Positions 1-64,000 of a DNA stretch of 64,000 nucleotides are shown here, one piece after another. Each line of letters begins with the position of its first letter. The stretch's first letter is position 1. The translations under genes and the position numbers were made by a program. This DNA comes from Gemmatimonadaceae bacterium (GTDB taxonomy: Bacteria; Gemmatimonadota; Gemmatimonadetes; Gemmatimonadales; Gemmatimonadaceae): the NCBI GenBank assembly GCA_019186945.1, contig JABAQJ010000006.1, positions 310,001 to 374,000 of the forward strand, written 5' to 3'. Below the pieces are notes generated by a model. The model searched no databases. It was not told where the DNA came from and saw only the letters and a list, made by a program, of their open reading frames with translations.

Positions 1-1
1 T

Positions 2-2272
2 GCGTCTGGCGGTGATTACGGCGATGACGACGGGACGGCACCGACGGGTTCGTTCAGCCCCAGAGCGATGAGGGAGTCGTGGGACGCGGCGCGCGAGATG
101 CAGCTCCTGGATGAGGACATCGACGAGTTGCTCAACGTGTCGGGCAAGGCGTCGGCGGAATCGAAGACGGCTCAACGGATGCGGGATCTGGCGTCCACGC
201 TGCTGAGCGAGAACCACCTGGTGAAGGACGCCGACTTCGAATCCCTGGCGGAGAAGCATCGCGGCCCGGATGGTGCTGCGGCACGACGGATTCAGGCACA
301 ACGGTACGGGGCGGCTGCAGTCGAGGCGAAGGTGTTTGGCTTCCTGCCGCGGCCGATGCGGCAGTGGATGACAAGGAGCGTGACGCGGATGTTTCTCCGC
401 GACGTCAACGACCTCTTCGTCGACAAGGCGAAGAGCGAACGGATGCGGAACTCGCTTCGCGAGCGCTTGCGCGTCGGCGGCGGACCGTTCGTCATCGTAG
501 CCCACAGTCAGGGGACGATGATTGCGTATTGCGTGCTCATGGAGCCGGAGTTCGCAGGGCTCGACGTGCAGTTGTTCGTGACGATGGGATCGCCACTGGG
601 CATCAGGGAGGTTCAGGATTTCATCAGGGAGATGACGAAGCAGACCGTGCTCAAGGTGCCGCCGCAGGTCAAGCGCTGGGTGAACGTCTGCGATCCGCTA
701 GATCCGGTGGCACTGGACAAGAACCTGGAGGGGGACTACGCGCCGAACGCCGGGAAAGTGAAGGTCGACAACGCCGTCACGTTCAATCCGGACTCGCCAC
801 GGCACCCGCATTCGGCGACCGGCTACCTTGGCTTGGCTCAGGTTCGCGAGCCTGTGCGCGGTGCCGTGGATACCGGACTCTTTCAGCCCGTCGCGCAGTT
901 CAAGATGGCGCGCGACGTCGTTCGAGCGTATGCGGACGCCCGTTCCGACGAGCGCCATCGCATCCTGGTGCAGCTGGAAGACTTCGCGACCACGTCGAAG
1001 AACCGCGAAGACGCACTGGCCAGAATCTACGAGGTACTTGGCGCCGGGGACCCGAACTCAGAACAGCGGCAGCTGCTGGATCCGGAGCCGTTGCAGAGAT
1101 ATGTCGCGCTCAACCTCACGCGAGAACAGGCTGAGCGATTGGGGGCGAAAGCTGTTGGCGATGCGAAGATTCCCGTCGCCCGCATTTGGAAAAACAGCGC
1201 CAAGTGGGCCTACCTGGACCGATCGATCCACACCACGCAGGCCTTTCCGGCGCACAATAGCTATCACGCCGAGGGCGCGGACATTACGTGGGCCGTGCTC
1301 GACTCGGGCATTCACTGGTCGCACCCGCACTTCGGCGAGAACTCCAGGACGATCGATGCCGTGTACGACTGCACCGATCCGTTGCAGCGACGTCACGGCC
1401 TGACGCCCCTGGACCGGGCAGACGAGGATCAGAGGCGGAAGGCCGACGATCGCTATGGTCATGGCGCCCACGTCGCGGGGATCATCGCCGGCTGTCATGA
1501 GGTCACCGACAGGGACGGGAAGCGGCGCCGGATGTCGGGGATGGCGCCCCTGGCCAAGCTCGTGATCTACAAAGTGCTGGACAACAACGGATCGGGTGAG
1601 GACTCGTGGATCATCAAGGCGATCGACCATATCTACGAGACCAACGAGCGGGCCGGACGCATCGTGATCCACGGTGTGAATCTGAGTCTGGGCGGAGAGT
1701 TCGACGTCGAGGCGTTCAACTGCGGGTACACGCCGCTCTGCGTGGAACTGCGCCGACTCTGGCGTCAGGGCGTGGTAGTGGTGCTCGCGGCCGGCAACGA
1801 AGGCTTCGCGTCGTTGAGTGCTGCCAACGGCGACTCGATACAGGCCAACATGCCGATGTCGTTAGGTGACCCCGCGAACCTCGACGACGCCATTGTCGTG
1901 GGATCGGTGCACAAGGAGCGACCGCATACCTATGGCACCTCGTTCTTCTCGTCTCGGGGGCCGACCGCCGACGGCCGAATGAAGCCGGACTGTGTGGCAC
2001 CCGGCGAGCGCATCTTCTCGGTGCGAAACGACGCCAAGGCAGTACCGAACGCGACCTTCGAACAGCTCTACACCGAAATGAGCGGCACCAGCATGGCGGC
2101 GCCGCACGTCTCCGGCCTCATCGCCGCCTTTCTCTCGAAGCGCAAGGAGTTCATCGGCCTTCCCGACCGCATCAAGGAGATACTGCTCGCCAACTGCACG
2201 GATCTGCAGCGCCAACGGGTCATGCAGGGTGCAGGCATGCCCAATCTGGTGAAGATGCTGGTCAACGTGTGA
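2..2272 (+). CDS. Alpha/beta-hydrolase-like domain fused to subtilisin-like (S8) serine protease, 5' end outside window
   Basis: The reading frame is open from the left edge, so the N-terminus is probably missing; the first ATG inside the window is at 68 and residue numbers count from it. Residues about 135-275 look like a bacterial alpha/beta hydrolase: nucleophile elbow A-H-S-Q-G with Ser147, then V-T-M-G-S-P-L-G, a D-P-L-D-P-V-A-L segment and a His-rich H-P-H-S stretch. Residues about 400-720 are a complete subtilase: Asp412 (V-L-D-S-G), His465 (Y-G-H-G-A-H-V-A-G), oxyanion Asn577 (A-G-N-E-G) and Ser675 (G-T-S-M-A-A-P-H). The linker around 340-395 may be a propeptide-like segment. No signal peptide is visible in the part present. 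The S8 assignment is firm; the hydrolase role and substrate are inferred. Confidence 0.88.
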   Translation, partial: ASGGDYGDDDGTAPTGSFSPRAMRESWDAAREMQLLDEDIDELLNVSGKASAESKTAQRMRDLASTLLSENHLVKDADFESLAEKHRGPDGAAARRIQAQRYGAAAVEAKVFGFLPRPMRQWMTRSVTRMFLRDVNDLFVDKAKSERMRNSLRERLRVGGGPFVIVAHSQGTMIAYCVLMEPEFAGLDVQLFVTMGSPLGIREVQDFIREMTKQTVLKVPPQVKRWVNVCDPLDPVALDKNLEGDYAPNAGKVKVDNAVTFNPDSPRHPHSATGYLGLAQVREPVRGAVDTGLFQPVAQFKMARDVVRAYADARSDERHRILVQLEDFATTSKNREDALARIYEVLGAGDPNSEQRQLLDPEPLQRYVALNLTREQAERLGAKAVGDAKIPVARIWKNSAKWAYLDRSIHTTQAFPAHNSYHAEGADITWAVLDSGIHWSHPHFGENSRTIDAVYDCTDPLQRRHGLTPLDRADEDQRRKADDRYGHGAHVAGIIAGCHEVTDRDGKRRRMSGMAPLAKLVIYKVLDNNGSGEDSWIIKAIDHIYETNERAGRIVIHGVNLSLGGEFDVEAFNCGYTPLCVELRRLWRQGVVVVLAAGNEGFASLSAANGDSIQANMPMSLGDPANLDDAIVVGSVHKERPHTYGTSFFSSRGPTADGRMKPDCVAPGERIFSVRNDAKAVPNATFEQLYTEMSGTSMAAPHVSGLIAAFLSKRKEFIGLPDRIKEILLANCTDLQRQRVMQGAGMPNLVKMLVNV

Positions 2273-2393
2273 GCGCGCCCTCGAGCCGGCGCAGCCGTCG
2301 CAGGGAAAGCGTTCAGGGGCGCAACGTCAGCCATGTCGCTGTCTCCATCGCCGGTGCGATAGTCGATTTCGACTGCGGCAAAGGCATGCAGTC

Positions 2394-3659
2394 ATGGCGG
2401 ACGTGCTCATGAGAGAGAGCGCGCGCGTCCTGACTGCTCTGGGCGCAGCCATGGCCGGCGGCATTGCCATCGGCGTGTCCGGCAGCACATCGCTGCTCCG
2501 TGCCGCGGACCTCATTGCACCCGTCGGCACTCTCTGGGTGAGTGCGATCCAGATGACCGTGATTCCGCTAGTAGTGTCGCTCCTGATAACCGGCGTGGCC
2601 TCAACCGCGGACCTGCGGACCATCGGCCGACTGGGCGGGCGTGCTCTGGTCGTCTTCCTGTTGCTACTGGCGGGGACGACGATCGTGATGGTGCCGATCA
2701 TGGCGAAGGCGGCGACGTGGCTTGCGTCTTCGTCAGCCACGCGCCCGGCGCTCCCGCCGGGCGCGATCGAAGCCGCGAGTGAGCTGTCGGCGGAGCACTC
2801 ACGCACGTTCGCAGCGTGGCTGACGTCGCTGATTCCATCCAATCCGGTGGCAGCGGCGGCGACCGGGCAGATGGTTCCGCTAATCCTGTTCACAGTATTC
2901 CTCGCACTCGCGATCGCCCGGGGATCGTCGGCTGCGCGTGTCACACTGGTCGGGTTCTTCCAGGCGCTGGGCGATGCGATGCTGACACTGGTGCGCTGGG
3001 TCATTCTCGCCGCTCCTGTCGGGGTGTTCGCCCTCGTGTTGCCGCTGGCGGCGCGGGCTGGAGGCGAGCTGGCCGGGGCCATCGGCGTCTACATGATCGG
3101 CTACATGATCGCATCGCTCGCGGCATCGGCCCTGCAATTCCCGGTGGTCGCGATGATGGCCGACGTGCCCGTCGGTCGCTTTGCCCGGGCCGCGCTCCCG
3201 TCACAGCTGATCGGTTTCAGCGCCAGTTCGTCGATCGCTACGCTGCCCGCGATGATCCGGGCCACGGAGGAGGGTATGGGGTTGCCGCCGCGCGTCATCG
3301 GGTTCGTGCTGCCGCTGGCCGTCTCGGTGTTCAAACTGGCGGCACCGGTGTCGTGGACGGCGGGAGCGCTGTTCGTCGGCTGGTTTTACGGTGTTCCGTT
3401 GGGTATGCGCGAACTGGCGACGATCGGAGCAGCCGCCGTCTTCCTCGGCTTTGCGGCGCCTGGAGTGCCGCGGGGAGCGTTTATCCTGCTGACACCGCTG
3501 TTTCAGGCGGTGGGGCTTCCACCGGAAGGGATCGGAATACTGATCGCGGTGGATGCGATCCCGGACACGTGCGCGACGGTGCTGAACGTGACTGGCGATC
3601 TGGCCGCGGCGGCGATCGTCGCCAAGGGAGAGGCCAGCGGCCAGCCGCTCTCCCCATAG
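2394..3659 (+). CDS. Dicarboxylate/amino acid:cation symporter (SLC1/DAACS family), atypical
   Basis: A polytopic membrane protein of 421 residues, the usual length for the GltP/DctA glutamate/dicarboxylate symporter family, which couples uptake to Na+ or H+. The N-terminal half has the family's long hydrophobic helices, including I-Q-M-T-V-I-P-L-V-V-S-L-L. The C-terminal half has the serine-rich hairpin S-A-S-S-S-I-A-T-L-P and the final V-L-N-V-T-G-D-L-A-A-A motif after G-I-G-I-L-I-A-V-D. The TM7 N-M-D-G-T motif, which binds cation and substrate, is not present; residues about 311-319 read S-V-F-K-L-A-A-P-V. Substrate or coupling ion may therefore differ from characterised members. The ATG at 2394 has a purine-rich AAAGG about 9 nt upstream; ATG 2409 is an alternative. 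Confidence 0.85.
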   Translation: MADVLMRESARVLTALGAAMAGGIAIGVSGSTSLLRAADLIAPVGTLWVSAIQMTVIPLVVSLLITGVASTADLRTIGRLGGRALVVFLLLLAGTTIVMVPIMAKAATWLASSSATRPALPPGAIEAASELSAEHSRTFAAWLTSLIPSNPVAAAATGQMVPLILFTVFLALAIARGSSAARVTLVGFFQALGDAMLTLVRWVILAAPVGVFALVLPLAARAGGELAGAIGVYMIGYMIASLAASALQFPVVAMMADVPVGRFARAALPSQLIGFSASSSIATLPAMIRATEEGMGLPPRVIGFVLPLAVSVFKLAAPVSWTAGALFVGWFYGVPLGMRELATIGAAAVFLGFAAPGVPRGAFILLTPLFQAVGLPPEGIGILIAVDAIPDTCATVLNVTGDLAAAAIVAKGEASGQPLSP

Positions 3660-3668
3660 GAGCCACCC

Positions 3669-3681
3669 GCCGGCGGCCGGC
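3669..3681 (+). terminator. Short GC stem after the symporter gene
   Basis: GCCGG/CCGGC forms a 5-bp stem with a 3-nt loop ten bases after the symporter stop. It lies in the 186-bp gap between two convergent genes. There is no T-run, so it is only a weak candidate terminator. Confidence 0.2.
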
Positions 3682-3845
3682 ACCAGTGCGCACGCTCATC
3701 ATGAAGGTCCACCGACGTGGCCGGCTCCAGGTCGCGCCAGTGCGCGTACCGCCCCTGGCTGCCGTTTGTTGGCAAGAGAGCCGACATCCTGCCCGGTGTG
3801 ACCTGTCGTTTCGTGGACGGGGTGGTCAGGGCAAGACTGCCGTCG

Positions 3846-5048
3846 CTACCGCAGCGTCATCCCCGTCAGCATCGCCAATGCGCTCAGCGTCGTCTGCGCG
3901 GCATTCAGTCCCAGCCGGAAATCCTTGTCGCCAAACGTCTGGTACCGGTCCGTGGGTTGATGCCAGTGCGGATCCCACCCAGCTCCAATCTCGCGCCCGC
4001 GCTCGTTCTCGCGCAGGCTGATCGCCGCCACCAGGTCCATGAATGGCGTGCTGTCGGTGTTGGTCATGTGCTGCCCGACGGCGGCAGGATAGTCGGTGGC
4101 GTAGCGGTCGTTCGCCGTTGCGAGGAACCACGCCAGTTTCTGCGCCTCCGCGGCGTACTTCGCCGTCGACTGGAACTCGATATTCACGTCGGCCTCGGGA
4201 CGCTGTTCGGGGCTTACCGTACCGTCGGCCCGCGGCATTCCGTGGTCGAACATCATCATGTCGTGCTGGATCATGCCGAGCCACTTGGGCTCCGGATACT
4301 TCCCGGATCCGACAGGGTTTTCCTGCCCCTGCAACGGATACCGCTGTTCCACATATGCGCGCGCGCCGTTGAGTCCCGTCTCCTCGTTGTTCCAGAGCGC
4401 GAAACGGATGGAGCGCTCGGTCTTCACATCCGGCATGTTGAGGATCCTCGCCAGCTCCATCACGATCGCCGTGCCGGACCCGTCGTCGTTCGCCGCCTCA
4501 CCCCATCCATGGCCATCCATGTGACCGCTGACGATGTACATCTCGTCCGGACGCGTGCTGCCGATCTTCGTGCAGTACACTTCCTCGCGCGGGCCGGGCG
4601 TGGTCGGCTCCGAGTTGAGGGCGCGCAGCACCGGGTCGGGTTGCGCCAGCGAATCGGTGTTAACCCCTGTCCGGCCGCGGATACCGCGCAAGCGGCTGCC
4701 TCCCGCGCCCATGGTGTTAGCTGTTGCGGGCCGGGCCGGCGGTGGAGTCGTTGGCCGGGCGGGCGGATGATATTCGTACCTGATGCGGGAGACATCGGAA
4801 CAGCCGTAGCTCTTCAGCTGCGTTTCGATCCAGTCGACGGCCCTGCGATTGCGTTCGGTCCCCTGCCGCCGGTCGCCGAACTGAGTCAGGCCCTTGATCG
4901 TCGCCTTGTACTTTTCCAGTTCGAGTCGCTTCACCAATTTGACGATCGGATCCGTCGAGTCTGGCATCGTGAGCGCGGGATTCTGTGCGAGTCCAGGAAT
5001 CCCGACGAAGAATCCGAAACCGAAGACAGCGAAGGGAGCGAGGCGCAT
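3846..5048 (-). CDS. Secreted M28 family zinc aminopeptidase
   Basis: A 400-residue M28 (aminopeptidase Y/S-type) metallopeptidase that removes N-terminal residues from peptides outside the cytoplasm. I chose the ATG at 5048 because it begins a clean signal peptide (M-R-L-A-P-F followed by a hydrophobic stretch ending G-L-A-Q); the frame stays open upstream without a sensible leader. The zinc site is recognisable: S-G-H-M-D with His176 and Asp178, A-N-D-D-G-S-G with Asp188/Asp189, and N-N-E-E-T-G with Glu222/Glu223 supplying base and ligand. A proline/alanine-rich linker lies near residues 90-105. It is divergent from the acetyltransferase gene at 5445 and convergent with the symporter. Family assignment is strong; substrate preference is unknown. 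Confidence 0.9.
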   Translation of the reverse strand: MRLAPFAVFGFGFFVGIPGLAQNPALTMPDSTDPIVKLVKRLELEKYKATIKGLTQFGDRRQGTERNRRAVDWIETQLKSYGCSDVSRIRYEYHPPARPTTPPPARPATANTMGAGGSRLRGIRGRTGVNTDSLAQPDPVLRALNSEPTTPGPREEVYCTKIGSTRPDEMYIVSGHMDGHGWGEAANDDGSGTAIVMELARILNMPDVKTERSIRFALWNNEETGLNGARAYVEQRYPLQGQENPVGSGKYPEPKWLGMIQHDMMMFDHGMPRADGTVSPEQRPEADVNIEFQSTAKYAAEAQKLAWFLATANDRYATDYPAAVGQHMTNTDSTPFMDLVAAISLRENERGREIGAGWDPHWHQPTDRYQTFGDKDFRLGLNAAQTTLSALAMLTGMTLR

Positions 5049-5444
5049 CAGCCTGTCTGTTATGGGGACGTCGGCGGTGCAAGGAACGAGAACGTACGAA
5101 TACCACGCTGCCGGGGGCAAGACATGGCATCCAGTGGGACTGCTGCCAGCCCAGGCTCCAGATCACTGAAGGATGTTGCGAAAAACCGATCTCGTCGAGG
5201 CAGCCGTTTCGACGAGTTGGCTCCTGCGATCGAAGCGCGGGCCCTCGTCGGTTTTCCGGGTACGGGCCGTCGATCGGATGCCGAACCGTTCGCTAGCTTA
5301 TTGGCTCGGTTCCCCGGGTCGCGAGACGGCCGACTCGGGTCCCCGTTGCGGCTGCCTGCTTGCGACAGGGTGGCCGGAAGCGCAAACGGAAGACGACAGT
5401 TGGCGCTGAAACGATACGCGAGCGACAGAAGAGCCCAATATCCC
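5049..5444. other. Divergent intergenic region, no gene seen
   Basis: About 396 bases separate the divergent M28 peptidase and GNAT genes. Promoters for both must lie here or in the flanks, but I see no hexamer pair good enough to call. Open frames crossing the region show no recognisable protein family and run antisense to real genes on either side. Confidence 0.5.
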
Positions 5445-5951
5445 GTGAGCGAACTGCACACTCCGCGGCTGTCCCTTCGCCGGATCGAAGTCGGTGACGC
5501 CGGCTTCGTCCTCGAACTGCTGAACCAGCCATCGTTCGTACGTTTCATCGGTGACCGCGGCGTGCGAACGCGTGCGGATGCGGAGACGTACATCGCCACC
5601 GCGTGGCAAGCGAGCTATGCCACCAATGGCTTCGGGATGTATCTGACTGCGCTCACGAACGCGGTTCCGATCGGCATCTGCGGTCTGGTGAAACGCGAGA
5701 CGCTGCCCGACGTCGATCTCGGGTTTGCGTACCTCCCCGAGTACTGGGGGATGGGATATGCATTCGAGTCGGCGTCGGCAGTGCTGGAACACGCGAGGCG
5801 CGATTTCGGGTTACGGCGCATCCTTGCCATCGTCAACGCGGACAACCGGCGTTCCATTTCTCTCCTGGAACGACTGGAGTTCGCGTTCGAACGCCCGTAT
5901 CGGCACGCAAACGAGAGAATCGCGGTCTGCCTTTACAGCCGATCCCTGTGA
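5445..5951 (+). CDS. GNAT family N-acetyltransferase (RimJ/RimL type)
   Basis: A 168-residue acetyltransferase of the RimJ/RimL-like GNAT group, which transfers acetyl from acetyl-CoA to an amine. The N-terminus has the usual T-P-R-L-S-L-R-R start of the fold. The centre carries G-F-A-Y-L-P-E-Y-W-G-M-G-Y-A, the pyrophosphate-binding loop region, and then the N-A-D-N-R-R-S-I-S-L-L-E-R-L helix typical of this subgroup. The start is taken as GTG 5445, because the frame stays open far upstream across the antisense strand of the M28 gene, where it encodes nothing recognisable. A purine-rich GAAGAG lies about 14 nt upstream. Substrate is unknown. Confidence 0.85.
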   Translation: MSELHTPRLSLRRIEVGDAGFVLELLNQPSFVRFIGDRGVRTRADAETYIATAWQASYATNGFGMYLTALTNAVPIGICGLVKRETLPDVDLGFAYLPEYWGMGYAFESASAVLEHARRDFGLRRILAIVNADNRRSISLLERLEFAFERPYRHANERIAVCLYSRSL

Positions 5952-6104
5952 AGCCGGCGCCTGTCTGCGTAACGGGCGGTGAGGCTCATCCGTATACGTC
6001 AACGTGAACGACATCTTCGACTCGTCACGGAATCGTGCCGCGCTCCAGGGCGTCAGGGCGTCGTGTCTGGCATGGCGCGGCGGCAACGAATCCTGAACGG
6101 CAGT

Positions 6105-8168
6105 ATGGTATTCCGGCACACCCTCGCAGGCGCGACCGCGCTGGGGTTGGCGGCGAGCGTCCTTGCCGCGCAACGCAACGCCCCGGTGCCCCTGCTTGGC
6201 GAGCCGGCGGTTCGCGCGCTGGCCAACGAGCTCTCGGGTGCGGCGGCCAAGCGCAACCTCGAGTTCATCGCGCGACAGCATCGAATGCGTGCGTCGAAGG
6301 GATTCCGGGTAGCCGCCGATTTCGTTGCAGGAGAGGCTCGGCGGTATGGATTGTCGGAGGTGACCGTTCATGAGTTCCCCGCCGACGGGAAGACCATGTA
6401 TGGCACACAGCGGTCGCGTCCGGCGTGGGATCCTGAGTTTGCCGAGCTGTGGGAGGTCCGACGAGGCAGTACAGGCGAGGTTCCCATTCGGCGGATTGCC
6501 AGCTTCGAGGACCAACCGGTGGTTCTGGCGCAGGACAGCGACAGTGCCGACGTGACGGCGGACCTCGTCGATGTTGGTGCTGGCCTGAGCGACGACGATT
6601 ACGCGGGCAAGGACGTGCGTGGGAAGCTGGTTCTGACGGGCGCGCAGCCCGAGGCGGCGGCGCGTCTCGCGATCGACAAACATGGTGCCGTCGGATTGAT
6701 CAGCTATGCGCCGAACCAGGTGTCGGCGTGGTGGAAGGAGGACGAGAACCTGATCCGCTGGGGGCACCTGGACAGTTTTTCGTCGAGGAGCGCATTCGCG
6801 TTCATGGTGTCGCTCAAGCAAGCGCGCGCACTGCAGCAGCGCCTGGCAGGTGGCGAGCGCATCACGTTGCACGCGACGGTACGCGCCGCGCGGCACGCCG
6901 GCACGTACAACGTGGTCACCGCGACGATTCCCGGAGCCGACGCCGAGCTGCGCAGCGAGGAGATCGTCCTCAGTTGTCACCTGGACCATCAGCGACCCGG
7001 GGCCAACGACAACGCCAGCGGATGCGCTACGATTCTCGAAGTAGCGAGAACGCTGGCCGTTCTGTTCCGGGACGGAAAGCTTCCGAGGCCGGCGCGTACG
7101 ATCCGATTCGTGTGGCCGCCGGAGATCGAAGGGACGATGGCGCTGTTCCATGCTCGCCCGGACCTGCGGACGCGCTTTCGGGCCGCTATCCATATGGACA
7201 TGGTTGGCGGTGGGCCAGTGACCAAGTCGATCTTCCATGTGACGCGTGGGCCACTGAGCCTGCCGAGTTTCGTGAACGATGTCGGTCACGCGTTCGGGGC
7301 GTTCGTGAATGCCGAAAGCGATGCGTATGCGTCTGGCGAGGGTGGGCGATTTCCGTTCGTGTCGGCGGAAGGCGGGAAGGAGCCGCTCCTCGCCGATCTG
7401 GCCGAGTTCTCGATGGGGAGCGACCATGAGGTGTACACCGAGGGGTCGTTCCGCATCCCCGCGATCTACCTGAACGACTGGCCCGACCGTTACATCCACA
7501 CGAACTTCGACAGCCCCGCCAATATCGATGCCACGAAGCTCGAGCGCGCGGCGTTCATCGGTGCGGCGAGCGCGTTCTATCTGGCGGATTTGCGTCCGGA
7601 GCGGATGCCCGAGCTCTGGGCGTCGATGAAGAGCGCCATTCTGCACCGTGCTGCGGTCGTCACCGAGCGGCGTGCGCAGTTGCCGGTCGACGAGGGGGCG
7701 GCACTGGTGCGGGTATTTCTCGCCACGGAGCGCGCGGCGTTTGCTTCGCTGGGACGTTTCGGGAACATACCCGCGCCGCTGTCGCGTGATACAGCCGAGT
7801 TCTTTCCGAAGCTTGCGGCGCTGTTCGCTCCGGTCGACCCGACGCCTGTCAGTCGTGGTGACGGCGCACGTGTCTGGTTGCGGAATCCCGATCTCACGGG
7901 ACCGATGTCGGTCTTCGGCTCCAACTATTTGCGTGACCGTTCTACGGGTCCAGCGGTTCGGCTCGAGTCGTTCGTGGGGTTGCGCGGCGGCGGCAGCGAA
8001 TACGCATACGAAGTGTTGAATCTGACGGATGGCCAGCGAACGGCGCGAGAGATTCGCGACATCGTGAGCGCGGAATACGGGCCGGTGCCGCTGGACCTGA
8101 TCGTGGAGTACCTTCGGGCGCTTGAGGCAGCCGGCGTGGTCCAGCCGCGACGAACGGCCATTCAGTAA
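6105..8168 (+). CDS. Secreted M28 family peptidase with C-terminal PqqD-like/winged-helix segment
   Basis: About 687 residues from ATG 6105, which starts a signal peptide (M-V-F-R-H-T-L then a hydrophobic run to V-L-A-A-Q); ATG 6072 would add eleven residues and is also possible. The middle matches M28 peptidases: L-S-C-H-L-D-H-Q, A-N-D-N-A-S-G, W-P-P-E-I-E-G, I-H-M-D-M-V-G-G, and a late Y-I-H-T-N-F-D-S-P His. An inserted protease-associated-like domain probably occupies roughly residues 120-270. The last 45 residues read L-N-L-T-D-G-Q-R-T-A-R-E-I then a predicted helix pair, resembling the PqqD/winged-helix fold, which is unusual on an exported peptidase. Probable role is extracytoplasmic aminopeptidase. 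Confidence 0.87.
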   Translation: MVFRHTLAGATALGLAASVLAAQRNAPVPLLGEPAVRALANELSGAAAKRNLEFIARQHRMRASKGFRVAADFVAGEARRYGLSEVTVHEFPADGKTMYGTQRSRPAWDPEFAELWEVRRGSTGEVPIRRIASFEDQPVVLAQDSDSADVTADLVDVGAGLSDDDYAGKDVRGKLVLTGAQPEAAARLAIDKHGAVGLISYAPNQVSAWWKEDENLIRWGHLDSFSSRSAFAFMVSLKQARALQQRLAGGERITLHATVRAARHAGTYNVVTATIPGADAELRSEEIVLSCHLDHQRPGANDNASGCATILEVARTLAVLFRDGKLPRPARTIRFVWPPEIEGTMALFHARPDLRTRFRAAIHMDMVGGGPVTKSIFHVTRGPLSLPSFVNDVGHAFGAFVNAESDAYASGEGGRFPFVSAEGGKEPLLADLAEFSMGSDHEVYTEGSFRIPAIYLNDWPDRYIHTNFDSPANIDATKLERAAFIGAASAFYLADLRPERMPELWASMKSAILHRAAVVTERRAQLPVDEGAALVRVFLATERAAFASLGRFGNIPAPLSRDTAEFFPKLAALFAPVDPTPVSRGDGARVWLRNPDLTGPMSVFGSNYLRDRSTGPAVRLESFVGLRGGGSEYAYEVLNLTDGQRTAREIRDIVSAEYGPVPLDLIVEYLRALEAAGVVQPRRTAIQ

Positions 8169-8312
8169 GCCACGGATATCGTCGAGCGGAGCGCGTTCGA
8201 TTTTCCGCGGTCGATCCGTTTGCGGACATTGCCGGGATCGCAGATTCGTCCTGACATCTTGCCACTCCCTCGCGGCCATCCGACTTTGAGTACGACATCT
8301 TCCGGAGCCCCC

Positions 8313-9785
8313 ATGCGTCCTGTTCGTGCCGTCGCAATCGCCATCGCGCTGCTCCACCCCATCGGTGCGCAAGCGCAACGCCTCGCTGACGACCCCCGTG
8401 TGGCCCAGTCGCTCCGACTCGTGCAGGTCTGGCTCGAGGCGCAGCGCGCCTACGACCACGTTCCGGGTTTGTCGTTCGCCATCGTCCGCGACCAGCAGAT
8501 CGTGCTGAGCGGCGGCTATGGGTACGCCGATGTCGCCCAGAGGAAACCGGCGACGGCGAGCACGATCTACAGCATCTGTTCGATATCCAAGCTTTTCACG
8601 TCGGTTGCCACGTTGCAGCTGAGAGACGCCGGCAAGCTGCGGCTAGACGATCCCGTCGCCAGGCACCTGCCGTGGTTCAGGATCAAGCAGTCCTTCCCCG
8701 AGAGGGAGGACATTACCGTCGAGGGACTCCTCACGCACGCCTCGGGGCTCCCGCGCGAATCCGACTGGCCGTACTGGACCGGTCCCGATTTTCCATTCCC
8801 GACGCACGAACAGATCGTGGAGAAGATCGTGGAGCAGGAGACCCTGTACCCTGCGGAGCAGTACTTCCAGTACTCGAATCTCGGTCTGTCGCTGGCTGGC
8901 GAGATCGTGGCCACGGAATCTGGCATGTCGTACGCCGAGTATGTCACGAAGAACATCCTGGTACCGTTGGGCCTGACGAGTACCACACCGGAGATGCCGG
9001 AGGCGGAGCGCGGCAAGCGGTTGGCGGTCGGGTACGGGAAGCTGGGACGCGGAACCGAACGCGCGCCCCTCAATTTCTTCCAGGTGCGGGGCATCGCGCC
9101 GGCTGCGGGTTATGCCTCCACCGCGGACGACCTGGCCCGCTTTGCGATGTGGCAATTCAGGCAGCTGACCACCAATGGGCACGACGTGCTCAAGGCGAAT
9201 ACCCTGCGCGAGATGCATCGGCCGCATTTCGTCGACCCGTCGTGGAATACGACATACGGGTTGGGATTCGCTGTCTGGCGGAGCGGCGAAAAGACGTTCG
9301 TCGGGCATGGCGGGTCATGCCCCGGATATCAGACGTATCTTCTGCTGAAGCCGGACGAACGCATCGCGGCGGTGGCGATGACGAACGCCGTAGACGGGAA
9401 TGCGCGCAACTTCGCCCAGCGTATCTATGACATCATGTCTCCTGCGATCCTCGCGGCGAGCAAGGATACCGCGACGCCGAAAGCCAAGGCGGTCGATCCC
9501 GCGATAACCGCCGTAATGGGTACCTACGAAGGCACGTTCGGAGGCGAAACCGCGGTGATCCCGTGGGACGGCTCGATCGCTACGGTAGGGCTTCCGAGTC
9601 AGGATCCGATGCGCGGGCTGACGAAGTGGCGTCGCACGGACACGCACACATATCGGCGAGTGCGCGACGATGGCGAACTGGGTGAGTCGCTGAGGTTCGA
9701 GCTTGGAGCTGACGGTAGGGCGGCGGCGTATTGGCTTTTCAGTAACCGTTACGGCCGGTCGTCGCAGGCACCCGCGATCCCGTAG
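8313..9785 (+). CDS. Secreted serine hydrolase, beta-lactamase/esterase class C family (S12)
   Basis: A 490-residue penicillin-binding-protein-like hydrolase. ATG 8313 starts a signal peptide ending Q-A-Q and has GGAG about 7 nt upstream. Class C active-site motifs are all present: S-I-S-K (Ser90, Lys93), Y-S-N (Tyr187), and H-G-G (residues 332-334) in place of K-T-G. The ABH-like domain is followed by an extra C-terminal beta-rich domain from about residue 400, common in this group. Likely a periplasmic or secreted esterase, D-aminopeptidase or peptidase; the true substrate cannot be told from sequence. It lies in a run of plus-strand exported hydrolases. Confidence 0.88.
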   Translation: MRPVRAVAIAIALLHPIGAQAQRLADDPRVAQSLRLVQVWLEAQRAYDHVPGLSFAIVRDQQIVLSGGYGYADVAQRKPATASTIYSICSISKLFTSVATLQLRDAGKLRLDDPVARHLPWFRIKQSFPEREDITVEGLLTHASGLPRESDWPYWTGPDFPFPTHEQIVEKIVEQETLYPAEQYFQYSNLGLSLAGEIVATESGMSYAEYVTKNILVPLGLTSTTPEMPEAERGKRLAVGYGKLGRGTERAPLNFFQVRGIAPAAGYASTADDLARFAMWQFRQLTTNGHDVLKANTLREMHRPHFVDPSWNTTYGLGFAVWRSGEKTFVGHGGSCPGYQTYLLLKPDERIAAVAMTNAVDGNARNFAQRIYDIMSPAILAASKDTATPKAKAVDPAITAVMGTYEGTFGGETAVIPWDGSIATVGLPSQDPMRGLTKWRRTDTHTYRRVRDDGELGESLRFELGADGRAAAYWLFSNRYGRSSQAPAIP

Positions 9786-9799
9786 GCATCGGTCGGTGG

Positions 9800-9822
9800 C
9801 CGCCGTTCGATCGACACGGCGG
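9800..9822 (+). terminator. Stem-loop after the S12 hydrolase gene
   Basis: CCGCCGT and ACGGCGG form a perfect 7-bp stem with a 9-nt loop, 15 bases after the stop codon. No T-run follows, so termination would not be classical intrinsic. Confidence 0.35.
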
Positions 9823-9902
9823 GTCGCCGTGGGCGCGACAGCGAACGCGGCGCCCCGTGTGTCGGTGGCGCCGGAACGCACCGTCGGGAGCGAGACTCGC
9901 AC

Positions 9903-11354
9903 GTGATCACCAAGACGGACTTCATGTACGGTTGGCAGTGTCACAAGCTGCTCTGGTGGCGCCGCCACGAGCCGGACGCCGTCGAGCTGCAACCCGATCG
10001 CGTGCTCCAGGATCTGTTCGACCAGGGCAATCTGGTGGGCGCGCTCGCGCGCGAGCGCTTCGCCGGAGGCGTACTGATTCGCCACGAGGCCAGTCGCGTC
10101 GAGAGAGTGCGGCTGACGGCCGATGCGATAGTTGCCGGCGCGAAAGTCGTCTTCGAGGGAGCATTCATCGCCGATGGCGTCTTCGTCGCCGTCGACGTCC
10201 TCGTGCGCGGCGACGAGGGATGGCACCTCATCGAGGTGAAATCGGCCTCCGGGCAGAAGGACCAGCACATTCCGGACGCTGCCGTGCAGGCATGGGTGCT
10301 GTCGCGCAATGGCATAGTGCTCTCCCGCATCGACATCATGCACCTGAACAGGGCATATCGGCACCCGGACGTGGGAGATCTGTTCGCGCGGACGGATGTG
10401 TCAGCAGATGTCACGCGCATTGTGGGGGAGATGCCGGAGTTGACCAGTCGCCAGTTGCAAGTGCTCGATGGTCCGCTGCCGGACGTGCGAATCGGGCGCC
10501 ATTGCTTCGAGCCGTACGACTGCCCGTTCATGAAACGCTGCTGGCCCCAGGATCCGCATCACATCTCGAGGCTCTACAACGTCGGGCCAGTGAAAGCCGC
10601 CGGATACATGGCTGCTGGCATCCATCGGATCGATGACCTGGCTCCTGACGCGAAACTTCCGTGGGCCGCAAGGCGGCAGTTGCGGGCGCTCGCGAGCCGT
10701 CGGCTGATCGTCGAGCCGACGCTCACCGGAGCGCTCGATGCCTTCGATGCAGGACCATTAGGGTTCCTCGACTTCGAGACTGTGTCGCGTGCGGTACCGG
10801 TGTGGCCGGAGATGGCGCCGTGGCAACACGCAGCTGCCCAGTTCAGCTATCACGAGAGTAAGTCGGACGGAACGTACCGACACGCGGCGCACCTGGCCGA
10901 AGGGCCGCAGGACGCTCGGCCGCTGGTGGCGGAACGGCTTGTGGAGGAGACACGCCACGCGGTCCGGGTAGTGACGTACTCCGCGTTCGAGAAGACACAG
11001 ATCCGGGCGTTGGCCGCCGCGGTGCCGTCGCTCGCTGTTGAACTCCGTGCCTTGGAGGAAAAGCTGATCGATCTGCTCCCGGTAGTGCGCGACAACGTCT
11101 ACCACCCGGATTTCCTTGGATCGTTCAGCCTCAAGTCCGTGCTGCCGGCGCTGGTTCCAGACGTGACCCACAGCGACCTCGTGATAGTGAACGGTCTCAC
11201 TGCCAGTGTCGAGATTGCTCGACTCCTCTTTGTTGCCGATCGCATACCTCGCGATGAGCGGCAGCGAGTGCGGAAGGATCTGCTCGACTATTGCGAGCGC
11301 GACACGTGGGGAACCGTGCGACTGCTCGAAGTACTGCGCGCGATGGCGGGATAG
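9903..11354 (+). CDS. DUF2779 protein: Cas4/RecB-like nuclease with Fe-S cysteines and C-terminal RNase H-like exonuclease domain
   Basis: A 483-residue DUF2779 protein. The N-terminal half is a PD-(D/E)XK nuclease of the RecB/Cas4 type, with the core L-I-E-V-K (Glu111, Lys113). Four cysteines, Cys13 (G-W-Q-C), Cys201, Cys207 and Cys213 (H-C, Y-D-C-P, R-C-W-P), have the one-plus-three spacing that holds a 4Fe-4S cluster in Cas4/AddB-like nucleases. The C-terminal half begins with F-L-D-F-E-T (Asp290, Glu292), the first motif of a DEDD 3'-5' exonuclease fold. The family is thought to process DNA in repair or defence, but its biological job is not established. No cas genes or repeats are nearby. 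Confidence 0.85.
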   Translation: MITKTDFMYGWQCHKLLWWRRHEPDAVELQPDRVLQDLFDQGNLVGALARERFAGGVLIRHEASRVERVRLTADAIVAGAKVVFEGAFIADGVFVAVDVLVRGDEGWHLIEVKSASGQKDQHIPDAAVQAWVLSRNGIVLSRIDIMHLNRAYRHPDVGDLFARTDVSADVTRIVGEMPELTSRQLQVLDGPLPDVRIGRHCFEPYDCPFMKRCWPQDPHHISRLYNVGPVKAAGYMAAGIHRIDDLAPDAKLPWAARRQLRALASRRLIVEPTLTGALDAFDAGPLGFLDFETVSRAVPVWPEMAPWQHAAAQFSYHESKSDGTYRHAAHLAEGPQDARPLVAERLVEETRHAVRVVTYSAFEKTQIRALAAAVPSLAVELRALEEKLIDLLPVVRDNVYHPDFLGSFSLKSVLPALVPDVTHSDLVIVNGLTASVEIARLLFVADRIPRDERQRVRKDLLDYCERDTWGTVRLLEVLRAMAG

Positions 11355-11400
11355 TTCGAACGCATCTTCGCCGTGTCGGGGCCATGCTACGGGCGCGAGT

Positions 11401-11427
11401 GCCGGTCGCATGGTCAGCCCGACCGGC
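11401..11427 (+). terminator. Stem-loop after the DUF2779 gene
   Basis: GCCGGTCG and CGACCGGC form a perfect 8-bp stem around an 11-nt loop, 46 bases after the stop. There is no T-run; it is the best terminator candidate before the SusC operon. Confidence 0.4.
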
Positions 11428-11726
11428 CGGACGTTGCGAATGGTCCTTGATTCTGCCATGTCGCCGCAATAGCGTAGGCGCGCCTGCACGAATCCCAGGT
11501 CGTCCGCGCGATCGCAGCGTGGGACGCAGACTCGATGAGGTGTTCCGGAAATGCTCTTCGGTTCCTCGCATGGGTCCACGGCGTGCGGTGGTCGCGACGG
11601 CGGTCCGCCGAGGTGTACCGCGCGTCCAGGCCGTCGGCTGCTCTCCGGGCCGGGAATTTCGGTTCGTTCGCGCGATCGGCGTGTCGTGTGCCATTCCTCG
11701 TTGTCCAACTTCCGATGCTCTTCCAC
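11428..11726. other. Upstream region of the SusC operon
   Basis: Nearly 300 bases with no supported gene. The SusC frame is open through the right half of this stretch, but the protein there has no signal peptide or family similarity. I could not identify a convincing promoter or riboswitch. Confidence 0.4.
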
Positions 11727-14700
11727 ATGAAACCCCGCGTCCTGCTGGCGTTGGTTGGTTCGTTCCTGCTTTCGCTGCCAGCGGCGGCCCAGCAGAAGAC
11801 GGTCACGGGAACCGTCACGACGGATCAGAACGTGCCGATGCCCGGCGTACAGGTCTTCATCAAGGGGACCAGCCGTGGCTCGATGACGAACGCGGACGGC
11901 CGTTACTCGATTCGTGTCGCCGAGGGTCAGGTGCTCGTGTTTCGCTTCCTGGGCACGGCGCCGGAGGAACGTACCGTCGGGCCAGGAGATGTCATCAACG
12001 TTCGGATGCAGCCGGTAGCCGCGGCCCTCGATGCAGTCGTCGTCTCGGCACTTGGCCAGTCGATGGCTCAACGCGCGGTGGGCACGGCGCAGCAGTCGGT
12101 GAGCGGGGCGGACATCGCGACTACGCAGCGCGAGAACTTCATCAACGCGTTGCAGGGCCGTGTGGCTGGTGTGGAGGTGACGAGCAGTTCAGGAGTGCCT
12201 GGCGCTTCGACCTCGATCACGATCCGGGGTGTCAGTTCGATCAGCAGCAGCAACCAGCCGCTCATGATCGTCGATGGCCTGCCGCTGGACAACAAGACGA
12301 TGAACACGGGCGTCCTGGCATCCGATGCCAATTCGCTTACTGCGTTCAGCAATCGCGGGCTCGATTTCACGAATCGTGCGGCCGATCTGAATCCGGAAGA
12401 CATCGAGTCGCTCGTGGTATTGAAGGGCCCCGAGGCCTCGGCGCTGTACGGTATCGATGCCGCCAATGGCGCGATCGTGATTACGACCAAGCGCGGCCGT
12501 TCCGGAAGCGGCGGCCTGGATTTCAGTTCGAATGTCCGTGTGGAGGGCACGCGCGCGCGTCCGGATCTCCAGCGCGTCTACAGTCCGACGACGATCGCAG
12601 GGAATACGCTGGGTTCGTTCTTCTACTTCGGCGGTCCGTATGCGGCGGACACGCGCTTCTACGACAACATCGACGGGTTTTTCCGAACGGCGGTGACTCA
12701 GCGGGACAACCTGTCGTTCAGCGGCGGCATGCAGGACAACCGCATGACGTATCGGCTGGGGCTTTCGGCAGACCGGCAGGAGGGCGTGGTTCCCACATCG
12801 AAGTACACGAGAGTCAACCTCACCGGCGCCACCCAGGCTGACGTAAGCCGCTGGTTGCGCGTGGACCTCTCCATGGCATTCACGTCGGCGTCCAACGACC
12901 AGCCGTGGAAGGGGAACAACGGCCCGCTCATCGGGCTGCTAGTGTGGCCGCAGACGGACAACGCGAAGGACTGGCTGACGCCTGCTGGCAACCGCAGGCG
13001 CATCACCAACCTCGATGTGGCTGCCGAGACGGACAATCCGTACTTCAACGTCGAGAAGAACAAGAGTTCGTCCCGCAACGATCGGCTGATTGCCAACCTC
13101 GGGCTGATTGTCACGCCATTTACGTGGGGGAGCCTTAAGACCAACGTTGGCGTGGACGGGTACACCAACGACAACACGATACTCCGCCATCCCGAGAGCG
13201 CATTCGGCAACACGTTCAACGGCATTCTGGACGAAGCGAACGACGTCACGCGCAATCTGAATGCGCAGACGCTGCTGAACGTCAACCGTCGCGAACTGTG
13301 GAAGGGTATCGGGATCAGCGGACTGGTCGGAAACCAGGTGTCCGATTTCCGGTCGGAGACGGCGGCGCTGCAGGGGACGGACTTCCTCGATCCGAACTTC
13401 GTCAGCATCAACAATACCAGCCTGCGGACCAACAAGACGACGTTGGTCCAGCGGCGGCTGGTGAGCGCGTTCGGGCAGGCCACGTTCGACTACAAGGATT
13501 GGCTCTACGTCAACGTGACTGGCCGCAACGACTGGACGTCGACCATCCCGCAGAGCCGGAATTCGTTCTTCTATCCGTCGATCTCCGGCAGCTTCATCTT
13601 CTCTGACGCGTTCCCGTCGTTGCAGCGCTTCGCAAGAGGGAAGCTTCGCGCGGCGTACGCCGAGGTGGGCAAGGATGCGCGGCCCTACGCCTACCGTCCT
13701 GCGTTGCAGTACAAGCCCACGTCGTTCGGAGGGTACGGATACGACTTCTGGGGTCCGAACCTCGACCTGAAACCGGAGTTTGCCCGGTCGTACGAATTCG
13801 GAACCGAGTTGTCCTTCCTCGACGACCGGCTGGGTCTGGACGTGACGTGGTTCCGGAAACAGACCAAGGACCAGATCGTCAACGACATCCGCGGCAGCTA
13901 CGGCACCGGCTACATCCTGTTCAACCTGAACGGCGCCGTCACGCGCAACCAGGGATGGGAAGTGACATTGCGCGGCACGCCGGTGTCGTCGTCGAATCTG
14001 ACGTGGGACGTCCTCGCCAACTTCGAAAGCAGCCGTGGCAAGACGCTCGACCTTCCGCACGCGCTTCCGGAATCGTACGTGTCGGACACCTGGTTGTGGG
14101 GGAACGTCCGCAACGGTACGGCGCCGGGGCTTTCCACTCGTTCGCTCACGGGGCTGTACTACCTCAGAAACCGGGACTGCGAACTCCTGATCGATCCGAC
14201 GACCGGGTTGCCGTTGCGGTCGGCCTCGTTCATCGACGCCAAGTGCGTCGATTCCCAGGGACGAACCCGCATCGAAGGCTACGATCGGCAACCGGACTTC
14301 ACTGTCGGCGTCACGAACACGTTCCGGCATCGCAACTTCTCGCTCAACTTTCTCGTCGACTTCCGTAAAGGCGGCGACGTCTTCAACGCGACCGAGCATT
14401 TCCTTACGCAGCGCGGACTGAGCACCCGCACCCTGGACCGGGAGCAGCCACGGGTGATCGAGGGAGTGCTGCGGGATGGCAAGGAAAACAGCGGGATCCC
14501 GACGCAGAACACGATCGTGGTGATACCGGCGGTGCAGACGGCGTACTACACGGCGATGAGCGAAGAACTGTTCATCGAGCGGGACATCGACTGGATTCGT
14601 CTGCGCGATGTAACCCTTCGCTATTCGGTGCCGGGCAGGTTCATGGGCGCAACGGACGTGAGCGTCTACGTGACGGGCACCGACCTTTTCCTCGTTACCA

Positions 14701-14837
14701 ACTACTCGGGACTCGATCCCATCGTCAACGGCAACACGGCCGCCGTCGGTGGCTCAGGAGCCTCGGGTATCGACTTCGGCAACTTCCCCATGCCACGCGG
14801 CTTCACATTTGGCGTCAAGGCAGGGTTCTGGCGATGA
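11727..14837 (+). CDS. SusC/RagA family TonB-linked outer-membrane transporter
   Basis: About 1036 residues from ATG 11727, which begins a typical signal peptide (M-K-P-R-V-L-L ... A-A-A-Q); ATG 11715 would add four residues. An N-terminal carboxypeptidase-regulatory-like beta-sandwich follows (V-T-G-T-V-T-T ... G-R-Y-S-I). The TonB plug comes next, with I-T-I-R-G-V-S-S-I, I-V-D-G-L-P-L-D and the SusC hallmark L-K-G-P-E-A-S-A-L-Y-G. The rest is a 22-strand barrel ending G-F-T-F-G-V-K-A-G-F-W-R. With the SusD partner it forms the lidded importer that takes up oligosaccharides or peptides across the outer membrane using TonB energy. Its stop overlaps the SusD start, so the pair is co-translated. 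Substrate is not evident; neighbouring genes encode peptidases rather than glycanases. Confidence 0.95.
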   Translation: MKPRVLLALVGSFLLSLPAAAQQKTVTGTVTTDQNVPMPGVQVFIKGTSRGSMTNADGRYSIRVAEGQVLVFRFLGTAPEERTVGPGDVINVRMQPVAAALDAVVVSALGQSMAQRAVGTAQQSVSGADIATTQRENFINALQGRVAGVEVTSSSGVPGASTSITIRGVSSISSSNQPLMIVDGLPLDNKTMNTGVLASDANSLTAFSNRGLDFTNRAADLNPEDIESLVVLKGPEASALYGIDAANGAIVITTKRGRSGSGGLDFSSNVRVEGTRARPDLQRVYSPTTIAGNTLGSFFYFGGPYAADTRFYDNIDGFFRTAVTQRDNLSFSGGMQDNRMTYRLGLSADRQEGVVPTSKYTRVNLTGATQADVSRWLRVDLSMAFTSASNDQPWKGNNGPLIGLLVWPQTDNAKDWLTPAGNRRRITNLDVAAETDNPYFNVEKNKSSSRNDRLIANLGLIVTPFTWGSLKTNVGVDGYTNDNTILRHPESAFGNTFNGILDEANDVTRNLNAQTLLNVNRRELWKGIGISGLVGNQVSDFRSETAALQGTDFLDPNFVSINNTSLRTNKTTLVQRRLVSAFGQATFDYKDWLYVNVTGRNDWTSTIPQSRNSFFYPSISGSFIFSDAFPSLQRFARGKLRAAYAEVGKDARPYAYRPALQYKPTSFGGYGYDFWGPNLDLKPEFARSYEFGTELSFLDDRLGLDVTWFRKQTKDQIVNDIRGSYGTGYILFNLNGAVTRNQGWEVTLRGTPVSSSNLTWDVLANFESSRGKTLDLPHALPESYVSDTWLWGNVRNGTAPGLSTRSLTGLYYLRNRDCELLIDPTTGLPLRSASFIDAKCVDSQGRTRIEGYDRQPDFTVGVTNTFRHRNFSLNFLVDFRKGGDVFNATEHFLTQRGLSTRTLDREQPRVIEGVLRDGKENSGIPTQNTIVVIPAVQTAYYTAMSEELFIERDIDWIRLRDVTLRYSVPGRFMGATDVSVYVTGTDLFLVTNYSGLDPIVNGNTAAVGGSGASGIDFGNFPMPRGFTFGVKAGFWR

Positions 14838-16468
14838 TGCAATCCTCGACTGGCGTCACCCACCCCGCGCGTCGCTGCTTCCGGTTCTCCCGCCGATCCA
14901 TGCGATCCACCCGGGTACTGCTTGCCGTCACACTGCTGGTCCCAGCGGCATCGTGCAAGGACTTCCTCGACGTGAACACCAACCCGAACGGTCCTCAGGC
15001 CGTTTCGGCGAATCTGTACCTGGCGCCGATGCTCCACTGGATGGTGACGTCACCGCAGTACGATGGCCGGTTCGTCGGTCGCTACACCCAGCAATGGACG
15101 GCGCCGGGAACGAGCCTGAGTACATGGGATCGCATGGGCTACGACCCGTCGTCGGACAATGGCGCACAGCAATGGCGAGACGTGTACTGGAGCTTTGGCC
15201 AGAATCTCGTCGACATGATGACCAAAGCGGAGGCCGAACAACGCTGGGATCTTCTTGGCGTGGGATACATCCTGAAGGCGTGGGGCTGGCAAGTTCTTAC
15301 GGATCTGCACGGCGAGATCATCATCGAGGAAGCGATCGACGCGTCTCGTTTCACGTTCCACTACGACTCCCAGGACTTCGCGTACCAGGAAATCCAGCGA
15401 CTGCTGACCAAGGCGATCGAACTGCTGCAGAAGACCGATGGCGCCGTCGACCGGGCTTTCCTCGGACGAACGGATCACATCTACAATGGCGACCGGAGCA
15501 AGTGGCTGAAGCTGGCATACGGCATGCTTGCGTTGAATCTGAACCACTTGTCCAACAAGACCTCGTACAAGCCAGCCGACGTCATTGCCGCGGTGGACAA
15601 TTCGTTCACGAGCAACGCCGACGATCCGCTGCTCCAGTATCCCGGAACGCAGAACGACGATCGGAACTTCCTCGGTCGGACGCGCAGCAACATCACCTCG
15701 TACCGTCAGACGCAGTTTGCGGTCGGCCTGATGAACGGATCGGTCTTCGGCGGTGTCGTCGATCCAAGAATGAGCCGTATCCTTTCGGCTTCACCTGACG
15801 GACAATACCGGGGACTCGACATCAACGTCGTCGGCTTCGGCGGTCTGACAGCAAGCCAGCAGCCGAACAACCTGTTCGGCTACGCGGGCACAGGAGGCCT
15901 CGCGCAACCGGGCAAGTACATCTTCGACGACAAGGCACGGCTGCCGGTGATGACCTACGCGCAGCTGCAGTTCATCAAGGCGGAAGCTGCATACCGTGCG
16001 GGCGACAAGACAACGGCGCTGCTGGCGTACCGAAACGGCGTCTCGGCCCACATCGACTTCGTCAACGCGCGGAACCTCGACAACGGCCAGTGGCCGACGC
16101 AGATCAGCGCGACGGAAAAGAACGCGTTCCTCGCGTCGCCGGAGATCGTGCCTGCCACGCCCGCCGGCCTCACGCTGACACACATCATGTCGCAGAAGTA
16201 CATCGCGCAGTACGGCTGGGGGCATAACGAGATCTGGATGGACCTGCGACGCTATCACTACACCGATACGGATCCCGCGACCGGGACACAGGTGTTTCCC
16301 GGTTTCGTGCCGCCAACCAATCTCTATCCCGACAATGGCGGGAAAGTCGTCCAGCGGATCCGGCCCCGGTACAACTCGGAGTACGTGTGGAACCGGGCCA
16401 GCCTGGATGCCATTGGCGGCCTTGCCGCGGATTACCAGACCAAGCCGTTGTGGATCACTCAACCGTAA
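14834..16468 (+). CDS. SusD/RagB family surface lipoprotein
   Basis: A 544-residue SusD-like substrate-binding lipoprotein that caps the SusC barrel. The start at 14834 overlaps the SusC stop (ATGA). The lipobox is V-P-A-A-S-C with Cys41, followed by K-D-F-L-D-V-N-T-N-P-N, the classic mature N-terminus of SusD/RagB proteins. Because the leader before the lipobox is long, ATG 14900 (M-R-S-T-R-V-L-L) is a reasonable alternative start. The C-terminus contains the conserved Y-N-S-E-Y-V-W-N segment. It binds the cargo at the cell surface; with the downstream DUF4397 lipoprotein it completes a three-gene operon. Confidence 0.93.
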   Translation: MMQSSTGVTHPARRCFRFSRRSMRSTRVLLAVTLLVPAASCKDFLDVNTNPNGPQAVSANLYLAPMLHWMVTSPQYDGRFVGRYTQQWTAPGTSLSTWDRMGYDPSSDNGAQQWRDVYWSFGQNLVDMMTKAEAEQRWDLLGVGYILKAWGWQVLTDLHGEIIIEEAIDASRFTFHYDSQDFAYQEIQRLLTKAIELLQKTDGAVDRAFLGRTDHIYNGDRSKWLKLAYGMLALNLNHLSNKTSYKPADVIAAVDNSFTSNADDPLLQYPGTQNDDRNFLGRTRSNITSYRQTQFAVGLMNGSVFGGVVDPRMSRILSASPDGQYRGLDINVVGFGGLTASQQPNNLFGYAGTGGLAQPGKYIFDDKARLPVMTYAQLQFIKAEAAYRAGDKTTALLAYRNGVSAHIDFVNARNLDNGQWPTQISATEKNAFLASPEIVPATPAGLTLTHIMSQKYIAQYGWGHNEIWMDLRRYHYTDTDPATGTQVFPGFVPPTNLYPDNGGKVVQRIRPRYNSEYVWNRASLDAIGGLAADYQTKPLWITQP

Positions 16469-16475
16469 ACCCGTC

Positions 16476-17246
16476 ATGATGCGATCCCGAGCTTTCGCGG
16501 CGCTGCTGACCGGACTTGCCCTGACGTCCTGCGACAAGAACGCGGTACAGAACATCAGCGGACCGCCCGCCGCGTCGCAAATCAAGTTCTTCAACTTCGG
16601 TGTCGGTGCGCCAGGCGTGAACTTCTACGCCAACACGACGAAGGTGACCGCCATCTCGTCGGCTACCGGCGTGGAGTCCACGAACGGCACGAACTACGGT
16701 GGTGTGGGAGCTGGCGGCTACTATGCGGCGCTGGCGCCGGGACAGTACACGGTCACTGGCAAGATCGCCGCAGCGACGGACAAGGATCTGACGATCGGCA
16801 GCGCCAATGTCGATCTTGTCGCCGGCAAGCGCTATTCGTTCTACCTGAGCGGGATCTACAGCAGCTCGTCCAAGACCGCTGAAGCGTTCGTGGTGGAGGA
16901 TCCGTTCCCGAATGCGATCGACTACTCGGCTGCCACGGTGAGATTCGTGCACGCGATCTCGAACGGCAACCCGATGACGCTGTACGCGAAGAGCGCGGCC
17001 ACCGGAAACGAAGTGGCCGTGGGAGGTTCGGTTGCCTACAAGTCCGGAGGCGCCTTCGCTTCGCTTCCCGCCGGCTCCTACGACCTGGGCGCCCGTTACG
17101 CGGGATCGACCACGAATGCGATCAGCCGCAGCGGTGTCGCGTTTGCCGCCGGTCGGGTGTACACGATCAGCGCGCGGGGCGACATCACGGTGACATCATC
17201 GACGGCGACGAATCGACCATTCCTGGATAACACGGCGAACCGGTAG
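16476..17246 (+). CDS. DUF4397 domain lipoprotein
   Basis: A 256-residue lipoprotein starting at ATG 16476 (a second ATG follows directly), only seven bases after the SusD stop. The signal ends L-T-S-C-D-K, so Cys is acylated at about residue 19-20. The mature part has two DUF4397 beta-sandwich repeats, each beginning with I-K-F-F-N or V-R-F-V-H-A-I-S and a G-x-Y-x-V/L-G segment. Such proteins commonly follow SusCD pairs and sit on the outer surface; function is unknown, perhaps auxiliary binding. Confidence 0.85.
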   Translation: MMRSRAFAALLTGLALTSCDKNAVQNISGPPAASQIKFFNFGVGAPGVNFYANTTKVTAISSATGVESTNGTNYGGVGAGGYYAALAPGQYTVTGKIAAATDKDLTIGSANVDLVAGKRYSFYLSGIYSSSSKTAEAFVVEDPFPNAIDYSAATVRFVHAISNGNPMTLYAKSAATGNEVAVGGSVAYKSGGAFASLPAGSYDLGARYAGSTTNAISRSGVAFAAGRVYTISARGDITVTSSTATNRPFLDNTANR

Positions 17247-17275
17247 TATCGCCATCGACGACGCGGGAGTTGCAT

Positions 17276-17307
17276 CTGACGCGTCGAAGGTCGGGATGTC
17301 GCGTCAG
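17276..17307. terminator. Stem-loop between convergent DUF4397 and aldehyde dehydrogenase genes
   Basis: CTGACGCG and CGCGTCAG make a perfect 8-bp stem with a 16-nt loop in the 119-bp convergent gap. It could serve either strand; no T-run is seen. Confidence 0.35.
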
Positions 17308-17365
17308 GACTTCCCGCCGCTCGCGTGCATCGCGCAAGCTTCCTTTCCGGGACTATTCCTCGATC

Positions 17366-18781
17366 TCAGGTCAGCCCGACCGAGATGTACTTGATGTCGA
17401 GGAACTCGTCGATGCCCCAGTGGCCGCCCTCGCGACCGATGCCGGACATCTTCACCCCGCCAAACGGCGCCTGCGCCGTCGACGGGACGCCATCGTTGAT
17501 GCCGACGATTCCGAACTCCAGCCCCTCGGACACGCGATACGCCCGTCGGAGATCCGACGTCCACAGATACGCCGCCAGCCCGTACGGCGAGCCGTTCGCC
17601 ATGCGAAGTGCGTCATCTTCGGTCGCGAACGTCAGCACCGGTGCCACGGGGCCGAACGTTTCCTCACGCATCATTCTCATGTCCGGCCGGATCCCCGTCA
17701 CCACCGTGGGCTGGTAGTACAACCCGGAGCGCAGGTCACCGCCGGTCAACACGGTTGCCCCGTGCACTACCGCGTCCCGCATGTGCGCCGTGACTTTCGC
17801 GACACCGGCTTGATCCACCAAAGGACCAACCTGGGTTGACGGGTCCAGCGGGTTGCCCACTCGGAGCGCTGCTACCTGAGCGGTCAGACGCTCGAGGAAT
17901 GCGGTGGCGATCGACTCCTGCACGTAGATGCGATTCGTGCTGACGCAGGTCTGGCCACCGTTCCGAAACTTGCACGCCATCACTTCGCGAACCGCAGCGT
18001 CGAGATCGGCATCAGCGAAAACCAGAAATGGCGCGTGCCCACCGAGTTCGAGCGCCAGTCGCTTCATCGTCCTCGCCGAGCGTGCGTAAAGCTCGACGCC
18101 AACTTGGGTGGAACCCGTGAACGTCAGCACGCGGACGCGAAAATCGTCGAGCAGGACGCCCGACAATGGCTTGGGGTCAAGCGCCGTCAGAACCTGAAAA
18201 GCATCCGGCGGCCCGCCAGCCTCACGCCAAAGGGCCGCCAGCGCCAACGCCGACAGCGGTGACTGCTCCGCGGGCTTCACGATCACGACACATCCAGCGG
18301 CCAGCGCAGGGGCGATCTTCCGCGTCACCATCGCAATCGGAAAGTTCCAGGGAGTAATCGCGAACACGACGCCCGAAGGCTGGCGGATGGCGTGCAGGCG
18401 CTTGTCTGGGAACTGGCTCTGCATAGTCTCTCCGGCGATCCGTTTCGCTTCTTCCGCGTACCACTCCACAAACGCTGCTCCATAACGGACTTCACCAGCG
18501 GATTCGGTGACCGGTTTCCCCATCTCGACGGTCATCAGTTCAGCCAGCAGCGGCTCGTGCTCCAGAATGAGCGCATGCCACGCCTTCAGTATGCCCGAGC
18601 GTTCGTATGCGGTCCTCATTCTCCAAACGCGAAAAGCCGCGCTGGCACGATCGAGCGCTGCGGATGCCTCCGCGGCCCCGGAGTCTGCCACGGTATCCAC
18701 CACATGACCGTCGATAGGGCTCCGTACTTCGAACCTTCGCGCGGACGGAGCTTCCGCTGCGCGGAGACGATTGAAGAACAT
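17366..18781 (-). CDS. NAD(P)-dependent aldehyde dehydrogenase, succinate-semialdehyde dehydrogenase type
   Basis: A 471-residue ALDH that oxidises an aldehyde to the acid; best resemblance is to GabD-like succinate-semialdehyde dehydrogenases. ATG 18781 (M-F-F-N-R-L-R) gives the family's normal length, while the open frame upstream is unrelated sequence. Motifs include T-P-W-N-F-P (cofactor/substrate tunnel), V-K-P-A-E-Q-S-P, F-T-G-S-T-Q-V-G, the general base Glu in L-E-L-G-G-H-A-P, and the nucleophile Cys in F-R-N-G-G-Q-T-C-V. The C-terminus G-G-V-K-M-S-G-I-G-R-E-G-G is typical. It stands alone between convergent and same-strand genes, so its pathway is not clear from context. Confidence 0.92.
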   Translation of the reverse strand: MFFNRLRAAEAPSARRFEVRSPIDGHVVDTVADSGAAEASAALDRASAAFRVWRMRTAYERSGILKAWHALILEHEPLLAELMTVEMGKPVTESAGEVRYGAAFVEWYAEEAKRIAGETMQSQFPDKRLHAIRQPSGVVFAITPWNFPIAMVTRKIAPALAAGCVVIVKPAEQSPLSALALAALWREAGGPPDAFQVLTALDPKPLSGVLLDDFRVRVLTFTGSTQVGVELYARSARTMKRLALELGGHAPFLVFADADLDAAVREVMACKFRNGGQTCVSTNRIYVQESIATAFLERLTAQVAALRVGNPLDPSTQVGPLVDQAGVAKVTAHMRDAVVHGATVLTGGDLRSGLYYQPTVVTGIRPDMRMMREETFGPVAPVLTFATEDDALRMANGSPYGLAAYLWTSDLRRAYRVSEGLEFGIVGINDGVPSTAQAPFGGVKMSGIGREGGHWGIDEFLDIKYISVGLT

Positions 18782-18888
18782 TGCGTCAAGCACGGTAAGC
18801 CGCTCCGGCCGGATGTTCGGGATGATGTGCGGTTGAGCGCGCGTCCGGCTTGATTGTGAAGGCTTGGTGGGCCAATGCCGGTAACCCT

Positions 18889-18916
18889 GACTTAGCGCCG
18901 TTACACGGCCTGTCAA
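18889..18916 (-). promoter_or_regulatory. Possible promoter of the aldehyde dehydrogenase gene
   Basis: Reading the minus strand, a perfect TTGACA (18916-18911) is followed after 16 bases by TAAGTC, a poor -10. The start codon is about 108 bases further on. The -35 directly abuts a 13-bp inverted repeat. Confidence 0.3.
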
Positions 18917-18950
18917 GCGATGCGCCGAGACAATCGACTCGGCGCATCGC
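18917..18950. repeat. Perfect 13-bp inverted repeat with 8-nt loop
   Basis: GCGATGCGCCGAG at 18917-18929 pairs exactly with 18938-18950 around the loop ACAATCGA. It lies immediately upstream (minus sense) of the TTGACA box and downstream of the DUF4349 gene. It may be a second terminator stem or an operator. Confidence 0.6.
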
Positions 18951-18954
18951 CGAT

Positions 18955-18977
18955 CAAAAGAGGGTTCGAGACCCTTT
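18955..18977 (-). terminator. Probable intrinsic terminator of the DUF4349 gene
   Basis: On the minus strand AGGGT-CTCGA-ACCCT is followed by CTTTT, a small stem with a T-run, about 50 bases after the DUF4349 stop. Its loop and stem also mimic a tRNA T-arm, but no cloverleaf is present. Confidence 0.5.
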
Positions 18978-19025
18978 CTGAGGAACGACTGACGACGCCA
19001 GCCCTCCCTCGCGCTCGTGCCGCCT

Positions 19026-19997
19026 CTACCTGGCTTGCGCGTCCGAGAGTGCTGGCGCGCGACGCGGATCGACGCGGCGGGGCCGTGCAAGGCGCCTGCC
19101 AAGGAACACCAGCGAGACAACGATGCCACCCGCTGGAACTGCCCAGCCCATGGCAGCGATCATTCCGGCCACGAAGATCACGAAATTCCGCCACGCCTGG
19201 GCGACCGCAGTTCCCAGCACGTTCTCGTCCGGGTTCGAGCTGACGATCGGTGCCTTCTCATGTACCGTGATCGTGAGCGTGCTCATCGCCACACGCGCAC
19301 GCAGGAATCGCAGCCGGCCTTCGTAGCGCTCGATCTCCTCACGAATGCGAGCCAGCTCGCGCTCGACGTTCAGCACGTCTTCCAGCTTTCCGGTTCGCTG
19401 CGCCAGCAGCAGAACCAGGCGATCCTCCAGACGACGCGCATTGGCCATCCTGGCGGTAACGTCCACGAATTCCTCGCCCACGTCTTCTGCAGTCGTGTTG
19501 ACGTACTCGACCTTGCCAAGCGGAGCGAGCGAATCGGCAGCCTCATCGTAGCGCAAGGCGGGGATCTTCAACTCGATCGTGGCCGACGGCACCTGCGCAT
19601 GGCCAGTCTGGATCTGCGTATTCGCCACGAAGCCGCCAAGTCGCCCCGCCATCGCGGTGACTCGAGCGATAGCCAGCTCCAGCGAATCGACGAGCACGGA
19701 AGCGCTGCCACTGCGGATGATCATGTTCGTGGTCGAGGCGATTTCAGGGAGCCTGGTCTGGTCGGGGTTCTGCCGGGCAAGCGACTTGAGCTCGCTTCCC
19801 GGGATGCCCGACGCGCCGGGCTCCGGTGCTCCGGCGGCAGCGAACGGGACCTCACGCGAAGTCAGCGAAGCGTCCGGGCCAGCGACGTCCTGTCGGGTCG
19901 GAGGCGATACGGCGCGTCCATTGCAGGCGATGATGAACACGACGGCGGTCAAAATGTGGAGGCGCGCGGCCGAGCGGTAAGGTGAAGTCCGTTTCAT
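19026..19997 (-). CDS. DUF4349 domain lipoprotein with C-terminal membrane anchor
   Basis: A 323-residue protein starting at ATG 19997 (M-K-R-T-S-P). The leader ends V-V-F-I-I-A-C, giving a lipobox Cys at residue 25. The body is DUF4349: V-N-T-T-A-E-D-V-G-E-E-F-V-D, a heptad-rich coiled coil around N-A-R-R-L-E-D-R and R-E-I-E-R-Y-E-G-R-L, then M-S-T-L-T-I-T-V. A hydrophobic helix close to the C-terminus is followed by a basic tail. The family is envelope-associated and of unknown function, sometimes placed with mechanosensitive or stress genes. It is divergent from the M61 peptidase gene across 176 bases. Confidence 0.85.
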   Translation of the reverse strand: MKRTSPYRSAARLHILTAVVFIIACNGRAVSPPTRQDVAGPDASLTSREVPFAAAGAPEPGASGIPGSELKSLARQNPDQTRLPEIASTTNMIIRSGSASVLVDSLELAIARVTAMAGRLGGFVANTQIQTGHAQVPSATIELKIPALRYDEAADSLAPLGKVEYVNTTAEDVGEEFVDVTARMANARRLEDRLVLLLAQRTGKLEDVLNVERELARIREEIERYEGRLRFLRARVAMSTLTITVHEKAPIVSSNPDENVLGTAVAQAWRNFVIFVAGMIAAMGWAVPAGGIVVSLVFLGRRLARPRRVDPRRAPALSDAQAR

Positions 19998-20173
19998 GGG
20001 TGGCGTCGGTCGAAGGGTCGCGGTCAGGCTGGTCCTTTTCGCGTAATTGCAGACAGGAGACGTCAGTCGGGACGCGACTTGCACAGCGTGCTCGATGTGA
20101 GGGACGGGATCCGACGCTTCAGCGCCTGCGATTAGCTTCCACGGCGTCCTCCAACACGTTTCCGAGGCCAGCA

Positions 20174-22030
20174 ATGTCTGCCGTCCGCGCGTCGCTCGTC
20201 GCTCTGCTCCCGTTCGTGCTTTCGACAGCCGCCATCGCCCAGCGCACGCCGGCGCGTGCGACCTCCACAGCGGTTTCGGAGACGTCTGCCGCGATTGCCG
20301 ACATCCGATACGAGATCACGTTCGATCGACAGACTGCGCCCAGGCGGGAACTCCATGTGGCAATGTCGTTCACGACTTCGGGGCGTGAAGCGGTACTGCT
20401 TTCACTGCCGGCATGGACGCCCGGCGCTTATGAAATCAGCAATTACGCGCGCTCGGTGCGGGCCTTCGGCGCCACGGGCGATGGCAAGGACCTGGTGTGG
20501 GACAAGCTCGACTACGATACCTGGCGCGTGCGGCCGGGTGGAGCGAAGCGGGTCACCGTCAGCTTCGACTTCGCCGCCGACACGCTGGACAACGCGATGG
20601 CGTGGTCACGGCCCGATTTCGCTTTCTTCAACGGGACGAATATCCTGCTCTATCCGGAAGGACGCGGGACGGACTTCTCCGCCAGTATCAGCGTCCGGAC
20701 GGAAGCCGACTGGCAGGTAGTCACCGGCATGTCCACAACGGGCCCCCGTACGTACTCGGCGAACAACTATCACGACCTGGTGGACATGCCGTTCTTCGTC
20801 GGGCAGTTCGATCTGGACTCGACGCGTGTTGCCGACAGGTGGACGAGGCTGGCGTCGTACCCGCGCGGCATGCTCTCGGGCGAGCCGAGAACGGAGTTCT
20901 GGGGCCAGGTGGAGAAGGCGATACCGGCAATGATCGCGGTCACCGGCGACGTACCATACGAGCACTACACCATCCTGACGGTGTTCGATTCTTCGTTTGG
21001 CGGCGGCAGCGCACTGGAGCACCAGAACTCGCACATGGGCATTTATACGCCGTACATCATCGGCAATCCCGTGCTGCCATCGATCACGGCGCACGAGATC
21101 TTTCACCTGTGGAACGTGAAACGAATGCGTCCTGCGGATATGGTGCCGTACCGCTACGACCGCCCCGAGCCCACGACCTGGCTGTGGGTGAGCGAAGGAA
21201 TCACCGACTACTACGCCGATCTGGCGCTGGTGCGCGGTGGAATCGTGGATTCCTCGGGATTCGTCGGCCTGACGAACGGCAAGATCCAGGAGGTGGACGC
21301 AGCGCCACCGGTCGCACTGGAAGATGCGTCGTTGTCTACTTGGATCCACCCGACCGACGGAACGGGATACCTCTATTACCCAAAGGGGTCTCTCGCCGGA
21401 TTCATGCTGGACGTGATGATTCGCGACGCCAGCGACAATCGGAAGTCGCTCGACGACGTCATCCGAACCGTGTACAACGGCACGTACAAGGCGGGACGCG
21501 GATTCACAGCGAAGGACTGGTGGGACGCCATCAGCGCGGCGGCCGGAGGCAAGTCGTTCGCAGATGTGAATGCCAGGTACATCGATGGACGCGAGCCATT
21601 CCCGTGGCCAACGGTCCTGCCGCTGGCGGGACTCAGGCTGAAGACAGACAGCATTCGCGAGCCGCGAGTCGGAATCTTCACCACGGGAGACTCCGTGGGG
21701 AACATCGTGATTGCGAGCGTTGAGCCCGGAAGCGCGGCTGCACTGGCAGGTATCCGGCCTGGTGACGTGCTGCTGGAGATCGGCGACATGGCGGTGACGG
21801 ATCCCGGATTTGGCGTACGTTATCGGTCGCGTTTCGCCAATGCCCTGGGCCAGTCGATTCCGGTCAAGGTGCGCCGCGGGAATGAGGTGCTGTCGCTCGC
21901 GATGACGATCCAGGCAGCGTTGCGTGTGGAGACTCAGCTGATGTGGGACGTCGGTGCGTCGCCGAAGGCGGTGCGTATCAGGCACGGCATCATGACGGGC
22001 ACCACGGACAGTGGCCTCGGATCCCGTTAG
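20174..22030 (+). CDS. Secreted M61 family metallopeptidase with PDZ domain
   Basis: A 618-residue glycyl-aminopeptidase-like M61 enzyme. ATG 20174 begins a signal peptide ending A-I-A-Q. The N-terminal beta-sandwich of the family (W-T-P-G-A-Y-E-I-S-N-Y-A) precedes the gluzincin catalytic domain: H-E-I-F-H (His307, Glu308, His311), then W-N-V-K-R, and Glu341 in S-E-G-I-T-D-Y-Y as third zinc ligand. A PDZ domain follows near residues 510-590 (V-E-P-G-S-A-A-A-L-A-G-I-R-P-G-D). M61 members prefer N-terminal Gly or Ala. Periplasmic or outer-membrane location is expected. It is the last plus-strand gene before a long minus-strand run. Confidence 0.93.
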   Translation: MSAVRASLVALLPFVLSTAAIAQRTPARATSTAVSETSAAIADIRYEITFDRQTAPRRELHVAMSFTTSGREAVLLSLPAWTPGAYEISNYARSVRAFGATGDGKDLVWDKLDYDTWRVRPGGAKRVTVSFDFAADTLDNAMAWSRPDFAFFNGTNILLYPEGRGTDFSASISVRTEADWQVVTGMSTTGPRTYSANNYHDLVDMPFFVGQFDLDSTRVADRWTRLASYPRGMLSGEPRTEFWGQVEKAIPAMIAVTGDVPYEHYTILTVFDSSFGGGSALEHQNSHMGIYTPYIIGNPVLPSITAHEIFHLWNVKRMRPADMVPYRYDRPEPTTWLWVSEGITDYYADLALVRGGIVDSSGFVGLTNGKIQEVDAAPPVALEDASLSTWIHPTDGTGYLYYPKGSLAGFMLDVMIRDASDNRKSLDDVIRTVYNGTYKAGRGFTAKDWWDAISAAAGGKSFADVNARYIDGREPFPWPTVLPLAGLRLKTDSIREPRVGIFTTGDSVGNIVIASVEPGSAAALAGIRPGDVLLEIGDMAVTDPGFGVRYRSRFANALGQSIPVKVRRGNEVLSLAMTIQAALRVETQLMWDVGASPKAVRIRHGIMTGTTDSGLGSR

Positions 22031-22040
22031 GCGTCGGATG

Positions 22041-22064
22041 GCAGCGGTGCCTCGGCAGCGCTGC
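22041..22064. terminator. Stem-loop between convergent M61 and DinB-like genes
   Basis: GCAGCG and CGCTGC form a 6-bp stem around a 12-nt loop in the 41-bp gap between the two convergent stops. No T-run is present. Confidence 0.35.
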
Positions 22065-22071
22065 GGAAGCG

Positions 22072-22554
22072 TCAGCCTCCCAGCGCTCGGCGGATCAGGA
22101 TGATCTGGCCGATATGATAGGCGTTATGCTGCACGAGGCCGTGCAGGACGGTGGCCAGTGTGCGACGCTCACTGGCCGTACCCGCGGTACTGACGGCATC
22201 CTGCAGTCGAGCGGCGTCAAGTAGCTCGAGATCGGCGATCAACTCCGCCTGGCGCGCCTCCGCGTGCTGGCGGAGTGCGATCCAGTCCGCCTCCGTCGGC
22301 GGAACGCGCCGATCGGGGAAGTCGCCATCGTCAGGCAGCTGAGGCGCCCGTCCTTTCAGACGCTCGTGCACCTCACCGGTCCATGCCGCGATATGATGGA
22401 GGAGATCGAAGATGGAATGTCCGGCATGCCCCAGGCGCTGTGTCGCCAGGTCGAACGAAACGCCGGCCAGGGCCTCTCGCATGGAGGGTCCGTGCCATGC
22501 GCCGCCGCCATGCATGCGTTGCAGTTGATCGACGATGAATACCGGGTCTGTCAT
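22072..22554 (-). CDS. DinB-like four-helix-bundle protein
   Basis: A 160-residue DinB/YfiT-like protein starting at ATG 22554. The metal-binding histidines expected of the fold are present: L-L-H-H-I-A-A-W near the first third and V-Q-H-N-A-Y-H-I-G-Q-I at the C-terminus. Family members are metal-dependent enzymes or thiol transferases, and some are damage inducible; the reaction here is unknown. It begins 28 bases after the SLOG-membrane gene and is probably transcribed with it. Confidence 0.85.
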   Translation of the reverse strand: MTDPVFIVDQLQRMHGGGAWHGPSMREALAGVSFDLATQRLGHAGHSIFDLLHHIAAWTGEVHERLKGRAPQLPDDGDFPDRRVPPTEADWIALRQHAEARQAELIADLELLDAARLQDAVSTAGTASERRTLATVLHGLVQHNAYHIGQIILIRRALGG

Positions 22555-22582
22555 GTGTCGCTCGGTCGCAGGGCTTCGTTCG

Positions 22583-24535
22583 TCACGGTTTTTCCGCGGG
22601 ACGCGACGCCGTGTCCTGTCGCCACTCCGCCAGCTCGGCGAGCATCGACTCCGACGTGAGACTGGTGGCGCGCAGCAGGTCGATGCCGGACGGGTCGGGC
22701 TCGGCACGGATCTCGGTATCCAGCTGTGTCAGTCGCTGCAACTCGCCCTCGCTCCGGATCGCCGAATTCTCGAAGTCGGCCTGGTTCGCGTACCCATGCA
22801 GTGCGGCAACGACGGCGGGCAGGAACACGGTCAGGGTGGACAGACCGGTGACCAGCCAGACGTGCCGTAGCTCCCAGTCATGGACGATCGGGTGCGCGAG
22901 TGCGGCCGCCGAGATTGCGACATGCGACAGCGCGGCCAGTGCCGCCACGACAAACATGCGGTCGCGATATGCGTGTACGTGTCGCAACGCTGTCCGCATG
23001 CGGGCTGCGGTGCGCGCATGGTAGCGAATCTGGCCCCGCACGAACCACCGCCAGAGCAGCGTCCGCAGCGCGGCACGTTGCGCAGGATCGGTCAGGCGAC
23101 CAGCTACCAGGCCCTCCTCCCGGACTCGCGCACGAATGTACCAACTGGTCCAGTGCGATGTGGGATCGGACACGCCGAGTGTGATCGGGAACTGCACGTC
23201 GAGCGTGGGACGACCGAGCGGCGCGAGGAGCAGGACGTGCCGCAACTTCTCCGCAATGCTGCGGTAGTCGAGCCACCGCTCGTGGTACCGGTGCCTCACG
23301 TTGCGCCGGTGGCCGCCCCAGATGGCGCCAATCAGCACGACCTCCGCGAGTCCGAAGAGGATCGAGAACGCCGTCGAATGGCGCGTAGCGAAACTCAGGA
23401 AGGCGCATAGTACGGCGAGGGGAGCGTACAGCAGGAACCCCAAAGCCATGTAGTCGCGATGCAGGTTCGCGTATCGGATCGCCAGCAGGTCGGCGTCGCG
23501 GAAGCTGGGCGCGATGACTGAGCTGAGGGCCTGGACGAGGGCATCGAACTGCGGCGTCCACTCGGATGCCGGGACGTCATCCACCAGTTCCCGTGACAAC
23601 TGGCCTGACTCGGGCTCCGGTCGCCTGCGCTGTTCGCCTCGCATAGGCGCCAGCATGTCGCTCTGGGCGAGGAGCTGGCGATAGTTGTCCTCGTACTGCC
23701 AGCCGCGGGCAAAGAAGCGATTCGCCGTGGTGAAGAAACTGTTCGGCGCCCGGAGGCTCGGATTCTCCGCGAAGTAGTCGCGTGCGGCACGTACTGGCGC
23801 TGTGTGTTCACCATGACCCGCGGGAGTTCTGCCAGCCTCGTCGGCGGTGGGGAGCGCGACGATGAGGCGAACCCTGTTCGCGATACTCTCGGCGTCCCAC
23901 GAACGCCGCACGATGCCGCTGTCCTCAAGCTCCGCCAGACCAGTTGCGTGCCGCGTCGCTCCATGTGCGTCGATCCAGACAGTCGGGAGTTCGATGCGCA
24001 ACGCCTCCACGACGCTGTCTGGTGTCCCACCAGGCCCGTGAGAGGGCTCGCCATCCCAGATCGCGAGCAGGATGTCGCATTGCCGCACCGTTGTCGTTCC
24101 GACGGCAACGTATGCGGTGTCGCTCTCCGGGACCGAGTCGAGTTCGAGGACGCGTCGAGCGTGGCCAAGCAGTTCGCGGAACTCGGCGCGTGTGTCGCGC
24201 GGCGGCGAAGAGTTGGCGGAGACAAAGTCCAGTTCGTAGCGATCGCGAGCGAACGGGAGCGGGACGTCCAGCTCAAACCCGAGGCGGAGCGCTTCCCGAG
24301 CCGCAATACGATCGGCTCCTTCCGCCAGCGACGAGACCAGCCGCAGCACCGGGGCCTCCGCGGCGTACGGCGCCATGTCCTCGCGATGGACCCGGTGAAC
24401 CGTTTCCGAAACGAGCTGCAGGACCGACTTCACGCGATTGTGCAACAGCGGGAGATCCGCCTCCGCCTTCTCCAGACGGTTGGGGCGATGGCCGGTGATG
24501 CCGACCCGGAATACCAGTCGTGGCTTGGCGATCAT
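22583..24535 (-). CDS. SLOG-like sensor domain fused to two SLATT/2TM-like membrane modules
   Basis: A 650-residue protein that I do not recognise as a named gene. The N-terminus V-G-I-T-G-H-R-P (residues 11-18) and later S-S-L-A-E-G-A-D-R, L-P-F-A-R and C-D-I-L-L-A-I-W-D-G match the Rossmann-like SLOG/LOG (DprA-like) fold, which senses or makes nucleotide ligands. Two hydrophobic hairpins follow, at about 363-412 and 527-585. Each is followed by a charged helical region, and the second continues into Y-A-N-Q-A-D-F-E-N-S-A-I-R-S-E, resembling SLATT/DUF4231 effectors. SLOG and SLATT proteins belong to predicted antiviral or stress conflict systems in which a ligand opens a membrane pore. Here both parts are in one chain, between an S9 peptidase (9-bp gap) and a DinB-like gene. 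The assignment is from motif reading only. Confidence 0.6.
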   Translation of the reverse strand: MIAKPRLVFRVGITGHRPNRLEKAEADLPLLHNRVKSVLQLVSETVHRVHREDMAPYAAEAPVLRLVSSLAEGADRIAAREALRLGFELDVPLPFARDRYELDFVSANSSPPRDTRAEFRELLGHARRVLELDSVPESDTAYVAVGTTTVRQCDILLAIWDGEPSHGPGGTPDSVVEALRIELPTVWIDAHGATRHATGLAELEDSGIVRRSWDAESIANRVRLIVALPTADEAGRTPAGHGEHTAPVRAARDYFAENPSLRAPNSFFTTANRFFARGWQYEDNYRQLLAQSDMLAPMRGEQRRRPEPESGQLSRELVDDVPASEWTPQFDALVQALSSVIAPSFRDADLLAIRYANLHRDYMALGFLLYAPLAVLCAFLSFATRHSTAFSILFGLAEVVLIGAIWGGHRRNVRHRYHERWLDYRSIAEKLRHVLLLAPLGRPTLDVQFPITLGVSDPTSHWTSWYIRARVREEGLVAGRLTDPAQRAALRTLLWRWFVRGQIRYHARTAARMRTALRHVHAYRDRMFVVAALAALSHVAISAAALAHPIVHDWELRHVWLVTGLSTLTVFLPAVVAALHGYANQADFENSAIRSEGELQRLTQLDTEIRAEPDPSGIDLLRATSLTSESMLAELAEWRQDTASRPAEKP

Positions 24536-24544
24536 GCGTCCGGC

Positions 24545-26662
24545 TCAGTCGCTCGTCGGCTTGCCCGAAGACAAGTACTTCTGCAGCCACGTCTGGACTT
24601 CTGCCATCCACAGGCGGTGGTTCTGCGGCTTGAGGATCCAGTGCCCTTCGTCCGGATAAACCACCAGCCGGCTGGGGACGCCCTGTCGTTGCAAGGCAGT
24701 GAACAACGAGATGCCCTCGTAGTACGGTACCCGATAGTCGAGTTCACCGTGCAGCACGAGCGTTGGAGTCCTGAAGTTCCCGGCAAACAGGTGCGGAGAG
24801 AATCTGCGATATTGCTCGGTCATGGCCGTGGGATTCCAGTAGGGGCCGCCGTACTCCCACTCCGGGAACCAGATCTCCTCGGTGGCGCCGTACATGTTCT
24901 CCAGGTTGAACACGCCGGCGTGCGAGACGAATGCCTTGAAACGACTGGTATGGCCGAGCATCCAGTTGACCATGTATCCGCCGAATGAACCGCCAGCTGC
25001 ACCCATGCGCGTCGAGTCCATCCACGGATTGGCGATCAAGGCAGCGTCCAGGCCCTTCATCAGATCCTCGTAGACTTTCCCGCCCCAGTCCCGGGATACT
25101 TCGTCGGTGATGCGCTGTCCGTACCCGGTCGAGCCGCGCGGGTTGATGGCTACGACGGCGGCGCCAGTGGCGGCAAAAAGCTCGTAGCTCCAGCGACCGC
25201 TCCAGCTATCGAGCCAAGCGCCCTGGGGACCGCCATGGATGAGGAGAATGACCGGGAACTTGCCTCCGCTCGTCCACTGCGGCGGCTTGAGAACGAACCC
25301 GTGGATGCTGTCGCCCTTCGCTCCCGCGAACCAGAAGTCCTCGGCGGCGTGAAGCGTCAGTTGCGAGAGGAGCGCGTCGTTTTCGTGTGTGAGCTGGCGA
25401 TCGACGACTGCCGGTGGAACCGTCGACCTGGTCCTGGCAGCCGGCGTGACGCCGGACGTTCGGATCCAGACGTCGCCCGGCCGGTCGGCAGCGTCTCGCA
25501 TCCAGACGAGAGTCCGGCCGTCCTTCGAAAGCGAAAACGCGGTGTTGTTGTGGCCCTCCACGACGGGACGCGGTGCCGATGCCGGACCGCCGGCCGCGAT
25601 TGCCAGCTCGAACAGCTTGCTTCGCCCCTGATCAGCGGTCCCGACGAACACTGATCGTGAATCCGGCGCAAAGAAGTACGACTCGGCGTTGCGATCCCAG
25701 CCGCGGGACAGTTCACGCGACTCCCTGGCCGATCGGTCGTACAGCATCAGGCGCCACCGATCCGACTCGAAACCGGCGCGCGCCTGGGACGCATAGGCGA
25801 TATGGCGTCCGTCCGCCGAGTACACCGGGTTCTGGTCGCCGCCTCTGTTGTCCGGAGTGATGTTGGTTGGCGGACCGCCGTCCACCGACACGACGAAGAT
25901 CGAAGCGTCGGTCGACCAGGCCGCGTCGCGCCCCACGTCCTTCGCAGTATACGCAAGCTCACGCCCGTCAGGTGCAAACGCGTATCCCTCGCTCCCGCCG
26001 AATGGACCGGGCGGCACGTCGTAGCTGGCGCCTGGCGTAAGGTCGCGCGGAGCCGAGCCGTCGAGCCCGACCACGAACAGGTGCGATCGCGTGTTCTCGT
26101 CCCATGCGTTCCAGTGCCGGTATAGCAATCGGTCAGCCACGTGCGCCTTGACCTTGTTGCTGGCCCGGGCGTCGTCGCGCTCCTTGTTGCAGCGATCGGT
26201 GCGGCATTCCGGATACACGACCGAGACGAACGCGATTCGGTCGCCGCTTCCAGCCCAAACCGGACCCGATGCGCCGCCGTTCAGATCGGTGAGCCGGCGG
26301 GGTGCGCTGCCATCGGCGTTCGCGACCCAGAGCTGACCGCCGGTCGTGAATGCGATCATGGTACCGTCAGGGGACCAGCGTGCCTCGGCTGCCGCGACGG
26401 AGTCGTTCGGCCACATCCGCGGCGAGCCACCGGCGGCCGCCACGACGAACGTGCGGGCCGATCGGCGGTTGGCGTCCATGTCCGTCGTCCGCACGCTGTA
26501 CAGTACCGCTCCGCCGTCAGGTGAGACCTGCGGATCCGATATACCGTTGAGGGCGGCGAAATCGGCGTAGGACATGACGCGTTGCGCCTGTCCCGGGACG
26601 CCGGTGAAGGTCAGGGATAGCCATGCCGCGCCCGGCAGCAGTCGTCTCGTCAGATGCATCAT
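24545..26662 (-). CDS. Secreted S9 family prolyl oligopeptidase/acylaminoacyl-peptidase
   Basis: A 705-residue S9C-type serine peptidase. ATG 26662 has a strong TTGGAGG ribosome site and a signal peptide ending G-Q-A-Q. The N-terminal part is a seven-bladed beta-propeller with WD/TolB-like repeats (V-S-P-D-G, W-S-P-D-G-T-M-I-A-F, F-A-P-D-G-R-E). The C-terminal alpha/beta hydrolase holds the triad Ser559 (G-G-S-F-G-G-Y), Asp642 (G-E-L-D-Y-R-V-P) and His674 (D-E-G-H-W). It cleaves short peptides, possibly acylated or proline-containing, outside the cytoplasm. It follows the M24 peptidase by 53 bases on the same strand, suggesting joint expression in peptide scavenging. Confidence 0.93.
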   Translation of the reverse strand: MMHLTRRLLPGAAWLSLTFTGVPGQAQRVMSYADFAALNGISDPQVSPDGGAVLYSVRTTDMDANRRSARTFVVAAAGGSPRMWPNDSVAAAEARWSPDGTMIAFTTGGQLWVANADGSAPRRLTDLNGGASGPVWAGSGDRIAFVSVVYPECRTDRCNKERDDARASNKVKAHVADRLLYRHWNAWDENTRSHLFVVGLDGSAPRDLTPGASYDVPPGPFGGSEGYAFAPDGRELAYTAKDVGRDAAWSTDASIFVVSVDGGPPTNITPDNRGGDQNPVYSADGRHIAYASQARAGFESDRWRLMLYDRSARESRELSRGWDRNAESYFFAPDSRSVFVGTADQGRSKLFELAIAAGGPASAPRPVVEGHNNTAFSLSKDGRTLVWMRDAADRPGDVWIRTSGVTPAARTRSTVPPAVVDRQLTHENDALLSQLTLHAAEDFWFAGAKGDSIHGFVLKPPQWTSGGKFPVILLIHGGPQGAWLDSWSGRWSYELFAATGAAVVAINPRGSTGYGQRITDEVSRDWGGKVYEDLMKGLDAALIANPWMDSTRMGAAGGSFGGYMVNWMLGHTSRFKAFVSHAGVFNLENMYGATEEIWFPEWEYGGPYWNPTAMTEQYRRFSPHLFAGNFRTPTLVLHGELDYRVPYYEGISLFTALQRQGVPSRLVVYPDEGHWILKPQNHRLWMAEVQTWLQKYLSSGKPTSD

Positions 26663-26715
26663 GTCCAGCCTCCAAGTACGGCGTCTCCGGCTCCGCCGTC
26701 AGCCACCGTGAAACG

Positions 26716-28263
26716 TCACATCTTCGGCAACGTGCACGTCTGTGGCCGCGGCAGGCTCTTCCCGACCCCGGCTTCCGCCGGAGGCGCACCCACCGTCCGA
26801 TACCATTCGACGCGCTCGGCGTTGCGTGCTTCAGGAGCGTTCGCCTTGTCGCGCATCATTGCCTCGACTTCGTCCAGTTCCCGCGGCACGCATGAGATCC
26901 ATTCCAACCCGTTCTCCGTGACCACGTAGTTGTCCTCGATACGAACGCCTATTCCCGAGTACTTCGGCAGAACGCTGCGTAACGCGGCGCGGTAGGACTC
27001 GTTCGCTGGCGTGCGCGGGACCAGTTCCAGCAGGTTCTCGCGAATGTAAATGCCCGGCTCGATGCTGAAGGCGCTGCCGATGTCGATCCTGCCGGTGAAA
27101 TAGTACTGATCCGGGTCGTGTACTTCGAGCCCGATCCCGTGTCCAAGGCCGTGCATGTAGAAAAGGCCGAGTTGCGAGCACCGTTTTGGCGCACCGTCGC
27201 TGCCGCAGTCGAAGGTCGCGCCAGGGCCCTCGATCAGACCGAGCCGCGTCAATCCACTGGCCAGAACATGGCTCGCCGAATCGCTCATTGCACGGGCCGA
27301 GGCGCCCACGCGTGCCTGACGCTCGGCGGCAGCCTGGGCCGCGCGCACGATCGTGTAGATTTCGCGCTGCTCGGGCGAAAACGTGCCGCTCACTGGGAAA
27401 GTCCGGGTCAGGTCCGACGCGTACCCCCCATAGGCGGCGCCGGCGTCGATCAGCAGCAACTCGCCATCCTTCATGAACCGGTCATCGCGGTTGTAGTGGA
27501 GCGTCGTTGCGTTGGCGCCAGACCCTACGATCGAAGCGTAGGCCGGCCGGTCGGCGCCGTTGCGGCGAAACGTGTACTCCAGCAGCGCCTGGATCTCGAA
27601 CTCGTTCATGCCGGGTCTCAGCGCGCGTGCCGCCTCCCGGTGCGCATCGAGGCTGATGGCAGCAGCGCGACCGATCAGGTCCATTTCCGCCGCGCTCTTC
27701 TTCGCCCGCATGAGCGCGACGGCCTGGTTTGCCCCGAGGATCCGTACTTTCGGGTGCTCACGAGCGAGCCTGGCGACGAAAAGGTTGTCGCCATTCAGGG
27801 TGTCCCCGCCCTCGGCGATATCCGCCAGGACGAACAACCTGTTGCTGCTGGCGAGCGTCGAATCCAGCGCCGCGGCAAACTCGGTATTCAGGCGCGAAGG
27901 CAACCCCGTCATTGCCCTGGCGCCATCGACGCCATTACGACGTCCTGACCACACCTCGACCGCCGGATCCTTTCGCTCGACGAACAGCGTCCACGACACG
28001 CTGCTCCCGCGTTTCGTCATCAGGAGCGATGCGTTGGCCTCCTTGTAACCCGTGAGGTACAGGAAACCCGGCGACTGGAAGAAGGACAGATAGTCCTGCA
28101 CGGGCTCCACTGCGCCACGCGCAACAAAGACGCCATCCTCCAGCTTCGCGGCCAATGCGGCGCGGCGGTCGGCGTACTCTCGGGCGGTGATCTGAGCGCC
28201 CGCGGGCAGTGCCATCCCGGTCAGAAGGAAGAGTGCAGGGAGCAGGGTGCGTCGTGCGGACAT
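26716..28263 (-). CDS. Secreted M24 family Xaa-Pro aminopeptidase
   Basis: A 515-residue aminopeptidase P-like enzyme that releases the residue before proline. ATG 28263 has AGGAG five bases upstream and begins a signal peptide ending P-A-G-A-Q. An aminopeptidase P N-terminal domain precedes the pita-bread catalytic domain with all five dinuclear metal ligands: Asp273, Asp284, His375, Glu402 and Glu443 (L-L-I-D-A-G, A-S-D-L-T-R, G-H-G-I-G-L, S-I-E-P-G, I-E-D-N-Y). Export is unusual relative to cytosolic PepP but common in peptide-degrading lineages. It is followed directly by the S9 peptidase; the two have complementary specificities for proline peptides. Confidence 0.93.
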   Translation of the reverse strand: MSARRTLLPALFLLTGMALPAGAQITAREYADRRAALAAKLEDGVFVARGAVEPVQDYLSFFQSPGFLYLTGYKEANASLLMTKRGSSVSWTLFVERKDPAVEVWSGRRNGVDGARAMTGLPSRLNTEFAAALDSTLASSNRLFVLADIAEGGDTLNGDNLFVARLAREHPKVRILGANQAVALMRAKKSAAEMDLIGRAAAISLDAHREAARALRPGMNEFEIQALLEYTFRRNGADRPAYASIVGSGANATTLHYNRDDRFMKDGELLLIDAGAAYGGYASDLTRTFPVSGTFSPEQREIYTIVRAAQAAAERQARVGASARAMSDSASHVLASGLTRLGLIEGPGATFDCGSDGAPKRCSQLGLFYMHGLGHGIGLEVHDPDQYYFTGRIDIGSAFSIEPGIYIRENLLELVPRTPANESYRAALRSVLPKYSGIGVRIEDNYVVTENGLEWISCVPRELDEVEAMMRDKANAPEARNAERVEWYRTVGAPPAEAGVGKSLPRPQTCTLPKM

Positions 28264-28341
28264 GAAGACTCCTGGGCTTTGAGAACGTCCCCCATCGGCC
28301 GCGCCACCGGCGATGACGGCGGTCGGCGAACAGCGCTGTCG

Positions 28342-29310
28342 TCAGGTTGGTGCGTCGAGGCCGACGGTGGTACGCCGGTCACCACGCGGTCTTTCGAGCA
28401 CGGTGAACTCGAAACAGTCCGGGCGCGAATAATGCCCGCTCGTGTCGAGCGTCATGCTTTCCTCCCGGATCCGACCCAGTTCGAGATCGGCGACAAGCGT
28501 ACCGGGACCGTCGAACAGGGGTTCCTCGAGGTAGAATCCGTCAGGGCCAACGATGGCGCTCCCGCCGCGAAGTACCCACTGGTCGGGAGACGTCACGATC
28601 TCCGGATGCGGCGTGACCTCGGTGGGAAGGGCCGACGCACGCATCACCGAAGCGGCAACAAGAACGAAACAGCGACCCTCGAACGCGATATGGCGGGACG
28701 CGATCTGGTTGCGCTCGTGCGCGGTTGGCCACGCGGCAACATGAATCTGCGTTCCCGAGTCGTGGAGCGCCTGGCGAGGCATCGGCATCCAGTGCTCCCA
28801 ACAGATCAGGCCACCGACGCGACCGGCTGGCGTTTCGACTGCACGCACGCCGTTGGCATCGCCCTGACCCCATAACATGCGCTCACTGAACGTGGGCATC
28901 AGCTTGCGATGATGATTGAGCAGGCGCCCGTCCGGACCGAACGTCAGGAGCGAGTTGTACAGCGTCAGGTTGCCGGGCCCGCGCTCGACACGTTCGCTCA
29001 CGCCGATGACGAGCGTGACGCCGAGTTCGCGCGCGAGGTCCGCGAGAGCCGTGCCCGTTGGTCCGCCCACGTCGACCGACGCCTCCGCGTAGCGCCGGAA
29101 GAGCTGCTTCGTCGGGTTGTGATCCCAGAGTGCCACGTCGCGGCAGACATCGAGCCAAATGGGGTATCCCGGGAGCCACGTTTCCGGGAAGGCGATGAGC
29201 ATCGCGCCCCGTGCGGCAGCGTCGGCGGCGAGGGAGCGCGTCAAGTCCAGCGCCCGACTCGAGCCGAATCCCGTTTCCCCCTGAACCACAGCGACGCGAA
29301 CGGTGGGCAT
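28342..29310 (-). CDS. Nitrilase-family carbon-nitrogen hydrolase
   Basis: A 322-residue nitrilase-superfamily enzyme with the complete triad Glu43 (F-P-E-T-W-L-P-G-Y-P), Lys136 (H-H-R-K-L-M-P-T) and Cys170 (L-I-C-W-E-H-W). The C-W-E-H-W-M-P context is typical of true nitrilases (branch 1), which convert nitriles to acids plus ammonia, rather than amidases. ATG 29310 begins M-P-T-V-R-V-A-V-V-Q, the normal N-terminus. It sits between an acyl-CoA dehydrogenase (38 bases away) and the M24 peptidase (78 bases) on the same strand, so cotranscription is likely. Natural substrate is not evident. Confidence 0.9.
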   Translation of the reverse strand: MPTVRVAVVQGETGFGSSRALDLTRSLAADAAARGAMLIAFPETWLPGYPIWLDVCRDVALWDHNPTKQLFRRYAEASVDVGGPTGTALADLARELGVTLVIGVSERVERGPGNLTLYNSLLTFGPDGRLLNHHRKLMPTFSERMLWGQGDANGVRAVETPAGRVGGLICWEHWMPMPRQALHDSGTQIHVAAWPTAHERNQIASRHIAFEGRCFVLVAASVMRASALPTEVTPHPEIVTSPDQWVLRGGSAIVGPDGFYLEEPLFDGPGTLVADLELGRIREESMTLDTSGHYSRPDCFEFTVLERPRGDRRTTVGLDAPT

Positions 29311-29348
29311 CAGCGAAAGGTACCGACGGCTGCGTTCTCCGGGAGGTG

Positions 29349-30515
29349 CTACCGCAGCAGAGCCTTGGCGATCGTCTGCAGCTGCATGTTCGACGTTCCT
29401 TCGTAAATCGATCCGATCTTTGCATCGCGGTAGAACTTCTCGACCGGAAAATCCCTGGTGTAACCGTAACCTCCAAACAGTTCGACGCAGAGGGAGGTTA
29501 CCCGTTCGCATACCTGCGACGCGAACAGCTTCGCCATCGCGCCCTCACGAACGATGTCCTGCCCGGCGTCCTTGAGGCGTGACGCGTTGTAGACCAGGAG
29601 CCGCGCGGCCTCCAGATCGGTTGCGGCCTGCGCAAGCTGGAATTGCACACCCTGGAACTCGGCAATGGCCCGGCCGAACTGTTTCCGCTCCTTCACGTAG
29701 GCGACAGCCGCGGCCAGCGCACCGGAGGCGATACCGATCATCTGCGCGCCGATGCCGATGCGGCCGCCGTTCAACGTGTCGATCGCGATCTTGTAGCCTT
29801 GGCCGACAGCGCCCAACACATTGTCGTCCGGCACCTCACAGTCGTCAAGGAGCAGTTCAGCGGTGCTCGACGCGCGGATCCCGAGCTTGTCTTCCTTCTT
29901 TCCGACACGAAATCCGGCGAAGTCGCGTTCGACGATGAACGCGGTAATCCCGCGGTAACCAACGGCCGGATCGGTGTTCGCGAAAATCACGAAGACGTCC
30001 GCTTCGCCTCCGTTAGTGATCCACATCTTCCGGCCGTTCAGGATCCAGCGATCGCCCTTCCGGACTGCGCGCGCCTGCAGTCCGAATGCATCGGATCCCG
30101 AGCCTGCTTCCGAAAGAGCGTACGCGCCCACTGCCGACGACGTGAGGCGGGGAATGAAACGTTGCTGCTGTTCCGGCGAGCCGTACGCGCGAATGGGATG
30201 GATCGCGAGCGTGTTCTGCACGTCGACAAGGATCGCAGAGGACGCGTCGATCCGGCTGATTTCCTCGACCGCAAGCGTAACCATCATCATCGTTCCACCC
30301 GCCCCACCCAGCGACTCCGGAACCTCGATGCCCATCAGCCCCATCTCGAATGTTTTCGCGACCAATTCCGGATCGAGCGCGGCTGCTCGTTCCATGGCCG
30401 CTACGCGTGGTCGTACCTCCTCGGCGGCGAACGAGGCGACGGCATCGCGGAACAGCGCTTCGTCGTCGGAGAGGGTCGTCAACGGACCGATGACGTCAGG
30501 AGCGTTGCGAGACAT
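29349..30515 (-). CDS. Acyl-CoA dehydrogenase (short/branched-chain type)
   Basis: A 388-residue flavoprotein that introduces a trans-2,3 double bond into acyl-CoA and passes electrons to ETF. Family signatures are A-L-S-E-A-G-S-G-S-D (FAD/substrate loop), W-I-T-N-G-G-E-A, R-K-Q-F-G-R-A-I, and F-G-G-Y-G-Y-T-R-D-F-P-V-E-K. The catalytic base is Glu372 in I-Y-E-G-T-S-N-M-Q, the position used by short-chain and short-branched-chain enzymes. Length is standard. No Shine-Dalgarno is obvious before ATG 30515. It may take part in branched-chain amino-acid or fatty-acid breakdown, fitting the peptide-utilising neighbourhood. Confidence 0.93.
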   Translation of the reverse strand: MSRNAPDVIGPLTTLSDDEALFRDAVASFAAEEVRPRVAAMERAAALDPELVAKTFEMGLMGIEVPESLGGAGGTMMMVTLAVEEISRIDASSAILVDVQNTLAIHPIRAYGSPEQQQRFIPRLTSSAVGAYALSEAGSGSDAFGLQARAVRKGDRWILNGRKMWITNGGEADVFVIFANTDPAVGYRGITAFIVERDFAGFRVGKKEDKLGIRASSTAELLLDDCEVPDDNVLGAVGQGYKIAIDTLNGGRIGIGAQMIGIASGALAAAVAYVKERKQFGRAIAEFQGVQFQLAQAATDLEAARLLVYNASRLKDAGQDIVREGAMAKLFASQVCERVTSLCVELFGGYGYTRDFPVEKFYRDAKIGSIYEGTSNMQLQTIAKALLR

Positions 30516-30560
30516 GACGGCAGGGAGGAAGGGATGTGCGGCCGATCGCCGCCCGCCCGC

Positions 30561-31979
30561 TTAACCTAAGCGTTCGATCAGCGAAGAAAAGCGCCGCGGC
30601 CTTGCTCCGTCCCGTGCGGTCGCCACCACGCGGTCGATGGCGTCGAACATCGGTTCCGCCTGCCGAAGCCGATCGAATCGACCGTCGGCGTTCAATGGAC
30701 GGGGCCTCTTTCCGGCACGGAAATCCCGATACCGCCTCGAGACGACCCGGGAGATGCCTTCGCTGTCGTCGGGGGCCACGCAGTCGGCTCCAGCGTCTCG
30801 CAACAATAGGTCCGTTGCGCTCTCGCGCTCGGCGAGAGAGAGCACCCATGTTTCCGCCTGCACGTACTCGAACACCTTGCCGGGAATCGAGTGCTGGTAC
30901 TGCTGTGGCAGGACGACAGCCATCGCTGAGCGCTGCAAAAGCGCCAGCGCGGCGCTCCGGACCTGCAGCGGTTCACTGACGAAGTAGCCATCGAGGCCGC
31001 ACTCGCTGGCAACGGCAGTAAGCGGAATGTCGTCGAGGCATTCGGCGCCCATGAAGCGGACTTCGAGATCGCCCGGGGCGATTCCCAGTTCGTCGATCGC
31101 GCGGCGGACGCCGCGAAACATCGGCCGGGGATCGCGACCGCCGTAGATCTGGCCGGCGTAGCTGATCACGAAGGTTGAACCCCACCGTCCGGGGATCCGC
31201 AGATCCGGGTCCGCGCCGTTCATGGCGGTCACGATGCGCTCCTCCATCTCCGGGTATCGCTCTCGCATGAGACGTTCGGCGAGTGCCGTATTCATGACGA
31301 TGAGAGAGGCGCGCGACACCGCTCGTCTTTCGTAGTAGGCAGAGAGGCGCGTCCACGCTGGCGAGCGGACGTCAGGGTGGATGTAGGTCTCGTGGGCCCA
31401 CGGATCGCGGAAGTCGAGCGCATACGGTACTCCCGTTGCGTCGGCGACCGTGCGTGCCGCCAGGTGCGCTTGGTGGGGCGGCCCGGAACTGACGACTACC
31501 TCGTAGGGCGTCTGGCTGGAAAGCGCGATGCCCATCGCTGCGGCGCGTTCGGCCCAGTCCTCCCACTCGGCATACGAGCGACGGGCCAGTTGCGCCCGGC
31601 GTACGGCGAGGATCGCGCGACCGGGGCTGACATGACGACCGGCTCCGTTCGAGGTGACGGACTGGCTGCCGGGGACGACGGCGGCCGGTATCGCGTCGGC
31701 GCCATCGCTCGATCGCAGTCTCTTGAGCGCGCGCGCCATCCATTGGCGCAACCGGGCCTCGATCGACGACTCCTGGTAGGAGTAGTAATGCACGCCGAAG
31801 AGTCGAATGCCAGGCGGGAGGTTGTTCAGGCGGGAGTCGTCACGGACGTCCGCCTGTGCCGGATCCGACATCAGGACGTCCACCTGCCACCCGCGGGTTG
31901 CCGCATACGCCGTCAGCTTCTCCCACCGCAGACTGCCGATGGTTGAAACTGGCGGGAATGCATGACTGATGAGGAGCAT
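30561..31979 (-). CDS. Glycosyltransferase, GT4-like
   Basis: About 472 residues from ATG 31979, chosen because GGAAG lies eight bases upstream and M-L-L-I-S-H-A-F-P-P is a normal GT-B start; a GTG at 32036 would add 19 residues. The N-terminal Rossmann half has the loop P-P-V-S-T-I-G-S-L-R and D-F-R-D-P-W-A, typical of GT4-type enzymes in capsule clusters. The C-terminal half has V-I-S-Y-A-G-Q-I-Y-G-G-R-D-P and a nucleotide-sugar site around P-G-K-V-F-E-Y. It lies 81 bases after the flippase gene, on the same strand, and probably adds a sugar to a lipid-linked polysaccharide unit. Confidence 0.82.
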   Translation of the reverse strand: MLLISHAFPPVSTIGSLRWEKLTAYAATRGWQVDVLMSDPAQADVRDDSRLNNLPPGIRLFGVHYYSYQESSIEARLRQWMARALKRLRSSDGADAIPAAVVPGSQSVTSNGAGRHVSPGRAILAVRRAQLARRSYAEWEDWAERAAAMGIALSSQTPYEVVVSSGPPHQAHLAARTVADATGVPYALDFRDPWAHETYIHPDVRSPAWTRLSAYYERRAVSRASLIVMNTALAERLMRERYPEMEERIVTAMNGADPDLRIPGRWGSTFVISYAGQIYGGRDPRPMFRGVRRAIDELGIAPGDLEVRFMGAECLDDIPLTAVASECGLDGYFVSEPLQVRSAALALLQRSAMAVVLPQQYQHSIPGKVFEYVQAETWVLSLAERESATDLLLRDAGADCVAPDDSEGISRVVSRRYRDFRAGKRPRPLNADGRFDRLRQAEPMFDAIDRVVATARDGARPRRFSSLIERLG

Positions 31980-32060
31980 GCGCCGGCTTCCCGCTCCCGG
32001 CGCGGTCGAGGCGAAGAACGGATTTGGCGTGTGCACGCGGGAAATGTATACGTCGCGCCG

Positions 32061-33620
32061 TCAGGCGGTGCTCCGTCTTGCCACGCGCACATAGGTGAGC
32101 ACGCGCTCACGGTGAAGGAGCCACAGGGTCGCGCCATAGCCGGCCGCGCCCGATGCGACGGTCACCAGCAGCGATACTGCACGCGATGTCGTGTCCGGGA
32201 GGGCTGCCCGTGCGGCAAGGACCGTGATCGACATCACAAGCGTGGCGCTACCCGCGGGCACCAAGGCGCGGACGTATGCCCGCCAATCCAGTTGAACCTG
32301 CCGGAAGGTGACGATCGCCATCGGGATCACCACCAGCGTCGGGTAGGCGAGCAACCATGCCATCGCGATCCCCGGCGTGTTCCATCGGGCGCCAACGATG
32401 AATGCGACCGGCATCACCACCAGACCGAACACGTTGACCCACATGGCGCGATGGTTGGCGCCGGTCACCATCAGCACCTGCGGGAACAGCGGTGTTATCG
32501 AACGGATGCTCGCCGCCACGGCCAGAATCTGCAGCGGTGCGACCGCCGTGCTCCACTTGTCACCCAGCACCAGGGGGACGAGCAGATCGGCAACCAGCGC
32601 AAGGCCAACGGTCAGCGGGAAGGCCACCATCGCCAGGGCCTCGGTCACTGTGACCAGGTACCGGCGCACCTCGTGAAGATCATGCTGTACCGCCGAGAGA
32701 ATCGAGGGGGTCACGCGCGCGGCAAGGGACGTCACCCGCTCGATCGGCGTACTGGCGAGCGTCCAGCCGAAATTGTATGCACCTAACGCCTGTTGGCCGA
32801 GCATGCGGCCGGCGACGTAGAAGTCCGCGTTCTGGTACAGGTACCACGCCACGCGCGATGCGATCGTTTGCTGGCTGAACGTCACCGCATCCCGCAGTTC
32901 GCGCCACTGCGGCCAGCGGAACGAGACCCGCACGAGCCGTACGATCAGGATCGTCGCCACGAGCGCCGCCAGCACCTCGCTCGCCACGAGCGTCCAGTAC
33001 CGGAACCCCGCCAGCGCGAAGATCACCGCCCCGGTCGACGTGACGATCGCCCGCACACCGTCGTTGATCGCGAGATCGCGGAACCGGAGATCGCGCTGCA
33101 GGATCGCTTGCGGGACGACGCGCACTCCGGTGATGACAAAGACGGAGCTGGTGGCGATGACCACGAGAGTAAGTTCGGGCGCGCGATAGAAGGCGGATAG
33201 CAACGGCGCGGCGAGGCAGGAGACCAGAAAGCCGGCGACGCCAAAGAGGAGCGCAAGGGCATTGACCTGGGCTACGTGATCGTCGGGCATGTCGCGAAAC
33301 GTCACGATCGTGGTGCCGATCCCGAACTCGGTAAGGAGCGTGACGATGCCCATGTATGATGTGGCGAACGCATAGAGGCCGAAGTCCGACGGATCGAGCA
33401 CTCGGGCCACGAAGATCGTCGAGCCCCACGTCAGCGCCTGCGTCAGCCACTTGACGCCGCCGATCCAGGCAATGCCGTGCGCGAGCGACCGATCGAGGGC
33501 CGCGCGCCGGCCACGAGCCGGGGTTGGCGTCCGCCGAGACCCGGGTTCCCTGACAGTCGTCTGAGGTTCGTCCGGCGCCGACTGGCGTACGTCTTCGTGC
33601 GTCACGTCCTTACGTTCCAT
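32061..33620 (-). CDS. Wzx-type oligosaccharide flippase (lipopolysaccharide biosynthesis protein, MOP superfamily)
   Basis: A 519-residue membrane protein with about twelve to fourteen hydrophobic helices after a 45-residue basic, proline-rich cytosolic tail. W-I-G-G-V-K-W-L-T-Q, R-V-L-D-P-S-D-F-G-L-Y-A-F and L-T-E-F-G-I-G-T-T-I are hallmark N-terminal segments of WzxC-like flippases. It would move undecaprenyl-linked sugar units across the inner membrane. It starts only 29 bases from the divergent wecB gene. A second flippase of a different subtype is encoded at 46143, so two lipid-linked products or two steps may exist. Confidence 0.88.
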   Translation of the reverse strand: MERKDVTHEDVRQSAPDEPQTTVREPGSRRTPTPARGRRAALDRSLAHGIAWIGGVKWLTQALTWGSTIFVARVLDPSDFGLYAFATSYMGIVTLLTEFGIGTTIVTFRDMPDDHVAQVNALALLFGVAGFLVSCLAAPLLSAFYRAPELTLVVIATSSVFVITGVRVVPQAILQRDLRFRDLAINDGVRAIVTSTGAVIFALAGFRYWTLVASEVLAALVATILIVRLVRVSFRWPQWRELRDAVTFSQQTIASRVAWYLYQNADFYVAGRMLGQQALGAYNFGWTLASTPIERVTSLAARVTPSILSAVQHDLHEVRRYLVTVTEALAMVAFPLTVGLALVADLLVPLVLGDKWSTAVAPLQILAVAASIRSITPLFPQVLMVTGANHRAMWVNVFGLVVMPVAFIVGARWNTPGIAMAWLLAYPTLVVIPMAIVTFRQVQLDWRAYVRALVPAGSATLVMSITVLAARAALPDTTSRAVSLLVTVASGAAGYGATLWLLHRERVLTYVRVARRSTA

Positions 33621-33649
33621 GCGATCCCGGATTCGCCTCGAACCCTGCG

Positions 33650-34825
33650 GTGAACATGAAGATACTCGTCGTTGCTGGTGCCCGACCGAATTTCATGAAG
33701 GTAGCACCCATTCTCTCCGCACTCGAACGCGCCGGGCATGAGCGCGTGTTCGTGCATACGGGGCAGCACTACGACGCCACCATGTCAGACGCGTTCTTCC
33801 GCGACCTGCGACTGCCAGAACCCGATTTCCACCTCGGTGTCGGGTCGGGAAGTCACGCCAGGCAGACCGCACGCATCATGGAAGGGTTCGAGCCGGTCCT
33901 GCTCGAAAGCAAGCCGCAGTGGGTCGTCGTTGTCGGTGACGTCAATTCCACTATTGCCTGCGCCCTCGTAGCGTCCAAGATGCGCCACGAGCACGACTGC
34001 CGGATCGCGCACGTGGAAGCCGGACTCCGAAGCAACGACTGGGCAATGCCGGAGGAAGTCAATCGCGTGCTCACCGACCGGTTGAGCGATCTGCTGCTGA
34101 CCCCATCGCACGACGCCCGGCCAAACCTCCTCCGCGAAGGGATCGATGAACGGCGCATTGTCTTCGTAGGCAATGTGATGATTGACTCGCTGCTCCGGAT
34201 GCTGCCTCACGCGAAGGCCCTTCAGATGCCGGAACGTCTTGGCGCGACGCCAGGCGCGTATGCGGTGGCCACCTTGCATCGACCATCCAATGTGGACGAC
34301 GCAGCGCAGCTCGAAGTCATTCTTGGCGCGTTCGCCGAACTGACGAAACGTCTTCCGGTGCTGCTGCCCCTGCACCCCAGGACGAGGGAGCGCATCGGTG
34401 CCTTTGGTCTGGATTCCGTGGCCGATGGCATACGACTCATGGAACCGCTGGGGTACTCGGAGATGCTCGGACTGCAGTCGGAAGCGGCGCTCGTCGTCAC
34501 GGATTCGGGAGGTATGCAGGAAGAGAGCACCGTGCTGGGGATACCGTGCCTGACGTTGCGCGAGACGACGGAGAGGCCCGTGACGGTTACCGAAGGGACA
34601 AACCGAATGGCACCGTGGCCGCTGACGCGAGACGGAATCCTCGGCGCCGCTGAATCGGCGTTGGCTGGCGGACGGGTTCCCGTAGGCGCCCGTGCGCCCG
34701 AGGGATGGGATGGCAAGGCCGGAGAACGGATCGTCGCGGCGCTGGAGGAGGGATCCAAAGGGGAGTCGCTGTCGCTCCGACTACTGCTCGGCCTGGTGCG
34801 GGGACAATTCCCGATCGCTCCGTAG
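33650..34825 (+). CDS. wecB: UDP-N-acetylglucosamine 2-epimerase (non-hydrolysing)
   Basis: A 391-residue enzyme that interconverts UDP-GlcNAc and UDP-ManNAc, supplying ManNAc-type sugars for surface polysaccharides. It begins K-I-L-V-V-A-G-A-R-P-N-F-M-K, and carries H-T-G-Q-H-Y-D, E-A-G-L-R-S, L-H-P-R-T, and the C-terminal D-S-G-G-M-Q-E-E-S and R-E-T-T-E-R-P-V-T-V motifs that bind the UDP part. The start is GTG 33650 or ATG 33656. It is divergent from the flippase/glycosyltransferase pair with only 29 bases between, so their promoters must overlap or lie inside coding sequence. No ManNAc dehydrogenase (wecC) partner is adjacent. Confidence 0.92.
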   Translation: MNMKILVVAGARPNFMKVAPILSALERAGHERVFVHTGQHYDATMSDAFFRDLRLPEPDFHLGVGSGSHARQTARIMEGFEPVLLESKPQWVVVVGDVNSTIACALVASKMRHEHDCRIAHVEAGLRSNDWAMPEEVNRVLTDRLSDLLLTPSHDARPNLLREGIDERRIVFVGNVMIDSLLRMLPHAKALQMPERLGATPGAYAVATLHRPSNVDDAAQLEVILGAFAELTKRLPVLLPLHPRTRERIGAFGLDSVADGIRLMEPLGYSEMLGLQSEAALVVTDSGGMQEESTVLGIPCLTLRETTERPVTVTEGTNRMAPWPLTRDGILGAAESALAGGRVPVGARAPEGWDGKAGERIVAALEEGSKGESLSLRLLLGLVRGQFPIAP

Positions 34826-34833
34826 GCGTCATG

Positions 34834-34881
34834 CCCGGTGCTCGCTCTCGAGCGGGACAGATCGCCTGACGACGACAGGCG
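34834..34881. terminator. Two stem-loops between convergent wecB and the one-carbon operon
   Basis: The first stem (34834-34856) pairs CCCG and CTCG with CGAG and CGGG around a CTCT loop with a small bulge. The second (34863-34881) is CGCCTG/CAGGCG with a 7-nt loop. They lie in the 63-base convergent gap and may stop transcription from both sides. Confidence 0.4.
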
Positions 34882-34888
34882 CGTAGCG

Positions 34889-36757
34889 TCAGAACACGTC
34901 GAGTGCCAGTTCCACCTTGCCGAACGGAGCCGAGACCTGGGCCCCCTGTACCGTGCAACGCACGGCGCTCAACATCTCCCTGGCTATCGCGATCCCTTCA
35001 GCGACCGCATGTTCCTTCGACCGCTCATTGGCGCGACGCATCCGATCGATCACGCATTCCGGCACGACGACTCCTGGAACTTCGTTGGCCAGGAACTCGG
35101 CATTGCGGACTGAAATCAGCGGCCAGATCCCGGCGACGATCGGCACGCGGGACGACGGGAGGCGTTCCAGGAACTGTTCGAGCTGGCGCACATCGAACAC
35201 CGGCTGGGTGATCGCGAACTCCGCGCCCGCCTCCATCTTGTACTGAAAGCGTCGCATCTCGAGCGCCGGATCGATGGCCGCCGGGTTCACGCCGACACCG
35301 ATCACGTAGGAAGTCGGCCTGCCGATCGCGTTGCCGCCCGGGTCCAATCCGCGATTGAGCCCCGCAATCAGGTTCGTCAGTCCGATCGAGTCGATGTCGA
35401 ACACGGCGGTCGCATCCGGATACGGCCCCATCTTCGGCGGATCCCCCGTCACCAGCAGCATGTTGTGCAATCCCATGGCTGCCGCGCCTAGCAGGTCGCT
35501 CAGCATGCCTAGCAGGTTGCGATCGCGGCAGGAGTAGTGACAGACGGTTTCGATGCCAACCCGCTGCTCGATCAGCAGGCTGGTCATCATCGCTCCCATG
35601 CGGCTCTGGGCGCGGGGGCCGTCGGGGACGTTCACGGCATCGACGCCACGAGCTTTGAGCGCGGCGGCGTCCGCGAGCATTCGGGTGGCGTCCACGCCCC
35701 GAGGCGGAACGATCTCGACCGATGTGACGAACGCGCCGGCGGCGAGTTTCGCTCCCCATCCCGATCGTTCGGCGATCGGAACAGCGTCGGCGCCCGGTGT
35801 TGGCGAGACTTGAATCGATGTCGCGGCCGGATTGCGGCGCGAGGATGCGCCGACAGCGGATGCGCCGAGCCGGGGAACGAGGGGGCGAATTCCCTCGACC
35901 ATTGCCTTGATGTGCTCAGGCGTTGTGCCGCAGCACCCGCCGACGATCCGTGCGCCCGCCTGGACGAGGTGACGGGCATACGAGGCCATGTACTCCGGGC
36001 TGGCCATGTACATCGTGCGGCCACCGACGTCGCGTGGCATGCCGGCGTTAGGCTGCGCACTCAACTTGCGGCCGGTCACCGCCGTCATGCGTTCGATTGC
36101 CTCGAGGATCGTCTGCGGACCGACCGAGCAGTTCAGGCCGATGACGTCGGCACCAGCGGCTTCGAGCCGACGAGCGATCTCGTCGGGAGTCGCGCCGAAC
36201 GACGTCAGACCATCGACGCCGATCGTCATCTGAGCGATGACGGGCATTTCGGGATCCACGTCCCGCGCCGCGGCGATGGCTTCTGCCATTTCGTCGAGGT
36301 CGCTGATCGTCTCGACGATGAAGCAGTCGGCGCCGCCTTCCTTCAGCGCCTGCATCTGTTCGCGGAACACGGCGCGCGCCTCGTCCCGCGCCGTCGGCCC
36401 AAACGGTTCCAGCCTGACACCGAGCGGTCCGACAGCACCCGCCACGATGAGATCGTCGCCGGCGACGTCGCGCGCCAGGCGAGCCGCGGCGCGATTGATC
36501 TCGATTACCTGTGACTCCAGACCGTGGGCGGCCAGCTTGAGTCGGTTGGCACCGAAGGAGTTCGTCTCCAGAGCCTCTGCGCCGGCGATCCGGTAGGCAG
36601 CGTGGATGTGCCGGACAAGATCCTCGGCGCGCAGGTTCAACTCGTCGTAGCACTGGTTGATGAACACGCCCTTGCTGTAGAGCATCGTTCCCATGGCTCC
36701 GTCGAACAGAACGACGGACGACGGATCCAGCAGCCGGTGCAGGCGAGTCGGCGTCAT
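34889..36757 (-). CDS. Bifunctional homocysteine S-methyltransferase/5,10-methylenetetrahydrofolate reductase
   Basis: A 622-residue fusion. Residues 1 to about 300 are a homocysteine S-methyltransferase barrel with D-G-A-M-G-T-M-L and zinc ligands Cys210 (G-L-N-C-S-V-G-P), Cys275 and Cys276 (G-G-C-C-G-T-T-P-E-H). Residues about 335-622 are a MetF-like FAD barrel (T-S-V-E-I-V-P-P-R-G, H-Y-S-C-R-D-R-N, L-L-V-T-G-D-P-P) that makes 5-methyl-THF. The start ATG overlaps the metH stop (ATGA), so the two are translationally coupled. The reductase half supplies the methyl donor for MetH; the methyltransferase half may use S-methylmethionine or another donor, or assist MetH. It lies under the SAM-II riboswitch upstream of metH. 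Confidence 0.92.
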   Translation of the reverse strand: MTPTRLHRLLDPSSVVLFDGAMGTMLYSKGVFINQCYDELNLRAEDLVRHIHAAYRIAGAEALETNSFGANRLKLAAHGLESQVIEINRAAARLARDVAGDDLIVAGAVGPLGVRLEPFGPTARDEARAVFREQMQALKEGGADCFIVETISDLDEMAEAIAAARDVDPEMPVIAQMTIGVDGLTSFGATPDEIARRLEAAGADVIGLNCSVGPQTILEAIERMTAVTGRKLSAQPNAGMPRDVGGRTMYMASPEYMASYARHLVQAGARIVGGCCGTTPEHIKAMVEGIRPLVPRLGASAVGASSRRNPAATSIQVSPTPGADAVPIAERSGWGAKLAAGAFVTSVEIVPPRGVDATRMLADAAALKARGVDAVNVPDGPRAQSRMGAMMTSLLIEQRVGIETVCHYSCRDRNLLGMLSDLLGAAAMGLHNMLLVTGDPPKMGPYPDATAVFDIDSIGLTNLIAGLNRGLDPGGNAIGRPTSYVIGVGVNPAAIDPALEMRRFQYKMEAGAEFAITQPVFDVRQLEQFLERLPSSRVPIVAGIWPLISVRNAEFLANEVPGVVVPECVIDRMRRANERSKEHAVAEGIAIAREMLSAVRCTVQGAQVSAPFGKVELALDVF

Positions 36758-39700
36758 CGATCCGCTCCCGACGATTCCAGGACGCCACGCACGGTATAGT
36801 ACTTCGCCTCCGGATGATGCACGATCATCGCCGCCGTGCTCTGCTCGGGAACGAGCTGACAGGCGGCCGTCAGTTCCATGCCCAGCGATTCGGCGGGAAG
36901 AAGGCGGAAGACCTGGGTGTGGTCGTCCAGGTCGGGGCAGGCACCGTAGCCCCACGAGTATCGCTTCCCCTGCCCCTCGGCCATCCCCAGTTCGCGACGG
37001 ACACGCCGGTGCATGTATTCGGCCGCGGCCTCCGCGGCTTCTACCGACAGGCCGTGGACGAAGTAGGCCTCGGCGTACTCGCCTCGCGCCTGGAGGTCGT
37101 CAAACCGCGCGGCCGCCGCCGGTCCCACCGTCACGACCTGCAACGCGAGGATGTCCACCGTGTCGGAGTCGACGCTCCGAAAGTAGTCCGCCAGGCACAA
37201 CCGATCGCGTCCGTCCTGGCGGGGAAACCGGAATCGTGCGACCTCACGGAGCGCTCCTCCGTCGGTCTCGTATGCCAGCGGGTCGTACACGACGAGGGCG
37301 TTCCCGCTCGACTGCACAGGGAAGTACCCGTAAACCGCCTGGGGAGCAAGCCATCCTTCGTCGGCTGCCGACGCCGACAGGCGGCGCAACACCGGCTCGA
37401 ACGTGTCCCGCACTGCTGTCTGATACTCCGGCCCAGACCCTCGCCCGCCCCATTGCAGGCGGTACAGCTCATCGAGATCGAGGTGGGCGAGCACGTCTTC
37501 GAGAGGAAGATCGCGAACCACCCGGGTTCCGAAGAACGGTGGTTGCGGGACTGCCTGGTCGGCGCGCACGGCGCTGCGCGCGCCACCGCTCACTCCGACC
37601 GAGGCATCCTTCCCGACGGCCGCGTGAAGAAACAAGTCGTTTCGCGACTCCTCGACCAGTCGCGCGGTCAGCGTCGCGCGCGTTTCCGGGACCATCAGGG
37701 CGTCCATCGTCTCGAGGCCCTCGAACGCATCCTTGCAGTAGAACACGCCCGGTTCGTATGGCCGCTCCCCGTCCACGAACAGCGCACGTCGGCCGAACCG
37801 CCGGTTGATGGCGGCACCGCCGATCAGCACAGGCAGCTGCATCCCGCGGCGGTCGAGTTCCTGCACGCAGAGTGGCATCTGCCTGGAGGTGCTGACCAGC
37901 AGAGCAGATAACCCGATGGCATCTGCCCCGACCTCTGATGCCTTGTCGAGTATCGTGTTCACGGGCACCTGCTTGCCGAGGTCGAAGACCGTGTACCCGT
38001 TATTCGACAGGATCGTGTTGACCAGGGACTTGCCGATGTCGTGCACGTCGCCGTACACGGTCGCGAGCACGACTTTCCCCTTGGTATACCCTTCCGCGCG
38101 TTCGAGGAACTGTTCGAGGTGACGGACAGCGCGCTTCATGACCTCGGCTGACTGAAGGACGAAGGGCAGGATCAGTTCGCCGGCGCCGAACTTGTCGCCG
38201 ACTTCCTTCATCGCTGGGAGGAGGACGTCGTTCAACACTCTCACCGGTGTCCGACGCACGCCAGCGGCGTCGAGCGCGTCCTCGATCCCGTCCTTCTTGC
38301 GGTGCAGGACCATCCAGTGCACGCGCTGGTCGGGTGACAGGCCCGCCGTTGCGTCGACTTTCGCCGCGTCGACCGGGCTATCCGGTTTGGCCGCACCCTC
38401 GAAGTGCGAGATGAACCGCTGCAGCGCGTCCGGATTCCGGTTGAATACCAGGTCGTCGGCGAGCGAACGTGCGGCCGCCGACACTTCCATATACGGCGTG
38501 ATGTGTGCCGGGTTTACGATCGCCGCGTCCAGACCGGCGCTCACGCAGTGATGCAGGAAGACGGAGTTGAGCGTGGCGCGCGCATGTGGCGCCAGCCCGA
38601 AGCTCACGTTCGAGACGCCAAGAATGGTGAAGACGCCCGGGAGTTCCCGCTTGATCGCACGAATCCCTTCGATCGTTTCCCATGCGGAATCGACCCACTC
38701 GGCATCCCCGGTGGCGAGCGTGAACGTGAGCGCATCGAAGATCAGATCCGACGGCTGCATACCGTATTCGTCGACGGCGATCGCGTGGATGGCTCGCGCC
38801 ACTTCCAGCTTGCGGGTGGCCGTCCTCGCCATGCCGCTCTGGTCGATCGTGAGCGCGACGACGGCAGCGCCGTGCTCGAGTGCAAGTGGGACAACGGAGT
38901 CGATACGGGCGCGGCCATTCTCCATGTTGATCGAATTGACGATCGCGCGACCGGGGACGTGCTTGAGCGCGTCTTCGATCACGTTGCGCTCGGTGGAATC
39001 GATCATGAGCGGTGCGTCCACGCTCATCGACAGGAGTTTGACGACCTTCGCCATCTGCTCGGCTTCGTCCGCGCGCTCGGTGAGTGCGACGCAAACGTCG
39101 AGGACGTGCGCACCCGACTCGGCCTGGTCGCGGGCGACGGCGAGGATGCCCTCGTAGTCGTCGGCGAGGAGGAGCCGTTTGATCTGGCGGGAGCCCTGGC
39201 TGTTGACCCGTTCCCCGACGAGGAGCGGGGCGGGGTCCTGGCGGAGCGTGATGGCGCGCATGGCCGAGGACACGCGCGGGACGTGGGGGGGACGGGGACG
39301 AGCGCGACGCGCTGTGCCGATGGTGGTTGCGCTGGAATGGTTATGGGAAATCGTGGCGGTGGGCGTAGTTGTGTTCTCGGGGGGGGGGCCCCGCGTTTCC
39401 GCAGCGACCGCTCCGACCACACCGCGCAGTTGCCGCACCAGTTCAGCCAGGTGCTCCGGCCGAGTTCCGCAGCAGCCACCGACCACGGACACCCCGAAGT
39501 CCCGCACGAACTCGGCCAGCATCGACGCCATCGGAATCGGCTCGAGCGGATACACGGCCTCGCCAACCCCGGTATTCAACGGGAGCCCGGCGTTGGGAAT
39601 GACCGAGAGCGGAAGGCGCGCGTGCTCGGCCAGATACCGCACCGGTTCGCGCATGTGCTCTGGCCCTGTCGAGCAGTTGAGCCCGATCACGTCCACTGGC

Positions 39701-40362
39701 AGCGCCTCCAACGTCGTCATCGCACTCGCGATGTCAGTGCCTAACAGCATCCGCCCGCTCGTGTCCAGCGTCACCTGAGCCTGCACCGGTACGCGGAACC
39801 CCAATTCGCGGAACAGTCGCTGGAAACCGCTGATGGCCGCCTTGACCTCGAGGATGTCCTGCGCCGTCTCCACGAGCAGAACATCGACCCCGCCCTCGAT
39901 CAGGTACTTGGCCTGGATGAAGTAATCCTCGGCCAACGCATCGAAGGTGACGTCCGACAGAACCGGATCGCTGCTGGAGGGAAGCATCCCCGTCGGTCCG
40001 ATCGACCCAGCCACGAATCGCGGGTGGTCCGACGTGGCATGTGCTTCGGCGGCCGCGCGCGCCAGCCGAGCCGCGCCCACATTGATGTCCCGGATCCGAT
40101 CGCCCAGTCCCCATTCTAGCAGCCGACGCGGTGTGGATTGAAACGTGCATGTCTCCACGACATCGCAGCCCACGGCAAGGAACGACTCGTGAATGGCGCG
40201 GACGACATCCGGGCGCGTAAGCACGAGGTGGTCGTTGCACCCCTCGTACGCCTTGCCGCCGAAGTCGTCGGCGGTGAGGGCGTACCTCTGAAGGTTGGTT
40301 CCCATCGCGCCGTCGAAAATCACGACGCCGCGGGCGATCGCCTCGATGTAGGCGGCCCGCAT
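36754..40362 (-). CDS. metH: Cobalamin-dependent methionine synthase
   Basis: A 1202-residue enzyme that methylates homocysteine from 5-methyl-THF through cobalamin. Domains in order: homocysteine barrel (1-310) with zinc ligands Cys230 and Cys297/Cys298; a Thr/Pro/His-rich low-complexity linker (about 315-360); pterin-binding barrel from L-V-G-E-R-V-N; B12 cap and B12-binding domain with D-V-H-D-I-G-K (lower ligand His774); and the SAM activation domain with R-Y-S-W-G-Y-G-A-C-P-D near the C-terminus. I start at ATG 40362 (M-R-A-A-Y-I-E). The longer frame from 40470 would begin inside the SAM-II aptamer, and GTG 40395 is a less likely option. It is coupled downstream to the HMT-MTHFR fusion. 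Confidence 0.95.
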   Translation of the reverse strand: MRAAYIEAIARGVVIFDGAMGTNLQRYALTADDFGGKAYEGCNDHLVLTRPDVVRAIHESFLAVGCDVVETCTFQSTPRRLLEWGLGDRIRDINVGAARLARAAAEAHATSDHPRFVAGSIGPTGMLPSSSDPVLSDVTFDALAEDYFIQAKYLIEGGVDVLLVETAQDILEVKAAISGFQRLFRELGFRVPVQAQVTLDTSGRMLLGTDIASAMTTLEALPVDVIGLNCSTGPEHMREPVRYLAEHARLPLSVIPNAGLPLNTGVGEAVYPLEPIPMASMLAEFVRDFGVSVVGGCCGTRPEHLAELVRQLRGVVGAVAAETRGPPPENTTTPTATISHNHSSATTIGTARRARPRPPHVPRVSSAMRAITLRQDPAPLLVGERVNSQGSRQIKRLLLADDYEGILAVARDQAESGAHVLDVCVALTERADEAEQMAKVVKLLSMSVDAPLMIDSTERNVIEDALKHVPGRAIVNSINMENGRARIDSVVPLALEHGAAVVALTIDQSGMARTATRKLEVARAIHAIAVDEYGMQPSDLIFDALTFTLATGDAEWVDSAWETIEGIRAIKRELPGVFTILGVSNVSFGLAPHARATLNSVFLHHCVSAGLDAAIVNPAHITPYMEVSAAARSLADDLVFNRNPDALQRFISHFEGAAKPDSPVDAAKVDATAGLSPDQRVHWMVLHRKKDGIEDALDAAGVRRTPVRVLNDVLLPAMKEVGDKFGAGELILPFVLQSAEVMKRAVRHLEQFLERAEGYTKGKVVLATVYGDVHDIGKSLVNTILSNNGYTVFDLGKQVPVNTILDKASEVGADAIGLSALLVSTSRQMPLCVQELDRRGMQLPVLIGGAAINRRFGRRALFVDGERPYEPGVFYCKDAFEGLETMDALMVPETRATLTARLVEESRNDLFLHAAVGKDASVGVSGGARSAVRADQAVPQPPFFGTRVVRDLPLEDVLAHLDLDELYRLQWGGRGSGPEYQTAVRDTFEPVLRRLSASAADEGWLAPQAVYGYFPVQSSGNALVVYDPLAYETDGGALREVARFRFPRQDGRDRLCLADYFRSVDSDTVDILALQVVTVGPAAAARFDDLQARGEYAEAYFVHGLSVEAAEAAAEYMHRRVRRELGMAEGQGKRYSWGYGACPDLDDHTQVFRLLPAESLGMELTAACQLVPEQSTAAMIVHHPEAKYYTVRGVLESSGADR
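39379..39388. repeat. Homopolymer of ten G inside metH
   Basis: Ten consecutive G on the plus strand (C on the coding strand) code for a Pro run in the variable interdomain linker, and are followed by CCCC. The frame is intact in this copy. Such tracts are prone to slippage and sequencing error. Confidence 0.9.
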
Positions 40363-40437
40363 CGGAAGATCCGAAAGCCTAACGAAGTCTGTCACGAGTC
40401 CGGAAAACGAGAGCGGCCCGGTGCGTGCGCGCCGAGC

Positions 40438-40490
40438 CGGCGCTTTAGCGTTTGTTTTACGTGGCCGCAAGTTGCCCTAAATCGCCACGA
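40438..40490 (-). ncRNA. SAM-II riboswitch upstream of metH
   Basis: On the minus strand, P1 is a perfect 6-bp helix, CGTGGC (40489-40484) with GCCACG (40465-40460). Inside it are the conserved GATTTA just after the 5' strand and CTTGCG just before the 3' strand. After P1 comes TAAAACAAACGCTAAAGCGCC, whose GCTAAA is the invariant SAM-II 3' element. Pseudoknot pairing is possible between TTG in the loop and CAA in the tail, and between GGC and GCC. Established SAM-II RNAs bind S-adenosylmethionine and repress methionine-synthesis genes, usually by hiding the ribosome site. Its place before metH fits. The start codon is about 75 bases downstream of the aptamer. Confidence 0.78.
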
Positions 40491-40574
40491 GTCAGTTATG
40501 CGATGGCGCGGCTTCGTCGGGACAGCGCGCCATCTACGTGTCGCGACGCCCAGACGAGTGTCGCGCACCTCATG

Positions 40575-40602
40575 ATCATACATCGCAGCCGGCCAATTGC
40601 AA
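40575..40602 (-). promoter_or_regulatory. Promoter of the metH operon
   Basis: On the minus strand TTGCAA (40602-40597), a 16-base spacer and TATGAT (40580-40575) make a good sigma-70-type promoter. Transcription would start near 40568, leaving about 78 bases before the SAM-II aptamer. It lies in the gap after the DUF167 stop. Confidence 0.5.
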
Positions 40603-40618
40603 AGCGCGTCGGAGGCCG

Positions 40619-40921
40619 CTATCTGCTCCCTGCGCCCGCCAGCGCTTGCACATCGTCCTCGTTCACGTCGCGCAACTCGACGATCTTCGAACGGGAAGTC
40701 ATCCCCGCGACCACGCGCACACGGGAGCGCTGGATACCAAGGCGCTCTGCCAGGAGTCTGATGACCGCGTCGTTTGCGGCGCCATCGACAGGTGGCGCAT
40801 GGACGCGGATCCTGAGCGCAGTTCCATGTATCCCGACTATCTCCGTGGCGCTGGAGCGCGGCTGCACCCGTACGGCGATGCGCACGGAGCCGGCGACACG
40901 CTGTACCAGTAGCCCGCTCAC
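40619..40921 (-). CDS. DUF167 (YggU) family protein
   Basis: A 100-residue DUF167 protein. The GTG at 40921 overlaps the YggT stop (GTGA), and from it the frame matches the family at normal length: I-A-V-R-V-Q-P-R-S-S, L-R-I-R-V-H-A-P-P-V-D-G-A-A-N and V-R-V-V-A-G-M-T-S-R-S-K. Function is unknown; yggU frequently follows yggT in many bacteria, as here. The upstream extension of the frame is not protein-like. Confidence 0.88.
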   Translation of the reverse strand: MSGLLVQRVAGSVRIAVRVQPRSSATEIVGIHGTALRIRVHAPPVDGAANDAVIRLLAERLGIQRSRVRVVAGMTSRSKIVELRDVNEDDVQALAGAGSR

Positions 40922-41508
40922 GCCAGCCGCAACAGGGCGGATTCCACCAGTTGCAACAGGAAATACGCCGCGATCGGTGAAATGTCGATCATGCCGATGG
41001 TCGGGATGACAGCCCGTAGCGGGCGCAGGATCGGTTCGCTCAGCGAATACGACCAGCGGATCCATCGCGAGTATGGTGACGCGCCCGTCCAGGAAGAGAT
41101 CACTCGCACGATGATCGCGATTTGGAGCAGCGAGAAGGTCCACGTCACCGCGACCGCGTACAGCCCGCGGCCCCCGGACTGCACGGCGAGTGCTGCCGTC
41201 AGGATCTGGTCGCGGAGGAACTGCAACGCTGACAGGACAATGATGCCGCCAACCACGACGGCAACGAGGGCCCACCACGGAGCCGTGCTTGGAGCGCCAC
41301 CGGCGCGAATAACCCTTCGCTCGATCGGCATGATCGCTGGGTCCACCGTCTGGCGGAAGAAGCGCGCCAGCTTGCCGAACGGATTGATCCGTCGGGTGCG
41401 AACCGCCCAATCCACGGCGCACACTACAACAAGGAACGTAGCGGCACCGAAGAAACCCGTGCGCAACGCACCCATCACCGTATCGAAGATCGCGAGCCCG
41501 TCGTTCAC
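40918..41508 (-). CDS. YggT family membrane protein
   Basis: About 196 residues with four hydrophobic helices. The C-terminal YggT repeat is clear: R-V-I-S-S-W-T-G-A-S-P-Y, the S-E-P-I-L-R-P-L-R loop with I-P-T-I-G-M-I-D-I-S-P, and a final helix. YggT proteins are linked to osmotic or envelope stress and to cell-division positioning in other bacteria, without a defined mechanism. No strong ribosome site marks the start; GTG 41508 is my choice, with GTG 41535 (GAAGG just upstream) and ATG 41472 as alternatives. It is coupled to DUF167 by GTGA and lies 49 bases after an aldehyde dehydrogenase gene. Confidence 0.82.
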   Translation of the reverse strand: MNDGLAIFDTVMGALRTGFFGAATFLVVVCAVDWAVRTRRINPFGKLARFFRQTVDPAIMPIERRVIRAGGAPSTAPWWALVAVVVGGIIVLSALQFLRDQILTAALAVQSGGRGLYAVAVTWTFSLLQIAIIVRVISSWTGASPYSRWIRWSYSLSEPILRPLRAVIPTIGMIDISPIAAYFLLQLVESALLRLA

Positions 41509-41557
41509 ACGCGAAAGCTGCGCATGCGCCAGCACCCCTTCAAGAGACGCACGGCGG

Positions 41558-43159
41558 CTAGACCGGCCGCTCGGGACGAAACAGCAGCCGGAGCGTGGCG
41601 CTGATGCCGCGGATGCGTTCCCGGAGAGAGTGGCCATGCTGCAACCGCAGATAGCCGTCGATATCGGCAGTCGATCGGCGATCGTACCCGAACCACCATG
41701 CCTGCCGCCACGTCGCAAACCGATCGACGACGATCGCGCGCGGTTGAACGCACTCCTCGAGACCGGCAATTCCATGACTGCGTCCCGTTCCGCTGGCCTT
41801 GACGCCGCCATGCGGTACGTCGGCCATTCCGGCGACGGCTACGACGTCGTTGATCATCACGGTACCCGAGTACAGCCGGCGAGCTACGGCGAGAGCGCGC
41901 GCCCGATCGGTGCCCCAGACGCTGGCACTCAAGCCGTACGGACTGTCGTTCGCTCGCGCTACAGCTTCGTCGGCATCGCGCACGGCCACTACCGGCAACA
42001 GCGGGCCAAACGTCTCCTCGCGAAGCACGCGTGCGTCCGGCGGAACGTCCACCAGCAGCGTTGGGACGAACGTCACTTGAGCCGCAGCGTCCGACGGCGA
42101 TTGTGCGGCGACGAGAGCCCCCCGCGCCAGCGCATCGTCGAGCTGCGCGGCCAACGCATCGTGTTGCGACGGACGTATCAGGGCGCCGACGTCGAACGCA
42201 TCGTCCGGTCCCGCGCCCACGCGCAGGCGACCAAGGCGCTCGCGCACTGCGGCCACGAAGCGGTCATGGGCTGGAGCCTCCACGAAGACACGCTTGGGCG
42301 CGACGCAAGTCTGGCCGCCGTTGGCGAACCGGCCCCACACGATTCCGCTGGCCGCGTGCGCGACGTCCGCATCGCGCAGAACGATCGCCGCATCGCTCCC
42401 GCCCAGTTCCAGCACGCAGGGTACCAGACGCTCGGCGCAGGCTCTGGCGACGTGCCGCCCGGTGGCATCCGATCCAGTGAAGAAGACCTTGTCCACGTCT
42501 CCGCTCACCAGTGCGGCGCCGGTGGCACCATCGCCCTGAACGACCGCGAAGACGTCGGGAGGGAATCCAGCCGCAGCGACGAGTTCCTCCAGCAGCACGG
42601 CGCTCGACGGCGTGTACTCGGACGGCTTGAGGACCGCCACGTTTCCGGTGGCCAGTGCCGCCAGCATCGACCCAGCCGGCAGCATGAACGGGTAGTTCCA
42701 CGGCGAGACGATGGCGATCACGCCCAGTGGCTCCTGCTCCACGCGCACGCGCTTGCGCCACATCGTCAGACTGGAGGGCGTGAACCACGACGACGAAAGC
42801 ACCACGGGCGCGTTACGCGATACGAACCGCGCCATGTCGAGAACCACGGCGACCTCCGCTGCCAGCGCTTCCGGCACGGCTTTGCCGTTCTCGCGTGCGA
42901 TCGTGCGCGCCACGTCGTGTCGACGGCGAAAAAGCTCCCGGTGGAACTCACCGATCAGGGCAACCCGCTCGCGCACTGGCTGCGCACGCCAGGCCGGAAG
43001 CGCTTCCCGTGCTCTTGCGAGGGTGGAGTTGACGAGAGCGTCGCCGGCCGCGTCGAAACGGCGCCACACCGTGCCGGTCGCCGGATCCCGCGACTCGACG
43101 GTACGTCGCGGGCTGGTCGCACTCGCCGTGCTGACGGCGGTGTCCGTCTCGGCGCTCAC
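41558..43159 (-). CDS. Aldehyde dehydrogenase family protein
   Basis: A 533-residue ALDH, a second and different member in the window. GTG 43159 overlaps the VanZ stop (GTGA), giving a family-consistent N-terminus V-S-A-E-T-D followed by R-D-P-A-T-G-T-V. Motifs: S-P-W-N-Y-P-F (cofactor tunnel), L-K-P-S-E-Y-T-P, F-T-G-S-D-A-T-G, Glu base in L-E-L-G-G-S-D-A, nucleophile Cys in A-N-G-G-Q-T-C-V-A-P. The tail past residue about 480 is longer than usual and rich in Arg and aromatic residues (R-Q-A-W-W-F-G-Y). Possible aldehydes are succinate semialdehyde or aromatic aldehydes; context gives no decision. Confidence 0.9.
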   Translation of the reverse strand: MSAETDTAVSTASATSPRRTVESRDPATGTVWRRFDAAGDALVNSTLARAREALPAWRAQPVRERVALIGEFHRELFRRRHDVARTIARENGKAVPEALAAEVAVVLDMARFVSRNAPVVLSSSWFTPSSLTMWRKRVRVEQEPLGVIAIVSPWNYPFMLPAGSMLAALATGNVAVLKPSEYTPSSAVLLEELVAAAGFPPDVFAVVQGDGATGAALVSGDVDKVFFTGSDATGRHVARACAERLVPCVLELGGSDAAIVLRDADVAHAASGIVWGRFANGGQTCVAPKRVFVEAPAHDRFVAAVRERLGRLRVGAGPDDAFDVGALIRPSQHDALAAQLDDALARGALVAAQSPSDAAAQVTFVPTLLVDVPPDARVLREETFGPLLPVVAVRDADEAVARANDSPYGLSASVWGTDRARALAVARRLYSGTVMINDVVAVAGMADVPHGGVKASGTGRSHGIAGLEECVQPRAIVVDRFATWRQAWWFGYDRRSTADIDGYLRLQHGHSLRERIRGISATLRLLFRPERPV

Positions 43160-44502
43160 GCGTACCTCGTAAAGTCGTGATCTTCGGGAAGCGGGCGCCT
43201 GCGCCGCGCCTGGCGTGTAATGCGGCTCGATGCCAGGCCGAGCACGCCGGCAGCAGCAACGCCCGCCCACTCCACGGCGTGGAAAGCGGCTCCGCCCCAC
43301 AGGATGTGCGCGGATGCGAGCGCGGCCAGAAACACCGCCAGCATGACGCCGGTCTTCGCGCGTCCGCGCATCGTGTCGCGCCGGCGCGTGCGTGACGTCG
43401 CCGAAACGGCCAGCCAGTACATCGTCGGCAGTGTGATCACGAGCAGAAACAGAGCGTTCGCCCACAGGTAGTGGGCGCCAAGCGGTATGTCGCGAGGCAT
43501 GAAGAATGCCCACGCGGTCGCCGGCGACAAGGCCACGGTGCGCGTAGCCTCACCCGCCGGTCCGCGCACCTTGAGCCGCCATTCGGTCTGGACGACGCTC
43601 GACTCGATCTCGATCGTGGCCGTGTCGTCGGCGCTGCGCCAGCCACCGCCGAGCTGGAATGCGTCGTCCAGCGAGACGATCGGCGTGCGCAGGCCCGCGT
43701 CTGCCGAATGGGTCCGTGCTCGATACACGAAGTCCTGATCGTCGCGACCGATCATGAAGCGTTCGTTCGACATGTTGGCCATGCGCGCGATGAGTGCAAT
43801 GCGCTCCGAACCCCGCGCCGTTGCGCCGACCACGGCGCGCACGTCGTTGCGCTCCGGACCCACGATCGCGGGCTCGTACACCGGATCGGCCGCATCGCCG
43901 TGCTTCAGGAAACGCCCGTTGACTTCGAGCGTGTCCACCTTGCCGGCGAAGACGTCGTAGCCAACCTTGTTCGGCAGCCACTGCACGAAAAACACCAGGA
44001 GCGGCACGGACGGCTGCAGCAGTCGGCCGGCTATGCCCAGCAGGCCCACGAGCACCACGCCGCTCGCGGCCGCGAGCCGACGCGCCCGTCGCGCATGGGG
44101 CAGAAGGAGGAAGTCGCTGAACGACCCGGTGAGCCAGCCGATGCCGCCACCCATGGAGTTCGCGAGCAGGTCTCCCAACGTGGCGCTGCGTCCCGGGATG
44201 AAACGCCATTGTACCAGCTCGATCGCCAGTGACAACAGCACGGGCAGCACCAGGCCGATCGCCTGACGAGGGAAGATGAGCCCCAGCGCCAGTCCAAGAG
44301 GTGCGAACAAGATCACATTCTGGATGTAATCTGCACCGCCAAGATCCCCGCACAGGATGCATGCCGGATTGAGCGGCTGTGACGGTGCGACTGGCATCAG
44401 AGTCAGCCAGCCGATGGCGATCAGGAGCGCGCCCAGCAGGACATACAGGCCCCGTCGTTCTGGCGCGTTATGCAGAACCTGCGAATTCGGATTGGTCGAC
44501 AA
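43156..44502 (-). CDS. VanZ family membrane protein with inserted extracytoplasmic domain
   Basis: A 448-residue membrane protein. Residues about 20-150 are VanZ-like: G-W-L-T-L-M-P, D-Y-I-Q-N-V-I-L-F-A-P-L-G, S-L-A-I-E-L-V-Q and R-S-A-T-L-G-D-L-L-A-N-S-M-G-G-G-I-G. A region of about 180 residues (roughly 190-370) looks like a soluble beta-rich, possibly concanavalin/LamG-like, domain, and two more helices follow. VanZ proteins often accompany exopolysaccharide or exosortase loci. The frame begins with TTG at 44502 and lacks a clear ribosome site. Its stop overlaps the ALDH start. Divergent from the glycosyltransferase at 44635. Confidence 0.85.
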   Translation of the reverse strand: MSTNPNSQVLHNAPERRGLYVLLGALLIAIGWLTLMPVAPSQPLNPACILCGDLGGADYIQNVILFAPLGLALGLIFPRQAIGLVLPVLLSLAIELVQWRFIPGRSATLGDLLANSMGGGIGWLTGSFSDFLLLPHARRARRLAAASGVVLVGLLGIAGRLLQPSVPLLVFFVQWLPNKVGYDVFAGKVDTLEVNGRFLKHGDAADPVYEPAIVGPERNDVRAVVGATARGSERIALIARMANMSNERFMIGRDDQDFVYRARTHSADAGLRTPIVSLDDAFQLGGGWRSADDTATIEIESSVVQTEWRLKVRGPAGEATRTVALSPATAWAFFMPRDIPLGAHYLWANALFLLVITLPTMYWLAVSATSRTRRRDTMRGRAKTGVMLAVFLAALASAHILWGGAAFHAVEWAGVAAAGVLGLASSRITRQARRRRPLPEDHDFTRYA

Positions 44503-44634
44503 TGGTGACGGGGCGCTAGTTTAGGCGGACTTCCGAAAGGTACATGCTCGGTTCCAGGCGCAGCACGCCGGGGATGCGCGCGTGCTGTGTGGGGTGGTTG
44601 AGGGGCCTGCCTGCTTTCCTCACATTCGAGATCC

Positions 44635-46146
44635 GTGCGACTCTACATTCCCGTCGAACGACCGCGGCACGCACTGGTCATTTACCTGCTGTCCCTGGTT
44701 CCGTTCGTCGTCCTGGCGTTGCACCAATGGGACTACCTGCCACGCCTCACCGACGGCGATTTCGCGCAGTACATCCTTCATGCCAAGGCGATCGTCGAGG
44801 GACGCCGCTACACCGACACGGGATACATCTTCACGCCGCTGACCTTTCTGATCGGCCCGAAGGCGCAGCCGCCCGGCCTCCCGCTGCTCCTTGCGCCCTT
44901 CGTGGCGATTTTCGGCACGAATCTGATTGCGCTCAAGAGCGTGGTGGTGCTGTCCGCGATTGCGTTCGTGCTGATCGCAGCGAACTACTTCGGACGACGA
45001 GAGAGTCTGTGGACGGGTGCCGCGGTCGCTTTGCTGACATCGCTCTCGCTGCAGACGCAGTACGCGACGATATCGGTGATCGCCGATCTCCCGTTTGCCG
45101 CGGCATGCTGGTGGCTGATTTCGCTGGCGGATCGCGAAGGGGCATGGACGGGCTATCGGGCGGCGGTGGTGACGATCCTTGGCGGCGTTGCGGTTGCCTT
45201 CCGCGTTGCCGGTGCTGCCGCCGGACTCGCGGTGCTCCTGTTCGCGCTGTTGCGGCCTCACGCGCAGAAGCGCGCCGCCTCGCTTCCGCTCGTGCTCTGG
45301 AGCCTCGGGGGCCTCGTCGTGGTCGTCCTGTTCGGCGAGTTCATTCCGTTCGCCAGGCAGGTGTTGCTGCTGCCGGAAGCGGATTTCTTCAATCGCGTGG
45401 CTGACTTTGCGCTGCATGCCAAGGAAGCGGTCCTGTACGCGATGCTCTATCCGTTCGGCGGAGATCGACCTAACGACATCTACCACCTGCTGTGCCTCGT
45501 CCCCATGACGATCGGCGGCGTGCACTTCCTCGTCAGGTACCGGCGCACGTTCGCATGGTGCTTCACCCTGTCGTATATGCTGATGCTGTCGCTCGCTCCG
45601 GTTCAGGAGGCCCGCTACATCTGGCCACTGTATCCGGTTCTTGCCTATGCCCTCGTCGACGGGCTGGAGATCCTCGTGCGCTGGCTGCGGTTCCTGCCCG
45701 GTGTCGCCACCAGGGCGCCTGCCGTCGCTTTCGGCACGTTTGCCCTGCTGGCCGTGATGTCGACCTGGCACGCATTCCGGTTGCCCGCTCCTCCCTCGCT
45801 GCTTGGCAACCCGGACGTACAGTCGCTGTTCGCCTGGCTCGATACCGAGAAACAACACACGCCACAACGCGTGGTGTTCATCAATCCCCGCGTGCTGGCC
45901 CTCGAGACGGGGATTCCGGCGATGGCGCCGATATTCGCTCGCGAGCAGCGCGTCCTCGCCGAGTTCAACAAGCATGGCATCACTGCCGTGATCGTCGGCG
46001 ACGTGGGCACCGGCGAAGTCGCCGATAGCGTCATGCGGAAGGTGATTGCCGACGCTCCCGACCGGTTCACGCCGGTATACCGGAACCCGACGTTCGAAGT
46101 GTACCGCTACGCTGTGCGTGCCGTCGATCGGCCGAACGCGAAATGA
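44635..46146 (+). CDS. GT39-like (GT-C fold) membrane glycosyltransferase
   Basis: A 503-residue integral membrane protein with ten or more hydrophobic segments. The first periplasmic loop has L-T-D-G-D-F-A-Q-Y, the acidic pair used by GT39/ArnT-like enzymes to deprotonate the acceptor. K-A-Q-P-P-G-L-P is also typical of this fold. It would transfer a sugar from a polyprenyl-phosphate donor on the periplasmic side. A soluble C-terminal domain follows the last helices. Start is GTG 44635. The stop overlaps the next gene (ATGA), so the flippase is coupled to it. Confidence 0.82.
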   Translation: MRLYIPVERPRHALVIYLLSLVPFVVLALHQWDYLPRLTDGDFAQYILHAKAIVEGRRYTDTGYIFTPLTFLIGPKAQPPGLPLLLAPFVAIFGTNLIALKSVVVLSAIAFVLIAANYFGRRESLWTGAAVALLTSLSLQTQYATISVIADLPFAAACWWLISLADREGAWTGYRAAVVTILGGVAVAFRVAGAAAGLAVLLFALLRPHAQKRAASLPLVLWSLGGLVVVVLFGEFIPFARQVLLLPEADFFNRVADFALHAKEAVLYAMLYPFGGDRPNDIYHLLCLVPMTIGGVHFLVRYRRTFAWCFTLSYMLMLSLAPVQEARYIWPLYPVLAYALVDGLEILVRWLRFLPGVATRAPAVAFGTFALLAVMSTWHAFRLPAPPSLLGNPDVQSLFAWLDTEKQHTPQRVVFINPRVLALETGIPAMAPIFAREQRVLAEFNKHGITAVIVGDVGTGEVADSVMRKVIADAPDRFTPVYRNPTFEVYRYAVRAVDRPNAK

Positions 46147-47543
46147 GCTTCGTACCGGACCGGAGCGACGACGTGCCGCCGGAACGACCGTTGCCGCTCA
46201 GCGTACTCGGTCTCTTCCGCCAGATACAACGACGCGTCGTTGGCGAAGGTGTCGGTGCCGTACTTGCGAGTGGAGCGGTCCGATCCACCTTGGTGGCGGT
46301 GTCCGGCGCCGGCGCTTCGTTCGTCGCGCAGATCGTGCTGGCGCGCGCGCTGGGCCAGGCGTCCTTCGGCGCCTACGCGCTGACGCTGGCGTTCATGAAC
46401 GCCGTGCTCCTGCTGGCCAAGCTCGAAATCGATACGACCGGCGTACGTTTCGTCGGGGCGTACGCCGCTCAGGGACGATGGGGACTCCTTCGGGGCTTCA
46501 TCCGCGACGTGCGCGCCACGACGATCGTCCTATCCGTAGTGCTGGCGATCGCCAGCGCTGTCGTCATCTGGTACCAGCGCGACTGGCTGGCCGCGAAGCA
46601 TCCCGCGCTACCGCGCGCCATGTGGGTCGGTTGCCTGCTCCTCATGGTGACCACGATCCTTGTCGTGGATGCCGCGCTGCTGCAGGGATTCCAGAGCTTC
46701 CTGTCGTCGCAGCTGGCGCCGAATCTCCTGAGACCGATCGTGTTAGGCATCGTCATCACCGCGTGGTGGGCGGTGTCGAGCACGAAGCTGCCTCCGTGGG
46801 CCGGCGTCACCGCGAACCTCGTTGCCTCGATCGGTGCGGCGCTGTTCGCATTCGTCGCGCTCCGGCGCGTGCTGCCCAGCGAACTGCATGGCGCTCCGAT
46901 CGAACGGGATCGCCGCGACTGGGTTCGGGCCACGAGCCCGCTGCTGCTTGTCTCCGTGGCTCAGCTAATCATCTCGCAGCAGGCGGACCTGATCGTCGTC
47001 GGCACGATCACCAGTGCGCGGGAGGTCGCCGAATATTCCGCCGCCAGTCAGCTGACCGTCCCGCTCAACATCGTCGTCAGCTCGGTCACGTTCGTCGCGC
47101 AGGCCATGATCGCCGATCTCTACGCACGCGGCGACAACTCGGCCCTGCAGGCCCTCATCCGCGCCGTGACGCGAGCCAACGTCGCCATCTCCGTACCGAT
47201 CGCCCTCGTCATGATCTTCGGCGGACGGATCCTGCTCGGTCTGTTCGGCCCTGCCTACTCCTCGGCCTATCCGGTACTGATCATCCTGATGGCAGCACAG
47301 CTGGTGATCGCGCTAAGCGGATCCCTGGCCGGGTACCTGCTGACGATGACGCGTCACCAGGATGCCGCCGCGTGGATCATCGGCGGTGCCGCACTGCTCA
47401 ACCTGGTGTTGACCCTGATCCTGACGCCCATTTATGGCATCGTGGGCACCGCGGTGGCCACGCTGACTGCCGCACTTTCCCGCAGCATTGCACTGACCCT
47501 GTTCATCAGACAGAGAATGGGACTGCAGGTCCCGGCCTTCTAG
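46143..47543 (+). CDS. Oligosaccharide flippase (Wzx/polysaccharide biosynthesis family)
   Basis: A 466-residue MOP-superfamily flippase with a polar N-terminal tail and about twelve to fourteen helices. V-S-G-A-G-A-S-F-V-A-Q-I-V-L-A-R-A-L-G and A-S-F-G-A-Y-A-L match the N-terminal pattern, and I-Y-G-I-V-G-T-A-V-A-T-L the C-terminal. It moves lipid-linked repeat units to the periplasmic face. ATG 46143 overlaps the stop of the GT39-like gene. Its own stop overlaps that of the convergent deacetylase (TAG on both strands at 47540-47543). Confidence 0.88.
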   Translation: MSFVPDRSDDVPPERPLPLSVLGLFRQIQRRVVGEGVGAVLASGAVRSTLVAVSGAGASFVAQIVLARALGQASFGAYALTLAFMNAVLLLAKLEIDTTGVRFVGAYAAQGRWGLLRGFIRDVRATTIVLSVVLAIASAVVIWYQRDWLAAKHPALPRAMWVGCLLLMVTTILVVDAALLQGFQSFLSSQLAPNLLRPIVLGIVITAWWAVSSTKLPPWAGVTANLVASIGAALFAFVALRRVLPSELHGAPIERDRRDWVRATSPLLLVSVAQLIISQQADLIVVGTITSAREVAEYSAASQLTVPLNIVVSSVTFVAQAMIADLYARGDNSALQALIRAVTRANVAISVPIALVMIFGGRILLGLFGPAYSSAYPVLIILMAAQLVIALSGSLAGYLLTMTRHQDAAAWIIGGAALLNLVLTLILTPIYGIVGTAVATLTAALSRSIALTLFIRQRMGLQVPAF

Positions 47544-48619
47544 TACTTGCGCAGCGCGGGAGTCGACGTGCCACGGCGCCTGGGGAGAAACGCCGATACG
47601 CCGGTGAGCCATCCCTCGAACTCGAGCGGCGTCAGTTCCGTAGTGTCCACCAGACGAGGGAGCAGGAGCGGATCGTCCTGCGGCGATGCAATGCCGACTC
47701 GGCAGGTCGTCGCCGACGTGACTGCCGCCTCCTTGAGCCAAGCGATGAATGCGGGATTCGTGACGCCGCTCGGATAGCAGAAATGCGGCTTGTCCTCTCC
47801 CACACCCATTCGCCCAAGGCTCCGCCGATTGTCGTCGATCTCGCGACGGAAAAGATCCCGGTCCACAGGCACGCGGTGTCGATGCGTGTGCAGCTGCACA
47901 TCGACAAGGTCACGGGGAAGGGCAGCGACCTCCTCGGGCGTCATGATATGGAAGAGACGCCGGGCGAGGATGCTCTGGTAGTCCACACCGCCGCGACGGG
48001 CGATCTCCTCCAGCGCGCGGTCCTTCTCCTCCGACGACCAGTCGCACTCGCGGGCGTATGCATATACGTCCTCGGCGGCCTGATCGATGGCTGCCGGCGT
48101 CGTCAGGACGAGTGGCCGCCCGTGCGAGGTTATCCCCTCCCCGCCGATCGTCTTGCCTCGCGCGCACCATATCAAGTAGCTACTCATCGTATCGAAGATC
48201 GGCCCGCCGCGCTCCGAATAGTACGTCGTCAGGTACACCGTGGCCGGCATACCGAACTCACGCAGGAGCGGCACGGCAACGGCCGCGAAGTCGTGCGTCC
48301 CGTCGTCGAAAGTCAGGGCCACCGCGCGTGACGGCAGCGTACCGTCGTACATGCGCTGAATGGCAGCGCCTAACGGCAGCACCTGGTATCCGCCGGCACG
48401 CAGGGCCTCCAGGCGCTTCCGCAGCAGAGCGGGAGACATGTACAACTCCGGATCCGCCTCATGCTCGTCCGCCAGCGACACCCCATGGTATGCCAGGATC
48501 AGGAGCCGTTCGGCACGCCACCGGCTGTCACGCACACGCGTTAGCATGCCTGCCTGACGAGCAACGTTCAGGATGGACAGCTTCGTTGCCTTGACGAGCG
48601 ACACGCCGTTCGTGCTCAC
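47540..48619 (-). CDS. Polysaccharide deacetylase family protein (CE4)
   Basis: A 359-residue NodB-homology enzyme that removes N- or O-acetyl groups from glycans. Motif 1 is T-F-D-D-G (residues 103-107) with the catalytic Asp and a metal-binding Asp. Motif 2 is H-T-H-R-H, giving the two metal-binding histidines. An N-terminal L-A-Y-H-G-V strand is typical. GTG 48619 with AGGAT close upstream is the likely start; there is no signal peptide, but the N-terminus is basic and could be a membrane-associated leader. It is the only minus-strand gene besides the epimerase inside the plus-strand cluster and probably tailors the polymer. Confidence 0.88.
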   Translation of the reverse strand: MSTNGVSLVKATKLSILNVARQAGMLTRVRDSRWRAERLLILAYHGVSLADEHEADPELYMSPALLRKRLEALRAGGYQVLPLGAAIQRMYDGTLPSRAVALTFDDGTHDFAAVAVPLLREFGMPATVYLTTYYSERGGPIFDTMSSYLIWCARGKTIGGEGITSHGRPLVLTTPAAIDQAAEDVYAYARECDWSSEEKDRALEEIARRGGVDYQSILARRLFHIMTPEEVAALPRDLVDVQLHTHRHRVPVDRDLFRREIDDNRRSLGRMGVGEDKPHFCYPSGVTNPAFIAWLKEAAVTSATTCRVGIASPQDDPLLLPRLVDTTELTPLEFEGWLTGVSAFLPRRRGTSTPALRKY

Positions 48620-48682
48620 CGGATCCTGGCGATAGTTAGTGTGTCATCCCGTTCCGAACCGCGCGCTACCGAATTCCCCATC

Positions 48683-49639
48683 TCAGCCTGCAGCCAGCGC
48701 CGGCTCGTGCCCGGCGGTCCAGTGCCACAGCCGCCGAACGCCCTCCCCAACGCTCACGAGCGGCGCGTATCCGAGTACCGAGCGCGCACGCTCAAGGCTG
48801 GCCAGCGAATCCCGGATGTCACCGGGTCTTGGTGGCTGATGGCGCACCTGAATCGACCGTCCGGACACCTCTTCGACCATCGCGATCAGGTCCAGCAGCG
48901 AAATCTGCTCGCCAGCTCCGACGTTTACCGCGAATCCGCTGACACGGGACGCGTCGCCTGTCGCCGCCAGCACGTTGGCCTGCACCACGTTATCGATGTA
49001 CGTAAAGTCTCGCGTTTGCAGCCCGTCGCCGTAGATGGTCATCGGTGTCCCCGCGGACGCCGCTCGCATCACGAGCGGAATGACCGCCGCGTACGGTCCG
49101 TTCGGATCCTGGCGTGGCCCAAAAACGTTGAAGTAACGCAGGGCTACTCCCTCGACCAGCTCCGCACGAGCATAGGCCAGCGTATACATCTCCCCCGCCA
49201 GCTTGGACGCCGCATAGGGCGACTTGGGTAACGGTTCGGCGTCCTCAGCCTTGGGCAGCACCGGTGTTTCCCCATACGCGGAACTCGATGCCGAGTAAAC
49301 GAAACGGCGCACACCGTGGCGCCGAGCGGCGTCCAGCAGGGAAAACGTGGCGTTGACGTTCGACTCATGGGTTCCCAGCGGATCCACCATCGAACGCGGG
49401 ACACTCGACATCGCGGCCAAGTGGAAAACGACCTCTACCCCTTCGACCGCACGCTCCGAAACGCTGGGATCCCGAAGATCCTCCTGACGGAACTCCACGC
49501 TCGACAGCACGTCGGCGAGGTTGCGGATGAAGCCGGTACTGAGGTTGTCCACGACACGAACGTCCCACCCCAGTTCGAGGAGCCGGCGCGTCAGGTGTGA
49601 CCCGATGAAGCCGGCGCCGCCGGTGAGTAGTGCCTTCAT
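48683..49639 (-). CDS. NAD-dependent epimerase/dehydratase (UDP-glucose 4-epimerase-like)
   Basis: A 318-residue extended short-chain dehydrogenase acting on a nucleotide sugar. It starts M-K-A-L-L-T-G-G-A-G-F-I-G-S-H (Rossmann G-x-x-G-x-x-G) at ATG 49639 and has Tyr142/Lys146 in Y-A-A-S-K, with the S-A-S-S-S-A-Y-G strand supplying the catalytic Ser. L-R-Y-F-N-V-F-G-P-R-Q-D-P is the substrate-side signature of UDP-Glc/GlcNAc 4-epimerases and related enzymes. It lies 63 bases upstream of the deacetylase on the same strand. The exact sugar cannot be assigned. Confidence 0.9.
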   Translation of the reverse strand: MKALLTGGAGFIGSHLTRRLLELGWDVRVVDNLSTGFIRNLADVLSSVEFRQEDLRDPSVSERAVEGVEVVFHLAAMSSVPRSMVDPLGTHESNVNATFSLLDAARRHGVRRFVYSASSSAYGETPVLPKAEDAEPLPKSPYAASKLAGEMYTLAYARAELVEGVALRYFNVFGPRQDPNGPYAAVIPLVMRAASAGTPMTIYGDGLQTRDFTYIDNVVQANVLAATGDASRVSGFAVNVGAGEQISLLDLIAMVEEVSGRSIQVRHQPPRPGDIRDSLASLERARSVLGYAPLVSVGEGVRRLWHWTAGHEPALAAG

Positions 49640-49837
49640 TTCGGAACGAGAGTTCGGGGAACGAGATCGGCGGAATTTACGACGACGACTGCCCGCCTTG
49701 GAGCAAAGGCCGGTCCACACGGCTTCGGTAGAAGCCTCAGACATGCCCTCGCGTTGCCAACAAAGGGACTGTCAACCACTTGTCCGGCAACAGCGCCTCG
49801 TTTTCGTGTGGCGATAGCGCCACCGATGTCGTCCATC

Positions 49838-49846
49838 TGCTACAAT
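49838..49846 (+). promoter_or_regulatory. Extended -10 promoter before the polysaccharide gene run
   Basis: TGCTACAAT is a good extended -10 element (TG-N-TACAAT) with no clear -35. It lies about 60-100 bases before the GT2 gene and could drive the plus-strand run of nine genes from 49905. Confidence 0.45.
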
Positions 49847-49904
49847 GAAGGCAACTCGACCATGACAGCCAGCCCGTATCGGGCAGGCAGCTTGGGCCTT
49901 CGTC

Positions 49905-51065
49905 TTGCTGGACACCCGCCGACTGCCGGTCAACCGATTACCCCTCGTGACAGTCCTGATTCTTCTCCCCCTCGCACTGGTGGCCTTCACATGGTTGGGA
50001 TACCCGATCGTTGTGGCCGCCGCGGCTCGGCTACGGGGTGACCGCACGAGTGCCGAGGACTCCGCCGGGCCCAACCCGAGTGTGACCGTGATACTCGCAA
50101 CCATCGGCGATGACACAGAGATCGCGGAACGCGTGCGTAACATCGCCGCGACTCGATATCCGCACTCGTCGATGGACATCGTCGTGTCGCTCGATGCGCG
50201 TCGCACGCCGGACAGCATCGCCGGGCTCGAGGGAAACGGGGTCCGGGTATCGATAGTACGAGGTGACCAACCCGGCGGGAAGGCCGTCGCGCTCAACGCC
50301 GGCGTACGCACGGCGCGCGGCGAGATCCTGGTGTTCGCCGATCTTGCGCAGCGATTCGACGAGGCGACGATTCCGCTCCTCGTTGATGCCCTGCGATCCG
50401 ACGACCGCATGGGCGCGGTTTCCGGCGCTTTGCACATCTCAAAGGCCGCCGGTCGTTTCTCGGCCGCCAGCCTCTACTGGCGGATGGAGCGCCGATTGCG
50501 TCGCGATGAAGCGCGCGTGCATTCGGCGGTTGGAGTGACGGGAGCGGTGTATGCGATGCGGCGGGCGCTGTGGGCGCCGCTCCCGAACGGACTGATCCTG
50601 GATGACCTGTACGCGCCGATGCAACTAGTACTGAGGGGCTACCGGATCGGTTTCGAGGAGCGAGCGCTGGCGCACGACGCCCGGCACTTCGCTCCCCGTG
50701 ACGAATACCGGCGAAAGGCACGGACGCTGACGGGCGTGTTGCAGCTGTGTGCATGGCTGCCGGCGGTACTGGGGCCGATCCGCAACCCGATCTGGGTGCA
50801 ATTCGTCACGCACAAACTGTTGCGTCTGGCAACTCCCTGGCTGCTCCTGCTCGCGGCCGTGGGAGTGGCGGTGCATCTGGCGGGCGCACGACCCTTCGGG
50901 CTGTCGCCGTGGATCTGGGGTGTCGCGATCGCGACCGCAGCCGTTCCGGTGTTCTCGAGTCGACGCATGCGAGAGGGCGTAGTGGGTACGCTGTACATGC
51001 AGGCTGCAATGGTGAAGGCGACCGTGAACGGGCTGCGCGGGCACTGGGATGTCTGGCAGAACTAG
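49905..51065 (+). CDS. Membrane glycosyltransferase family 2
   Basis: A 386-residue processive-type GT2. An N-terminal helix is followed by the GT-A domain: V-T-V-I-L-A-T, D-I-V-V-S-L-D-A-R, Q-P-G-G-K-A-V-A-L-N-A-G, the metal-binding region V-F-A-D-L-A-Q, V-T-G-A-V-Y-A, and L-I-L-D-D-L-Y. R-R-K-A-R-T-L-T-G stands where Q-x-x-R-W is found in related synthases, and two or three C-terminal helices follow. The frame starts with TTG at 49905; GTG 49947, just at the hydrophobic helix, is an alternative. It probably builds or initiates the repeat unit. Confidence 0.86.
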   Translation: MLDTRRLPVNRLPLVTVLILLPLALVAFTWLGYPIVVAAAARLRGDRTSAEDSAGPNPSVTVILATIGDDTEIAERVRNIAATRYPHSSMDIVVSLDARRTPDSIAGLEGNGVRVSIVRGDQPGGKAVALNAGVRTARGEILVFADLAQRFDEATIPLLVDALRSDDRMGAVSGALHISKAAGRFSAASLYWRMERRLRRDEARVHSAVGVTGAVYAMRRALWAPLPNGLILDDLYAPMQLVLRGYRIGFEERALAHDARHFAPRDEYRRKARTLTGVLQLCAWLPAVLGPIRNPIWVQFVTHKLLRLATPWLLLLAAVGVAVHLAGARPFGLSPWIWGVAIATAAVPVFSSRRMREGVVGTLYMQAAMVKATVNGLRGHWDVWQN

Positions 51066-51101
51066 GGCGGCGTTGCTGGACGCCGGCGACGGGATGTCGT
51101 C

Positions 51102-53558
51102 GTGAGCCGATTCGCGAGGTTCCTGAAGGTTCGTGAACGGTCGATGGCCGAGCTCACCGAACGGGGGTCGCAGTGGCTCATCGCAATGGTCGAGCGCACT
51201 CGACTCGCCGATAGCCGCGAGCTTCATGCCGCATCGGTCGAGCGACGAATCGACCCCTCCGCTCTTGGGGGCAGGGCGTCGATGGATGCCTGGCTGGACC
51301 GACACCGAGCAGGAACGATATCGCCCTTCTTCGCGGGTCTGGAAAGTCGCGCTGCTACTGTTCAGGCATTGCGCGAGCTGGTTCCCGACGCCGAAGGAGA
51401 GCTGCTGGATCGCGCCACCCGGATGTTGCGCGGCGAGTTCGATCTCCTCGGACACGAGCGCCTGCGATATCCACTGCCGATCGACTGGCACCGCGATCCG
51501 GTGTCGGGGACACGAACGCCCTTGACGCACTGGAGCCAGATCGATTTTCTCGATCCCGCCATCGCGGGTGACCACAAGTTCGTGTGGGAGATCAACCGGC
51601 ATCACATCCTCGTCTCGCTGGGACAGGCGTACTGGTATACCGGTGACGAACGGTGGTCGGAGCGGCTTCTGTCCTGGCTCGACGAATGGATGGACGCCAA
51701 TCCGCCGAAGCTCGGGATCAACTGGGCGAGCAGCCTGGAGGTCGCGTTCCGATCCATTTCCTGGATCTGGGCATTGCAGCTGGTGCGCGGGTCGCCGCAC
51801 CTGACGACGGCGCGCTTCGCGCGGGCAGTCGGATTTCTCGCGTTGTTCGGTCGTCACATCGAGCGCTTTCTCTCCACGTACTTCAGCCCGAACACGCACC
51901 TGACCGGGGAGGCGCTGGGGCTCTACGTGCTGGGGACGCAACTGAGCCCGTTACGCGATGCACGACGCTGGCGCGATCGAGGCCTCCGCATTCTGCTGGA
52001 ACAGCTGCCGCGACATGTGCGTGCCGACGGCGTCTACTTCGAGCAGGCCACGTACTACCAGCGATACACGCTCGACTTCTATCTCCATCTGATGATTCTG
52101 GCGGAACGATGCGGCGACCGGCTCGACCACCGCGTTGCGCCGACTGTCGTCAGGCTGCTCGAGTGCTTGCGCACGATAGCGCGTCCCGATGGATCGATTC
52201 CCCTGATTGGCGACGACGATGGCGGTCGATTGCTGCCCCTGGACGGCCGGCGCGGCGAGCAACTGCATTCCGCGCTCGCCACGGGCGCCGTCCTTTTCGA
52301 CGATCCGTCGTTCGCGTATTGCGCGACCCGCCCGAACCCGGAACTCGTCTGGCTCTTCGGTCCCGATGGCGCCGATCGGTGGCGACGGCTCCGGCCCCTG
52401 GCGCCGCGCGAGGGATCCCGGGCATTTCTCGCTGGTGGCCTCCATGTCATGCGCGATGGGTGGTCGTCAACCGCCGGCGTCATGACGATCGACTGTGGGC
52501 CGCATGGGGTGTTCAACTGCGGCCACGCCCACGCCGACGCACTCGCATTCGATCTGACGGTCGACGGGATTCCCGTACTGATCGACCCGGGCACGTTTAC
52601 CTACACGACCAGCCGCGCGTGGCGCGATTACTTCCGATCCACGGCTGCACATAACACAGTCAGCCTTGGCGACGAATCCTCGTCCACGCCGGCCGGCCCG
52701 TTTTCATGGCGGTCGACCGCGACGTCGTCGCTGGAGCGCTGGCACGCATCCGATGTCGTCGATTACTTCGCCGGCACTCACGACGGGTACGAGCGCGCCG
52801 GCATCGACGCCGGAGTCTGTCGTCAGCTGCTATTCATCAAGTCGGGATACTGGATCGTGCGGGACACTGTTCGTTCCGAGCACGACGTCGGCGCCAGCGC
52901 CTCGTTCCAGGCCGCGGCCGGGTTGACGATACGTCAGGACGGGCTGCGCAGCTTGGCGGTCGCGTGCGGCCATGATGTGCTGCGCATCGATGTGCTGGAC
53001 GAAGGATCGGCGATATCGATCGAAAACGCATGGGTCTCGCACGCTTACGGCGCGAAGTCCGAGGCGCCACGTCTGTGCGTACGATTCGGTGCAGCCGCAG
53101 GTGGCGAGTTGCACACGGTGCTCTCAGCGGCCCGCCTGGCCGCCCGAGTTCGCCGAACGCGTACGATGGAGCGAGACATCATCGAGGTACTGCACGGGGA
53201 GGTGGTCGATCGCGTCGTGTTCGCCGAAAGTGAGGGGCGCGCCCCCATCGATGGAGTCGAGACGGATGCGGATATCGTGTTCCTGCGACGTACGAACGAG
53301 ACTGATGAACCTCGCGAGGTCTTCGTGTCGGGCGCGACCCGCCTGATCGTGGACGATGTGACGATCGCGACGTCGCCAGTGCCGTCGGCTTTCGCGGCAG
53401 CGTACGACCCGGACTCGGGGTCTTGGCGACGACGTGACGTTGGCGTGATCGCGTCAGTCGTCGAACACGGTGTCTCGTCAGGCAAGATCGAACGTGAGGC
53501 GCCGGCAAGCGATCGCGTTCCCACTCCGAGCGTCGAAGTCCCATACTATTCCGGCTGA
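51102..53558 (+). CDS. Heparinase II/III family protein (alginate lyase-like)
   Basis: An 818-residue PL-type polysaccharide lyase relative. The N-terminal part is an alpha/alpha toroid (D-W-H-R-D-P, W-E-I-N-R-H-H-I-L, N-W-A-S-S-L-E-V-A-F-R, S-P-N-T-H-L-T-G-E-A) and the C-terminal part a beta-sandwich (F-N-C-G-H-A-H-A-D-A-L-A-F, S-T-A-A-H-N-T-V). These are conserved in the heparinase II/III group found in capsule clusters. It would cleave uronic-acid-containing chains by beta-elimination. The cytosolic N-terminus has no signal peptide. In a biosynthesis locus it may trim, edit or recycle polymer, and sits 36 bases after the GT2 gene and 3 bases before asnB. GTG 51102 start. Confidence 0.9.
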   Translation: MSRFARFLKVRERSMAELTERGSQWLIAMVERTRLADSRELHAASVERRIDPSALGGRASMDAWLDRHRAGTISPFFAGLESRAATVQALRELVPDAEGELLDRATRMLRGEFDLLGHERLRYPLPIDWHRDPVSGTRTPLTHWSQIDFLDPAIAGDHKFVWEINRHHILVSLGQAYWYTGDERWSERLLSWLDEWMDANPPKLGINWASSLEVAFRSISWIWALQLVRGSPHLTTARFARAVGFLALFGRHIERFLSTYFSPNTHLTGEALGLYVLGTQLSPLRDARRWRDRGLRILLEQLPRHVRADGVYFEQATYYQRYTLDFYLHLMILAERCGDRLDHRVAPTVVRLLECLRTIARPDGSIPLIGDDDGGRLLPLDGRRGEQLHSALATGAVLFDDPSFAYCATRPNPELVWLFGPDGADRWRRLRPLAPREGSRAFLAGGLHVMRDGWSSTAGVMTIDCGPHGVFNCGHAHADALAFDLTVDGIPVLIDPGTFTYTTSRAWRDYFRSTAAHNTVSLGDESSSTPAGPFSWRSTATSSLERWHASDVVDYFAGTHDGYERAGIDAGVCRQLLFIKSGYWIVRDTVRSEHDVGASASFQAAAGLTIRQDGLRSLAVACGHDVLRIDVLDEGSAISIENAWVSHAYGAKSEAPRLCVRFGAAAGGELHTVLSAARLAARVRRTRTMERDIIEVLHGEVVDRVVFAESEGRAPIDGVETDADIVFLRRTNETDEPREVFVSGATRLIVDDVTIATSPVPSAFAAAYDPDSGSWRRRDVGVIASVVEHGVSSGKIEREAPASDRVPTPSVEVPYYSG

Positions 53559-53561
53559 ACC

Positions 53562-55490
53562 ATGTGCGGCATTTGCGGTATCGCGCTTTCCTCGCGTTCG
53601 TCCAGAACGCTCGACCGGGATCTCATCGTGCGGATGCGCGAGCCGATGGCCCATCGCGGCCCCGATGGGGTGGGCGCTTTCGTGTCCGATCGCGTCGCCC
53701 TTGGCCATGTGCGGCTCTCGATCGTCGACGTGGCGCACGGAGCGCAGCCGATGGCCAGCGACGATGGTGCGCTGCAGCTGATCTACAACGGCGAGGTCTA
53801 CAACCATCCCGCGCTGCATGAGGAACTCGTCCAGCAGGGTGTCCGCTACCATACTCGATGCGACACGGAAACCATCCTGCGATTGTACGAGCGCGAGGGT
53901 ACAAGTGCCCCCCGTCGTCTGCGCGGCATGTTCGCCTTCGCCATCTGGGACTCGCGCACGCGCGAGTTGTTCATCGCGCGCGATCGATTCGGCGTAAAGC
54001 CCGTCTACTACGCGCACACGGAGGACGGGTCGCTCTACTTTGCCTCTGAGATCAAGGCGATTCTTGCCGCGGGACATGTAGGCGCCGCACTCAACGACGC
54101 GGCGCTGCCGGACTATCTGGCGAATCACGCGCCTTCTGGCGAAGACACGCTGTTCGCCGGCATCAAGCGCCTCCCACCGGGACACACGATGGTGTGGAAG
54201 GACGGCGTCCTGCACATCGAGCAATACTGGGATTTGAGTTTCGCGCAACCGACGGAAACGCGTGACGACCAGGAGCTGATCGACGAGTACCGGGATCGGT
54301 TCGTCGATGCGGTGCGCATGCGCCTGATGTCAGACGTCCCGTTGGGGATGTTTCTATCGGGCGGCATCGATTCGGCATCGATCACCGCGGCGATGAGCCG
54401 CCTGGTCGACGAACCGATCAAGACGTTCTCCGTCGCGTTCGCCGAGCAGGAGGCAAACGAGCTGGCGTATGCTCGTCTGGTCGCCGAGCGTTATCGGACG
54501 GACCATCACGAGGTCGTGCTCTCCCCAGGGGAGTTCTGGGAGCGGGTGCCGCGGCTGGTCTGGCACGAGGACGAGCCGATGGCGCATCCGTCGAGCGTTG
54601 CGCTGAACGCCGTTTCGAGGCTGGCCGCGGAGTGTGTGAAAGTCGTGTTGACTGGCGAAGGCAGCGACGAGACGCTCGCCGGCTACAACCGGTACCGAGT
54701 CACCATCTACAACACGAGTATTGGGCGGCGGTACGAGCGGCTGGCTCCGGTTTTCGTGCGAGATGCCGTGCGCCACGGGGTGGATACGCTCCCGGCTGGA
54801 TCGCGCGTTCGTCAGCGCCTGTCGCGTACCTTCCTGATGCTGCCGAGCGACCTCCCCTCGCTCTACTTCGACAACTTCGCCGTCTTTTCCCGCACTCGTC
54901 AGGCCAGGTTGTTGGCGCCAGCGTTCGCCGCCAACCTGAAGGACTGCGATCCGTATTTCGCGGCGCGCGAAGCGTTGAGCCGCACGGATGCGCGGTCGCT
55001 CCTGGATCGCCTGCTTTACGCCGACACCAAGACGTACCTGCACGAACTGTTGATGAAGCAGGACCAGATGAGCATGGCTGCGTCGATCGAAAGCCGCGTT
55101 CCGTTCCTTGACCATCCACTTGTCGAATTCGCCGCGCGACTGCCGCAGCGGTTGAAGCTGCGTGGTGTCACCACCAAGTACGTGCTGCGCGCGGCCATGC
55201 GCGACTGGCTGCCTCGCGAGATCCTGTCACGGAAGAAGATGGGTTTCCCGGTTCCCGTCGGCGCCTGGTTGCGTGGACCGAACCGTGGCATCGTCGACGA
55301 GTTCGTGACGGGGCCGCGGCCGGCTGGCCGCCCGTATTTCGTAGCCGAGGAAGTCCGCCGTCTGGTCGCGAGTCACACCAGCGGAGAGCAGAATCACTCC
55401 GAACGTCTCTGGGCACTCGTCAATTTCGAGATCTGGCACCGCATCTTCCTCGACGGTGAGCCTCACGAGTTCGTGCGAATCCCTGCCTGA
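53562..55490 (+). CDS. asnB: Asparagine synthetase B-type glutamine amidotransferase
   Basis: A 642-residue class II amidotransferase. It begins M-C-G-I-C-G-I, so Cys2 is the glutaminase nucleophile after Met removal. The N-terminal domain has R-G-P-D-G, L-S-I-V-D and Y-N-G-E-V-Y-N. The synthetase domain has the ATP loop S-G-G-I-D-S-A-S. In polysaccharide clusters such enzymes often amidate sugar acids rather than make asparagine. Here it lies between a heparinase-like gene and a glycosyltransferase, near an AlgD homologue, so a uronamide product is plausible but unproven. Three-base gap to the upstream gene and six to the downstream. Confidence 0.9.
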   Translation: MCGICGIALSSRSSRTLDRDLIVRMREPMAHRGPDGVGAFVSDRVALGHVRLSIVDVAHGAQPMASDDGALQLIYNGEVYNHPALHEELVQQGVRYHTRCDTETILRLYEREGTSAPRRLRGMFAFAIWDSRTRELFIARDRFGVKPVYYAHTEDGSLYFASEIKAILAAGHVGAALNDAALPDYLANHAPSGEDTLFAGIKRLPPGHTMVWKDGVLHIEQYWDLSFAQPTETRDDQELIDEYRDRFVDAVRMRLMSDVPLGMFLSGGIDSASITAAMSRLVDEPIKTFSVAFAEQEANELAYARLVAERYRTDHHEVVLSPGEFWERVPRLVWHEDEPMAHPSSVALNAVSRLAAECVKVVLTGEGSDETLAGYNRYRVTIYNTSIGRRYERLAPVFVRDAVRHGVDTLPAGSRVRQRLSRTFLMLPSDLPSLYFDNFAVFSRTRQARLLAPAFAANLKDCDPYFAAREALSRTDARSLLDRLLYADTKTYLHELLMKQDQMSMAASIESRVPFLDHPLVEFAARLPQRLKLRGVTTKYVLRAAMRDWLPREILSRKKMGFPVPVGAWLRGPNRGIVDEFVTGPRPAGRPYFVAEEVRRLVASHTSGEQNHSERLWALVNFEIWHRIFLDGEPHEFVRIPA

Positions 55491-55496
55491 CGAGTC

Positions 55497-56717
55497 ATGC
55501 GTATCCTGTGGCTCAAGACGGAATTGCTGCACCCGGTGGACAAGGGAGGTCGCATCCGCACGTACCAGACGCTTCGCGCGCTCAAGGAACGACATCACGT
55601 CACTTACCTGGCACTGGATGACGGGACGGCCGCCGCCGATGCACGCGAGCTCGCCACCGAGTATTGCCACGAACTCGTCACGGTCCCGTTTTCGCAACCC
55701 GCAAAGCGCAGCGTTGCCTTCTATGTCGACCTCGCGATCGGTCTGTTCTCGCCGCTTCCCTATGCGATCGCGAAGTACCGGTCGTCGGCGATGCGGCAGG
55801 CAATCGCCGATGCGGTGCGCACGCGGAACATCGAACTGGTCATCTGCGATTTCCTCAGCCCAAGCGCGAACGTTCCCGAAGGACTGGGCGTTCCGCTGGT
55901 GTTGTTCCAGCATAACGTGGAGGCGGCAATCTGGGAGCGCCACACGAAGGTTGCGGGAAATCCCGTCCTCAGGGCATACATGGCACTGCAGTGGCGCCGC
56001 ATGCGTCGCTTCGAACGCCGCGAGTGTCATCGTTACGATCATGTGATTGCCGTTTCCGACGCGGACGCGGAAACCATGCGGGCGCGGTACGGCGCGCCCC
56101 GTGTCAGCGCCGTACCCACCGGTGTCGATGTGGACTTCTTCCGCCCAACCGGCGACGCGCGGCGCCAGGACGCCAACTCCATCGTCTTCACGGGCTCGAT
56201 GGACTGGATGCCTAACGAAGACGGCGTCGAATGGTTCGCGGACGAGATCTTCCCGCTGATCCGTTCCCGGCATCCTGCGGCGACTTTCGCGATCGTGGGG
56301 CGACATCCTACGCCGCGCGTGAAGGCGCTGGAACGGCACGCCGGCATCACGGTCACCGGTTCCGTTCCTGACGTGCGGCCCTACCTCGAACGAGCGGCGG
56401 CGGTCGTCGTCCCGCTGCGCATCGGAGGCGGCACGCGTCTCAAGATCTACGAGGCGATGGCGATGGAGCGCGCCGTCGTCTCCACGACCATTGGTGCCGA
56501 GGGGCTCCCGCTGGACGATGGCATCGACCTGGTTCGCGCGGATGACGCTGCCGATTTTGCCGCCGCGGTCGCCAACCTGCTCGAAGACCGGGAGGCGGCC
56601 GCCCGGATCGGTGCCGCCGCCGCCCGACGCGTCCGGAAGGATTTCAGCTGGGCGCGTGCCGGCGAAGCGTTTTCGGAGACGTGCGAAGCTGTCGCACATC
56701 GCCGATACTTACCGTGA
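55497..56717 (+). CDS. Glycosyltransferase family 4, exopolysaccharide-type
   Basis: A 406-residue GT-B enzyme. Its N-terminus I-L-W-L-K-T-E-L-L-H-P-V-D-K-G-G-R-I-R is the pattern of glycosyltransferases found beside exopolysaccharide or exosortase-linked loci. The C-terminal domain has F-T-G-S-M-D-W-M-P-N-E-D-G, the donor-binding E-x7-E-like region G-G-T-R-L-K-I-Y-E-A-M-A and V-V-S-T-T-I-G-A-E-G-L. ATG 55497 lies six bases after the asnB stop. It transfers a sugar to the lipid-linked intermediate. Confidence 0.87.
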   Translation: MRILWLKTELLHPVDKGGRIRTYQTLRALKERHHVTYLALDDGTAAADARELATEYCHELVTVPFSQPAKRSVAFYVDLAIGLFSPLPYAIAKYRSSAMRQAIADAVRTRNIELVICDFLSPSANVPEGLGVPLVLFQHNVEAAIWERHTKVAGNPVLRAYMALQWRRMRRFERRECHRYDHVIAVSDADAETMRARYGAPRVSAVPTGVDVDFFRPTGDARRQDANSIVFTGSMDWMPNEDGVEWFADEIFPLIRSRHPAATFAIVGRHPTPRVKALERHAGITVTGSVPDVRPYLERAAAVVVPLRIGGGTRLKIYEAMAMERAVVSTTIGAEGLPLDDGIDLVRADDAADFAAAVANLLEDREAAARIGAAAARRVRKDFSWARAGEAFSETCEAVAHRRYLP

Positions 56718-56799
56718 CGCTCGGGCCCAGTGGCCGACGCTGCGCCGGCCAGACGCACTCGCCAATCACTGACCGTTATTCCCCATCTTCCCGCACGAA

Positions 56800-58122
56800 A
56801 TGAAGCAATCCATCTCCGTTTTCGGCCTCGGGTACGTCGGATGCGTCTCGGCCGCCTGCTTCGCCAGCGAAGGGCACACCGTCGTCGGTGTGGACGTCAG
56901 CCAGTCCAAGGTTGACATGATCAACGCCGGGACCGCCACGATAGTCGAGCAGGGTATCGCCGAACTAGTCGGAACGGTACACGCCTCTGGCAGGCTCTCC
57001 GCCACAACGAGCGTGGCCGATGCCGTGCGCGATACATCGATCTCTCTCATCTGCGTGGGCACGCCGAGTCGAGCGAACGGTGGACTCGACCTGAGCTTTG
57101 TCGACCGCGTGTGCGCTCAGATCGGCGAGGCGCTGCGACAGAAGCGCGAACGCCACACCATCGTCATTCGCAGCACCGTGCTCCCGGGTTCGACGGAGGA
57201 CGTCGCCGGTGCGGCGGTCACACGGGCATCGGGCCTCCAGCCGCAAGCCGACTTCGGACTGGCCATGAACCCCGAGTTCCTCCGTGAGGGAACATCGATC
57301 AAGGACTTTTACGATCCTCCATTCACCGTCATCGGCACCGAGGATGCGCGAACCGCGGACGAGGTGGCCGCTCTGTACGCCAACATCGGGGCGCCGGTGC
57401 ACAAGGTATCGACGCGCGTGGCGGAGATGCTCAAGTACGCGTGCAACTGTTACCACGGCTTGAAGGTCGGCTTCGCCAACGAAATCGGCGTGGTCTGCAA
57501 GGCGCTCGACGTGGACAGTCACGAGGTGATGCGGCTGTTCTGCGAGGACACCAAACTGAACATCTCGCCAGCCTACCTCCGACCCGGCTTTGCGTTCGGC
57601 GGATCCTGTCTGCCCAAGGACTTGCGCGCCGTTACATATCGCGCCCGGCAGCTCGACATAGACACGCCCGTCCTGAACGCCACGCTGGAAGGAAACGCTC
57701 TCCAGATAGGCCGGGCCTACGACATGGTGATGGCCGCGGGAAATCGACGTGTTGGTGTCCTCGGCCTTGCGTTCAAGGAGGGAACCGACGACCTGCGCGA
57801 ATCGCCGATGGTCGCGTTGATCGAACGACTCATCGGGAAAGGCATACAGGTCACGATCTACGACCGGGAAGTCTCCAGTGCGCGATTGATTGGTGCAAAC
57901 AAGGAGTATATCGAGCGCGAGATACCGCACATCTGGACGCTGATGCGAGACAGTGTGGCCGTCGTCCTCGATTCGAGCGAAACGGTGGTCATCGGCAATG
58001 CATCGAACGAGTTCAGGAGCGTCGAATCGCAATTGCGCGACGGACAGATCGTGATCGATCTGGTGCGCGCGTTCGGTGCGCGCCGCAGCAACGGCACGAC
58101 CTACGAGGGAATCTGCTGGTAG
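56800..58122 (+). CDS. algD: GDP-mannose 6-dehydrogenase (AlgD type)
   Basis: A 440-residue nucleotide-sugar dehydrogenase that oxidises GDP-mannose twice to GDP-mannuronate. It aligns along its length with Pseudomonas AlgD by memory: F-G-L-G-Y-V-G at the NAD site, S-L-I-C-V-G-T-P-S, I-R-S-T-V-L-P-G, A-M-N-P-E-F-L-R-E-G-T, A-E-M-L-K-Y-A-C-N, catalytic Cys270 in F-A-F-G-G-S-C-L-P-K-D, G-T-D-D-L-R-E-S-P, A-N-K-E-Y-I-E, and the same E-G-I-C-W end. AlgD has its catalytic Cys at 268, so the offset is two. No phosphomannomutase or alginate-specific genes are visible. Mannuronate-type residues in the polymer are the inference. Its stop shares one base with the next start (TAGTG). Confidence 0.92.
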   Translation: MKQSISVFGLGYVGCVSAACFASEGHTVVGVDVSQSKVDMINAGTATIVEQGIAELVGTVHASGRLSATTSVADAVRDTSISLICVGTPSRANGGLDLSFVDRVCAQIGEALRQKRERHTIVIRSTVLPGSTEDVAGAAVTRASGLQPQADFGLAMNPEFLREGTSIKDFYDPPFTVIGTEDARTADEVAALYANIGAPVHKVSTRVAEMLKYACNCYHGLKVGFANEIGVVCKALDVDSHEVMRLFCEDTKLNISPAYLRPGFAFGGSCLPKDLRAVTYRARQLDIDTPVLNATLEGNALQIGRAYDMVMAAGNRRVGVLGLAFKEGTDDLRESPMVALIERLIGKGIQVTIYDREVSSARLIGANKEYIEREIPHIWTLMRDSVAVVLDSSETVVIGNASNEFRSVESQLRDGQIVIDLVRAFGARRSNGTTYEGICW

Positions 58123-59324
58123 TGCCGCAAGCCCCGCCCGAACGTCCCCTTCGCGTGTTGATTCTGGCGGATCACATCGGTGGGGGCACTGGACAGCATA
58201 TCCTCTCGCTCGCCAGCGCCTTCGATCCGGGGCGGGCGTCCGTGCAGGTGATGAGCGAAGGGCGGGTGCACGGCGTTACGCCGGCCGCACAGCGCGTCCG
58301 GCAGATCCCGCGCCTGTCGCGACTCCATCGTTTCCCGTTTGCGCAAGTGCACACCGTGCTCACGCTGGTACGGACGTTGCGCCGGGAGCCCGTTGACGTA
58401 CTACATACCTATGGATTGTGGCCGGTTCTCTACGGTCGATTGCTGAAGCGACTCGGCATCGTTGACGCTCTCGTCGAGAATCGCGAGGACGACGGGCATA
58501 TCTGGGGACCGCGGCCGTATCCTCTGCTTCGTGCCACCCGAGGAATCCCCGATCGCGTCATTGCCGTGTCGCACGCGGTTGCCGAACATGTCGCCACCAA
58601 CGAGGGCCTCGACGACCGGGTGCTGGTCGCGATACTCAACGGGGCAACGCGAACGGAGTCGCGTTACTCCCGGGAGTCGGCGCGCGATCTCCTGGGAATA
58701 CCGCATGACGCGTTCGTCGTTGCTGCTGTCGCCTCGAACGTCGATCGCCCCGTCAAGGGCGTGCGATACCTCGTGGCGGCGTTCTCCTCCGTTGCAGCGG
58801 CGCTGCCTCACGCGAGGTTGCTCCTCCTGGGCGATCGCCTGCCCGATAGCGCAGTCGCCAGGGACGTGGCGGATCGCGGAATGACCGATCGTGTGATTTT
58901 CGCCGGCTATCGTGACGACGTTTCCGACCTTTATCCCGCCATGGATCTGCTGGTCATGCCGTCGCTATCGGAAGGTCTGCCGATCGCGCTGCTCGAGGCC
59001 ATGCGCCACGGCGTACCGGCCGTGGCCACGCGAGTCGGCGGCACACCAGAAGTGCTTCTCGACGGCGTCACCGGTTCGCTGGTGGCGCCCATGGACGAAA
59101 CGGCGCTGGCAGACTCCATCGTGCTGCTCGCACGAGATGACGAGCGCCGAGGAGCCTTCGGACGAGCTGCGAGCGCACGGTACGAGGCCGTCTTCAACAT
59201 CGAACATGTCGCACGTGCCTACGAGCGGGTATATGCGGAAGTGGCGGGCGGTGCGCGCGATGTATCGTTCCCCGATGCGGAGTCGTCATTCCGAGACCCT
59301 GCTGCGTCGGCGGACCGTCAATAG
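58122..59324 (+). CDS. Glycosyltransferase family 4
   Basis: A 400-residue GT-B enzyme starting at GTG 58122, whose first base is the last base of the algD stop; the frame upstream lies inside algD and is a shadow. V-L-I-L-A-D-H-I-G-G-G-T-G-Q-H marks the N-terminal acceptor loop. The C-terminal half has V-A-S-N-V-D-R-P-V-K-G-V-R-Y-L, D-L-L-V-M-P-S-L-S-E-G-L-P-I-A-L-L-E-A-M and V-G-G-T-P-E-V, the GT4 donor-site signature. Part of the polysaccharide operon. Confidence 0.88.
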   Translation: MPQAPPERPLRVLILADHIGGGTGQHILSLASAFDPGRASVQVMSEGRVHGVTPAAQRVRQIPRLSRLHRFPFAQVHTVLTLVRTLRREPVDVLHTYGLWPVLYGRLLKRLGIVDALVENREDDGHIWGPRPYPLLRATRGIPDRVIAVSHAVAEHVATNEGLDDRVLVAILNGATRTESRYSRESARDLLGIPHDAFVVAAVASNVDRPVKGVRYLVAAFSSVAAALPHARLLLLGDRLPDSAVARDVADRGMTDRVIFAGYRDDVSDLYPAMDLLVMPSLSEGLPIALLEAMRHGVPAVATRVGGTPEVLLDGVTGSLVAPMDETALADSIVLLARDDERRGAFGRAASARYEAVFNIEHVARAYERVYAEVAGGARDVSFPDAESSFRDPAASADRQ

Positions 59325-59423
59325 TTAGACTTGCACCGCGCCTCGGTTGCGCGTTCGACCCGCAGAATCGCGCCGGCGCCGACGGCGCACGTCAGGCGCA
59401 AGTTCACCAACCCACATGACGGA

Positions 59424-61598
59424 ATGCGACAGGTTATCCGAAAGGGATTGAAGGACATCGTTGTTGACGCGGTGCCGGATCCGATCGTTACGCCGCACCA
59501 CGTGATCGTGCAGCCGCATTACTCGCTCATCAGTTCCGGAACCGAGACAGCGTCCATCCACAGCGAGAGCCTGCTCAAGGAAGTTGCCGACAACCCATCG
59601 CACATCGGAAAGATCCTTGGTGTGATGAAGTCCGTTGGCCCGCTGGCCACGATCGCGGAAGTGCGGGCGAAGTTCAGCGAGTATGCGGTCCTCGGCTATT
59701 CCGGAGCCGGCTTCGTCGTCGACAAGCATCCCACCGTGACGAGCCTCGAACTCGGCGAACGCGTGGCATACGGCGGCGAAGGCACCGGGCACGGCGAGCG
59801 AATCCTCACTGGCGAGAAGCTGGTTGCGCGTGTCCCCGATGGTCTCGGGCTGGACCGCGCATGCTTCGCCACGCTCGGCAGCATCGCCATGAATGCCGTT
59901 CGCATTTCGCAGATCGGCATTGGCGATCGCGTCGCCGTCATCGGACAGGGACTCGTCGGTCAACTCGTCACGCAGCTCGCCAAGCTGCAGGGCGCGGTGG
60001 TCATCGCACTCGACCTCAACGCCGAACGAAGCGAACTCGCGGCGCGACTGGGCGCAGACCACGCGCTCGTTGCCGATTCCGAGGCGACGTCGAAGATCGC
60101 TTCGCTCACCGAGGGGCGCGGTGTCGATTGTGCATTCATTGCTGCGGCGGCCAAGTCGGCGGCTCCATGTCATCAGGCGCTGGCAATCACCCGCGATCGA
60201 GGGCGCATCGTGGTAGTCGGTGCCGTCGAGATGGAGTTTCCGTGGAACGACATGTACCTCAAGGAAATTCAGCTCTTCATGTCCCGCGCGTACGGGCCGG
60301 GGAGTTACGATCCGCTGTACGAGAGGAGAGGCGTCGATTATCCGTTTGCCTACGTCCGGTGGACCGAGAACCGCAACATGGAGGAGTTCCTGCGCCTCCT
60401 TTCCGCCGGCCTGGTGAATGTGGACCCCCTCGTGTCGCATCGCTTCTCGCTCGAGGATGCACCGCAGGCGTACCGCACCATCATGGATCGGGCGGTCAGC
60501 AGCATGGCCGTCGTGCTGCGCTATCCGCAGGCCGACGAGCCGTTCCGGGTCGAGGCGACCCCGCCCGTTCGGAAGGTCACGGTTTCGGCGGCGGCTCCCA
60601 CCGCCGGCGTTCTGCAGGTCGCGCTCGTTGGAGCTGGCAACCTCGCCAAGTGGGCGCATCTTCCGAACATTCGGAATGCGCCGGGCGTCGCCTTACGAGC
60701 GATCCACTCCTCGAACGGTGCGCGCGGGAAGAGCTACGCCCTGCGTTTCGGGGCATCGTATTGCGCGACCGATTATCAGGAGATCCTGTCTGATCCGGCC
60801 GTTGATGCCGTGGTGATCGTCAGCCGCAACCAGCATCATGCATCGCAGGCTATTGCCGCTCTGACGGCTGGGAAGCACGTGTTCGTGGAGAAGCCGTTGG
60901 CGCTCACGGAAGACGAGTGTCGCGCGATCGTCAGGGCGCAGCGGGAGTCCGGGCGCATCGTAACCACCGGCTTCAACCGGCGTTTTGCACCGTTCTACGT
61001 CAGGCTCAAGAAGGCGATCGGCCGCAGATCGGGCCCCGTCGTGATCAACTGCCGTGTGAACTCGCCAGGCATATCCGGTGGCTACTGGATGGCCGATCCC
61101 GCGATCGGCGGAGCGATACTCGGCGAGGCCTGCCACTTCGTGGACTTGATGGCATGGCTGGTCGACAGCGAAATCGCCAGCGTCTCCGCGTACTCGCTGC
61201 CGACCGACGTCGAGGCTCCGGTCGGACAGAACAACATTGTGGCGAGCTTCAGGCTGGCGGACGATTCGATCGGCAACCTCACTTACTGTACAGTAGGGAG
61301 CAAGACGTCCGGCGGCGAACGCGTCGAGGTCTTTGCCAGCGGCGTCGGCGTGATGACGCAGGACTTCAAGAAGCTGAGCGTCTCCGGTGACAGGATCGCG
61401 CGGTCGAGTTCGCGCTTCTGGCCGCAGAAGGGATACGCCGAGCAACTGGCGGATTTCGTCGATGCGATTCGCGTGGGTCGTGAGCCAGCTGTGACGTTGC
61501 GTGATGGAGTGCGCGCGACCGTGGGCTGCCTTCGCCTGCTCGACGCCGCCCGAAAGCGAGAGGGCTGCGACATCGACTTGGACGCGGTGCTCGCCTGA
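59424..61598 (+). CDS. Bi-domain oxidoreductase: MDR-type dehydrogenase fused to Gfo/Idh/MocA oxidoreductase
   Basis: A 724-residue fusion. Residues 1-390 are a medium-chain alcohol-dehydrogenase-like domain (V-I-G-Q-G-L-V-G-Q-L, Gly174/176/179). Residues 398-724 are a Gfo/Idh/MocA NAD-dependent sugar oxidoreductase (V-A-L-V-G-A-G-N-L-A at 399-408, catalytic E-K-P at 489-491, G-E-A-C-H-F-V-D). This pair recurs next to heparinase-like genes in polysaccharide clusters, where it is thought to modify a nucleotide or polymer sugar. Precise reaction unknown. ATG 59424 follows the purine-rich ACGGA; the longer frame to 59331 gives an unrelated arginine-rich leader. Confidence 0.9.
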   Translation: MRQVIRKGLKDIVVDAVPDPIVTPHHVIVQPHYSLISSGTETASIHSESLLKEVADNPSHIGKILGVMKSVGPLATIAEVRAKFSEYAVLGYSGAGFVVDKHPTVTSLELGERVAYGGEGTGHGERILTGEKLVARVPDGLGLDRACFATLGSIAMNAVRISQIGIGDRVAVIGQGLVGQLVTQLAKLQGAVVIALDLNAERSELAARLGADHALVADSEATSKIASLTEGRGVDCAFIAAAAKSAAPCHQALAITRDRGRIVVVGAVEMEFPWNDMYLKEIQLFMSRAYGPGSYDPLYERRGVDYPFAYVRWTENRNMEEFLRLLSAGLVNVDPLVSHRFSLEDAPQAYRTIMDRAVSSMAVVLRYPQADEPFRVEATPPVRKVTVSAAAPTAGVLQVALVGAGNLAKWAHLPNIRNAPGVALRAIHSSNGARGKSYALRFGASYCATDYQEILSDPAVDAVVIVSRNQHHASQAIAALTAGKHVFVEKPLALTEDECRAIVRAQRESGRIVTTGFNRRFAPFYVRLKKAIGRRSGPVVINCRVNSPGISGGYWMADPAIGGAILGEACHFVDLMAWLVDSEIASVSAYSLPTDVEAPVGQNNIVASFRLADDSIGNLTYCTVGSKTSGGERVEVFASGVGVMTQDFKKLSVSGDRIARSSSRFWPQKGYAEQLADFVDAIRVGREPAVTLRDGVRATVGCLRLLDAARKREGCDIDLDAVLA

Positions 61599-61600
61599 CG

Positions 61601-62647
61601 ATGTACGTGATCCAGCTGGGGCCGTACCCGCCTCCATACGGCGGCGTACAGGCGAATCTGGTTTCGATCCGGGAGCGCCTGCGTCGCACCGGTATCGACT
61701 CCTGTGTCGTCAACCTTACGCGACATAGGCAGCCGGAGGCGAATGGCGTCTTTTTTCCTGAGACGGCGCTGCAAACGGCGGTCCTTCTCGTCAGGCAGCA
61801 GTGTCGAATCCTGCATCTCCACATCGGCGGTGGCGTGCCGATCCGCGTGGCGGCCCTCGCGCTGTTCTGCACGCTCATTCCTGGCCGGCGAACCGTCCTG
61901 ACGTTCCATTCCGGCGGGTACCCGGCGTCGCCACAGGGGAAGGCAGCTCGGCGGTTCTCGTTCCGCGGGCTCGCCTTTCGGCGCTTTGACCGGGTCATAG
62001 TGGTCAACGACCAGTTGCGCGACGTGTTCTTGCGCTATGGGGTTCCGCTCGATCGGATTCGCCTGATCGCGCCGCACGCGATCGACGTGAACGAGATGGC
62101 ATCTCAGCTCCCACCGAGGCTGGCGGCCTTCGCTGCCGTGCATCGCCCCCTGCTGCTCAGCGTTGGACTGCTGGAGCCGGAGTACGACATTCCGAGCCAA
62201 CTTGCATTGCTCGGGCGCTTGCGCGAGCGCCAGATGGGCGCGGGGTTGGTGATCATCGGCTCCGGGTCGCTTGAGCCGTCGCTCCGGGAGCATATCGCGT
62301 CGCTCAGCTACCGCGACCATGTCCTCCTGACGGGAGACATGCCACATGCGGATGCGTTGCGGGCGATTCGAGAGGCTGACGTGCTGCTGAGAACCACGCG
62401 CTACGACGGCGATGCGGTGTCGGTACGAGAGGCCCTGTGTCTCGGTACTCCGGTGGTTGCCACGGACAACGGCATGCGGCCACACGGCGTCACACTCGTG
62501 TCGGTGGAGGACTTCGACCGGTTTGACGCGGCGGTAGAGCGCGTGCTTGCCGACCCGGCCAAGCGACACATGCGCGAGGGACTGACGGGCGAGGAAAACC
62601 TCACCGCTGTCCTCGCGCTGTACCGGGAGCTCGCCCAGCCGGAGTAA
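61601..62647 (+). CDS. Glycosyltransferase family 4
   Basis: A 348-residue GT-B enzyme. The start M-Y-V-I-Q-L-G-P-Y-P-P-P-Y-G-G-V-Q follows the oxidoreductase stop by two bases. The middle has I-V-V-N-D-Q-L-R-D-V-F-L-R-Y-G-V and L-L-S-V-G-L-L-E-P-E-Y-D, and the donor site is D-V-L-L-R-T-T-R-Y-D-G-D-A-V-S-V-R-E-A-L-C-L-G-T-P-V-V. The S-V-R-E-A acid corresponds to the second Glu of the GT4 E-x7-E motif; the first position is Asp-rich. It is the last gene of the run. Confidence 0.86.
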   Translation: MYVIQLGPYPPPYGGVQANLVSIRERLRRTGIDSCVVNLTRHRQPEANGVFFPETALQTAVLLVRQQCRILHLHIGGGVPIRVAALALFCTLIPGRRTVLTFHSGGYPASPQGKAARRFSFRGLAFRRFDRVIVVNDQLRDVFLRYGVPLDRIRLIAPHAIDVNEMASQLPPRLAAFAAVHRPLLLSVGLLEPEYDIPSQLALLGRLRERQMGAGLVIIGSGSLEPSLREHIASLSYRDHVLLTGDMPHADALRAIREADVLLRTTRYDGDAVSVREALCLGTPVVATDNGMRPHGVTLVSVEDFDRFDAAVERVLADPAKRHMREGLTGEENLTAVLALYRELAQPE

Positions 62648-63015
62648 TCGGAGACTCGGTCACGTCGCCGTTCCGGTCTGAGTCCGCGCGGGGCGCCAGT
62701 ACCGCTGCCGTTCGTCCCACCGCATGCGGCAGAGTGCGGCGAGCCCCGTCCCGGCGCTGGACGAATGCGGCGGCGAGGTGCCTTGGAGAGGTCCTCGGCA
62801 GGCGGCGATGCCAGCCAACGAAAATTCGTTGCAGCCGGTGTGTCCAGGATCACAGACGGATTGCGCGTCGGGCGTATACTGGCGCCTTCGAGACAACGAC
62901 GCGGGAGATCGTTGGCCTCTCGGGGATTGACGGTTGCCAGCCGGCTGAGGAAATGGCCGCAATTCCCCGGAATGCAACTCAGCTTCAATTCGGCAGGATC
63001 GCAGCCCTCATGTGA
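62648..63015. other. Intergenic region before the c-di-GMP riboswitch
   Basis: About 370 bases without a supported gene. TATACT at 62875-62880 is a possible -10 for the lipoprotein transcript, but no matching -35 is seen. Small open frames on both strands show no family features. Confidence 0.4.
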
Positions 63016-63101
63016 GGCAGCGACAAAGGCAGCGTCGGTGAAAACCGACTACGCAAAGCTTCGAGGCTACGACGCATCTGCGTTAGGCCGGTCGGGCCGC
63101 C
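63016..63101 (+). ncRNA. c-di-GMP-I (GEMM-I) riboswitch
   Basis: The three-helix GEMM-I layout is visible. P1 pairs GGCAGC (63016-63021) with GCCGCC (63096-63101) with one central A.C mismatch; the Vibrio Vc2 RNA has its P1 mismatch at the same step. GACAAAGGCA follows, the conserved ligand-side strand. P2 is a perfect 6-bp hairpin GTCGGT/ACCGAC with a GAAA tetraloop (63034-63049). Then comes the invariant ACGCAAAGC (63051-63059) and a P3 arm closed by ACGC-ATCT-GCGT (63072-63083). The G that contacts the ligand guanine (G20 in Vc2) appears kept, favouring c-di-GMP over cAMP-GMP. The lipoprotein ribosome site is about 20 bases downstream, so translation or termination control is possible. Confidence 0.87.
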
Positions 63102-63119
63102 GAACACATCACACAACCC

Positions 63120-63125
63120 AGAGGA
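63120..63125 (+). promoter_or_regulatory. Ribosome binding site of the Ig-like lipoprotein gene
   Basis: AGAGGA lies nine bases before ATG 63135, and 18 bases after the riboswitch P1 helix, close enough to be regulated by it. Confidence 0.6.
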
Positions 63126-63134
63126 CTACCGCGA

Positions 63135-64000
63135 ATGAGCTTCCAGCTGCCGCGAAGCGTGGGCGTGATTGCCGCGACCCTGCTTCTGATCCTGCCCGCC
63201 TGTTCAGATCCGATCGCGATCGACAATCGGGCCAACGTTTCCCTCATGACGGATGAAGCGGAACGGCAGGCACAGCCGCCCGTCTCCATCGTCCAGAACC
63301 AGACACTCCAGCTGACCAGCCGGCTGGGTTGGTCGCCGAAGTTCAAGTCCATGGACACGGCGATCTTCCGCATCACACCGAAGGGCCGCGCGCGCGGAGT
63401 GCGGGTTGGCTCCGCGTGGGCCGTGGCTACCAACATTCTCGGCAAGAAGGACAGCACGTTGGTCAATGTGAGCGCGGCGACCGCGAGCACGATCACGGTC
63501 ACGATTCCCGATCAGAACCTGGCGCCGGGAGATACCTCACGTGCACACGCGGTAGTCTACGATGCTGCCAGCGTGAAGATCGTTGGCGCGCCGGTTACGT
63601 GGTCGTCGTCGAATGCAGCCGTGGCCACGGTGGGGAATGCCGGCCTGGTCACCGGAGTCGCGGGCGGTACGGCGACGATCACCGCCGCATCCGGTCAGGC
63701 GACTGCGAACGTGTCCGTCACCGTCTCCGGGTCGGGGCCGCCGCCGGTCGCGTCCGTCACCGTGTCGATGAGTTCTTCCACGCTTCTGGTCGGGCAGAGC
63801 CTGCAGGCAACGGCCGTGGCCAAGGACGATCTGGGCAACGTCATTCCTGGTGTGACCTTCACGTGGACGGTCAGCTCGACGCAGATCCTTACCGTTACCA
63901 CGAACGGCATGGTCACCGGTGTCGCGTCCGGATCGGCGTCCGTTGAAGCCGCGGCATTTGGAGTGACGGATAGTCTGGCCGTCGCCGTCGCGACGCAATC
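63135..64000 (+). CDS. Ig-like (BIG2) repeat lipoprotein, 3' end outside window
   Basis: The frame is open to the right edge (288 codons seen). The signal peptide ends L-I-L-P-A-C-S-D, with lipobox Cys23, so it is an outer-membrane or surface lipoprotein. After a variable 90-residue region come bacterial Ig-like group 2 repeats: one near residues 130-195 (V-T-W-S-S-S-N-A-A-V-A-T-V then T-G-V-A-G-G-T-A-T-I-T-A), and a second near 210-285 (F-T-W-T-V-S-S then T-G-V-A-S-G-S-A-S-V). Such proteins often are adhesins or surface fibres. The upstream c-di-GMP-I riboswitch and AGAGGA site show it is controlled by c-di-GMP. Total length and any further domains lie outside the window. Confidence 0.88.
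   Translation, partial: MSFQLPRSVGVIAATLLLILPACSDPIAIDNRANVSLMTDEAERQAQPPVSIVQNQTLQLTSRLGWSPKFKSMDTAIFRITPKGRARGVRVGSAWAVATNILGKKDSTLVNVSAATASTITVTIPDQNLAPGDTSRAHAVVYDAASVKIVGAPVTWSSSNAAVATVGNAGLVTGVAGGTATITAASGQATANVSVTVSGSGPPPVASVTVSMSSSTLLVGQSLQATAVAKDDLGNVIPGVTFTWTVSSTQILTVTTNGMVTGVASGSASVEAAAFGVTDSLAVAVATQ

Follow-up and report, generated by a model that had tools for sequence, protein, structure and literature searches.

SAM-II riboswitches are well studied structurally, and little experimental work has been done on their gene control. Its members were reported from alphaproteobacteria and, in small number, from other proteobacteria and Bacteroides; they have a promoter upstream and frequently a terminator (PMC1273637; PMC2258182). 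A survey of proteobacterial regulons recorded the element, as SAM_alpha, in Rhizobiales and Rhodobacterales only, with metY as the core target and hom, metA, metX, metC and metW as further ones; metH was not among them (PMC4239095). In S. meliloti, termination upon SAM binding has been predicted for metZ, and no antiterminator was predictable for metA (PMC9373788).

We analyzed a 64,000-nucleotide stretch of DNA from a Gemmatimonadaceae bacterium (the window), in which a SAM-II riboswitch had been predicted from the letters alone upstream of metH. Sequence comparison makes it quite probable that this element is a genuine SAM-II riboswitch acting as a transcriptional OFF switch for the metH-yitJ operon. 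A literature search combining SAM-II with Gemmatimonad- names found no description; public genomes may carry the element as an automatic annotation. As far as the searched papers show, the Gemmatimonadota, mostly uncultured soil bacteria, are added to the range of SAM-II, and metH to its targets.

The aptamer in the metH leader

A cmscan search with the whole of Rfam found a match to RF00521 (SAM-II, SAM_alpha) on the minus strand at 40425-40498, covering model positions 1-79 with 36.5 bits against a gathering cut-off of 36. The 64 kb window as a whole gave an E-value of 1.3e-4, and a permissive scan of 601 bases gave 1.3e-6. The score is just 0.5 bit above the cut-off, which counts against the SAM-II reading; it is low probably because the model is weighted to Proteobacteria. 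The original prediction had proposed RF00521 against RF01826 (SAM-V) as a check, and RF00521 alone of the two matched: RF01826 gave no match in the region at E-values up to 10 and none genome-wide up to 1. RF01726 (SAM-II long loop) reached 22 bits in the permissive scan of 601 bases, below its 44-bit cut-off, and both of these identities were dropped. Elsewhere in the window, a c-di-GMP-I riboswitch aptamer (RF01051) was found on the plus strand at 63018-63104 with 65.1 bits. The parts of the SAM-II aptamer are as follows.

40425..40498, minus strand: SAM-II aptamer, RF00521 match
40484..40489, minus strand: P1 5' strand CGTGGC, read in the sequence, paired in 29/29 metH leaders
40460..40465, minus strand: P1 3' strand GCCACG, read in the sequence, paired in 29/29 metH leaders
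40483-40478, minus strand: GATTTA block, read in the sequence
40479..40483, minus strand: L1 GAUUU, the strand that forms the triplex in SAM-II, without change in the 29 aligned metH leaders
40471-40466, minus strand: CTTGCG block, read in the sequence
40450-40443, minus strand: CGCTAAAG block, read in the sequence
40467..40476, minus strand: pseudoknot 5' strands P2a GGC (40476-40474) and P2b UUGC (40470-40467), from the metH leader alignment
40439..40449, minus strand: pseudoknot 3' strands GC(U)AAA (40449-40444) and P2a GCC (40441-40439), from the metH leader alignment

P1, GATTTA, CTTGCG and GCTAAA had been reported to follow one another in SAM-II order, and all of these blocks were found in their places on the minus strand. 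The sequence features of RF00521, a class that binds SAM and rejects SAH, are present: a P1 hairpin whose L1 contains GAUUU, with UUGC ahead of the P1 3' strand, the P2b/P2a pseudoknot of the loop with the GCUAAA...GCC tail, and methionine/SAM genes downstream, metH here and hom elsewhere in the same genome. The same aptamer lies ahead of metH in 32/32 orthologous leaders read, the closest relatives being Gemmatimonadaceae/Gemmatimonadetes genomes; together with the RF00521 score above gathering, this upholds the predicted SAM-II identity.

The loop-tail pairs are U40470-A40445, U40469-A40446, G40468-C40448 and C40467-G40449, with U40447, which we take to be the SAM-contacting U of the published SAM-II structure, unpaired between them. 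All seven pseudoknot pairs are standard in the window and are formed in 96.6-100% of the 29 aligned metH leaders, P2b being paired in 29/29. At the outer P2a position, 21 of these leaders have G-C, 4 have A-U, one has U-G and 3 have no pair; five sequences have changed P2a on both sides. One weak loop-tail pair had been taken as the sign of a possible variant; the site proved to be U40447 and the mismatches on either side of it, which belong to the usual SAM-II fold. Because the window retains every aptamer position that is invariant across the 29 leaders, a variant aptamer was rejected. Identity and conservation are thus backed by comparison, and the metH leader carries, as judged from sequence, a real and ordinary SAM-II aptamer of the known class that is predicted to bind SAM.

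Promoter-like site, probable metH start and operon

The transcription unit was annotated as follows.

40575..40602, minus strand: promoter-like site TTGCAA-16-TATGAT, two overlapping matches against 0.1 expected in shuffles
36754..40395, minus strand: metH, cobalamin-dependent methionine synthase (TIGR02082, 1061 bits), most likely start GTG 40395
34889..36757, minus strand: bifunctional homocysteine S-methyltransferase / methylene-THF reductase, YitJ type (PRK08645, 711.6 bits)

The promoter-like site lies about 85 nt upstream of P1, in agreement with the promoter placed 80 bases upstream in the original prediction. Most metH relatives have a similar motif (CTTGCC/CTTGCA ... TAnnnT or GATCAT) upstream of the aptamer, usually only 20-30 nt before P1. 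The added leader stretch in the window (40490-40574, minus strand) contains the short inverted repeats GTCGCG/CGCGAC and TGGCGCG/CGCGCCA. Further upstream, a DUF167 gene ends at 40619, and in leader L035 an open frame similar to it, as read by eye, ends just upstream.

The longest metH frame opens at TTG 40470, within the aptamer, as had been noted, and the proposal that the real start lies downstream was sound. The 75-base spacing given with it fits ATG 40362, and here the relatives favor GTG 40395, about 43 nt past the 3' edge of the element as originally predicted. In the relatives, the metH frame begins shortly 3' of the U tract. The starts of leaders L035 (GTG; VTRLDQLPLRSAYL), L021 (GTG; VPDSFNVARLPLRSAYL) and L153 (ATG; MSTFPRLDSLPLRSAYL) match the window at VTDFVRLSDLPMRAAYI when aligned, which makes GTG 40395 the better start; ATG 40362 is less likely, since these three leaders stay in frame upstream of it with a start matching GTG 40395. 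The metH start of L018 lies near the equivalent of ATG 40362, which leaves that codon a less likely candidate. On the alignments, GTG 40395 is the most likely start of metH, and leader comparison thereby settles its likely start codon. The metH stop codon and the yitJ ATG overlap in the sequence ATGA, so the riboswitch probably controls both genes.

Terminator, proposed antiterminator and alternative readings

Downstream of the aptamer and before metH, the leader has a G+C-rich hairpin followed by a U-rich tract (40439-40402), which, like the antiterminator, was overlooked in the original prediction.

40414..40439, minus strand: terminator hairpin CGGCUCGG (40439-40432) / CCGGGCCG (40421-40414), -18.1 kcal/mol
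40402..40413, minus strand: U-rich tract CUCUCGUUUUCC, with interruptions; most relatives have a stronger tract
40429..40443, minus strand: antiterminator GCGCCG (40443-40438) / CGGCGC (40434-40429) with a 3-nt loop, -9.7 to -10.9 kcal/mol

The hairpin energy of the window was reached by 8/300 of its shuffles. A simple terminator scan with a loop of at most 8 did not report the hairpin on the minus strand, probably because of that loop limit and the five T in eight that it needed. A hairpin with a U-rich tract was found in 30/30 metH leaders scored, the U tract usually being better than that of the window, and in 83/85 leaders before any gene. Because a loose terminator threshold of -8 kcal/mol was met by 42-45% of shuffles, we compared the energy distributions; the mean best hairpin energy was -18.9 kcal/mol against -6.5 kcal/mol in dinucleotide shuffles. 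The tract CUCUCGUUUUCC is interrupted, so termination in the window may be leaky.

The candidate antiterminator uses the aptamer tail and the terminator 5' arm and would thus exclude both P2a and the terminator. In permutations that ignore relatedness, the tail paired with its own downstream sequence at -9.30 kcal/mol against -8.43 kcal/mol for permuted partners over 85 leaders (0/300); by the same kind of permutation, likewise blind to relatedness, own partners beat permuted ones in 27 non-metH tail-type leaders (0/500) and in the metH leaders alone (2/500). Compensating pairs were seen as AAAACGC/GCGUUUU (L022, L025 and L130), AAAAAGC/GCUUUUU (L007) and CCGCC/GGCGG (L145). When only the metH alignment was used, covariation in the antiterminator and in the terminator columns did not exceed that of column shuffles, probably because variation in these columns is slight and gaps interrupt the loop. 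Folded by itself, the expression platform has a minimum-energy structure in which the tail pairs with the U tract instead of its antiterminator partner, and the ease with which G+C-rich sequence pairs counts against the antiterminator evidence. Comparison backs the presence of both the terminator and the candidate antiterminator pairings.

From these elements we infer how the switch would work. With SAM bound, the P2/P2a pseudoknot would sequester the aptamer 3' tail (GCUAAA...GCC), leaving the G+C-rich hairpin downstream free to form, and RNA polymerase would halt at the U-rich tract before metH. When SAM is absent, the tail GCGCCG would pair with CGGCGC just downstream as the antiterminator, occupying the terminator 5' arm and permitting read-through into metH (from GTG 40395) and the overlapping yitJ. 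SAM binding, the switching itself and its OFF direction are predictions of this model.

The element might instead act on translation, as some SAM-II RNAs do (PMC6061858; PMC9373788), and GTG 40395 lies just about 40 nt from the aptamer tail. We consider this unlikely: no clear Shine-Dalgarno sequence was seen in or beside the tail, every metH leader scored has the hairpin and U-rich tract between aptamer and start, and P2a here is 3 bp of G-C, a longer stable P2a having been tied to transcriptional SAM-II (PMC6061858). Slightly less likely again is a real aptamer followed by a constitutive attenuator uncoupled from SAM, of the kind reported in S. meliloti, where no SAM-II-driven antiterminator was predictable for the terminator behind metA (PMC9373788). 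The weak U tract of the window would suit such an attenuator, and the antiterminator that uses the tail, present in the window leader and, on average, in its relatives, argues against it. A functionless chance or relic match to RF00521 is very improbable; the bits barely exceed the cut-off, as such a match might, and yet the 32 metH orthologues have the element at the equivalent place with the core invariants retained, and RF00521 was found in 170/249 genomes sampled across Gemmatimonadota. A SAM-responsive transcriptional terminator remains the preferred reading.

Relatives, antiterminator designs and described systems

RF00521 was detected in 57/59 related genomes. The 3.95 Mb genome of the window has three RF00521-like sites: the one before metH, one before a homoserine dehydrogenase-like gene (C3:469119; 31.8 bits, below the cut-off) and one about 600 nt ahead of a cysK-like gene (C2:575854; 46.3 bits), the names of the latter two genes being read from the protein sequences. 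In the relatives, the targets include metX, metY, metF, metK and yitJ, several of these names being assigned by eye. Leaders were grouped by gene through similarity to four reference proteins and clustering, with several names coming from reading the sequence and not from database calls.

Several loci had unusual contents. In L004, L116, L140 and L164, the gene behind SAM-II and its terminator is panB-like, its name (ketopantoate hydroxymethyltransferase) having been assigned by eye; for a SAM switch, this is a surprising target. An ATP-grasp-like gene follows SAM-II in L032, L131, L149, L150, L157, L162, L163, L169 and L174, and at some of these loci a flavin monooxygenase-like gene comes next. 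L032 and the metY leader L029 each have, after the terminator, a short open frame rich in Cys and Met (MIARTLNCMCMCHHWS..., MSRRPLSCMPMPMMC...). L004 and L163 are two divergent SAM-II aptamers about 200 nt apart (G001:C13:14227-14302 and 14510-14583), and the aptamer L156 is carried by the second replicon (1.1 Mb) of Gemmatirosa kalamazoonensis (NZ_CP007129.1), which is listed as a plasmid.

Two antiterminator designs were distinguished among the leaders. The tail design described above, to which the window belongs, occurs before metH, homocysteine methyltransferases, yitJ and some hom genes. In the second design, GCCGCC, the L1 part that serves as the 5' strand of the pseudoknot, pairs with GGCGGC of the terminator arm; this design occurs before metX, metY, the ATP-grasp operon and some panB-like and threonine-synthase-like genes, with the pair variant GUCGCG/CGCGAC in L029. 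Its pairing energy over 22 leaders was -13.70 kcal/mol against -12.66 kcal/mol for permuted partners (0/500), relatedness again being ignored by the permutation, and the L1:terminator-arm signal was absent in the metH leaders (403/500). The chances are about even that SAM-II in Gemmatimonadota forms a phylum-wide transcriptional regulon with two interchangeable designs, in which the terminator loop is paired by the pseudoknot 3' tail or the terminator arm by the L1 5' strand. The presence of two designs among leaders across the order is the only new element, the SAM-II class itself being already known. SAM-II gene control can be tested directly on the dozens of natural leaders whose antiterminators are readable.

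Like alphaproteobacterial SAM-II (RF00521; the metA motif, PMC1273637), the metH leader has the P1 sequence, the GAUUU, UUGC and GCUAAA blocks and the P2/P2a pseudoknot, as well as a promoter upstream, a terminator between P2 and the gene, and a methionine gene downstream. It differs from known SAM-II in its host, Gemmatimonadota as against Proteobacteria/Bacteroidetes, in its target metH, and in a promoter about 85 nt from P1. SAM-V (RF01826, PMC6061858) has, by its published structure, the same pseudoknot core and SAM site; it acts on translation, and the window has no RF01826 match. With the S. meliloti metZ SAM-II and its sRNA RZ (PMC9373788), the leader shares a predicted SAM-dependent terminator directly after the aptamer, but the gene is another one, and here a candidate antiterminator was identified and checked over 85 leaders.
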